Positions 1-39,964 of a stretch of 39,964 bases of DNA are shown here, in pieces; position 1 is the first letter of the stretch; every line of letters starts with the position of its first letter. Both the position numbers and the translations under genes were made by a program. Location: positions 1 to 39,964 of the forward strand of contig DASXJE010000067.1 of the NCBI GenBank assembly GCA_036497565.1, read 5' to 3'. This DNA is from Mycobacteriales bacterium. GTDB lineage: Bacteria > Actinomycetota > Actinomycetes > Mycobacteriales > QHCD01. Below the pieces are notes generated by a model that was given only the letters and a program-made list of their open reading frames with translations, was not told the origin of the DNA and made no database searches.

Positions 1-335
<335 letters not shown>

Positions 336-339
<4 letters not shown>

Positions 340-1013
340 GCACCCACCAGCCGATGCAGGACGGAGGTGAAGAAGCCGAGCCCGTCGGCACCCGGCCCGG
401 TGAGGACCTCGGTGGCGTGCTCGGGGTGCGGCATCAGCCCGACGACGGTGCCGGTCTCGTTGCAGACGCCGGCGATGTCGCGGGCCGAGCCGTTGGGGTT
501 GCCGCCGACGTAGCGGACGACGACCCGGCCCTCGGCCTCGAGCGCGTCGAGAGTGTGGGCATCGGCGACGTAGCCACCCTCGCCGTTCTTGATCGGTACG
601 ACGATCTCGGCTGCCTCGTCGTACGCCGAGGTCCACGCCGTCGTGGCGTTGTCGACCCGCAGCCGCTGGTCGCGGCAGACGAAGCGCATGCCGGCATTGC
701 GGAGCAGGGCGCCGGGCAGCAGGTGGGCCTCGCACAGCACCTGGAAGCCGTTGCAGATGCCGAGTACCGGCAGGCCGTCACGGGCGGCCGCCACGACGCG
801 CTCCATCACCGGCGCGAACCGGGCGATCGCTCCGGCCCGCAGGTAGTCGCCGTAGGAGAAGCCGCCGGGCAGCACGACCGCGTCGACCTCGGGCAGCACC
901 GGGTCGGCGTGCCAGAGCGGGACCGGTTCGGCGCCGGCCAGGCGGACCGCGCGGGCGGCGTCGCGATCGTCGAGGGAGCCCGGGAAGGTGACCACCCCGA
1001 TCCGGGCGGTCAT
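336..1013 (-). CDS. purQ: Phosphoribosylformylglycinamidine synthase, glutaminase subunit PurQ
   Basis: PurQ is the class I glutamine amidotransferase that supplies ammonia to PurL in FGAM synthesis. The 225-residue product has the normal length. The nucleophile lies in LGICNGFQ (Cys87), and the His/Glu of the triad are in MPHPEH (His196, Glu198). The N-terminus [13 protein letters not shown] is typical of the family. The frame stays open far upstream to 2618, but that part is antisense to or out of frame with purS and purC, so the ATG at 1013 is used. This ATG overlaps the purS stop by 4 bp (ATGA), and the purQ stop overlaps purL, giving a tightly coupled purS-purQ-purL unit. Confidence 0.96.
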
Positions 1014-1267
1014 GCCGGCCGGACAGGATCGGACGCGGGCTGGGTGGTGATCGTGAAGTCTTCGATCACGGGGTTGGCCAGCAGCGTGTCGGCGATCTGG
1101 TGGATCGTCTGTTCGGAGACCTCGGCGTCGACCTCGAGCTCGAAATGCTTGCCGGCGCGGACGTCCCGTACTCCGGTGAAGCCCATCCGGGGCAGGGCCG
1201 CGGCGATCGCCTGTCCCTGCGGATCGAGGATCTCCGGCTTGAGCATGACGTCGACGACGACGCGCAC
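1010..1267 (-). CDS. purS: Phosphoribosylformylglycinamidine synthase subunit PurS
   Basis: PurS is the small structural subunit that bridges PurQ and PurL in the FGAM synthase of Gram-positive bacteria. The 85-residue protein begins [18 protein letters not shown] and ends with the dimerisation strand, as usual for the family. The GTG start at 1267 has a strong ribosome site, AAGGAG, five bases upstream. It is the first gene of the purSQL unit. The 216-bp gap to purC upstream holds two palindromic terminator-like elements, so purSQL probably has its own promoter (see the motif at 1303-1320). Confidence 0.95.
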
Positions 1268-1302
1268 GTGCGCTCCTTGCGGCAGTCGGGATCGGCACGC
1301 CT

Positions 1303-1320
1303 AGGGTAGCCGACCACCAA
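1303..1320 (-). promoter_or_regulatory. Promoter-like motif of purS, shared with purA
   Basis: Read on the minus strand this is TTGGTGGTCGGCTACCCT. It matches the purA upstream region (11099-11116) at 16 of 18 positions, and the last 13 bases are identical. TACCCT fits an actinobacterial -10 box (TAnnnT) and ends about 36 nt before the purS GTG; in purA the distance is about 41 nt. I see no convincing -35 box in either. Promoter or shared operator is inference; only the shared sequence and spacing are seen directly. Confidence 0.4.
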
Positions 1321-1369
1321 CGCCCCCTCGGCGGCCGACCAAACCGGGACCTGCCGCCGAAATCCGGCC

Positions 1370-1400
1370 GACCAAAACGCACTTCGAGTGCGTTTTGGTC
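1370..1400. terminator. Palindromic terminator-like element downstream of purC (copy 1)
   Basis: A perfect 14-bp inverted repeat, GACCAAAACGCACT and its complement, is separated by a TCG loop. The A-tract on one side and T-tract on the other allow it to act as an intrinsic terminator in both directions. It lies 84 bp after the purC stop on the minus strand. Closely related palindromes occur at 1423-1449, 13795-13827, 14786-14810 and 14837-14860, all just after gene 3' ends. Confidence 0.6.
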
Positions 1401-1422
1401 CACGACACGCCGCACGGGCCGC

Positions 1423-1449
1423 CCAAAACGCACTCCGAGTGCGTTTTGG
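1423..1449. terminator. Palindromic terminator-like element downstream of purC (copy 2)
   Basis: Arms CCAAAACGCACT and AGTGCGTTTTGG (12 bp, perfect) are separated by the loop CCG. It lies 34 bp after the purC stop and 22 bp from copy 1. The arms are the same as in copy 1; only the loop and outermost bases differ. Two copies in tandem would separate purC from purSQL transcription. Confidence 0.6.
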
Positions 1450-1483
1450 TCGACGCGACGGGACGAGGCGGGGCGGGGAGCCG

Positions 1484-2359
1484 TCAGGACCAGGTGCGGC
1501 CGGTGAGTTGTTCGTAGGCCTCGACGTAGCGGCCCCGGGTCGCGGCGACCACGTCGTCCGGCAGCGGCGGTGGCGGCTGGCCCGAGCCACGGTCCCAGCC
1601 GGACGCCGGCGAGACGAGCCAGTCGCGGACGTATTGCTTGTCGTACGACGGCTGCGCGCGGCCGGGTTGCCAGGTCTGCGCCGGCCAGAAGCGGGACGAG
1701 TCGGGGGTGAGCACCTCGTCGGCGAGGACCAGCCGACCGGCCGGGTCGCGCCCGAACTCCAGCTTGGTGTCGGCCAGCACGATGCCCCGGTCGCGGGCGA
1801 CCTGCTCGCCGCGGGCATAGATGGCCAGGGTGCGCTCGCGCAGTTCGGCGGCGGCCGGGCCGCCGACCGATGCGACGACCGCGTCGTAGGTCATCGCGGT
1901 GTCGTGCTCGCCCAGGGGCGCCTTGCTGGTCGGCGTGAAGATCGGCTCGGGCAGCCGCGAACCGTCGACGAGCCCGGCCGGAAGGGCGATGCCGCACACC
2001 TCGCCCGTACGGTCGTAGTCGAGCAGGCCCGAGCCGGTCAGGAAGCCCCGCGCCACGCACTCGACCGACACCATCTGCAGGCGGCGGACCAGCATGGCCC
2101 GGCCGGCCGCCTCGGCCGGGATCCGCGGGTCGTCGAGCGAGACGAGGTGGTGCGGGACCAGGTCGGCCAGCTGGTCGAACCACCAGGCGGACAGCGCAGT
2201 GAGGATTCGGCCCTTGTCCGGGATCGGCGTCGGTAGCACCCAGTCGTACGCCGAGATACGGTCGCTGGCCACCAGCAGCAGGTGCTCGTCGTCGATGGCG
2301 TAGATGTCGCGGACCTTGCCGGCCGCGACCCGCGTGAGTGCCCCAGATCCCTCGGTCAC
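1484..2359 (-). CDS. purC: Phosphoribosylaminoimidazole-succinocarboxamide (SAICAR) synthase
   Basis: PurC ligates aspartate to CAIR using ATP to form SAICAR, the eighth step of IMP synthesis. The 291-residue protein is full length. Family marks include [15 protein letters not shown] near the N-terminus, [33 protein letters not shown], and a C-terminal [11 protein letters not shown] block. The GTG at 2359 is chosen because the conserved N-terminal region follows directly. It stands upstream of purSQL but is separated from it by two terminator-like palindromes. Its 5' end faces the GNAT gene on the other strand. Confidence 0.95.
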
Positions 2360-2412
2360 GAAGTGAGTCTGACATGGCTGCCAGACCGGCCATCTGCGAG
2401 GACACTGCTGGC

Positions 2413-2988
2413 ATGGTGTCGGACATGAACGCAGACAACCTGCGCCCCACGGCCGAGCAACGCCGGCCGGACCTGCTGATGCGTCTCGCCGGGCCGTCGA
2501 GCGTCGATGACCTCGCGAAGCTCTGGGTCGACGCGGAGTCGTCCCGCCGCGCGTCTGAGTCGCCCTCGTCCCCCGACCACCCGCTCGATCTCCGGGTGAT
2601 CAGCCGCCGGCTGACCACGCTGATCGGTCACACCGGCACGATCCCGCTCATCGCCCGCCTCGGCGACCAACCCGCCGCGATGACGGTGGTCGTACAGGGA
2701 CGGGCCGACGACGGCGCGTCCGATAACCCCGAGCCTGGCCTCGCCCACGTCACGATGGTCGCCGTACGCCCGGATCTGTGGGGCCACCGGTACGGCGAGG
2801 GCGTCCTCCGGCATGCGGTGGAGCGGGCGGCCCGCCAGGGTTACCGGCGCGCGCAGCTGTGGACCCCGGCAAGCAACCGCAGGGCGCGGAGCCTCTACGA
2901 GCGGCTCGGCTGGACGCTGTCAGGCCGGGAACGCCAGACCGAGGACGGCGAGCTCCTGATCCACTACGAGCTCGACCTCACCGAGTGA
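2413..2988 (+). CDS. GNAT-family N-acetyltransferase
   Basis: This is a predicted acetyl-CoA-dependent N-acyltransferase of unknown substrate, 191 residues from the ATG at 2413. The C-terminal half shows the GNAT core: a strand ([20 protein letters not shown]) leading into the acetyl-CoA pyrophosphate loop ([10 protein letters not shown] in place of RxxGxG/A), then [18 protein letters not shown], the usual family ending. The first 60 residues are poorly conserved. Other possible starts are 2374 and 2425. The gene is divergent from purC and convergent with the isomerase-like gene, 18 bp away. Nothing nearby suggests a substrate. Confidence 0.8.
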
Positions 2989-3006
2989 GGCCGATCGACA
3001 AAAGCG

Positions 3007-3813
3007 TTACCCCGCCTGGTCTTCCTTGAGCCACTGGCGGAGCAGCTCGAGGTGCTGCGGAAGAGCGACCTCCGGCTCCTCGATCTCCGGGTGCCACTTC
3101 TTCTCCCACTCCACCGACACCCAGTCGTCGTAGTCACTGGCCGCGAGCAGCCGCAGCATGTCGCGCACCGGGACCTCACCCTCGCCGAGCAGCACGAGCT
3201 GCCAGCCGCTGGGCTGATCGTCGCTGCGCCGGGCGTCCTTCACCTGGGCCAGCGTCAGCCGATCGCCCAGGTTGGCGAACGTCTCGGCCGCCTGCTCGCC
3301 CATCCGGTACGGGTGGTGGCTGTCCCACACCGCGCCGACCGACGATGAGGGCACCATGGCCAGCACCTCGGCGACCAGCGGCGACGCGGAAAACGCGTCG
3401 TGGGTCTCCAAGCCGATCTGCACACCGAGCCGCTCGGCGACCGGTGCGGTCGCCTCCAACGTCCGGGCCGCCGCGGCGAGCCCTTCCTTGCGCTCGGCAC
3501 CGCCGTCACCCACCGGACCGCCGAAGACCCGCACAGAGGGGGCCTCCCACGCATTCGCCAGCTCCAGGAAGTCCCGCAGTTCCTGCTCGGCTCCGTCCTG
3601 GGTCAGCCGGATCGAGCTGTCCAGCGCGGTCACCGCCAGGCCGGAGTCCTTGATCGTGCGGCGTACCCGGTCCCGGTCGACCGTGGCCGGGTCGATGAGC
3701 TCACCGTCGATCAGCCGTAGCTCGATCCCCTCGTAACCCCAGTCCCGGCCGGCGTGCGCGACCTCGTCGAGCGGGTGGGACGGAAATGCCAACGTGCTGA
3801 ATGCGAGTCGCAT
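3007..3813 (-). CDS. Sugar phosphate isomerase/epimerase-like TIM-barrel protein
   Basis: The 268-residue protein belongs to the xylose-isomerase-like TIM-barrel superfamily (AP endonuclease 2 / IolE / hydroxypyruvate isomerase group). Seen in sequence are the first strand MRLAFSTLAFPSHPLDEV, GYEGIELRLIDG, and metal-ligand-like stretches GLETHDAFS, VGAVWDSHHPYR, AQVKDARR and DDWVSVEWEKKWHPE, spaced as in the family's metal site. ATG 3813 has GGAGG eight bases upstream. The real substrate is unknown. It lies between purB and the GNAT gene, and neither neighbour suggests a pathway. Confidence 0.82.
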   Translation of the reverse strand: MRLAFSTLAFPSHPLDEVAHAGRDWGYEGIELRLIDGELIDPATVDRDRVRRTIKDSGLAVTALDSSIRLTQDGAEQELRDFLELANAWEAPSVRVFGGPVGDGGAERKEGLAAAARTLEATAPVAERLGVQIGLETHDAFSASPLVAEVLAMVPSSSVGAVWDSHHPYRMGEQAAETFANLGDRLTLAQVKDARRSDDQPSGWQLVLLGEGEVPVRDMLRLLAASDYDDWVSVEWEKKWHPEIEEPEVALPQHLELLRQWLKEDQAG

Positions 3814-3905
3814 CCACTTACCTCCAGATCAGCTCACCAGTCCGGCCGGTCAGCGACCCTAGACGGGTTCGGCCGTGAATGTCACGCCGGCGGTTACGCA
3901 GCGTG

Positions 3906-5339
3906 CTAGAGAATCGGCTCAGGTCGGTACGCCGCGGCCTCCGGCCGACCGGCGACGATCGGCTCCACCGCGGCGATGACGGCGGCGACCTGCGCCTGCG
4001 CCGCGCCGGTGAACGACAGTGGGTCGCCCAGCAGGCCGTCCAGAGCAGCCCGGTCCAGCGGCAACGCCGGATCGGCGGCGAGCCGGTCGAGCAGGTCGTT
4101 GCGTTCCGCGCCGCTCTCCCGCATCGCCAGGGCGACCGCGACCGCGTGCCTCCCGATCAGCTCGTGCGCGGTCTCCCGCCCCACTCCGCCGCGAACTGCC
4201 GCCATCAGCACCTTGGTGGTGGCGAGGAACGGCAGGTAGCGGTCGAGCTCGCGGGCGACCACGGCGGGAAACACCCCGAACTCGTCGAGCACGGTGAGAA
4301 ACGTTTCGAGCAACCCGTCGATCGCGAAGAATGCGTCGGGTAGGGCGACCCGGCGCACCACCGAGTCGGAGACGTCGCCCTCGTTCCACTGCCCCCCGGC
4401 GAGTTCGCCGATCATGCCGGCGTAACCCCGCAGGACGACGGCGAGGCCGTTGACCCGCTCGCAGGACCGCGTGTTCATCTTGTGCGGCATGGCCGACGAG
4501 CCGACCTGCCCGGCCTGGAATCCCTCGGTGACGAGCTCGTTGCCCGCCATCAGCCGGATCGTGGTCGCGAGCGACGCCGGCGCGGCGGCGAGCTGCACCA
4601 GCGCGGTCAGCACGTCGTAGTCCAGCGACCGGGGGTAGATCTGCCCGACGCTCGTCAGCGTCGCGTCGAAGCCGAGATGGGCCGCGACCCGGTCCTCGAG
4701 CTGGTGCAGGCGCTCCGGGTCGTCGCCGAGCAGGTCGAGCATGTCCTGGCCGGTGCCGACGGGTCCCTTGATGCCGCGCAGCGGGTAGCGCGCCAGCAGG
4801 TCCTCGGTCCGCCGGTAGGCCGCCAACAATTCGTCGGCGGCACTGGCGAACCGCTTACCCATCGTCGTCGCCTGCGCCGCGACGTTGTGCGTGCGGCCGG
4901 CCATGACCAGCGCGGAGTGCTCGCCGGCGAGCCGGGCGAGCCGGGCGAGTACGGCGAGCGTGCGGTCCCGCACGTGCTCGAGCGAGCGGCGTATCTGCAG
5001 CTGTTCGACGTTCTCGGTGAGGTCGCGGCTGGTCATGCCCTTGTGGGCCTGCTGGTGCCCGGCGAGCTCGTCGAACTCCTCGATCCGGGCCTTGACGTCG
5101 TGCCGGGTCACCCGCTCCCGGGCGGCGATCGACGCGAGGTCGACCTTGTCGACGACCCGCTCGTAGTCGTCGAGAGCGGCCGGCGGTATGTCGACCCCGA
5201 GATCACGCTGGGCCCGCAGGACGGCCAGCCAGAGCCGGCGTTCGAGCACCACCTTGGACTCCGCCGACCACAGCGAAACCAACTCGGCGGACGCATAGCG
5301 CGCCGCCAGTACGTCGGGGATCAGCGGAGACTGCGACAT
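3906..5339 (-). CDS. purB: Adenylosuccinate lyase
   Basis: PurB cleaves SAICAR to AICAR plus fumarate and adenylosuccinate to AMP plus fumarate, so it serves both IMP synthesis and the AMP branch. The product is about 477 residues. The fumarase/aspartase-superfamily signature GSSAMPHKMNTRSCERVNGL is present, as are the substrate-loop regions AHKGMTSRDLTENVEQ and MAGRTHNVAAQATTMGKR. The ATG at 5339 gives MSQSPLIPDVLAARYASAE, the usual N-terminus; an upstream in-frame ATG at 5372 is possible. It belongs to the minus-strand purine group with purC, purD and purA but has unrelated genes on both sides. Confidence 0.95.
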   Translation of the reverse strand: MSQSPLIPDVLAARYASAELVSLWSAESKVVLERRLWLAVLRAQRDLGVDIPPAALDDYERVVDKVDLASIAARERVTRHDVKARIEEFDELAGHQQAHKGMTSRDLTENVEQLQIRRSLEHVRDRTLAVLARLARLAGEHSALVMAGRTHNVAAQATTMGKRFASAADELLAAYRRTEDLLARYPLRGIKGPVGTGQDMLDLLGDDPERLHQLEDRVAAHLGFDATLTSVGQIYPRSLDYDVLTALVQLAAAPASLATTIRLMAGNELVTEGFQAGQVGSSAMPHKMNTRSCERVNGLAVVLRGYAGMIGELAGGQWNEGDVSDSVVRRVALPDAFFAIDGLLETFLTVLDEFGVFPAVVARELDRYLPFLATTKVLMAAVRGGVGRETAHELIGRHAVAVALAMRESGAERNDLLDRLAADPALPLDRAALDGLLGDPLSFTGAAQAQVAAVIAAVEPIVAGRPEAAAYRPEPIL

Positions 5340-5384
5340 GACCTCGCTCGGGTGCCGGGGACCTGCCTGCATTCTCTCAGTCGG

Positions 5385-6614
5385 TCAGTGCAGGGCGCTC
5401 ATCGACTGCCACTTCGACCACGGCACGGTCCAGTCGTAGACGTCACCGTCTGCGGCCGACAACTCGATCGGGCTGTTGGTGACCTCGACCGGGTCGCCGT
5501 AGAGCGACGAGTCGTAGTAGGCGTGCGCGCTGGCCTCGGAGAGGTTGACGCAGCCGTGGGTGATGTTCTCCGAGCCCTGGATCCCGACCGTCGCGGGGTT
5601 CTCGTGGATGAACTCGCCGTTGTTGGAGATCCGCACCGCCCAGTTCTCCGGCACGTCGACGTAGCCGTAGGCCGGGTTGGACATGTACTTCACGCGGTAC
5701 TTCTCCATGTTGATGTGGATGCCGTTGCGGGTGTTGCGGTTGGGGTCGGAGCCCAGGCCGTAGCTCGCCGGGAAGTTGAAGACCTGCTTGCCGTTGCGCA
5801 GCACGATCAGGCGGTGGCTGTTGACGTCGGCCTTGGTGATCTGCGATCTGCCGATCTGGAAGTTCGAGGTGAAGTCGGCCTTGCCGTAGACGCCGTTGCC
5901 GTAGTCGACGCCGTAGAGGTTGGCGGCGACGCTCACCTTGGTGTCGGGCTTCCAGTAGTGGTGCGGACGCCAGTGCACGGTCGACTGGCCGTCCTGGTCG
6001 GGCTCCCACGCCCAGCCGCCTTCGGTGGGCACCGAGGTATGGATCGACAACGCGCGCTCGGCGGCGGCGCGATTCGTTACGTGGCCGTCGAAGGTCACGA
6101 TGATCGGTGCGGCAATACCTACCGACTCGTGGTCGCCGATGTTGACCTCGGCGTGCAGGATCGTCTTCGGGGTGACCGTCGTGAACCTGCCGGAGACTGT
6201 GCTGACCTTTCCGCCGGCACCGACGACACTGCCCGACCAGGTGTAGGTCTTGCCGTAGCCGAGCACCTCCGTGCTGGTCCAGGTACGTCGGTCCGCGGAC
6301 GGGCTCCCCTTGACCAATGCGCCGGAGGGATTGGTCAGCTGGACGCTGCGCAGCGTGCCGTGCGCGACACTCAGCCCGACCTTCGCCTGCGGGCTGACGC
6401 CGGTCGTCCCGTTACCCGGCTTGGTGGTCACCACTGCGGCCGGTGCAGTGGGCGAGGGCTTGGGCGCAGCGGCGCCTCCGTTGCCCCCGCCGTTGGAGCC
6501 CGACGCCGAACTTGACGTCGGTCCGGTGCAGCCCGCCGCCACGACCGCGACAGCGGCTGCGGCGGCGAAGATGGTGGTCAATCGGAGCGTCGTACCGCGT
6601 CCAGACATCGACAT
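5385..6614 (-). CDS. L,D-transpeptidase lipoprotein (Ig-like domain plus YkuD)
   Basis: This is predicted to form 3-3 peptidoglycan cross-links outside the membrane. The 409-residue protein starts at ATG 6614, with GGAGG seven bases upstream. It has a lipoprotein signal: hydrophobic residues 13-28, then VAAGC with the lipidated Cys29. A Ser/Gly/Ala/Pro linker follows, then two Ig-like modules (about 60-250, as in mycobacterial Ldt proteins). The YkuD catalytic domain carries His337 in EFIHEN and the HGCVNLS motif (His353, Cys355). All catalytic residues are intact. It lies between purB and an aldo/keto reductase on the same strand. Confidence 0.93.
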   Translation of the reverse strand: MSMSGRGTTLRLTTIFAAAAAVAVVAAGCTGPTSSSASGSNGGGNGGAAAPKPSPTAPAAVVTTKPGNGTTGVSPQAKVGLSVAHGTLRSVQLTNPSGALVKGSPSADRRTWTSTEVLGYGKTYTWSGSVVGAGGKVSTVSGRFTTVTPKTILHAEVNIGDHESVGIAAPIIVTFDGHVTNRAAAERALSIHTSVPTEGGWAWEPDQDGQSTVHWRPHHYWKPDTKVSVAANLYGVDYGNGVYGKADFTSNFQIGRSQITKADVNSHRLIVLRNGKQVFNFPASYGLGSDPNRNTRNGIHINMEKYRVKYMSNPAYGYVDVPENWAVRISNNGEFIHENPATVGIQGSENITHGCVNLSEASAHAYYDSSLYGDPVEVTNSPIELSAADGDVYDWTVPWSKWQSMSALH

Positions 6615-6750
6615 CGATGTTCCTCCCCCGTCTCGCCGTTGCCGCGCATTTCGGCGCGGCTGCGGCGGGTACTTACGACAGACAACTAATCTACCTGACA
6701 AACCGGCGCACACACCCCGGTTGGCTCAACTGCCCCGCCCACCCCAGGAA

Positions 6751-7737
6751 TCACCATCTGTGGTGAACCAGCGGCCTGATTTGCTCGTTGTATATGCCAC
6801 TAATTCCGTCCTGAACCGACCCACTCAGCGCCGGTACGTCGGCCGCTTCAGCATTGCTCCGCGCCTGCTCGGGCGAGCGCGCGCCGGGGATCACCACCGA
6901 GACCCCGTCCTGATCGATCACCCAGCGCAGGGCGGCCTGGGCCGTGGTCGTGGGAGGAGGAATCAGGCCGGCGATCTCCCGCGCCGCCTTCACGCCCACG
7001 TCGTAGGGCACCCCCGAAAACGTCTCCCCGACGTCGAACGCCTCGCCCCGCCGGTTGTAGTTGCGATGGTCGTCGGCGCCGAAGGTCGTGCTCTCGTCGT
7101 ACCGGCCGGTGAGCAACCCGCTCGCGAGGGGCACCCGCGCGATGATGCCGACGCCGGCCGCGCGGGCGGCAGGAAGGACCTGATCCAACGGCTTCTGCCG
7201 GAACGCATTGAGGATGATCTGCACGGTGGCAACGCCGGGCCGGGCGATGGCGGTCAGTGCCTCCGCGCACGTCTCGACGCTCACGCCGTACGCCGCGATG
7301 CGGCCCCCGGCGACCAGTGCATCGAGGGCGTCGTAGGTCTCGTCCTGCGCATACACCGGCGTGGGCGGACAGTGCAGCTGGACCAGGTCGAGTGTGTCGA
7401 CGCCGAGATTCGCCCGGCTGCGGTCGTTCCAGCTCCGGAAGTTCTCCGCGGTGAACGCCTCGGGCACGAACGGGTCCGCCCGGCGACCCATCTTGGTCGC
7501 CACCGTCACCCCGGAATCGGGCCGCTCGCGCAGCAGCTGACCGACCAGCCGCTCACTGCGACCGTCGCCGTAGACGTCAGCGGTGTCGATGAACGTCACG
7601 CCGGCGTCGACCGCCGAATGCAGTGTGCGCAGGGCTTCCGCGTCGTCGACCTTGCCCCAGTCGGCGCCGATCTGCCACGCGCCCAGACCGACGACGCCGA
7701 CCGTGCGTCCCGTCGTACCCAGCGTTCGCGTCTGCAT
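6751..7737 (-). CDS. Aldo/keto reductase
   Basis: This is a predicted NADPH-dependent oxidoreductase of the AKR superfamily, 328 residues, with a complete (beta/alpha)8 barrel. The catalytic tetrad is visible: Asp51 and Tyr56 in FIDTADVYGDGRSE, Lys82 in VATKMGRR, and His122 in VQLHCPP. The C-terminal cofactor stretch VIPGARSPEQARSNAEAAD is the usual phosphate-binding segment. ATG 7737 gives the standard MQTRTLGTTGRTV start. The substrate cannot be told. It lies upstream of the L,D-transpeptidase gene with a 136-bp gap holding no clear terminator. Confidence 0.93.
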   Translation of the reverse strand: MQTRTLGTTGRTVGVVGLGAWQIGADWGKVDDAEALRTLHSAVDAGVTFIDTADVYGDGRSERLVGQLLRERPDSGVTVATKMGRRADPFVPEAFTAENFRSWNDRSRANLGVDTLDLVQLHCPPTPVYAQDETYDALDALVAGGRIAAYGVSVETCAEALTAIARPGVATVQIILNAFRQKPLDQVLPAARAAGVGIIARVPLASGLLTGRYDESTTFGADDHRNYNRRGEAFDVGETFSGVPYDVGVKAAREIAGLIPPPTTTAQAALRWVIDQDGVSVVIPGARSPEQARSNAEAADVPALSGSVQDGISGIYNEQIRPLVHHRW

Positions 7738-7779
7738 GGACGATGAGTCTAGGGACAGGATTCCTTCTGCGCCGGACGA

Positions 7780-8208
7780 TCAGCCGTCGACAGCGGGGGG
7801 GCTGTAGCGGTACGTCGCCAGGGCGAAGATCACGAAGACGTCGAGCGCGATGATCAGCAGTGTCCAGATGGGGTAGTACGGGATGAAGAGGAAGTTGGCG
7901 ATCGCGCTGGCTCCGGCCAGCACGATTCCGACGACCCGGCCCCACGACGTTCCGGCGAGCACTGACATCCCGGCCAGGGCCACCAACACACCGAGGACGA
8001 GGTGGACCCATCCCCAGGTGAGAACGTCGAACCGGAAGAGGTTGTGCGGTGCGGAGACGTAGAACGCTCTCCGGACGACCGCCGCGATCCCGGCGAGCGC
8101 CTCGAAGACTCCGGCGATGATCATGATGACGCCGGCGAACATGACTGCGCCGGCCTTCCACGTGTCTCCGGCCGAGGCCTGCATCCGTGGTGCCGGTTGA
8201 GCAACCAT
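7780..8208 (-). CDS. Small four-helix membrane protein (DUF7144-like)
   Basis: The 142-residue protein is predicted to be integral to the membrane, with four hydrophobic segments at about 20-44, 66-84, 88-108 and 112-132. The text WKAGAVMFAGVIMIIAGVFEALAGI and LTWGWVHLVLGVLVALAGMSVL resembles the actinobacterial DUF7144 group, of unknown function. The ATG at 8208 has AAGGAG five bases upstream; the frame extends to 8295 but only into low-complexity leader. Its 5' leader contains the 168-bp inverted-repeat element at 8234-8401, so its expression may depend on that structure. The 3' end lies 42 bp before the aldo/keto reductase start. Confidence 0.85.
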   Translation of the reverse strand: MVAQPAPRMQASAGDTWKAGAVMFAGVIMIIAGVFEALAGIAAVVRRAFYVSAPHNLFRFDVLTWGWVHLVLGVLVALAGMSVLAGTSWGRVVGIVLAGASAIANFLFIPYYPIWTLLIIALDVFVIFALATYRYSPPAVDG

Positions 8209-8233
8209 GTCGACTCCTTCTCGGTGCGGCGAC

Positions 8234-8401
8234 AAGCACACCGTCGGTGACCTGTCCGAGTCCGCTGTGTCGCGGCACCGGCAGCCACACGCCACATGCT
8301 CTGCCGGTCCCCCCGTTCCGTCCGCGACGGTCCGGTGGCGCCGCCCTGGAGGTTGCGGCGCCGACCCGACCGAGGCTCAGAGAGTCACCGACGGTGTGCT
8401 T
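8234..8401. repeat. 168-bp element with perfect 18-bp terminal inverted repeats and internal hairpins
   Basis: The arms 8234-8251 (AAGCACACCGTCGGTGAC) and 8384-8401 are exact reverse complements. The pairing extends with one bulged base into GGCGA outside. Inside are three further perfect hairpins: 8277-8284 with 8301-8308 (8 bp), 8318-8322 with 8326-8330 (5 bp) and 8337-8344 with 8355-8362 (8 bp). No coding frame with good codon use lies inside. It could be a non-autonomous mobile element (no target duplication seen), or a structured leader or small RNA in front of the membrane-protein gene, whose ATG lies 26 bp away. The rest of the gap 8209-8475 shows nothing I can name. Confidence 0.6.
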
Positions 8402-8475
8402 TCGCCTACGACTAGTAACTGTCCCCGGCTGAACGGTCGCTGTCCACCACTTTGACGATCATGGTCGGTGGGGGG

Positions 8476-9723
8476 CTACGGGTGGGTGGTGATCTCCTCG
8501 CGGACCGCCGCGGCGGCGATATCGCGGCGGTACTGCGCCCCGGCGAAGGTCACGCTCCCGACCGCGGCGTAGGCCTGGGCCCGGGCGGCCGGCAGCGTCG
8601 CGGCGGTGGCCGTCACCGAGAGCACCCGGCCCCCGGCCGTCACCACGACCCCGTCGGCCCGGCGGGCGGTCCCGGCGTGCAGCACGCCCGGCCGGTCGGC
8701 GCCGTCGATCGGATCGCCCCGACGTACCGCGCCCGGATAGCCGGCCGCCGCGAGGACGACGGTCACCGCCGCGGCGTCCCGCCAGGCCAGCTGCGGGTGC
8801 TCGGCGAGCCGTCCGGTCGCGGCCGCCGCGAGCAGGCCACCCAGCGGGGTGGCGAGCAGCGCGAGGACGACCTGGGTCTCCGGGTCGCCGAACCGGGCGT
8901 TGAACTCGACCACCTTCGGCCCGTCCGCGGTCACGGCGAGACCGACGTAGAGCAGGCCCTGGAACGGGCACCCGCGGCGGGCGAGTTCGTCGACGGTGGG
9001 CGTGACGATGCGGGCGACGACGTCGTCGACGAAGCCCGGCGGCAGCCAGGAAAGCGGGCTGTAGGCGCCCATCCCGCCGGTGTTGGGTCCGGCGTCGTCG
9101 TCGCCGAGCCGCTTGAAGTCCTGCGCCGGCAACAGCGGGCGCACCGTCACGCCGTCACACACGCAGAACAGGGAGACCTCCGGGCCGGCGAGGAACTCCT
9201 CGATCACCACCGCCCCGCAGTCGGCCGCGTGCGCGAGAGCGGTGTCCCGGTCGTCGGTCACGACCACGCCCTTGCCGGCGGCCAGCCCGTCCTCCTTCAC
9301 GACGTACGGCGGCCCGAACTCGTCGAGGGCCCGGGCCGCGTCGTCGGCGGTCTGCGGGGTGTGCGCCGCGGCCGTCGGGACTCCGGCCGCCGCCATGACC
9401 TCCTTGGCGAACGCCTTTGACCCCTCGATCCGGGCCGCCGCCGCGGACGGGCCGAAGCAGTCGATCCCGACCGCCCGGACCGCATCGGCGGCGCCGGCCA
9501 CCAGGGGCACCTCGGGCCCGATGACGACCAGGTCGGCGCCGACCTCTTCGGCCAGGGCCGCGATCGCCTTCGGGTCGGCGACGTCAAGGGGGCGGGTCTC
9601 GGCGAGGACGGCGGTGCCGGCGTTGCCCGGGGCGCACACGATCGCCTCGACCGCCGGATCCGCCTGCAGAGCCAGGCACAACGCATGTTCACGCGCACCC
9701 GAGCCGACGACGAGCACCTTCAC
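8476..9723 (-). CDS. purD: Phosphoribosylamine-glycine ligase (GAR synthetase)
   Basis: PurD joins glycine to phosphoribosylamine using ATP, the second step of purine synthesis. The 415-residue protein is full length. It shows the N-domain MKVLVVGSGAREHALCLAL, the ATP-grasp segment GPPYVVKEDGLAAGKGVVV, and the signature VEFNARFGDPETQ with metal and ATP ligands. ATG 9723 is followed at once by the conserved first strand. It is 48 bp downstream of purA, on the same strand, and the two may be cotranscribed. Confidence 0.96.
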   Translation of the reverse strand: MKVLVVGSGAREHALCLALQADPAVEAIVCAPGNAGTAVLAETRPLDVADPKAIAALAEEVGADLVVIGPEVPLVAGAADAVRAVGIDCFGPSAAAARIEGSKAFAKEVMAAAGVPTAAAHTPQTADDAARALDEFGPPYVVKEDGLAAGKGVVVTDDRDTALAHAADCGAVVIEEFLAGPEVSLFCVCDGVTVRPLLPAQDFKRLGDDDAGPNTGGMGAYSPLSWLPPGFVDDVVARIVTPTVDELARRGCPFQGLLYVGLAVTADGPKVVEFNARFGDPETQVVLALLATPLGGLLAAAATGRLAEHPQLAWRDAAAVTVVLAAAGYPGAVRRGDPIDGADRPGVLHAGTARRADGVVVTAGGRVLSVTATAATLPAARAQAYAAVGSVTFAGAQYRRDIAAAAVREEITTHP

Positions 9724-9771
9724 CGGACATCCCTCATTGGCCCCAACCTAGCGGCTCTGCGGGCCATCGGG

Positions 9772-11124
<1,353 letters not shown>

Positions 11125-11290
11125 TTACGCCGTCTGCACTACTTAGAGTAATTGTCCGTACGCCCAGCGATAAACCGGGGGAGGGTGGGTATACAGCAAC
11201 GAGCAGATCAATTCCATGCACGACACGCGTCGCGGCCAGAATTCATCCGGGCATGGGGGTGTTAGCCGCGAGTGAGGAGCGGCCCCTCTC

Positions 11291-12934
11291 GTGCTGTTCC
11301 TCCACGGACATGCCCGCCGCGCCCTCATCGCCATCGTCGCCGCGATCGCCGTCGTCTTCGGCCTCGCGGTCGTGGCCGCCGCTCCGGCATCCGCCGGCAG
11401 CGCCGGTGGCCCCGCCCTCTCCTGGGCGAAGACCCAGATCGGCCACTCCTATCAATGGGGCGGCGCCGGCCCGTCGTACGACTGCTCCGGGTTGACCATG
11501 CGGGCCTACCAACACGCCGGGATCAGCCTGCCGCACAGTTCGGCCCAGCAGTACGCCGTGACCCGCAGCCACGCGGTCAGCCGGAGCCAGTTGCAGCCCG
11601 GCGACCTGCTCTTCTACGGCGGCAGCGCCGGCTCGATCCACCACGTGGCCCTCTACGCCGGCCACTACTCCGACGGGCAGATCGAACTCCTCGACGCGCA
11701 GCAGACCGGCGTTCCGGTCGGCTATCACCACTCCTACAGCGACTATTACGCCGCGACCCGGCCCGGCGGCGGCACGGCAAGTGCGCCGCCGAAGCCGAAG
11801 CCGCCGGCACCCCGCGTCCGCGCCCAGTCGACGTCGGCCCGCGCCTCCGGCGACTTCGACGGTGACGGGCGCTCCGACCTCGCCGTCTTCGTCTCACCGC
11901 GACGCAACACCCTCGAGCTGTGGATGTGGCGGTCCGTCAGCCACGCCGGCTCGCCCGGCGTCGGCACCAAGGTCAGGGTGTGGTCCGGGACCGGCCTCGA
12001 TGCCTCGCGGCTGCGGGCCGGTGCGGGCGACCTCAACGGCGACCACAAGGCCGACGTCGTCGCGTCCTACGACGACGGAAACGGCTGGATGACCTTCTAC
12101 GCCTGGCGATCGACGAGTTCAGGCGGCGTCATGCGGGTGGCCGCACCGGTCAAGCTGCGCGAAGGCCACAACGCGGGTTGGTCGACCGGCACGACGAGAC
12201 TTCTCATCGGCGACCTCAACGGCGACCACAAGGCCGACGTCGCGGCCTACGTCGGGAGCTCGGCAAACCGGCTCGAGCTGTGGGGATGGCGCTCGACCGG
12301 CAGGACGGGTGGCAAGCCCACCGTGGCCGGCGGCGTGCGGCTGTGGGCGGCCAACGGGTGGAGCATCTCGCGCATCCGGGCTTTCGCGGGCGATGAGAAC
12401 AGCGACAACAAGGCAGACGTCGGCCTCTTCTACGACCGCGGCAACGGTTTCCTCCGGGCCTGGGTCTGGCGGTCCACCCGCGGCGGCGCAGGCCTGGGTG
12501 TCGCCGGTCCCGTCATGACCCGGCAGGGCATCAACCCGGGTTGGTCGTCGAGCTCGGTGCAGCCGATGAATGTCAACATCGACGGCGACTCCCGCAGCGA
12601 CATCGCCGCATTCGTCGGCTGGACCGCCGGCCAGGAGCGGCTGTGGGTGTGGCGGTCGACGGCCGGTGTCGGTGGCCGCCCGTCATGGAGCGGCGGCCAG
12701 CGCGTGTGGGCCAACATCGGATGGGATGCCGGCCGGGTGATGCCGTTCTCCGGTGACGTCGACGGCGACGGTCGGGGCGACGTGGTCGCGTTTTACGACT
12801 ACGGCGGCAACCACAACCGGACCTGGGTCTTCCGGTCGACCACGACCGGGGCCAAGGACAGCGTGGCCGCCCCGGTCGCCGTACGCGACGGGGTGAACAG
12901 CGGTTGGTCGACGGCGAGCATGCGGGTCTCCTGA
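11291..12934 (+). CDS. Secreted NlpC/P60 peptidoglycan hydrolase with six VCBS/FG-GAP-like repeats
   Basis: This is predicted to be an exported D,L-endopeptidase acting on peptidoglycan stems. The 547-residue protein has a signal peptide (hydrophobic 11-30, cleavage after the Ala-Pro-Ala-Ser-Ala stretch near 35). An NlpC/P60 domain follows (about 42-155) with Cys65 in YDCSGL and His118 in HHVALY; the third position appears to be Gln (DAQQTG). After a Pro-rich linker come six repeats of about 60 residues. Each opens with a GDxNGDxKADV-like Asp-rich loop typical of calcium-binding FG-GAP/VCBS propeller blades, followed by a W-x-W-R-S-T strand. The start is GTG 11291; a GAGGAG lies about 12 bases upstream. 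Confidence 0.9.
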   Translation: MLFLHGHARRALIAIVAAIAVVFGLAVVAAAPASAGSAGGPALSWAKTQIGHSYQWGGAGPSYDCSGLTMRAYQHAGISLPHSSAQQYAVTRSHAVSRSQLQPGDLLFYGGSAGSIHHVALYAGHYSDGQIELLDAQQTGVPVGYHHSYSDYYAATRPGGGTASAPPKPKPPAPRVRAQSTSARASGDFDGDGRSDLAVFVSPRRNTLELWMWRSVSHAGSPGVGTKVRVWSGTGLDASRLRAGAGDLNGDHKADVVASYDDGNGWMTFYAWRSTSSGGVMRVAAPVKLREGHNAGWSTGTTRLLIGDLNGDHKADVAAYVGSSANRLELWGWRSTGRTGGKPTVAGGVRLWAANGWSISRIRAFAGDENSDNKADVGLFYDRGNGFLRAWVWRSTRGGAGLGVAGPVMTRQGINPGWSSSSVQPMNVNIDGDSRSDIAAFVGWTAGQERLWVWRSTAGVGGRPSWSGGQRVWANIGWDAGRVMPFSGDVDGDGRGDVVAFYDYGGNHNRTWVFRSTTTGAKDSVAAPVAVRDGVNSGWSTASMRVS

Positions 12935-12944
12935 CCCGACCTCG

Positions 12945-13361
12945 CTAGCCGCCGAGAACGCGGGCCGCCTCGGGATCGGACTCCCGCAGGAACTCCGCGC
13001 ACCGCTCGGCCTCGTCGAGTTCCCCGATCTCCCCGGCGGCGCGGGCGAGATCGTGCAGGCAACGCAGGAACCCACGATTGGGCTCATGGCTCCACGGCAC
13101 CGGCCCGAAGCCCTTCCACCCTGCTCGACGCAGCGAATCGAGGCCGCGGTGATAGCCGACCCGCGCGTAGGCGTAGGAGTCGACGATCCGCCCGTCGGCG
13201 TAAGCGATGTCGGCAAGGTCGGCCCATGCCGCGCTGTAGGTGGGGAAATGGGCCGCAACCTGCGCCGGGTCGTCGGTCGAGGCGCGGGCAGCTTCGGCGT
13301 CGATCTGCGGGGGCAGCCGGGTGGCCGGCGGCTCGGGTATCAGGTTCTGGTGGGAACTCAT
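12945..13361 (-). CDS. DUF3151 family protein
   Basis: This is a 138-residue conserved actinobacterial protein of unknown function. The core text YAYARVGYHRGLDSLRRAGW, then GPVPWSHEPNRGFLRCLHDL, and the end LDEAERCAEFLRESDPEA match what I know of DUF3151. The helical, repeat-like layout suggests a TPR-type fold, which is inference. ATG 13361 has AGGAAG about nine bases upstream. Its placement near purA and fba is common in actinobacteria. It is convergent with the NlpC/P60 gene (10 bp between stops) and divergent from the small monooxygenase-like gene. Confidence 0.87.
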   Translation of the reverse strand: MSSHQNLIPEPPATRLPPQIDAEAARASTDDPAQVAAHFPTYSAAWADLADIAYADGRIVDSYAYARVGYHRGLDSLRRAGWKGFGPVPWSHEPNRGFLRCLHDLARAAGEIGELDEAERCAEFLRESDPEAARVLGG

Positions 13362-13449
13362 CCCCGCATTCTTCCTGGTGCGAACCGTTAGGTTGACAGC
13401 AAGGGGATCTTCGGGGCCACCGACGGTCCGCAAGGGTTGGGAGAATGGC

Positions 13450-13758
13450 ATGGCAAACGCACCTACCGTCGGACTTCTCGTGACGCTGCAGGCGAAGCCG
13501 GGCCAGGAGAGCGCCGTCGAGAGCTTCCTCAACTCCGGCCGAGCGCTGGTCGACGACGAACCAGCGACCACGGCGTGGTTTGCGATCCGGCTCGGGCCAT
13601 CGACGTACGGGATCTTCGACGTCTTCCCCGACGATGCCGGCCGTGACGCACATCTGTCGGGCCGGGTCGCCGAGGCGTTGATGGCACAGGCACCCGATCT
13701 CTTCAGCGAAGGGCCGAAGATCGAGAAGGTCGACGTCCTCGCGTCAAAGCTGCCTTAG
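13450..13758 (+). CDS. Antibiotic-biosynthesis-monooxygenase-like (dimeric alpha-beta barrel) protein
   Basis: The 102-residue protein has the length and pattern of the ABM / dimeric alpha-beta barrel family: GLLVTLQAKPGQESAVESFL as the first strand and helix, TTAWFAIRLGPSTYGIFDVF as the second and third strands, and AHLSGRVAEALM near the end. Members range from quinol monooxygenases to stress proteins with no known activity; none is indicated here. ATG 13450 has GGGAGA about five bases upstream. It is divergent from DUF3151, and its 3' end is followed by the palindromic terminator at 13795. Confidence 0.8.
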   Translation: MANAPTVGLLVTLQAKPGQESAVESFLNSGRALVDDEPATTAWFAIRLGPSTYGIFDVFPDDAGRDAHLSGRVAEALMAQAPDLFSEGPKIEKVDVLASKLP

Positions 13759-13794
13759 CGCCCGCCGTACGCCGACCGCACCGTCGCCGCCCGA

Positions 13795-13827
13795 TGGACA
13801 AAACCCACTAGTAGTCGGTTTTGTCCA
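13795..13827. terminator. Bidirectional palindromic terminator between convergent genes
   Basis: Arms TGGACAAAACC (13795-13805) and GGTTTTGTCCA (13817-13827) pair perfectly. With one mismatch the stem continues through ACT/AGT to a 3-nt AGT loop. The A-rich and T-rich sides permit termination from either strand. It sits between the ABM gene stop (13758, plus) and the Rpf-like gene stop (13836, minus), as expected for a shared terminator, and belongs to the family seen at 1370 and 14786. Confidence 0.65.
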
Positions 13828-13835
13828 CCGGGGTC

Positions 13836-14471
13836 TTACCGGCCGGTCCAGGCGGCGGCCCAGGTCTTCGGACCGATGAAGCCGACGACGTGCAGGCCGT
13901 TGCGCTGCTGCAGGATCTTGACGTACTTCAGGGTCGTCGTACCGAAGTAACCGGTGCCCTGGAACGGGTAGCCGCGCTTACGCATCTGCAACTGCCATTG
14001 CCGGATGTGCGGGCCGAAGTTGCCGAAGAAGTACTGCACGCCCGGCCACGGTGGCGCCTTCGTCGTCGGACCGCCCGGACGCGGCGGCCAGACACCCGAT
14101 CCGGCGTCGCTGTCCTCGCGCAGTCCCAGGATCTGCGCGCAGGTCCACGGCTCCCAGCCGCGCATCCGGTACAGCGCCAGCGCCCGGTAGTCCTGCTCCG
14201 ACGGCGGGTTCTGATTCGGATATCCGGTGCCGCGGACGCTGCGCCAGGTCGGCAGGTCGAACTGGTAGGCGCCGTAGTAGCCGTTGCCGGTGTTGATCGA
14301 GTAGTTGTTGCTCGACTCGCACAGCCGGAGTTGATACCACGTGTTGGCCGAGGGATCGGCGTCCGCCGGCGCGCTGATGGCGACGGCGCCCCCGACGGCG
14401 AGAAGCCCGCAGACCGCGATGGCGGCGAGTGGCCGCCGGAGACTCCAGGCTCGTCGACGCTCTGTGGACAT
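13836..14471 (-). CDS. Secreted Rpf-like transglycosylase with C-terminal peptidoglycan-binding domain
   Basis: This is a predicted exported muralytic enzyme of the resuscitation-promoting-factor/transglycosylase type. The 211-residue protein has a signal peptide (hydrophobic 14-34, cleavage near ADAD at about 39). The Rpf domain, about 41-115, carries the catalytic Glu52 in LRLCESSNNYSINTGNGYYG and the closing PWTCAQIL. A Pro-rich linker leads to a PG_binding_1-like domain (about 145-208) with FGPHIRQWQLQMRKRGYPF and GFIGPKTWAA. ATG 14471 follows a long leader of about 150 nt with a clear promoter. Such genes are often controlled by c-di-AMP riboswitches in actinobacteria. Confidence 0.92.
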   Translation of the reverse strand: MSTERRRAWSLRRPLAAIAVCGLLAVGGAVAISAPADADPSANTWYQLRLCESSNNYSINTGNGYYGAYQFDLPTWRSVRGTGYPNQNPPSEQDYRALALYRMRGWEPWTCAQILGLREDSDAGSGVWPPRPGGPTTKAPPWPGVQYFFGNFGPHIRQWQLQMRKRGYPFQGTGYFGTTTLKYVKILQQRNGLHVVGFIGPKTWAAAWTGR

Positions 14472-14488
14472 GGTGTGCCCTTCCCCGT

Positions 14489-14600
14489 GCGGGTCGTGTG
14501 AGCCGTCGGGACGCGGGCTCGGAATTCGCCCGCCGCACGCGCGGCTTCAGTCGCTCGGCGTCGCGGGGGGTGGGGCGGGACTCGGCATTCGGCCACCCGC
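14489..14600 (-). promoter_or_regulatory. Candidate degenerate c-di-AMP (ydaO-type) riboswitch in the Rpf gene leader
   Basis: The minus-strand RNA can close with GCGGGT (14595-14600) against ACCCGC (14489-14494). Just inside the 5' side is GGCCGAAT, resembling the ydaO GUUGCCGAAUCC start. Near the 3' side is CCCGACGGCTCAC, resembling CCCGACAGCUAAC. Between them GCGGGC pairs with GCCCGC (14528-14533 with 14513-14518). The GGGGAACC-type core of ydaO is not evident, so it may be a divergent member or chance. Rpf genes are known targets of this riboswitch class in actinobacteria. Confidence 0.33.
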
Positions 14601-14629
14601 GACTGGTCGCAGAAAGCGACCGGGAAGTC

Positions 14630-14658
14630 ACGCTAGGCGCAATTCCCAATTTTCACAA
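14630..14658 (-). promoter_or_regulatory. Promoter of the Rpf-like gene
   Basis: On the minus strand a -35 box TTGTGA (14653-14658) and a -10 box TAGCGT (14630-14635) are exactly 17 bp apart, a good housekeeping-sigma match. Transcription would start near 14623, at a hairpin (GGTCGC / GCGACC, 14605-14621), giving a 5' leader of about 150 nt before the ATG at 14471. The remaining part of this gap, 14659-14785, holds only a short CGCGCT hairpin near 14700-14717. Confidence 0.6.
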
Positions 14659-14785
14659 GGACCACACGGAACCCGTTTGTCACACAGACCTCATTCGTCT
14701 CGCGCTATTAGCGCGGAAATGAGCGCAGCAGCTGATTCGGACAAAAGCACAACCAGGCTTCAATGCGACGCCGGGCGCAGTCGAA

Positions 14786-14810
14786 CAAAACGCACTAGGA
14801 GTGCGTTTTG
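14786..14810. terminator. Palindromic terminator-like element after fba (copy 1)
   Basis: Perfect 11-bp arms CAAAACGCACT and AGTGCGTTTTG flank an AGG loop. It lies 96 bp after the fba stop on the minus strand, and its arm sequence is identical to the two elements after purC. Confidence 0.6.
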
Positions 14811-14821
14811 AGGGCGCATTA

Positions 14822-14870
14822 CGGCGTGTCTGCGACCAAAAGGCACTACTAGTGCGTTTGTTTCACGCCG
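14822..14870. terminator. Nested palindrome after fba (copy 2)
   Basis: An imperfect copy of the same family (CAAAAGGCACT, loop ACT, AGTGCGTTTG; 14837-14860) lies inside an outer perfect 7-bp stem CGGCGTG / CACGCCG (14822-14828 with 14864-14870). It ends 37 bp from the fba stop, so it is the first structure met by transcripts leaving fba. Confidence 0.55.
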
Positions 14871-14906
14871 GCAGAGTCGGGTGAGCCGGCCCGGGTGAGC
14901 GGCGGG

Positions 14907-15941
<1,035 letters not shown>

Positions 15942-16075
15942 GACATCCTCCGGCTTGATCTGGACGACTCCGCACCGAGTATCCCGCACCCCCGGAGCGG
16001 CTCGCAGCCGCCCGGTGCTTCCGCCGAGTGCGAACGCCCTTCCGTCGCCGGGCACGTGACTGACAGGCTCGGGCG

Positions 16076-17119
16076 ATGCGAGTCCTTGTGCTGGGCGGAA
16101 CCAGATTCCTCGGCCGGGCCGTCGTCGCGGCCGCGCTCGCCGCCGGCGACGACGTCACGACCTTCACGCGCGGCGTCTCCGGAAAGCCGCCGGATCCGGT
16201 CGAGGCGCTCTACGGCGACCGCGGAGTCCCGAACGACCTCGGAGTCCTCAAGGGCAGGCAGTTCGACGTCGTCGTCGACACCAGCGGTTACGAGCCGCGG
16301 GTCGTCCGGGACAGCGCCCGGCTCCTGGCGCCGTCGGCCGGGCACTACGTCTTCGTCTCGACCCTCAACGTCTTCCCGGGCTGGCCCGAGCGGCCCGTCG
16401 GTGCGGACTCGCCGGTGCACGACGGCACCCCGGATGCGGTGACCGGCGATGCGCCCGACGATCCGGTCGCCCGTTACGGCTGGCTCAAGGCGGGTTGTGA
16501 GCGCGCGGTCGAGCGAGAGTTCGGCGACCGGTCGACGATGACGCGGGCCGGGCTGCTGATCGGACCGCACGACGACACCGGCCGGCTGACCTGGTGGCTG
16601 CGGCGGGTCGCCCGCGGCGGTGAGGTGCTCGCTCCCGGTCGACCGGACCGGCGGATGGCGCTGGCCGACGTACGCGATCTGGCGACATGGATGCTGCGCT
16701 GCGGCCGAGACGGCGTCGCGGGAAGCTTCATCACCACCGGGCCCGCCGGTCAGGTGAGCTTCGAGGGCCTCCTGGATGCCTGCCGTACGGCGACCGGCTC
16801 GGACGGCCGGTTCAGCTGGCTGCCGGACGACTTCCTGACCGCCCACGAGGTCACACCCTGGACCGATCTCCCGCTCTGGCTCCCGGAGGCGATCGGACCG
16901 GCGGCGTTCGACCACGACACCGGCCCGGCCGAGCAGGCCGGGCTCCGCTTCCGTCCGGTCGCCAGGTCCGTGGCCGAGACCTGGGCCTGGCTGCGCACGA
17001 CCCCCGACCCGGCCCACGATTCCGAGCGACCGTCGACGGGGATCGACCCGGAGAAGGAGCAGGCGGTGCTCGACGCGTGGCACGCAGCCGGAGGAAGCGC
17101 CGACGGTTCACAGGTGTGA
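16076..17119 (+). CDS. NAD-dependent epimerase/dehydratase-like (extended SDR) protein
   Basis: The 347-residue protein has a Rossmann N-terminus MRVLVLGGTRFLGRAVVAAAL with the GxxGxxG motif. It has DTSGYEPRVVRDSARLL and the catalytic-type YGWLK (YxxxK) in DDPVARYGWLKAGCER, as in extended short-chain dehydrogenases. The group is usually called NAD-dependent epimerase or reductase; no substrate is indicated. The ATG at 16076 starts directly at the first strand. It is divergent from fba (134-bp gap) and its last 12 bp overlap the 3' end of the convergent flavoprotein gene. Confidence 0.85.
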   Translation: MRVLVLGGTRFLGRAVVAAALAAGDDVTTFTRGVSGKPPDPVEALYGDRGVPNDLGVLKGRQFDVVVDTSGYEPRVVRDSARLLAPSAGHYVFVSTLNVFPGWPERPVGADSPVHDGTPDAVTGDAPDDPVARYGWLKAGCERAVEREFGDRSTMTRAGLLIGPHDDTGRLTWWLRRVARGGEVLAPGRPDRRMALADVRDLATWMLRCGRDGVAGSFITTGPAGQVSFEGLLDACRTATGSDGRFSWLPDDFLTAHEVTPWTDLPLWLPEAIGPAAFDHDTGPAEQAGLRFRPVARSVAETWAWLRTTPDPAHDSERPSTGIDPEKEQAVLDAWHAAGGSADGSQV

Positions 17120-18220
17120 GCCGTCGGAGCGGCGACCTCCGTCTCCGGACCACATGCCGATCGGAATCGGCTCCGTGCCCTCTGCCGCATCGGCGAGCAA
17201 CCTTCCGATCAGCGGCGTGAACTTGAAGCCGTGCCCGGAGAACCCGGCGGCGACGATGAGCGGACCGTCCCGGGTGACGACGAAGTCCTCGGTGCGGGTG
17301 GAGGTGTAGAGGCAGGTCTCGTACGACGTGGGCTCGGGGTCGAGGCCGGGCAGCGCGCGGCGGACGTAGTCCTGCACCCGCTGCCGGCCGTCCTCGTCGC
17401 CGGCGAAGGATCGCCCGTCCGCGGACACTGCGGCGCCGGTGTGATGCTCGCCGACCTTAAGGCCGTGACCCGTCGTGGGGAGCCCGTAGCGCGCCGGATC
17501 GCTGCGATCGACGAAGCACGGCCAGCGCATCGCCTCGCTGGTCGGCCGGAAGTAGAAGACCTGCTCGCGGGTCACCGTCAGCTCCGGCAGGTCGACCAAG
17601 CCGCCCAGGGTGTCGGCGGCCCAGGGGCCGGCGGCGACGACGGCGACCGGGGCGGTGGCGGTGAAGCCGGCGGTCCGCACCTGCACACCGGCACCCGAGC
17701 GCTCGACGGTCGCCCGACCGCAGTCCATCGCCAAGGTCCCGCCGTGCCTGCGGGCCTGGTCGTGCAGCGCCTCGAGCACCCGGTCGGCCCGGATCACCGC
17801 GCCGTCGGGCTGGTAGACGACGTCGCCGTCGAACCGCATGCCCGGCCAACGGTCGGTCGCCTGGCCGGCCGAGAGGACGTCGTGCGGCAGACCGAGTTCG
17901 TCGAAGACGCGGGCGATCGGCTCGATCTCCTTGTCGGGACCGTGATCGAGCGAACCGGTGGGCTCGAGCAGCGGCGTACCTGCGGCTTCTTCCAGCTCAC
18001 GCCAGAGCGGCCGTGCCTCGACGGCGAGCGCGGCGTAGTACGCGTCCGGATACCCGAGCCGGAAGATCCGCGAAGGCCCGTGGGAGCTGCCGCGACCATG
18101 ACCGGCCGGATACCGGTCGAGCAGCAGCACCGAGCGCCCGCGGCGGGACAGCCACCACGCGGCGGCCGAACCCATGGCGCCGGCGCCGACCACGATCACG
18201 TCGTAACGGGACTCGACCAC
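17108..18220 (-). CDS. Sarcosine oxidase / N-methyltryptophan oxidase-like flavoprotein
   Basis: This is a predicted FAD-dependent amine oxidase of the DAO/MSOX (SolA-like) family, 370 residues. The N-terminus has the FAD motif VIVVGAGAMGSAAAWWLSRR followed by LLLDR. GSSHGPSRIFRLGYPD matches the monomeric sarcosine oxidase group. The C-terminal CLYTSTRTEDFVV and IVAAGFSGHGFKFTPLIG are typical: in that group FAD is covalently held by a Cys near this region, here Cys of YETCLYT. GTG 18220 has AAGGAGG nine bases upstream. The substrate is not known. It sits next to the DinB gene on the same strand. Confidence 0.87.
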   Translation of the reverse strand: MVESRYDVIVVGAGAMGSAAAWWLSRRGRSVLLLDRYPAGHGRGSSHGPSRIFRLGYPDAYYAALAVEARPLWRELEEAAGTPLLEPTGSLDHGPDKEIEPIARVFDELGLPHDVLSAGQATDRWPGMRFDGDVVYQPDGAVIRADRVLEALHDQARRHGGTLAMDCGRATVERSGAGVQVRTAGFTATAPVAVVAAGPWAADTLGGLVDLPELTVTREQVFYFRPTSEAMRWPCFVDRSDPARYGLPTTGHGLKVGEHHTGAAVSADGRSFAGDEDGRQRVQDYVRRALPGLDPEPTSYETCLYTSTRTEDFVVTRDGPLIVAAGFSGHGFKFTPLIGRLLADAAEGTEPIPIGMWSGDGGRRSDGSHL

Positions 18221-18236
18221 GGCTGCGCGCCTCCTT

Positions 18237-18274
18237 GACCGGCTACAGGACCGGCTACTGGGACCGGCTACTGG
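18237..18274. repeat. Short tandem repeat at the DinB gene 3' end
   Basis: Three near-identical units of 12-13 bp, GACCGGCTACTGG (the first is GACCGGCTACAG), run head to tail between the DinB stop (TAG at 18268) and the next gene's ribosome site. The stop codon lies inside the third unit. It is probably slippage of a short sequence with no known role. Confidence 0.6.
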
Positions 18275-18783
18275 CCGGTGCTCCCGTCGATCCGCTCGCG
18301 CAGCAGGTCGAGGTGGCCGCAGTGGCGGGCGGTCTCCTCGACCATGTGCGCCAGCGCGTAGCGCAGGACGAACGCCATTCCTTCGCCGCGCGCGTGATCG
18401 TCGAGGGCGGCGCCGGCGATGGCAGCCCGCGAGCGCTCGCACTCGTGCAGATAGTCGGCGACGACCGACCCCACCGTGTCGGAGTCGTCGAGCGGGAAGT
18501 TGCCGTGCGGGTCGTCCTCCGGCCACGGCCACGGCAGGTCGGCGCCGGCGAAGTCGATGCTGAACCAGAAGCGTTCGGTCCCGGCGAGATGTTTGACGAC
18601 GCCGAGGGGTGTCAAGGTCGACGGCGACGCGGACGTACGGCGCGCCTGCTCCTCGGTGAGGCCGGCCACCTTGTTGACAGCAGTGGCACGCAGGAAGTCG
18701 AGCAGCCCCGTCAACGTCTCGCGCTCCGAGCCGTCCTCGATCGGACGCTGACGGGCTACCGGCTGCACGACGTCGTCGGCCAT
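18268..18783 (-). CDS. DinB family (DUF664-like) protein
   Basis: The 171-residue protein is a DinB-superfamily four-helix bundle, the group that includes mycothiol- and bacillithiol-dependent transferases. The stretch ETLTGLLDFLRATAVNKVAGLTEEQARR is the first helix. VVKHLAGTERFWFS holds the first metal-ligand His, and ALAHMVEETARHCGHLDLLRERI provides the other two His ligands in the HxxxH-like arrangement. Substrate and thiol are unknown. ATG 18783 is ten bases from the flavoprotein gene upstream, on the same strand, so the pair may be cotranscribed. Confidence 0.87.
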   Translation of the reverse strand: MADDVVQPVARQRPIEDGSERETLTGLLDFLRATAVNKVAGLTEEQARRTSASPSTLTPLGVVKHLAGTERFWFSIDFAGADLPWPWPEDDPHGNFPLDDSDTVGSVVADYLHECERSRAAIAGAALDDHARGEGMAFVLRYALAHMVEETARHCGHLDLLRERIDGSTGQ

Positions 18784-18792
18784 GCCGCGACT

Positions 18793-20172
18793 CTAACGAC
18801 GAGCGGTGTCGGCCACGACGCCGGCGGCCTTGCGCGCCGCGACCAGTACCGGATCCCAGACCGGCGCGAACGGCGGCGCGTAGGACAGGTCCATGCCGAT
18901 GATCTGGTCGACGGTCATGGAGTTCCACAGCGCCGCGGCCAGCACGTCGATCCGCTTCGCGGCGCCGTCGCGTCCGACGATCTGCGCCCCGAGCAGCCGG
19001 CCCGAGCCCGGCTCCGCGATGACCTTGGTGGTGATCGCCTCGGCTCCGGGGAAGTAGCCTGCCCGCGTCGTCGATTCGATGGTCGCGCTGACGGCGGGGA
19101 ACCCGGCGTCGTCGGCCTCCCGGCTGGACAGTCCGGTCCGGGCGATCTCCAGGTCGCAGACCTTCGTGACCGCCGTACCCAGGACGCCGGGAAACGTCGC
19201 GTCACCGCCGCCGATGTTGATGCCGGCGACCCGGCCCTGCTTGTTGGCGTGGGTGCCGAGCGCGACGTGCACGGGCCGCCGGCTGACGAGATGACGGCTC
19301 TCCACGCAGTCGCCGACCGCCCAGACACCCTGGTGCGCGGGCGATTGCATCCGGGTGTCCGTGACGATGCCGCCGGTCGGCCCGCACGCGATGCCGGCGG
19401 CGCGGGCGAGCTCGGAGTTGGGCCGGGTGCCCAGCCCGAGGATCACGAGGTCAGCCGGCAGCGTCGCCGCCTCGGTGACGACGGCGCCGACCCGGGAGTC
19501 GCCGTCGATGCCGCGCACCGGGTCCTCGAGCCGCACCTCGATCCCCATGCCGCGCATGGCGTCGGTGATCAGCCCACCCACATCGGGATCGAGCGTGGCC
19601 ATCGGTGCCGGACCGGCCTCCACCACGGTGACCTCGAGGCCGCGGCGTACCAGCGCCTCGGCCATCTCCAGACCGATGTAGCCCGCGCCGACCACGACGG
19701 CTCGGCGCGGTCGGGATTCGAGCGCCGCGAGCACGGCCGCTCCGTCGTCCAGCGTCTGCACGCCGTAGACACCGTCGAGATCGATGCCCGGCAGGTCCGG
19801 CCGCGTCGGCAGGGCGCCGGTGGCCACCACGAGCTGGTCGAATGACAGCCGGCGATCGGAGCCGTCACCGAGATCGCGCACGACCACCTCGCGCCGGTCG
19901 AGATCGATGTCGGTCGCCTCGTGGCGGATCCGTACGTCGATGTCCTGCTTCTCGCGGAATTCCCTCGGCTTACGAGCGACGAGCGCGTCCACCGGCGACA
20001 CGTCACCGGCGATCAGGTAGGGAATGCCGCAGGCGGAGTAGGACGTGTAACTCCCCCGCTCGACCGCGATGATCTCCAGGTCGCCGGGTCCGCGCAGGCG
20101 GCGGGCCTGCGACGCCGTCGACATACCGCCCGCATCGCCGCCGACGACGACCAGCCGCTCCCGAGCGCCCAT
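18793..20172 (-). CDS. CoA-disulfide reductase / NADH oxidase-like FAD oxidoreductase
   Basis: This is a predicted FAD- and NAD(P)H-dependent reductase of the single-cysteine pyridine nucleotide-disulfide group, 459 residues. FAD motif: LVVVGGDAGGMSTASQARR. The redox-active cysteine is Cys48 in SYSACGIPYLIAG, as in CoA-disulfide reductase and NADH oxidase. NAD(P) motif: VVVGAGYIGLEMAEALVRRG. A second FAD segment, GVWAVGDCVE, and a C-terminal dimerisation domain ending in DLSYAPPFAPVWDPV are complete. ATG 20172 fits MGARERLVVVGG; an upstream extension is unlikely. CoA-disulfide, peroxide and oxygen are all possible substrates. Confidence 0.9.
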   Translation of the reverse strand: MGARERLVVVGGDAGGMSTASQARRLRGPGDLEIIAVERGSYTSYSACGIPYLIAGDVSPVDALVARKPREFREKQDIDVRIRHEATDIDLDRREVVVRDLGDGSDRRLSFDQLVVATGALPTRPDLPGIDLDGVYGVQTLDDGAAVLAALESRPRRAVVVGAGYIGLEMAEALVRRGLEVTVVEAGPAPMATLDPDVGGLITDAMRGMGIEVRLEDPVRGIDGDSRVGAVVTEAATLPADLVILGLGTRPNSELARAAGIACGPTGGIVTDTRMQSPAHQGVWAVGDCVESRHLVSRRPVHVALGTHANKQGRVAGINIGGGDATFPGVLGTAVTKVCDLEIARTGLSSREADDAGFPAVSATIESTTRAGYFPGAEAITTKVIAEPGSGRLLGAQIVGRDGAAKRIDVLAAALWNSMTVDQIIGMDLSYAPPFAPVWDPVLVAARKAAGVVADTARR

Positions 20173-20231
20173 CGACACAGCCTGGCACAGATCCACTACC
20201 GGACCGCACCGCCCTCTCCCCGGCCTGCTTT

Positions 20232-20289
20232 CCATGATCGTGATCGGATTCGTTCGGCGTTTCGCGGCTTCTTCCGATCACGATCATGG
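20232..20289. repeat. Perfect 17-bp inverted repeat in a divergent promoter region
   Basis: Arm CCATGATCGTGATCGGA (20232-20248) is exactly complementary to 20273-20289, with a 24-base GC-rich loop. Neighbouring genes start on either side (20172 minus, 20350 plus), so it is not placed as a terminator. It may be a dispersed palindromic (REP-like) element, or a site affecting both promoters. The rest of the 177-bp gap shows no clear promoter boxes. Confidence 0.6.
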
Positions 20290-20349
20290 GGTGGAGGGTC
20301 CGGTGAGGGAGGGCCCGCGCGGGGGTAGGCCGCAGGTAGCCTTGGCCTC

Positions 20350-21030
20350 GTGACGACTCTCGCCGCCTCGCCGCTGAGCCCGACCTATCTGATCGATACC
20401 TTCGGTCTGGTCGGGCTGCTGGTCATCCTGTTCGCCGAGTGCGGCCTGCTGGTCGGCTTCTTCCTGCCGGGTGACACGTTGCTGTTCAGCGCCGGCCTGC
20501 TCGTGTCCAACAACATCTTCCATGTGCCGCTGTGGTCGCTGCTCGTTCTCACACCGATCGCGGCGATCGCCGGCAACCTGGTCGGCTACTGGATCGGATA
20601 CCGCGCCGGACCGCCGATCTTCGACCGGCCGGATTCCCGGCTGTTCAAGCGGGAACACGTCGACCGGGCGCACCGATTCTTCGACAAGTACGGGCCGGCG
20701 ACGGTGCTCCTCGCACGCTTCGTGCCGGTCGTGCGCACCTTCGTCACCGTGATCGCCGGTGCCAGCCGGATGCGCTTCTCCACCTACGCCTTCTTCAGCA
20801 TCATCGGCGGCGTGCTGTGGGCGTCGGGTGTCACCCTCGCGGGCTACTACCTCGGCACGATCCGGATCATCCGCGACAACGTCGACCTCATCCTGATCCT
20901 CGGCGTCCTCTGTGCCGTCGTCATCTCGCTCTTCCCGATCGGCGCCAAGATGGTCAGCAACCGGCGGGAGAAGGCCGTGGCCCGCGCGGCCGCCGCCGAC
21001 GAGTCGGCCGCGGCGGTCGAGTCGGAGTAG
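20350..21030 (+). CDS. DedA family membrane protein
   Basis: This 226-residue integral membrane protein is of the DedA/SNARE-associated superfamily, linked in other bacteria to undecaprenyl-phosphate or phospholipid translocation and membrane homeostasis. Seen are the acidic re-entrant motif LFAECGLLVGFFLPGDTLLF, the central GNLVGYWIGYRAG, the basic motif LLARFVPVVRTFVTVIAG, and a last hydrophobic pair at about 145-200. GTG 20350 is used as the start. It is convergent with hutH, only 3 bp between stops. Confidence 0.93.
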   Translation: MTTLAASPLSPTYLIDTFGLVGLLVILFAECGLLVGFFLPGDTLLFSAGLLVSNNIFHVPLWSLLVLTPIAAIAGNLVGYWIGYRAGPPIFDRPDSRLFKREHVDRAHRFFDKYGPATVLLARFVPVVRTFVTVIAGASRMRFSTYAFFSIIGGVLWASGVTLAGYYLGTIRIIRDNVDLILILGVLCAVVISLFPIGAKMVSNRREKAVARAAAADESAAAVESE

Positions 21031-21033
21031 CCC

Positions 21034-22572
21034 TCAGCCCAGCGGCCCGGCGGCGGCCTCGACCTCAGCCCGCAGCTGCGTGCCGACGAGTTCGGCCCGC
21101 ACGGCCTCCAGCATCGGCGCGACGTAACGGTCCGGTCCGGGCGCACCGGCGTACGGCGTGATCCGGCGCAGCACCACCTGCCCGGCCGGTCCCGGCGTCA
21201 ACGGGGCGCGCAACTGCAGGCCGCGGGCGGCCGTGAGCAGCTCGACGGACAGGATGTCCGCGAGATTGTCGAGCACCGTCCGCAGCTTGCACGCCGCCGA
21301 CCACCCCATCGACACGTGGTCCTCCTGCATTCCGGAGGTCGGCAGCGAGTCGACCGATGCGGGTGCAGCCAACCGACGATTGTCGGCGACCACCCCGGCG
21401 GCGGTGTACTGCGCGATCATCAGCCCCGAGTTGACCCCCGGGTCGGGCGCGAGGAATGCCGGCAGCCCGCGGGACCGGACCAGGTCGAGCAACCGGTCGA
21501 CCCGGCGCTCGGCGATCGACCCGACCTCGGCCGCGGCGATCGCGAGGTAGTCGGCGGCGAAGCCGAGCGGTGCACCGTGGAAGTTGCCGGTCGTCTCCAC
21601 CCGCCCGTCCGGCAGCACCACCGGATTGTCCACAATGGACACCAACTCCCGGCCGGCGACCTGCTCGGCGAAGGTCAGCGTGTCGCGGGCGGCGCCGGCG
21701 ACCTGCGGCGCGCACCGCATGGAGTAGGCGTCCTGCACCGCGTGTTCCATGTTGTCGCGGTGCGAGGCCATGATGGCCGAGCCCTGCAGCAGCCGGTGGA
21801 TGTTGGCCGCGCTGACCGCCTGGCCGGGGTGCGGCCGGATCTCGTGCAGCTCGCGGGCGAAGGGCCGGTCACTGCCGAGCATCGCCTCGATCGCGAGCGC
21901 GCCGGTGAGATCAGCCATGGTGAAGAGGTGCCGCGCATCGGCGATCGCGAGCAGGAGCATGCCGAGCATCCCGTCGGTGCCGTTGATGAGCGCCAGCCCC
22001 TCCTTGCTGGCCAGGACGATCGGCGTCAGCCCTGCGGTGGCCAGCGCCTCAGCGGCGTCGACCCGCGCACCGTCCCGCCCCAGCACCCATCCTTCGCCGA
22101 GCAGCACCAGGGCGCAGTGCGCAAGCGGCGCCAGATCCCCGCTGGCGCCGAGCGATCCGTGCTCGGGCACCCACGGCGTCACGTCGGCGTCGAGCAGGTC
22201 GACCAGGCCCTGCACGATCTGCGGTCGTACGCCGGAGCGACCCATCGCCAACGAGCGGGCCCGCAGCAGCAGCATCGCCCGCACGACCTCGCGGGGCATC
22301 GGAGCTCCCATGCCCGCGGCGTGCGACCGGATCAGCGAATGTTGGAGCTCGGTCCGCCGCTCACGCGGGATCCGGGTGCTCGCCAGCGCACCGAAGCCGG
22401 TCGAGACGCCGTAGACGGCGCGGTCGCTGTATTCGATCTCGTCGACGATGGCCCGGCTCGTCGTGATCGCCTCCAGCGCGGCGGGCGACAACTCGACCCG
22501 AGCGTCCGCACGGGCGACCGCGATCACGTCGGCGGGCGTCACTCCGTCGGGTCCGACGACAACGGTCTTCAT
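21034..22572 (-). CDS. hutH: Histidine ammonia-lyase
   Basis: HutH deaminates L-histidine to trans-urocanate, the first step of histidine degradation. The 512-residue protein is full length. The internal Ala143-Ser144-Gly145 in [15 protein letters not shown] forms the MIO electrophile. The active-site tyrosine region [12 protein letters not shown] and [16 protein letters not shown] match the family. The ATG at 22572 overlaps the hutI stop by 4 bp. It is the last gene of the five-gene hut operon, although its product acts first. Confidence 0.96.
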
Positions 22573-23747
22573 CTACTCTCCTTCACCACCGCACCACCCT
22601 GTACGACCGTCGACACGAGCGGAACACCCGGCCGGTAGGCGAGATGCACGTAGGACGGCGCTTCCAAGACTGCCAGGTCGGCCCGAAGCCCGGTGGCCAG
22701 CCGGCCGATGTCATTCCGCCGCAGCGCCTGCGCGCCGCCGGCGGTCGCGGCGTAGAGCGCCTCGGCCGGCGTCATCCCCATCTCGCGGACGGCAAGGGCG
22801 ATGCAGAACGGCATGCTCGTGGTGAAGGACGACCCCGGGTTGCAGTCGGTCGCGATCGCCACCTGCGCTCCGACGTCGAGCAGCCGGCGTGCGTCGGGCG
22901 AGGTGGCCCGGGTGCAGAATTCCGCGGAGGGCAGCAGCGTCGCGACGGTGTTCGAGCCGGCCAACAGACCGACGTCGGCGTCGGTGAGATGGCTGCAGTG
23001 ATCTGCTGACGCGGCGTCGTACTCGACCGCGATCTGGACACCGGGCCCGGGGTGCAGCTGATTGACGTGCAGCCGAGGCGTCAGCCCGCGCGCGACACCG
23101 GCGTCGAGCACGGTGCGGGTGGCGTCCGCGTCGAACGCACCCTGCTCGCAGAAGACGTCGATCCACCGGGCGTACGGCGCACATGCGTCCAGCATCGGTC
23201 CGCACACCAGCGCCACGTAGGCATCCGGGTCTTCTTTGTATTCCGGTGGAACGACGTGGGCGCCGAGGAAGGTCGTCTCGGTAGTGGCCTCACCGGCGAT
23301 CCGCAACGAGCGCGCCTCGTCTTCCACCGTGAGGCCGTATCCGCTCTTGCACTCGATCGTCGTCGTCCCCTGTCGCCGCGCCTCGGTGACCAGGCTGATG
23401 AGGGTTTCGCGCAACGACTCGTCGCTCGCCGCTCTCGTCGCCTCGACGGTCTTGGTGATTCCGCCTGCAGCGTAAGGGGTTCCGGCCATCCGCGCGGCGA
23501 ACTCCTCCGCCCGGTCGCCGGCGAAGACCAAGTGGTCGTGCGAGTCGACGAAGCCGGGGATGACCGCACGGCCGGCGACGTCGAGTCGGGAGTCGGCCGC
23601 CGGCGCCTCGTCCGGTACGCCGATCCACGCGACGAGACCGCCGTCGATGGCGAGTGCGACGTCGTGCCGGACGCCGAGCGCGCCCGCGCCGACCGCCGGG
23701 TCGTTGGTGACCAGCTCCCCGATGCCGGTGACGAGTAACGAGCTCAC
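22569..23747 (-). CDS. hutI: Imidazolonepropionase
   Basis: HutI opens 4-imidazolone-5-propionate to N-formimidoyl-L-glutamate, the third step of histidine degradation. The 392-residue amidohydrolase-superfamily protein has the metal site [17 protein letters not shown] near 67-83. It also has [26 protein letters not shown] and the later [11 protein letters not shown], all specific to this family. GTG 23747 overlaps the hutF stop (GTGA), and its own stop overlaps hutH, so all three are translationally coupled. Confidence 0.95.
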
Positions 23748-25081
23748 GTGGTCACCCTTCCGATCGCCCGGCGCAGCTCACCGGGCACGTCGTCGACGAG
23801 CAGATGGACCCCGTCGCGGACGACCTCGCGGCCACCGACCATGACCTGCCGTACGTCGGCGGCCGTGCCGGCGTAGACCACGCCGTCGAGCGCAGTCGAG
23901 TCGTCGGCGCCGATCCCGGCGAGCCGTACGCCGTCGAGGTCGACGGTGACCAGGTCGGCCGGTGCACCCGGCGCGATCCGGCCGGCCCCCGGCCAGCCGA
24001 GCGCGGCGTGCCCGGTCGCGGTGGCGGCATCGAGCAGGGCGGCCGAGGTGAAGTTGCCGCGGATCTCCGAGCGCAGCCGCTCGTCCAACTCGATCGAGCG
24101 TGCCTCGATCAACGGATCGATCATGGCGTGGCTGTCGCTGCCCACCGACAGCGGGCAGCCGGCGTCGGCGAGTGCGCGGGCCGGTGCGATCCCGTCGGCG
24201 AGGTCGCGTTCGGTCGTGGGGCACAGGCAGATCCCGGCGCCGCTGTCGCCGAGGAGTTCGATGTCGTCGCGGCGTAGGTGGACGGCGTGCACGGCGACGG
24301 TGCGCGGCCCGAGCGCCCCCGCGTCGGCGAGCAGTCGGGTCGGCGTCTTGCCGTAGGCGTGATCGCAGGCGTCGTTCTCGCCTCGCTGCTCCGACAGGTG
24401 CACGTGCAGCGGCCAGCCCTGCTCGCCCGCCCACCGGGACACCGTGGGGATCTGCCCGGCCGGCACCGCGCGCACGGAGTGCACGGCCGCGCCCACCTTC
24501 GCGTGGCGGCCGACGGGCCGGAAGGCCGCGACCCGGCGCATCCAGCCGTCGGCGTCGCCGTCCCCGAAACCCCGCTGGACGCCGGACAGGGGTTCACCGA
24601 TCCCGCCGGTGAGGTAGCAGGTGTCGAGCAGCGTGATCCGGATACCGGCCTCGTCGGCCGCCTGCGCCAGCGCCGCGGACATCGCGTTGGCGTCGTCGTA
24701 CGGCGTGCCGTCCGGCCGATGGTGCAGGTAGTGGAACTCGCCCACGCAGCAGATCCCGGCGAGCGCCATCTCGGCGTAGACGGCCCTGGCGAGGGTGAGG
24801 TAGCTGTCCGGGTCGAGCCGCTCGGCGACGGCGTACATCTTCTCGCGCCAGGTCCAGAAGGTGCTGGTGCCGTCGTGCGTGCGGCCGCGCAGTGCGCGGT
24901 GGAATGCGTGCGAGTGGGTGTTGGCGAACCCCGGCAGGGTCAGGCCGGTGAGCCGTTCGGCGTCGGGCGGGGCGGGGGCGTCACGGGTGACCGCGGTGAT
25001 TCCGCCGTCGTCGATGTCGATGAGTACGTCGGCCGCCACCCGGCCGTCGAGGACCGCGAGCTGGGCGTGCCGGCGGATCAT
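23744..25081 (-). CDS. hutF: Formimidoylglutamate deiminase
   Basis: HutF deaminates N-formimidoyl-L-glutamate to N-formyl-L-glutamate and ammonia, the HutF branch of histidine degradation. The 445-residue amidohydrolase has the metal ligands in [13 protein letters not shown], substrate and metal residues in [29 protein letters not shown] and [13 protein letters not shown], and a beta-sandwich domain formed by both ends. ATG 25081 overlaps the M20 amidohydrolase stop (ATGA). Its presence implies the five-step pathway via N-formylglutamate, which needs a deformylase; no HutG is present, but the M20 gene upstream may fill that role. Confidence 0.95.
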
Positions 25082-26283
25082 CGGAACGCCAGCTCCTCGA
25101 GCACCGCGGCGAGAGCCTCCACGCCGGCGAGGCAGTCGGCCTCGGTCGCATGCTCGGCCGGCGAGTGGGAGACACCGGTCGGGTTGCGGACGAAAAGCAT
25201 CGCCGTGGGGATCCCGGCTTCGGCGAGTACGCCGGCATCGTGGCCGGCCGCGGTCGGCAGCACCGGGGCGTCGGGCAGCACCCGGCGGACCGTGTCGGTC
25301 GTCGTACCGGCGAAGGACACGGCGGGGCTGGCCGACTCTGCGACGACCCGGACCGAGGTGCCGTCCGCACCGGCACGGGCGACGGTGTGCTCGGTGAGCC
25401 GGTCGATGAGCCGGGTCAAGGTCGGCTGGTCCGGGGCGCGGGCGTCGAGCCAGGCGCGCACCCGGGACGGGATGGCGTTGGTGCCGTTGGGCTCGACGAG
25501 GATCCGGCCGACGGTCGCGACGGCTCCGGTCTGTTCCGCCGTCGTGCGCGCACACAGCACGGTCGCCGCGGCGGTGAGCATCGGATCGCTGCGGTCCTCG
25601 AGCCGGGTGGTGCCGGCGTGATCCGGGCGGCCGGTGATGTCGACGAGCCAGCGTCCGTGCGGCCAGATCTCCGCGCCGACGCCGACCGGCGCGTCGAGGT
25701 CGACCAGGCCGCGGCCTTGCTCGATGTGCAGTTCGACGTACGCCGTGACCTCGTCCAGCAGGCCGGACCGGCCGAGATCGGGCTCGTCGCCGGCCGACGC
25801 CATCGCCTCCACCAGACCGACCCCGTCGGCGGCGCGGAGACCCGCCGCCCGCTCCGGAGTCAGCAGCCCGGTGAGCAGCCGGGAGCCGAGGCACGCCGTA
25901 CCGAATCGGCCGCCCTCCTCTTCGGCGAAGACCGCCACACCGACCGGGCGGACCGGGGCGAGTCCGCGCCCGCGCAGGACGTCGATCGCGGCGAGCCCGG
26001 ACACGACGCCCAGCGGGCCGTCGAAGGCGCCGCCTTGCGGCACCGAGTCGAGATGGCTCCCGGTGACGACACCACCGGCCCGTGCCTGCGGCTCCGGCCG
26101 CCACCAGGCGACGTCGTTACCGTTGCCGTCGGACTCGAGGACGAGGTCCCGCCGGGCCGCCTCCGTCTGGAACCACGCCCGGGCTGCCCGCTCGGCCGGC
26201 GTCCAGGCGAAGCGCAGGTATCCGCCGGAGGTGGGGTCGCGCCCGATCGGGGCCAGCTCCGCCCACATCGACGCGAACGTCAC
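25078..26283 (-). CDS. M20 family amidohydrolase (allantoate amidohydrolase / N-carbamoyl-amino-acid hydrolase-like) in the hut operon
   Basis: This is a dinuclear-metal hydrolase of the AllC/carbamoylase group, about 401 residues. Metal ligands are visible: His77 in TGSHLDSVP, Asp88 in GGAFDGPLG, the catalytic Glu pair in FAEEEGGRFG (121-122), and a later HIEQG. The end TAAGHDAGVLAEAG and GVSHSPAEH completes the domain. The reading frame upstream overlaps hutU, so the start is taken at GTG 26283; ATG 26268 is the alternative. It sits between hutU and hutF with a 4-bp overlap. From this context it may act as an N-formylglutamate deformylase rather than on allantoate. Confidence 0.88.
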   Translation of the reverse strand: MTFASMWAELAPIGRDPTSGGYLRFAWTPAERAARAWFQTEAARRDLVLESDGNGNDVAWWRPEPQARAGGVVTGSHLDSVPQGGAFDGPLGVVSGLAAIDVLRGRGLAPVRPVGVAVFAEEEGGRFGTACLGSRLLTGLLTPERAAGLRAADGVGLVEAMASAGDEPDLGRSGLLDEVTAYVELHIEQGRGLVDLDAPVGVGAEIWPHGRWLVDITGRPDHAGTTRLEDRSDPMLTAAATVLCARTTAEQTGAVATVGRILVEPNGTNAIPSRVRAWLDARAPDQPTLTRLIDRLTEHTVARAGADGTSVRVVAESASPAVSFAGTTTDTVRRVLPDAPVLPTAAGHDAGVLAEAGIPTAMLFVRNPTGVSHSPAEHATEADCLAGVEALAAVLEELAFR

Positions 26284-26317
26284 GGCCCACCCGCGTCGCG
26301 ACAGCGGCCCGGCCGCA

Positions 26318-27973
26318 TCATGGGCCGGCCATCGGGATGTGCACGCCGCGGGCGCGGGCCACCTCACGCGCGTCGGCGTAACCGGCGTCGGCGTGCCGCA
26401 TGATGCCGGTGCCCGGGTCGTTGGACAGCACCCGCGCGATCTTCTCGCCGGCCAGCGCGGTGCCGTCGGCGACGCACACCTGACCGGCGTGGATCGACCG
26501 GCCGATGCCGACGCCGCCGCCGTGGTGGATCGACACCCAGGACGCCCCGGACGCGACGTTGAGCATCGCGTTGAGCAGCGGCCAGTCGGCGATCGCGTCG
26601 GACCCGTCGGCCATCGCCTCGGTCTCCCGGTACGGCGAGGCGACCGACCCGGTGTCGAGGTGGTCGCGACCGATGACGATCGGCGCGGCCAGTTCGCCCG
26701 AGGCAACCATGTCGTTGAAGCGCACCCCGGCGCGGTCCCGCTCGCCGTAGCCGAGCCAGCAGATCCGGGCCGGCAGCCCCTGGAAGTGCACCTTCTCCTG
26801 GGCGAGCCGGATCCAGCGGGCCAGCGACTCGTTCTCGGGGAAGAGGTCGAGGATCGCCCGGTCGGTGCGCATGATGTCGGCCGGATCGCCGGAGAGCGCG
26901 GCCCAGCGGAACGGGCCCTTCCCCTGGCAGAACAACGGGCGGATGTAGGCCGGCACGAACCCCGGAAAGTCGAACGCCCGGGCGTAGCCGGCGGTCTGGG
27001 CCTCGCCGCGGATCGAGTTGCCGTAGTCGAAGACCTCGGCGCCGGCATCGAGGAAGCCGACCATCGCCTCGACGTGGTGCGCCATCGACTCCCGGGCCCG
27101 GGTGGTGAACCCGGCGGGATCCTCGGCGCGCAGGGCGGGCATATCGGCGAAGGAAACACCCTGCGGCAGATAGCTGAGCGGGTCGTGCGCTGAGGTCTGG
27201 TCGGTCACGACGTCGATCGGCGCGCCCATCTCCAGCAGTTCCGCCACCATGTCCGCGGCGTTGCCCAGCACGCCGATCGAGCGGGCCTGCCGGGCATCTC
27301 GCGCCACCACCGCCCGGCGAAGCGCGTCCGGGAGATCGGCCGCGGACTCGTCGAGGTAGCCGTGCGCGATCCGCCGCGAGATCCGGGACGGGTCGCAGTC
27401 GATGCAGATCGCGACCCCGCCGTTCATCGTGATCGCGAGCGGCTGCGCTCCCCCCATCCCGCCGAGGCCGGCGGTGAGGGTGATGGTGCCGGCGAGGCTT
27501 CCGCCGAACCGCTTCTCCGCGACGGCGGCGAAGGTCTCGTAGGTGCCCTGCAGGATCCCCTGCGTACCGATGTAGATCCACGACCCGGCCGTCATCTGGC
27601 CGTACATCGTGAGCCCGGCCGACTCCAGCCGCCGGAACTCCTCCCAGTTGGCCCAGTCGGGCACCAGGTTGGAGTTGGCGATCAGCACCCGCGGCGCCCA
27701 CTCGTGGGTCCGGGTGATGCCCACCGGCTTGCCCGACTGCACCAGCAGGGTCTCGTCGTCGGCGAGGTCGCGCAGGCTCGCGATGATCGCGTGGTAGGCC
27801 TCCCAGGACCGGGCCGCGCGGCCCGACCCGCCGTAGACCACGAGCTGCTCCGGGTGCTCGGCGACCTCCGGGTCGAGATTGTTCATGAGCATCCGCAGGG
27901 CGGCCTCCTGCTGCCAGCCCCGACACGACAGCGCCGTCCCACGGGGCGCGTGCACCGGTTCGTATGACGCCAT
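26318..27973 (-). CDS. hutU: Urocanate hydratase
   Basis: HutU converts urocanate to imidazolonepropionate using tightly bound NAD, the second step of histidine degradation. The 551-residue protein is full length. Family text includes [19 protein letters not shown], the NAD-fold segment [50 protein letters not shown] and the C-terminal [20 protein letters not shown] 27973 gives [15 protein letters not shown] 27979 two codons upstream is also possible. It is the first gene of the hut operon, divergent from the HAD gene by 82 bp. No hut regulator is visible nearby. Confidence 0.95.
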
Positions 27974-28055
27974 GATCACGACGCTACCGCCCCACCGGGC
28001 CGGGCAACGGGCGCTCGCGGCGGCCCGGCGTACCCCGCCCTGCGATCATCTGGGC

Positions 28056-28841
28056 ATGAGTGAACGACGGAGCGCCGAATGCTGGCTCACCGACATGGAT
28101 GGCGTCCTGGTCGACGAGGGGCGACCGATCCCCGGGGCGACCGACTTCATCGCGCGGCTCGAGGCGTCGGGCAAGCGCTACCTGGTCCTGACCAACAACT
28201 CGATATACACGCCACGCGACCTGCACGCCCGGCTGCGCGGCGCGGGCATCGACGTACCCGAGCGGGCGATCTACACGTCGGCGCTCGCCACCGCGCAGTT
28301 CCTCGAGAGCCAGCGTCCGGGTGGTACGGCGCACGTGATCGGCGAGGCCGGCCTGACCACGGCGCTGCACGCGATCGGCTATGTCCTGACCGACGTCGCG
28401 CCGGACTACGTCGTACTCGGGGAGACCCGGACCTACAGCTTCCAGGCGATCACCCGGGCGATCCGGCTGATCGACGCCGGGGCGCGCTTCATCGCGACGA
28501 ACCCGGACGCGACCGGACCGTCGGCCGAAGGAGCGTTGCCGGCCACCGGCTCGGTCGCGGCGATGATCACCAAGGCGACCGGGGTCGAGCCGTACTTCGT
28601 CGGGAAGCCCAACCCGCTGATGATGCGCTCCGCGCTGAACACCGTGCAGGGCCACAGCGAGAGCACGGTCATGATCGGCGACCGGATGGACACCGACGTG
28701 ATCTCCGGGATCGAGGCCGGGCTCGAGACCGTGCTGGTGCTGACCGGGGTGACCAGGAAAGCCGACATCGAGCGCTTCCCCTACCGGCCGTCCCGCGTCG
28801 TCGACTCGGTGGCCGACCTGGTCGGCGAACTCGACGCCTGA
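28056..28841 (+). CDS. HAD-superfamily class IIA phosphatase (NagD-like)
   Basis: This is a predicted cytoplasmic phosphatase, 261 residues. HAD motif I is LTDMDGVLV (Asp13 nucleophile, Asp15 general acid), motif II is LVLTNNSI, motif III includes [10 protein letters not shown], and motif IV is [13 protein letters not shown]. The C2-type cap and the layout match NagD / 4-nitrophenylphosphatase-like proteins, whose substrates are sugar or nucleotide phosphates; the real one is not known. ATG 28056 starts [10 protein letters not shown]; the frame upstream is antisense to hutU. It is divergent from hutU and convergent with the SpoU methyltransferase gene. Confidence 0.9.
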
Positions 28842-28865
28842 CCCCTCCCCCCTCGCCATTCGGCT

Positions 28866-29011
28866 TGACGTCACGTTCAAGCGCTCTATCCGCGTCAACG
28901 TCACGTTGACGCGGAATGGGGGCGGGGCCGGCGTACGAGAAGGCTGTGGTCGACATCGTGCGTGCTACTCGCCGATCTGGGCCGAAGATGCGAGTACGGC
29001 GCACGATGTCG
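28866..29011. repeat. Cluster of palindromes between convergent genes
   Basis: A short palindrome GCTTGA / TCAAGC (about 28863-28882) is followed by a perfect 11-bp hairpin, CCGCGTCAACG / CGTTGACGCGG (28890-28914, loop TCA). Both loops carry CGTCACGT-like text. A longer hairpin follows at 28951-28972 with 28990-29011: 12 bp paired, 3 mismatched, 7 paired, 17-base loop. The region separates the HAD gene (plus) from the SpoU gene (minus), so bidirectional termination is the simplest role. Confidence 0.55.
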
Positions 29012-29017
29012 GGCGGG

Positions 29018-29644
29018 CTACGGCGGGAGGGCGTGGGTGCGGATCCAGGCGTGCATCGCGATGCCGGCGGCGACGCCGGCGTTGATCGAACGGGTCGAGC
29101 CGAACTGGGCGATCGAGCAGACGACGTCGGCGGCCGCGCGGGCGGGCTCGGACAGCCCCGGCCCCTCCTGCCCGAAGAGCAGCAGGCAGCGCCGCGGCAG
29201 GGCCGTCGTCTCGAGCGGTACCGCGCCGGGCAGGTTGTCGACCGCCACGATCGGAAGGTCCTGCGCGCGGCACCAGCCGACGAGCTCGTCGATGTCGGCG
29301 TGATGCCGCACGTGCTGATAGCGATCGGTCACCATCGCACCGCGGCGGTTCCACCGCCGGCGGCCGACCACGTGTACCTCGCGGGCGAGGAACGCATTGG
29401 CCGTCCGGACGACGCTGCCGATGTTGAGGTCGTGCGCCCAGTTCTCGACACCGACGTGGAAATCGTGCCGTCGGGTGTCGAGGTCGGCGACGATCGCCTC
29501 GAGCCGCCAGTAGCGGTAGCGGTCAATGACGTTGCGCCGGTCACCGTTCTCGAGCAGCTCCGGGTCGAGCCTCGGGTCGTCCGGCCACGGCCGGGGGTGC
29601 GGCCCGACCCCGACGGCCTCGGCCGGCCGGTCAGGCTCGGTCAC
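29018..29644 (-). CDS. SpoU/TrmH-family RNA 2'-O-methyltransferase
   Basis: This is a predicted S-adenosylmethionine-dependent RNA methyltransferase with the SPOUT knot fold, 208 residues. It shows motif 1 in NWAHDLNIGSVVRTANAF, motif 2 in LLFGQEGPGLSEPA and motif 3 in FGSTRSINAGVAAGIAMHAW. The target, tRNA or rRNA, cannot be told from sequence. The GTG at 29644 is 8 bp after the pyrE stop, so it is the last gene of the regulator-kinase-pyrE-methyltransferase run. Confidence 0.9.
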   Translation of the reverse strand: MTEPDRPAEAVGVGPHPRPWPDDPRLDPELLENGDRRNVIDRYRYWRLEAIVADLDTRRHDFHVGVENWAHDLNIGSVVRTANAFLAREVHVVGRRRWNRRGAMVTDRYQHVRHHADIDELVGWCRAQDLPIVAVDNLPGAVPLETTALPRRCLLLFGQEGPGLSEPARAAADVVCSIAQFGSTRSINAGVAAGIAMHAWIRTHALPP

Positions 29645-29652
29645 AGCAGCGG

Positions 29653-30180
29653 TCAGCCCAGCCCGATGTCGGCCATCGTGTAGGCCGCGCGGTAGTCCAG
29701 CCCGGCGGCGCGTACGGCGTCCCCGGCGCCCCGGTCGACGATCACCGCCACTCCGACGACCTGCGCGCCAACCTCACCGAGCGCCTTGACGGCGGTGAGA
29801 ACGCTGGAGCCCGTCGTGGAGGTGTCCTCGACCGCGAGCACCCGCCGGCCGGTCAGATCAGGGCCCTCGATCCGGCGCTGCAGGCCGTGCGCCTTGCCCT
29901 CCTTGCGTACGACGAACGCGTCGACCGCTCCCCCGCTCGCGTGCAGCATCGCCGCCGCGACCGGGTCGGCGCCGAGGGTCAGCCCGCCGACGGCGGCGTA
30001 GTCCCAGTCGGCGGTCAGTTCGTTCATCACCCGGCCGACCAGCGGCGCCGCTTCGCGGTGCAGGGTGATGCGGCGCAGGTCGACGTAGTAGTCGGCCTCC
30101 TGGCCTGAGGAGAGCACCACCCGGCCGTGGACGACGGCGAGATCGGCGATGAGCTGGCGGAGGCGGTCGCGGTCGGTCAC
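29653..30180 (-). CDS. pyrE: Orotate phosphoribosyltransferase
   Basis: PyrE makes orotidine 5'-monophosphate from orotate and PRPP in pyrimidine synthesis. The 175-residue protein has the PRPP-binding motif VLAVEDTSTTGSSV (117-124 core), the KEGKAHG loop (94-99) and GGLTLGADPVAAAM. GTG 30180 starts MTDRDRLRQLI. It lies 9 bp after the sensor-kinase stop and 8 bp before the methyltransferase gene, so it is embedded in an operon headed by a two-component system. No attenuator or PyrR-type site is visible before it. Confidence 0.94.
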   Translation of the reverse strand: MTDRDRLRQLIADLAVVHGRVVLSSGQEADYYVDLRRITLHREAAPLVGRVMNELTADWDYAAVGGLTLGADPVAAAMLHASGGAVDAFVVRKEGKAHGLQRRIEGPDLTGRRVLAVEDTSTTGSSVLTAVKALGEVGAQVVGVAVIVDRGAGDAVRAAGLDYRAAYTMADIGLG

Positions 30181-30189
30181 GGCGGCAGC

Positions 30190-31653
30190 CTACGGCGCCG
30201 CCGGAACTGCGGCCGATGCCGGGAGGGACACCGACACCACCGTGGCCCCGGGCACCGAGCGCAGCATCGTCTGGCCGTCGTGTGCGGTCACGATCGCACG
30301 GACGATCGCCAGCCCGAGGCCGGTGCCCCCGCTGGCGCGGGCGCGGGAAGGGTCGGCCCGGTAGAACCGGTCGAAGACGCGCGGCACCTCGGCGGCGGGG
30401 ATCCCCGGCCCGTCGTCACAGACGTCGAGGGCGACCCGCCCATCGGCGGCACGTACCGCGATGGTGACGGTCGTGCCCGGCGGGGTATGGGACCGGACGT
30501 TGCCCAGCAGGTTGGCCAGAATCTGGTGCAGCCGGGCCTGGTCGCCGATGACCGGTACCGGATGCGGCGGGATGTCGAGGATCACCGGCCGGGTCGGATC
30601 GACGACGCGGTGGTCACTGGCGGCGTCCGCCGCGAGCAGGGCGAGATCCACCTCCTCCCGTTGCAGGGCCCGGCCCTCGTCGAGGCGGGCGAGCAGCAGC
30701 AGGTCGTCGACCAGGACACCCATCCGGTTGGACTCCTCCGCGATCCGGCGCATCGCCACGCCGGCATCGGCGAGGTGACGGACGTCGGTCACCTCCCCGT
30801 TGCGGAAGAGGTCGGCATATCCGCGGATGGTCGCGAGCGGCGTACGGAGTTCGTGTGAGGCGTCCGCGACGAACTGCTGAAGCTGGCGTTGCGCGATCGT
30901 CCGCTCGAGCAGCGCCGCGTCGATCACCGAGAGCATGTGGTTCATGCCCTGACCGAGCTGGCCGACCTCGGTCGACGTCGGCGGTGCCGGGACGCGCAAC
31001 GCGAGCGCGGCGTCGCCGGTGAGATCGGATTCGGCGATCCGCCGGGTCGTGGCGGTGATCCGGCGGAGCGGGCGCAGGGCGACGCCGATCAACCCCGAAC
31101 CGACGACGGCCACGATGACGAGGCCCGCGGCACCTACCGCGACCTCCACCAGCAGCAGCCGCTGGAGTGTCGCGGCGACGGCCGCCGTCGACTGCCCGAT
31201 CACGAGGGTGGTGCCGTCGGGCAGGGTGCTCGCCTCGACCCGGTAGCTGCCGGACTTGCCGGGCAGCTGCGAGATGGTCTGTGGGGCCTGGCCGGGCGCG
31301 ACCTGCGCGAGCCGGGACATGGCCGCCGACGAGAGCGCGCTGGCGCTGCCGCCGCTGCTGGTGCCGACCGGTATCGCCTGGGTGCGGTCCGGGCTCAGAT
31401 AGATGCCCACCACTCCGATGGGCTGCGGACCGAACCGGTCGCCGCCGAACCCACCGGGCGGCCCGAGGTGCCGGTACCGGTCGAGCAGCTGACTGACCTG
31501 ATCGTCGACCCGGCCGGCGAGAAAGGAGTTCAGCGCCCGATAGGTCACGATGCCGGACGCGCTGAACATGACGAGGAACAGGACGAGCAGCAATGAGATC
31601 AGCCGGCGACGGAGCGACCAGCCACTGATCCTGCGGAGCACCGATGCGAGCAC
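30190..31653 (-). CDS. Two-component sensor histidine kinase
   Basis: This membrane sensor kinase partners with the response regulator upstream. The 487-residue protein has TM1 at about 18-38, an extracytoplasmic sensing part (about 39-165) with a Gly/Pro-rich stretch PPGGFGGDRFG, TM2 at 168-194, a HAMP domain starting at LRPLRRITATTRRIAESD, and an HK dimerisation helix with His267 in ADASHELRTPLATIRGYAD. A complete ATPase domain (NLLGNVRSHTP, DDGPGIP, FYRADPSRARASGGTGLGLAI) follows. GTG 31653 lies 6 bp from the regulator's stop. The signal sensed is unknown. Confidence 0.94.
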   Translation of the reverse strand: MLASVLRRISGWSLRRRLISLLLVLFLVMFSASGIVTYRALNSFLAGRVDDQVSQLLDRYRHLGPPGGFGGDRFGPQPIGVVGIYLSPDRTQAIPVGTSSGGSASALSSAAMSRLAQVAPGQAPQTISQLPGKSGSYRVEASTLPDGTTLVIGQSTAAVAATLQRLLLVEVAVGAAGLVIVAVVGSGLIGVALRPLRRITATTRRIAESDLTGDAALALRVPAPPTSTEVGQLGQGMNHMLSVIDAALLERTIAQRQLQQFVADASHELRTPLATIRGYADLFRNGEVTDVRHLADAGVAMRRIAEESNRMGVLVDDLLLLARLDEGRALQREEVDLALLAADAASDHRVVDPTRPVILDIPPHPVPVIGDQARLHQILANLLGNVRSHTPPGTTVTIAVRAADGRVALDVCDDGPGIPAAEVPRVFDRFYRADPSRARASGGTGLGLAIVRAIVTAHDGQTMLRSVPGATVVSVSLPASAAVPAAP

Positions 31654-31659
31654 GAGGGA

Positions 31660-32373
31660 TCAGCGCCGGGCAGGCCGCAGGACGTATCCGACGCCCCGCA
31701 CGGTGTGGATGAGCGGCAGGTTGCCGGCATCGATCTTGCGGCGCAGATAGGAGACGTAGAGCTCGACGACGTTGCCGTTGCCCCCGAAGTCGTAGTCCCA
31801 GACCCGGTCGAGGATCTGGGCCTTGGACAGGACCCGGGGCGAGTTGCGCATGAGGTAGCGCAACAGCTCGAACTCGGTGCGGGTGAGGTCGATGAACTGC
31901 TCGCCGCGGCGAACCTCACGGGTGTCCTCGTCGAGCGTCAGATCGTCGACGGACAGGGTGGCGCTGCGGGCGGTGGTGATCGCCGCCCGGCGGAGCAGTC
32001 CACGCAGTCGCGCGACGAGTTCCTCGACACTGAACGGCTTGGTCACGTAGTCGTCGCCGCCGAGGGTCAGTCCGCGGACCCGGTCCTCGGTGGCGTCCCG
32101 CGCGGTCAGGAAGATCACCGGGGCGTCGCAGCCGGCCGCCCGGATCCGGGTGAAGAGCGAGAACCCGTCGGCGTCGGGCAGCATCACGTCGAGGATGACG
32201 ACGGCCGGCTGGAAGGCTTCGATCTGGATCAGGGCGTCTGCCGCGGTCAACGCCGCCGTCGCCCGCCATCCCTCGAAACCCAGCGCGGTGACCAGCATCT
32301 CGGCCAGGTAGCGCTCGTCGTCGACCACGAGGACACGTACGGCGTCCGCACGCGACGAGATCGTCCCGGTCAT
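31660..32373 (-). CDS. OmpR-family response regulator, PhoP-like
   Basis: This DNA-binding response regulator has 237 residues. The receiver has the acidic pair VVDDERY, phospho-acceptor Asp62 in VVILDVMLPDADGF, Thr in IFLTARD and Lys in YVTKPFS. The winged-helix effector has TEFELLRYLMRNSPRVLSK, DFGGNGNVVELYVSYLRRKID and HTVRGVGYVLRPA, close to mycobacterial PhoP and TcrA. ATG 32373 has GGGAG five bases upstream; ATG 32397 is an alternative. It heads the operon running to the SpoU gene. The upstream region has PhoP-box-like repeats, so autoregulation and control of the divergent glycosyltransferases are likely. Confidence 0.94.
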   Translation of the reverse strand: MTGTISSRADAVRVLVVDDERYLAEMLVTALGFEGWRATAALTAADALIQIEAFQPAVVILDVMLPDADGFSLFTRIRAAGCDAPVIFLTARDATEDRVRGLTLGGDDYVTKPFSVEELVARLRGLLRRAAITTARSATLSVDDLTLDEDTREVRRGEQFIDLTRTEFELLRYLMRNSPRVLSKAQILDRVWDYDFGGNGNVVELYVSYLRRKIDAGNLPLIHTVRGVGYVLRPARR

Positions 32374-32491
32374 GGGTGCTCCCGCCGTACCTGTCATGGT
32401 CTTTCCCAAGGCGGGCCTCCTCGCGTCACCTCCGTCGCCGGAGGTTGGAGCCTTACTATCGCTGGGGTTCCTGTGGGATCCCTGAAACATT

Positions 32492-32509
32492 TCTGTGAGC
32501 AGGCTGTGA
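32492..32509 (-). promoter_or_regulatory. PhoP-box-like direct repeat between the regulator and glycosyltransferase operons
   Basis: On the minus strand the heptamers TCACAGC and TCACAGA are separated by four bases, an 11-bp period. This matches the published mycobacterial PhoP box (TCACAGC-N4-TCACAGC) in all but one base. It lies 119 bp from the regulator's start and 95 bp from the glycosyltransferase start. Binding by the adjacent PhoP-like protein is inference. Confidence 0.55.
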
Positions 32510-32535
32510 ATCCCGCCGCGCTCCGGCGGATGCGC

Positions 32536-32576
32536 GGAAACACACAGGCGGCTCGCTGGAAACACACAGCCGGCTC
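32536..32576 (+). promoter_or_regulatory. 19-bp direct repeat spaced 22 bp upstream of the glycosyltransferase operon
   Basis: Two copies of GGAAACACACAGNCGGCTC (32536-32554 and 32558-32576) differ at one base and are offset by 22 bp, two helical turns, on the same face. CACACAG resembles the CACAG core of the nearby PhoP-like box. The second copy ends 28 bp before the glycosyltransferase ATG. They could be further regulator sites, acting as activator or repressor. Confidence 0.5.
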
Positions 32577-32603
32577 TGAGAATCGGCTGCCACGGTGCCG
32601 TTC

Positions 32604-33878
32604 ATGAGCACCGCAACAGCCCACCAGCATCCGTTGAGGCCGGTCGACGACCACTGGGCGAGCCCCGACGGCGACCGGCGTCGACCTGTCGTCGAGGTCG
32701 TCGTACCGGTCTACGACGAGCAGGAGGTGCTGGCCGAGAGCGTGCGCCGGCTGCACCGCTACCTCTCGGAGTCCTTCCCTTATCCATTCCGGATCACAAT
32801 CGCCGACAACGCAAGCACGGACCGGACCTGGACGATCGCCACGACGCTCGCCCGCGAGCTGCCGGGCGTGCACGCCGTGCGGCTCGAGAGCAAGGGACGC
32901 GGCGGCGCACTGCACCACATCTGGGCCCGCAGCGACGCCGATGTCGTGAGCTACATGGACGTCGACCTGTCGACCGGACTGGAGGCATTTCTCCCCCTCG
33001 TCGCACCGTTGCTCTCCGGGCACAGCGACGTCGCGATCGGGAGCCGCCTGAGCCGCACCGCGCGGGTGGTCCGTGGTCCGCGCCGGGAGATCATCTCGCG
33101 CTGCTACAACCTGATGCTGCGGGCCACCCTGCGGGCCCGGTTCTCCGACGCGCAGTGCGGTTTCAAGGCGGTACGGACCGACCGGGTGCGGCAACTGCTG
33201 CCGCTGATCGAGGACAACGGCTGGTTCTTCGACACCGAACTCCTGGTCATCGCCGAACGGATCGGGCTGCGGATCCACGAGGTTCCGGTGGACTGGACGG
33301 ATGACCCGGACTCCCGGGTCGACATCGTCGCCACGGCTGTCGCCGACCTGAAAGGGATCGCGCGGCTCGGTCGCGGGCTGCTCACCGGCTCGGTGCCGAT
33401 CGCGGCGTTGCGGGCGCAGGTCGATCGTGAGGCGCGAGCCGGATCACCGGAGCGGAGCCTCGTGGGGCAGTTGGCGAGCTTCGGCGTGATCGGAATCGCC
33501 AGCACCCTCGGCTATCTCCTGCTCTACGCCGTCCTGCATCCGTCCCTCGGTGCGCAGGGTGCCAACCTCCTGGCGCTGCTGCTTACCGCGATCGCCAATA
33601 CGGCGGCAAACCGCCGATTCACCTTCGGCATGCACGGTCGGACGGGCGCGGCCCGCCACCAGATGGAGGGCCTGGCCGTCTTCGCCGCGTCGGTCGTCCT
33701 GACCAGCGGAGCGCTCGCCGTCCTGCACGCCCTGGACCCCGCACCCTCCGTTCCCGTGGAGGGCGGCGTGCTGGTTGCGGCGAACCTGGCCGCGACCCTG
33801 CTGCGATTTGTGCTGTTCCGTGCCTGGGTCTTCAACCCCAGCCGCTCCATCACCCCGACCCGAAGCGAGGATCGATGA
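32604..33878 (+). CDS. GT2 glycosyltransferase fused to a GtrA-like membrane domain
   Basis: The 424-residue protein is predicted to transfer a sugar to a polyprenyl phosphate and help move it across the membrane. The GT2 domain (about 30-265) has VEVVVPVYDEQEVL, ADNASTDRTW, the metal-binding DVD in SYMDVDLSTG (119-121), and QCGFKAVRTDR, as in dolichol/polyprenyl-phosphate mannosyltransferases. The C-terminal part (about 285-420) has four hydrophobic segments with NTAANRRFTFG, the GtrA signature. ATG 32604 is preferred to GTG 32595. Its stop overlaps the next start by 4 bp (ATGA), indicating joint action with the following membrane transferase. Confidence 0.92.
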   Translation: MSTATAHQHPLRPVDDHWASPDGDRRRPVVEVVVPVYDEQEVLAESVRRLHRYLSESFPYPFRITIADNASTDRTWTIATTLARELPGVHAVRLESKGRGGALHHIWARSDADVVSYMDVDLSTGLEAFLPLVAPLLSGHSDVAIGSRLSRTARVVRGPRREIISRCYNLMLRATLRARFSDAQCGFKAVRTDRVRQLLPLIEDNGWFFDTELLVIAERIGLRIHEVPVDWTDDPDSRVDIVATAVADLKGIARLGRGLLTGSVPIAALRAQVDREARAGSPERSLVGQLASFGVIGIASTLGYLLLYAVLHPSLGAQGANLLALLLTAIANTAANRRFTFGMHGRTGAARHQMEGLAVFAASVVLTSGALAVLHALDPAPSVPVEGGVLVAANLAATLLRFVLFRAWVFNPSRSITPTRSEDR

Positions 33879-35950
33879 CGACGACGGCGACACAGCCAGG
33901 TGCCACCGGCCAGCTGGATACCCGCCGCCGGCGAGGGTCGGGCCGGTGGGCGCGCCTGATCCGCGGCCGCGAGTCGGACCCGAGATGGGTCCGGCCCTCT
34001 CTCCTGGGCCTCCTTGTCGCGACCGCGGTGCTCTACCTCTGGGGGCTCGGCGCCTCGGGCTGGGCGAACGACTTCTACGCCGCCGCCGTACAGGCCGGCT
34101 CCACGAGTTGGAAGGCGTTCTTCTTCGGCTCCTTCGACTCCTCGAACTTCATCACGGTCGACAAGCCGCCGGCATCACTGTGGGTGATGGAGATCTCCGC
34201 GCGGATCTTCGGAGTCAACGCGTGGAGCCTGCTGGTCCCGCAGGCGCTCGAAGGCGTCGCCTCAGTGGGCCTGCTCTACGCCGCAGTACGGCGATACTCC
34301 AGCCCCGCAGCCGGTCTGCTCGCCGGCGCGGTGCTCGCCGGCACCCCGGTCGCCGCCCTGATGTTCCGCTACGACAACCCCGACGCGCTTCTCGTGCTGC
34401 TGCTGGTCGCGGCGGCGTACGCCGTCCTGCGGGCGGTCGAACGCGGACACACCCGGTGGCTCGTCCTGGCCGGCGTCCTGGTCGGCACCGGCTTCCTCAC
34501 CAAGATGCTGCAAGCGTTCCTCGTCGTACCGGCCTTCGCAGTGGTCTATCTGATCGCCGCACCGGGCCGGCCACGCCGTCGCCTCGGGCAGCTCGTGGTG
34601 GCCGGGTTGGCACTCGTCGTCTCCGCCGGGTGGTGGGTCGCGATCGTCGAAGCGATCCCGGCCGCCGACCGGCCCTACATCGGCGGTTCCACCACCAACA
34701 GCGTGCTGCAGCTCGCCTTCGGCTACAACGGGCTCGGACGGATCACCGGCAACGAGACGGGCAGTGTGGCGCCCGGCGGCGGCAGCTTCACCCCGACCTT
34801 CGGGGCGAACTTCGGGGGGAGCACCGGGCTCACCCGACTGTTCGGCACGCAGATGGGAAGCCAGATCAGCTGGCTGCTCCCGGCGGCGCTCATCGCCCTG
34901 GTCGCCGGATTGTGGATGCGGCGCCGTTCGCCACGGACCGATCCGGTGCGCGCATCTTTGCTGCTGTGGGGCGGGTGGCTGCTGGTCACCGGCGCCGTCT
35001 TCAGCTTTGCGAGCGGGATCATCCACCCCTACTACACGGTGGCGCTGGCGCCGGCGATCGGTGCACTGGTCGGCTGGATCGTGCCGCCGCTCTGGCGCGG
35101 CCGCGGCCGACTCGGCGAACGGGCGGCCCTGGCGGCGATGCTCGCCGTCACCGTCGGCTGGGCATTCGTATTGCTCGGCCGGACGCCCGACTGGCTGCCG
35201 TGGCTGCGGTGGGTGATCCTGCTCGCAGGCCTCCCGCTGTGCGCCGCGCTCCTGCTCCCGCCGCAGTTCGCCCGGCGTACGACGGCTCTCGTGGCGGCTG
35301 CGGCACTGGCGATCGGGCTCGCCGCACCGGCGGCGTACGCCGCCGAGACCGCCAGCCATCCCAGCTCCGGGGCCACCCCGTCGGCCGGCCCGTCCAGCGC
35401 GGGCGGCTTCGGCGGGCGTGCAGCCGGAGGACCTGCAGCCGCCGGAGGTGGACTGCCGGGCGGAGGCGGGGGGTTCCCGCAAGGGCCGGGTACGGGGCAA
35501 CCGCCCGGACTTCCCGGCCGGGCCGCCGGTGGCGCGGGCGGGGCCGGCGGGATCGGCGGAATGCGGGACACCCAGCCGGTGAGCACTGCTCTGATCACCC
35601 TGCTGCGCACCGGCAGCAGTTCCTACCGATGGGCAGCCGCCATGACCTCCGCATCCGGTGCCGCGCCGTACCAGTTGGCGTCCGGGCAACCGATCATGGC
35701 TATTGGCGGCTTCAACGGCACCGACCAATCCCTGACCCTGGCCGCATTCCAGCAGTTGGTGAGCAAGCACGAGGTGCACTACTTCATCGCCGGCGGTGGC
35801 TTCGGTGGTGGCGGCGGACAAGGCGGGACCGCGCGCAACGACGACGCCAGCACGATCCAGAGCTGGGTCGAGTCGCACTTTACGTCGCGCACGGTCGGCG
35901 GGGTCACCGTCTACGACCTCACCTCGGCCAGTCGAAACATCGGTGGATAG
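33875..35950 (+). CDS. GT39 / ArnT-like membrane glycosyltransferase
   Basis: This 691-residue multi-spanning transferase is predicted to use polyprenyl-phosphate sugar outside the membrane to glycosylate a protein or envelope polymer (PMT/ArnT/YkcB group). The first helix is followed by SGWANDFYAAAVQAGSTSW and FITVDKPPASLW, the loop-1 acidic and substrate motifs of the group; RYDNPDALL follows. About twelve hydrophobic segments run to residue 490. A Gly/Pro-rich linker (about 500-560) then leads to a soluble C-terminal domain of about 130 residues, itself with a Gly-rich turn GGGFGGGGGQGG. The upstream GT2-GtrA protein probably supplies its lipid-linked donor. Confidence 0.9.
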   Translation: MTTTATQPGATGQLDTRRRRGSGRWARLIRGRESDPRWVRPSLLGLLVATAVLYLWGLGASGWANDFYAAAVQAGSTSWKAFFFGSFDSSNFITVDKPPASLWVMEISARIFGVNAWSLLVPQALEGVASVGLLYAAVRRYSSPAAGLLAGAVLAGTPVAALMFRYDNPDALLVLLLVAAAYAVLRAVERGHTRWLVLAGVLVGTGFLTKMLQAFLVVPAFAVVYLIAAPGRPRRRLGQLVVAGLALVVSAGWWVAIVEAIPAADRPYIGGSTTNSVLQLAFGYNGLGRITGNETGSVAPGGGSFTPTFGANFGGSTGLTRLFGTQMGSQISWLLPAALIALVAGLWMRRRSPRTDPVRASLLLWGGWLLVTGAVFSFASGIIHPYYTVALAPAIGALVGWIVPPLWRGRGRLGERAALAAMLAVTVGWAFVLLGRTPDWLPWLRWVILLAGLPLCAALLLPPQFARRTTALVAAAALAIGLAAPAAYAAETASHPSSGATPSAGPSSAGGFGGRAAGGPAAAGGGLPGGGGGFPQGPGTGQPPGLPGRAAGGAGGAGGIGGMRDTQPVSTALITLLRTGSSSYRWAAAMTSASGAAPYQLASGQPIMAIGGFNGTDQSLTLAAFQQLVSKHEVHYFIAGGGFGGGGGQGGTARNDDASTIQSWVESHFTSRTVGGVTVYDLTSASRNIGG

Positions 35951-36010
35951 ACCGGGCTCCGGTTCTACGATCGGTGATGTGGTAACTGCTCGAAGGCCCG
36001 GCCGGCCGGC

Positions 36011-37666
36011 ATGAGTGCTCCGGTGCTGCTCGCGGTCGATGACCATCCCGACCTCCTGCGAAACGTCGAGCGGGAGCTGCGAAACCGGTATGAGCCCGAC
36101 TATCGCGTCCGCTGCCTGCGCTCGTCCAGCGAGGCACTCACCGCGCTGGACGAGTTGGCGGCGGCCGGCGACCAGGTCGCCCTGGTCCTCGTCGGTGAGG
36201 TGCTCTCGGGCGGCTCCGGAACGGCACTGCTGGCAGAGGTGCGGCACACGTTCCCACATGCCCAGCGCGTCCTGCTCATCAAATGGGGTCGTCTCGGGGA
36301 CCCACGGGCCGGTGACACCATCTTCGAGGCGCTCTCCTTCGGGCGCATGGATCACTACGTGCTGCGGCCCGCCAATCCTCCGGACGAGCAGTTCCACCTG
36401 GCGATCTCCGGCTTCCTGCTCGCGTGGGCGGAGGCACGACGCCACGTTCCGCACACCGTGAATGTGATCGGGGAGAGCTGGTCCGGTCGGGCGTACGAGC
36501 TGCGCGCCGTCCTCGAGCGCTGCGCGATACCCCACCGGTTCCTCCTGGCCGGGTCCGAGGAGGGGCAGGTCCTCCTCGCAGGGAAAGGCGCCAGGCGGCT
36601 CCCCCTCCTCGTCTTCCCCGACGGGAACATCCTGGAAAATCCCACCGACGTGGAGATCGCGGCGGCGTCCGGGAACGCGGTCGACCCGGACCGGCACCAG
36701 TACGACGTCGTGGTCGTCGGCGGCGGGCCCTCGGGCCTGTCCGCGGGCGTCTACGGCGCCTCCGAGGGGCTGCATACCCTCGTCATCGACTCAGGCGGCG
36801 TGGGCGGGCAGGCCACGTCGAGTTCGTCGATCCGCAACTACCTCGGCTTCCCCCGTGGCGTCAGCGGCGGCGAGCTGGCCCGCCGGGCCTATGAACAGGC
36901 GTGGGTCTTCGGCGCCCGCTTCGCCTTCATGCAGCGCGTCACGCACCTTGTCCGGGAGCCGGACGGCATCGTGGTGAGCCTCAACACCGGCGGGGTGGTG
37001 GTGGCGCGCGCGGTGGTTCTGGCGACGGGTGCCCGCTACCGCTTGCTCGGCGTGCCGGCGCTCGAGGAGTTGCGCGGCGCCGGTGTCTTCTACGGAGCCG
37101 CCGCCTCGGAGGCGCCGCTCGCGTCGGCGAAGGACGTCTACGTCGTCGGGGGCGCGAACTCCGCTGGGCAGGCCGTCCTGCACCTGGCCCGCTACGCCCG
37201 GCGCGTCACGCTGGTGGTGCGGGCGGCGACGCTCGACGCCGGGATGTCGGAGTATCTGGTCCGCGAGATCCAGGCGACTCCGAACGTCGAAGTTCGCACA
37301 CGGACCGAGGTCGTCGATGGCGGTGGCACCGGCTGGCTGGAACACCTGGTCCTGCGCAACGCCTCGGACGGCGAGGAGGAGACCGTCAACGCCCACGCCC
37401 TCTTCCTGATGATCGGGGCACGGCCGCACACCGACTGGCTCCCCCCGATCGTCGAGCGTGATCCTCGGGGCTTCGTCATGACCGGATCGGATCTCAGTGA
37501 TGACGCACGTGGGGCGTTCAGCCGCCCGCCGCTACCGCTGGAGACCAGCCTCCCGGGAGTCCTCGCGGTCGGGGACGTCCGACACGGATCCGTGAAGCGC
37601 GTGGCGTCCGCCGTCGGTGAGGGCTCTATCGCGATCCAGCTCATTCACCGTTTGCTTGCCGAGTGA
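36011..37666 (+). CDS. Thioredoxin-reductase-like flavoprotein fused to a pseudo-receiver and thioredoxin-like region
   Basis: The 551-residue protein has three parts. Residues 1-120 resemble a response-regulator receiver (VLLAVDDHPDLLRNVEREL), but the phospho-acceptor position reads VGEVLSGG without Asp. Residues 148-225 look like a glutaredoxin-type fold (VIGESWSGRAYELRAVLERC, LPLLVFPDG). Residues 230-551 are the flavoprotein, with VVVVGGGPSGLSAG for FAD, NYLGFPRGVSG, VYVVGGANSAGQAVLHLAR for NAD(P), and GVLAVGDVRHGSVKRVASAVGEG at the end. The redox CXXC of true thioredoxin reductase is replaced by GAAASE (363-367). It may be a regulatory or transfer flavoprotein; the substrate is unknown. 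Confidence 0.88.
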   Translation: MSAPVLLAVDDHPDLLRNVERELRNRYEPDYRVRCLRSSSEALTALDELAAAGDQVALVLVGEVLSGGSGTALLAEVRHTFPHAQRVLLIKWGRLGDPRAGDTIFEALSFGRMDHYVLRPANPPDEQFHLAISGFLLAWAEARRHVPHTVNVIGESWSGRAYELRAVLERCAIPHRFLLAGSEEGQVLLAGKGARRLPLLVFPDGNILENPTDVEIAAASGNAVDPDRHQYDVVVVGGGPSGLSAGVYGASEGLHTLVIDSGGVGGQATSSSSIRNYLGFPRGVSGGELARRAYEQAWVFGARFAFMQRVTHLVREPDGIVVSLNTGGVVVARAVVLATGARYRLLGVPALEELRGAGVFYGAAASEAPLASAKDVYVVGGANSAGQAVLHLARYARRVTLVVRAATLDAGMSEYLVREIQATPNVEVRTRTEVVDGGGTGWLEHLVLRNASDGEEETVNAHALFLMIGARPHTDWLPPIVERDPRGFVMTGSDLSDDARGAFSRPPLPLETSLPGVLAVGDVRHGSVKRVASAVGEGSIAIQLIHRLLAE

Positions 37667-37683
37667 GCCTGACCGCCCGACGA

Positions 37684-38658
37684 TCATTCGCCTCCTGTTG
37701 GCACGGGCACACTGTCGGCCTTGACGGCGTCGCGGGCCCCGATGGGTCGCGGCTCGCCGCGGGTGGTGTCGGCTTCGGTCTGTTGCTCGGACTCGGCGTT
37801 GATCTCCGCGCCGAGCAGTACGGCGTAGTTGGTGAGATACAGCCACATGAGCAGTACCGCGATGCCGGCCAGTGCACCGAAGTTCTTGCCGTACGAGCCG
37901 GACTTGCTGGCATACAAGGACAATAAGACGCTCACCACGATCCAGACGGTGGTGGCAGCCACCGCACCCAGGGAGACCCAGCGCAGCCTGGGCGCGTCCC
38001 GATCCGGTGCTGTCCGATAGAGCACCGCCAACGCCGCGGTGACCAGTCCGAGCAGCAGCAGCCAGCGGACCACCTGCACCACGACGGTGAAGGCCGGACT
38101 GATCGACAGATTGCTCAACACCGGCGGCAGGGCAGCGATGAGCGCTATGACGACCAGAAAGAACACGATGCCGGCGGCGGTGAGCATCATCGCCGTTCCC
38201 CGTAGCTTGACGAAGCCGCGTGTCTCCTCTTCGTCGTAGGCGACGTTGATCGCCTTCATCAGGTTCTGCACTGCCGCTGAGGCCGACCACAGGGCCAGCA
38301 ACAGAGACACAACGAGCGCGACGGACAGGGCCCCCGAATGCTGACCTGTGATCCGCGAAATCTGGTCGGTCACGACGGTGCGCGCCGATGACGGAATCCC
38401 CGAGGAAGCCTGTTGCAGGTTCTTCTGTACCTGCGCCGGCGAGCTGACCAGCCCGTACAACGTGACTGCCGCGACCAGCGTCGGCGGGATCGCCAGGAAG
38501 GTGAAGAAGGCGACGCCCGCCGCCAGCAGGCTGATGTTGTCGTCCTTGCCTTCTTTCCAGGCCCGCTTCAGCACCTGGGCCCAGCCCTGCGGCGGGATCT
38601 GGGTAGGTTTCTCGGCCCGGCCGCCGGGAGGCAGCCGGTCCAGCTTTAGCGCGCCCAT
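37684..38658 (-). CDS. YihY / virulence factor BrkB family membrane protein
   Basis: This 324-residue integral membrane protein is of the YihY/BrkB family (once called RNase BN by mistake), of uncertain transport role. Six hydrophobic segments fall between residues 42 and 270. Characteristic text: NISLLAAGVAFFTFLAIPPTL, ALWSASAAVQNLMKAINVAYDEEETR and GIAVLLMWLYLTNYAVLLGAEINAE. A hydrophilic C-terminal tail follows. ATG 38658 has GAGGAG seven bases upstream. It is convergent with the flavoprotein fusion (17 bp apart). A small imperfect hairpin, TGGGT-ACGC / GCGTAACCCA, at 38693-38717 lies just upstream. Confidence 0.92.
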   Translation of the reverse strand: MGALKLDRLPPGGRAEKPTQIPPQGWAQVLKRAWKEGKDDNISLLAAGVAFFTFLAIPPTLVAAVTLYGLVSSPAQVQKNLQQASSGIPSSARTVVTDQISRITGQHSGALSVALVVSLLLALWSASAAVQNLMKAINVAYDEEETRGFVKLRGTAMMLTAAGIVFFLVVIALIAALPPVLSNLSISPAFTVVVQVVRWLLLLGLVTAALAVLYRTAPDRDAPRLRWVSLGAVAATTVWIVVSVLLSLYASKSGSYGKNFGALAGIAVLLMWLYLTNYAVLLGAEINAESEQQTEADTTRGEPRPIGARDAVKADSVPVPTGGE

Positions 38659-38724
38659 TGCCCACTCCTCTGGCCAAACGTCTTCAAGCCGATGGGTACG
38701 CGCCGTTGCGTAACCCACCGACGA

Positions 38725-38952
38725 TCAGGGCCAGTCAGAGCCGGCGCATATCAGGATGAGTGTCGTCGCCGTCAGGCCGCTCGACCTGCTCCGTGCATAT
38801 TGAGTCGCCCGGCGCTGTCTACGGCGTTCTGCGTGAGGCTGATACCTGGCCAGTGGCGGCCGGGGGATTCCAGATTTCTCGGGTGGAGCGTCGGTGGTCC
38901 CGTCGAGCTGCTCGGGCACGCTGTGCCCGTGGGGTGGCCGCCGTTCCGACAT
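38725..38952 (-). CDS. Small hypothetical ORF behind TetR operators (doubtful)
   Basis: A 75-residue frame from ATG 38952, MSERRPPHGHSVPEQLDG to TTLILICAGSDWP, lies in the 421-bp gap between the YihY and TetR genes. A strong ribosome site GAGGAGG (38964-38970) stands upstream, but codon use is less GC-rich at third positions than in neighbours and I recognise no family. A second frame from ATG 38960 to 38772 competes for the same ribosome site. It may be the remnant of a gene once driven from the operator region at 39021-39054. Confidence 0.3.
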   Translation of the reverse strand: MSERRPPHGHSVPEQLDGTTDAPPEKSGIPRPPLARYQPHAERRRQRRATQYARSRSSGLTATTLILICAGSDWP

Positions 38953-39020
38953 CGTCGCATCGCCCTCCTCGGCTGTTCCAGGCGTCCAAACCTGGACAAC
39001 GGGGGTTCTGCCCACGAGAC

Positions 39021-39054
39021 TTACGCTGTAAACCTCCACTGCCTTACGTCGTAA
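39021..39054. promoter_or_regulatory. Paired palindromic operator-like sites next to tetR
   Basis: Two 11-bp near-palindromes, TTACGCTGTAA (39021-39031) and TTACGTCGTAA (39044-39054), are spaced 23 bp centre to centre. They share TTACG-NN-GTAA and are of the size and type bound by TetR-family dimers. They lie 26 bp beyond the TetR gene stop and upstream of the small ORF with its strong ribosome site, so they would control a downstream minus-strand transcript. Confidence 0.5.
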
Positions 39055-39079
39055 GCACGCCTGGCGCCGGCGCGGGCTC

Positions 39080-39898
39080 TCAGCCTTCGGACTGGGCCAC
39101 CTGCAAGGCGAGGCGCTCGAGCAGGTGCTCGAGGGACTCCTCGAACTCCACCGCGGACTGGTCCTCGGCGAGCGCAACGCGGTGTCGACGGACATGAGGG
39201 AACGCCGCCAGGGCATCATCGGGCTCGTCGGCGGTATCCAATACATCCAGCGGACTTATGTCGGCGCCCCTGGCCGCGACTTCCAGCAGCAGGTGACCCA
39301 GCAAAAAGCTGGTGAATGCTCGGTAAGCGATCACGGCCACGTCGTCACTGAACCCCTCGGCCGCAAGCCCTTCGAAGAACGACTCGACCCACCGGAGGTT
39401 GCGCAGCGGCGGACGAAGCCACGGTGCCTCCGGTGGCCGGGACGCGACCAGCGGAAAGGCGTTCGGATGCCGCAACGCGACGCGGCGAATGCCGTGCGCC
39501 AGGCGCTGCAGGAAGTCCTGCCAGCCGTGCTCCGGGGTGACGATGACCTCGGGATCGTCGTAGGTCTCGTCGATGATCGTGTCGACGATGCCGTCGAGCA
39601 GTCCCTCACGCCCGTCGACATGGCGGTACAGCGACATGGCTTCGACCCGAAGCTCGCCCCCCACCGCCCGCATGGTCAACCGGGCCAAGCCGTGCTCATC
39701 GACATAGGCGACTGCCGCGTCCAGGATGCGCTGACGATCCAGCGCCACCCGGCTCGACGGCGCCTTGACCCCGGCAACGGCGGCGGCATCAGCATCCAGG
39801 GATCCGGTGGCCTTCTCGCCGTCTGGCTCTTCGGGCACCGGCCGCACCACCCTTCCCCGTCCAGGCGTTGCCGCCCACCCCGGCCGCCAAGTCCGCAT
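39080..39898 (-). CDS. TetR-family transcriptional regulator (TetR_C_1-like)
   Basis: This is a ligand-responsive repressor-type protein, about 272 residues from ATG 39898. The helix-turn-helix starts at VALDRQRILDAAVAYVDEHG, with the recognition part LTMRAVGGELRVEAMSLYRHVDGREGLLDG, the usual TetR N-terminal pattern. The C-terminal helical domain (YDDPEVIVTPEHGWQDFLQRL to the end) resembles the tetracycline-repressor C-terminal group. The start is uncertain: GTG 39925, ATG 39898 and GTG near 39838-39850 are all in frame and none has a good ribosome site; the N-terminal tail before the helix-turn-helix is low-complexity. No cognate efflux gene is in the window. Confidence 0.88.
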   Translation of the reverse strand: MRTWRPGWAATPGRGRVVRPVPEEPDGEKATGSLDADAAAVAGVKAPSSRVALDRQRILDAAVAYVDEHGLARLTMRAVGGELRVEAMSLYRHVDGREGLLDGIVDTIIDETYDDPEVIVTPEHGWQDFLQRLAHGIRRVALRHPNAFPLVASRPPEAPWLRPPLRNLRWVESFFEGLAAEGFSDDVAVIAYRAFTSFLLGHLLLEVAARGADISPLDVLDTADEPDDALAAFPHVRRHRVALAEDQSAVEFEESLEHLLERLALQVAQSEG

Positions 39899-39964
39899 CC
39901 TACGGGCGGTTGACGGCCTAGCCACAGCCGTAGTACCGAATCAGGCGTGACATCGTCGCGCGCA

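Follow-up and report, generated by a model that had tools for sequence, protein, structure and literature searches.

A gap in the chromosome of a Mycobacteriales bacterium (assembly GCA_036497565.1), ahead of a gene for a DUF7144 membrane protein, encloses a long inverted repeat, and raises the question of whether this segment is a mobile DNA element, part of a folded RNA, or a product of chance. An earlier note on the same DNA had proposed a miniature mobile element, or else a multi-branched leader RNA or small RNA. The 39,964-nt stretch of contig DASXJE010000067.1 that was analyzed is referred to below as the window. Our findings suggested that the element is most likely either a lineage-specific folded mRNA leader or fortuitous, and that neither a mobile element nor a riboswitch can be demonstrated. 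The genes and the translation signal around it were as follows.

7780..8208, minus strand: gene for a DUF7144 membrane protein of 142 aa, with its ATG at 8208 (Pfam PF23636, E 1.3e-41)
8476..9723, minus strand: the gene that comes before it on this strand, which we take to be purD from a reading of the sequence, with its stop at 8476 (homologues in 30 of the 30 relatives searched)
8215..8220, minus strand: Shine-Dalgarno sequence AAGGAG, 7 nt past the stem and 6 nt ahead of the ATG (from the sequence)

The purD stop (8476) and the DUF7144 ATG (8208) are separated by 267 bp, most of which is filled by the element; it begins about 70 nt past the purD stop and lies 26 nt from the DUF7144 start. 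The latter distance was given correctly in the earlier note, which left the strand of the gene unsaid. As the DUF7144 gene is on the minus strand, any leader RNA would have minus-strand sequence and would read from 8406 to 8209. A promoter scan found none, and one of several AT-richer patches in the gap was located just upstream of the stem, at approximately 8406-8422. No mention of DUF7144 was found in the literature. A second, diverged DUF7144 gene (36% identical) was observed in the same genome at L174:3514-3966 (G000:C266), with no copy of the element nearby.

The element itself comprised the following parts, with 5' and 3' given in the minus-strand sense.

8228..8406, minus strand: the structured element as a whole, 179 nt (minus-strand z -7.44; 0 of 200 shuffles as stable)
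8384..8401, minus strand: 5' arm of the perfect 18-bp repeat (from the sequence)
8234..8251, minus strand: 3' arm of the perfect 18-bp repeat (from the sequence)
8402..8406, minus strand: 5' side of an outer 5-bp stem extension, with its partner at 8228-8232 (BLAST and fold)
8228..8232, minus strand: 3' side of the outer 5-bp stem extension (BLAST and fold)
8328..8372, minus strand: predicted hairpin A of the multi-branch loop, which includes 8337-8344/8355-8362 (fold)
8274..8311, minus strand: predicted hairpin C of the multi-branch loop, which includes 8277-8284/8301-8308 (fold)

The arm at 8234-8251, AAGCACACCGTCGGTGAC, has its perfect complement at 8384-8401, pairing over 18 of 18 bp across a spacer of 132 nt, and the exact terminal inverted repeat described in the earlier note at 8234-8401 was thus borne out. 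Past a single bulged base (C8233 on the plus strand), pairing continues for five more base pairs (8228-8232/8402-8406), and when the element was compared with its genome by BLAST, 8228-8251 aligned with the inverted 8384-8406 at 96% identity. The full unit was therefore 8228-8406, with a closing stem of 24 pairs and one bulge in the predicted fold. The 18-bp repeat spells KHTVGD on both strands, as is bound to happen with an inverted repeat of this length. An inverted coding duplication, as in the sir/cysG region, was considered and rejected, since the peptides disagree outside the repeat and the genes on either side share one orientation.

With spacers of up to 300 bp allowed, the 18-bp pair was the longest perfect inverted repeat in the window. 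Second-order Markov simulations (n = 200) yielded a longest repeat of 17 bp and a mean of 0.035 repeats of at least 16 bp, and 18 bp was reached in none of them. By extrapolation, about 0.3 such perfect 18-bp pairs no more than 300 bp apart would be expected by chance per 4.8-Mb genome; the repeat is therefore significant on the scale of the window and less than overwhelming on that of the genome. The claim of the earlier note that such pairing is improbable by chance held for the 40-kb window. Inside the arms, two perfect 8-bp hairpins were found (8277-8284/8301-8308 and 8337-8344/8355-8362), and two or more such hairpins arose in only 0.07% of interior shuffles. A third hairpin (CCGTC-CGC-GACGG, 8318-8330) has 5 bp, is of a kind common at the local GC content, and was missing from the best minus-strand fold, so that two of the three internal hairpins first described are worthy of attention and the third is ordinary.

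The minus strand of the segment was predicted to fold at -120.1 kcal/mol (z -7.44), with the minimum-energy fold equal to the centroid and a frequency of 0.22, whereas the plus strand folded at -106.6 (z -6.41) into a dispersed ensemble with a frequency of 0.008. With the closing stem left out, the interior of 132 nt had a z of -2.7 to -3.0 on the minus strand (p 0.011 vs. shuffles) and of about -0.45 on the plus strand (p 0.30 vs. shuffles); the difference between strands reached p 0.01, which is modest, as the test was post hoc. Stability was also ranked, after regression on composition, against 180-nt fixed-grid windows from 440 kb (400 kb of genome stretches plus the window). Counted from 0, a window set exactly on the element ranked 3 (minus) and 16 (plus) of about 14,570, a placement that favors the element, since the background lay on a fixed grid; the fixed-grid window 8221-8400 ranked 42 on the minus strand. 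It is fair to state that the stability of the element lies in the top fraction of a percent of the sampled genome windows. The minus-strand fold, predicted to be far more stable than shuffles, also adjoins the ribosome-binding site, as is generally looked for in a structured leader.

REP-like intergenic palindromes are plentiful in the genome. In 400 kb of it, five inverted repeats of at least 18 bp were found, of which three belonged to dispersed palindrome families, one (L104:47-110) resembled such a family, and the fifth arose from a short coding leader present as two divergent copies. The dispersed palindrome AAAACGCACTnnGAGTGCGTTTT occurred in the window at 1374-1396, 1425-1447, and 14787-14809, was often paired, 51 bp apart, and gave 44 matches per strand genome-wide at up to two mismatches (0 for a control pattern). 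Four further palindromic families were seen in the 400-kb sample, ATGATCGTGATCGG, TCAACGTGACGTTGA, GACATCGTGCG..TACTCGCA, and CAAAACCCACTA, with members in the window at 20232-20289, 28890-28910, 28951-29011, and 13799. Of all the DNA sampled (440 kb), the most stable fold lay at L104:10418-10647 (G000:C18:30418-30647), between what we take, from a reading of the sequence, to be a sulfite/nitrite-reductase-like gene and a sirohaem-synthase-like gene. This fold is formed by an inverted pair of divergent short ORFs, both encoding VARLHVDLQ..SA.CP; its sequence had matches in 38 relatives out of 100, and peptides resembling these, e.g., VPLVARLHVDLQRVVSAAC, are encoded in L198-L200. The ORF pair looks like a conserved sulfur-gene leader peptide, although it is not of the poly-cysteine kind found in mycobacterial cys operon leaders (PMC1262725).

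The search for further copies proposed in the earlier note was carried out, and both BLAST of the DNA and a covariance model, which was built from a single sequence and so has limited reach, returned one copy in the genome (an assembly of 316 contigs). The covariance model had no match to the element in 100 relatives; its other matches, among them the dispersed repeat at 1370-1451, were short hairpins of a plain kind and were set aside. When 399 genomes from the order were searched at the DNA level, only short, GC-rich, coding matches to the interior were returned, the best of them at E 5.6e-7; at 35-65 nt and within long open frames, these weak matches were judged compositional. No relative of the element was found in phages or plasmids, and the arm alone gave isolated single matches in other genomes and viral contigs that were never paired. 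At the gathering threshold, Rfam returned nothing, and weak matches around the element (up to E 10) were unrelated, in agreement with the earlier remark that it matches no known riboswitch.

Homologous leaders before DUF7144-like genes, also proposed as a check, did not appear: among 46 DUF7144 homologues (29-62% identical), not one had a comparable structure in its upstream 270 nt. Upstream of one homologue (L068), a perfect 20-bp hairpin, CGCCATACCTCAGAGTCATA, was observed 132-174 nt before the start codon in a region with a z of -6.7; it is a simple hairpin, unrelated in sequence to the element. Within the flank examined, neither a DUF7144 gene nor such a repeat followed purD in any of 29 relatives, by which a structure kept behind purD was ruled out. 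By the reasoning of the earlier note, a single copy and a lack of conservation weaken the leader-RNA and mobile-element ideas alike. That reasoning is only partly informative here, and the non-conservation is weaker evidence than it appears, because the sole other genome of the family that was examined is without a DUF7144 gene.

A decayed or single-copy MITE-like element, inserted behind purD with 23-24-nt termini and a core of about 132 bp, its other copies lost or never made, would be consistent with the terminal inverted repeats and short non-coding core that were found (imperfect ends of 24/23 nt, interior of 132 nt), an anatomy near that of Coxiella QMITE2 (PMC10969869). The many other palindromic repeats in the genome also speak for such an origin, as does the arrangement of the region, which appears rearranged in this lineage because purD is without a following DUF7144 gene in the 29 relatives. 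However, only the one copy was detected, direct repeats that would mark a target-site duplication were absent from the boundaries of both 8228-8406 and 8234-8401, and the paired termini were found nowhere else; the three best near matches of the arm in the genome all lay in long open frames. The element is GC-rich, whereas MITEs are typically AT-rich, and a DNA element offers no reason for an interior that folds better on one strand. We did not file the element as a MITE, because multiple copies and flanking direct repeats were sought and not found, and for the same reasons, together with termini unpaired elsewhere, the miniature mobile element of the earlier note was not upheld; we regard this origin as unlikely. 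Somewhat more probable, though still doubtful, is a fortuitous inverted repeat, born of chance or mutation in a GC-rich intergenic gap and without function. The single copy, the lack of conservation, the expectation of about 0.3 perfect 18-bp pairs in a genome of this size, and the rank of the grid window (42), which is not extreme, would all agree with chance, but the five extra pairs past the bulge in combination with the two inner 8-bp hairpins, the z of the whole element, and the strand asymmetry of the interior would not.

Other explanations started from the neighboring genes or from the DNA of the arms. The element could serve as a 3'-end structure of purD, since both are on one strand and the purD stop is only about 70 nt away; it would then act either as a terminator lacking a U-tract or as a barrier to 3' exonucleases. 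With no U-run or terminator-like site, with no counterpart behind purD in 29 relatives, and with the next gene's start (26 nt) nearer than the purD stop, this role was judged quite improbable. Each arm also contains a directly readable 11-bp palindromic core, CACCG-T-CGGTG, and a pair of operators bound by a putative dimeric repressor, looping about 150 bp, could be imagined. The inverted identity, however, runs well past this core (AAGCA, AC, then GGCGA), the arrangement is absent before DUF7144 homologues, and 41 sites were found in the genome at up to two mismatches, the three closest in long open frames, all of which made such an operator pair very improbable. Only marginally less remote is a narrow regulatory RNA class, i.e., a ligand- or protein-sensing leader that controls the DUF7144 protein in one poorly sampled actinobacterial lineage.

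The reading that we tentatively prefer, at somewhat less than even confidence, is that of a lineage-specific structured 5' leader, or purD-DUF7144 intercistronic segment, of a minus-strand DUF7144 mRNA. It was favored over a mobile element because the strand of the gene folds best, and into one well-defined structure. The location of the element, immediately ahead of a good Shine-Dalgarno sequence and the start codon, also speaks for a leader, and the empty promoter scan speaks against it. The multi-branched leader RNA envisaged in the earlier note thus gained from the strand preference and lost from the single copy and the lack of conservation. In such a leader, the element would be transcribed together with the DUF7144 gene, and the ends of the segment would close as a 24-pair helix around a multi-branch loop with two strong hairpins, leaving the Shine-Dalgarno sequence 7 nt beyond the helix and mostly unpaired. 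The helix could then shield the mRNA end or provide RNase III with a long double-stranded site; the outcome would be control over how stable or abundant the DUF7144 mRNA is, or its separation from purD.

Accessibility of the Shine-Dalgarno sequence was compared among predicted transcripts. In the transcript from 8406, its mean unpaired probability was 0.70, and in transcripts starting inside an arm it was 0.39-0.40. A switch that masks the ribosome-binding site was not supported, as transcripts without the whole 5' part were similarly accessible (0.61-0.67 vs. 0.70). An effect of the 24-bp helix on mRNA stability or processing would fit these predictions better than a ribosome-binding-site switch. 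If transcribed, the element would add another very stable, lineage-specific example to the mRNA leaders of high-GC actinobacteria, and its long helix beside the ribosome-binding site could set mRNA stability. For the scanning of genomes, strong inverted repeats need to be checked for copy number, strand, and conservation.

Three kinds of known system come closest to the element. In Coxiella, QMITE2 has terminal inverted repeats of 23-29, a core of 113-145, and a transcript fold of about -113 (PMC10969869). The element resembles MITEs of this type in its length of about 180 bp, its 23-24-nt terminal inverted repeats, its very stable predicted fold, and its intergenic position, but differs in being GC-rich and present as a single copy, with no direct repeats and no related insertion sequence recognized among the near matches of the arm that were inspected. 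Actinobacterial leaders such as attenuators, the LEU element, and translational T-boxes are conserved between genera and precede genes of amino-acid metabolism or tRNA synthetases (PMC1262725). With these, the element shares a folded RNA, here predicted, ahead of a gene in a high-GC actinobacterium, while being an orphan that matches no Rfam model. Cutting by RNase III within 5' leaders is established in other systems (PMC8708148, a review). The leaders cut in this way, such as the E. coli rnc leader and substrates in Streptomyces coelicolor, have no sequence relation to the element, which is here a putative leader, but they share with it a long, near-perfect 5' stem by the ribosome-binding site, here a predicted double-stranded stem of 24 pairs with one bulge.
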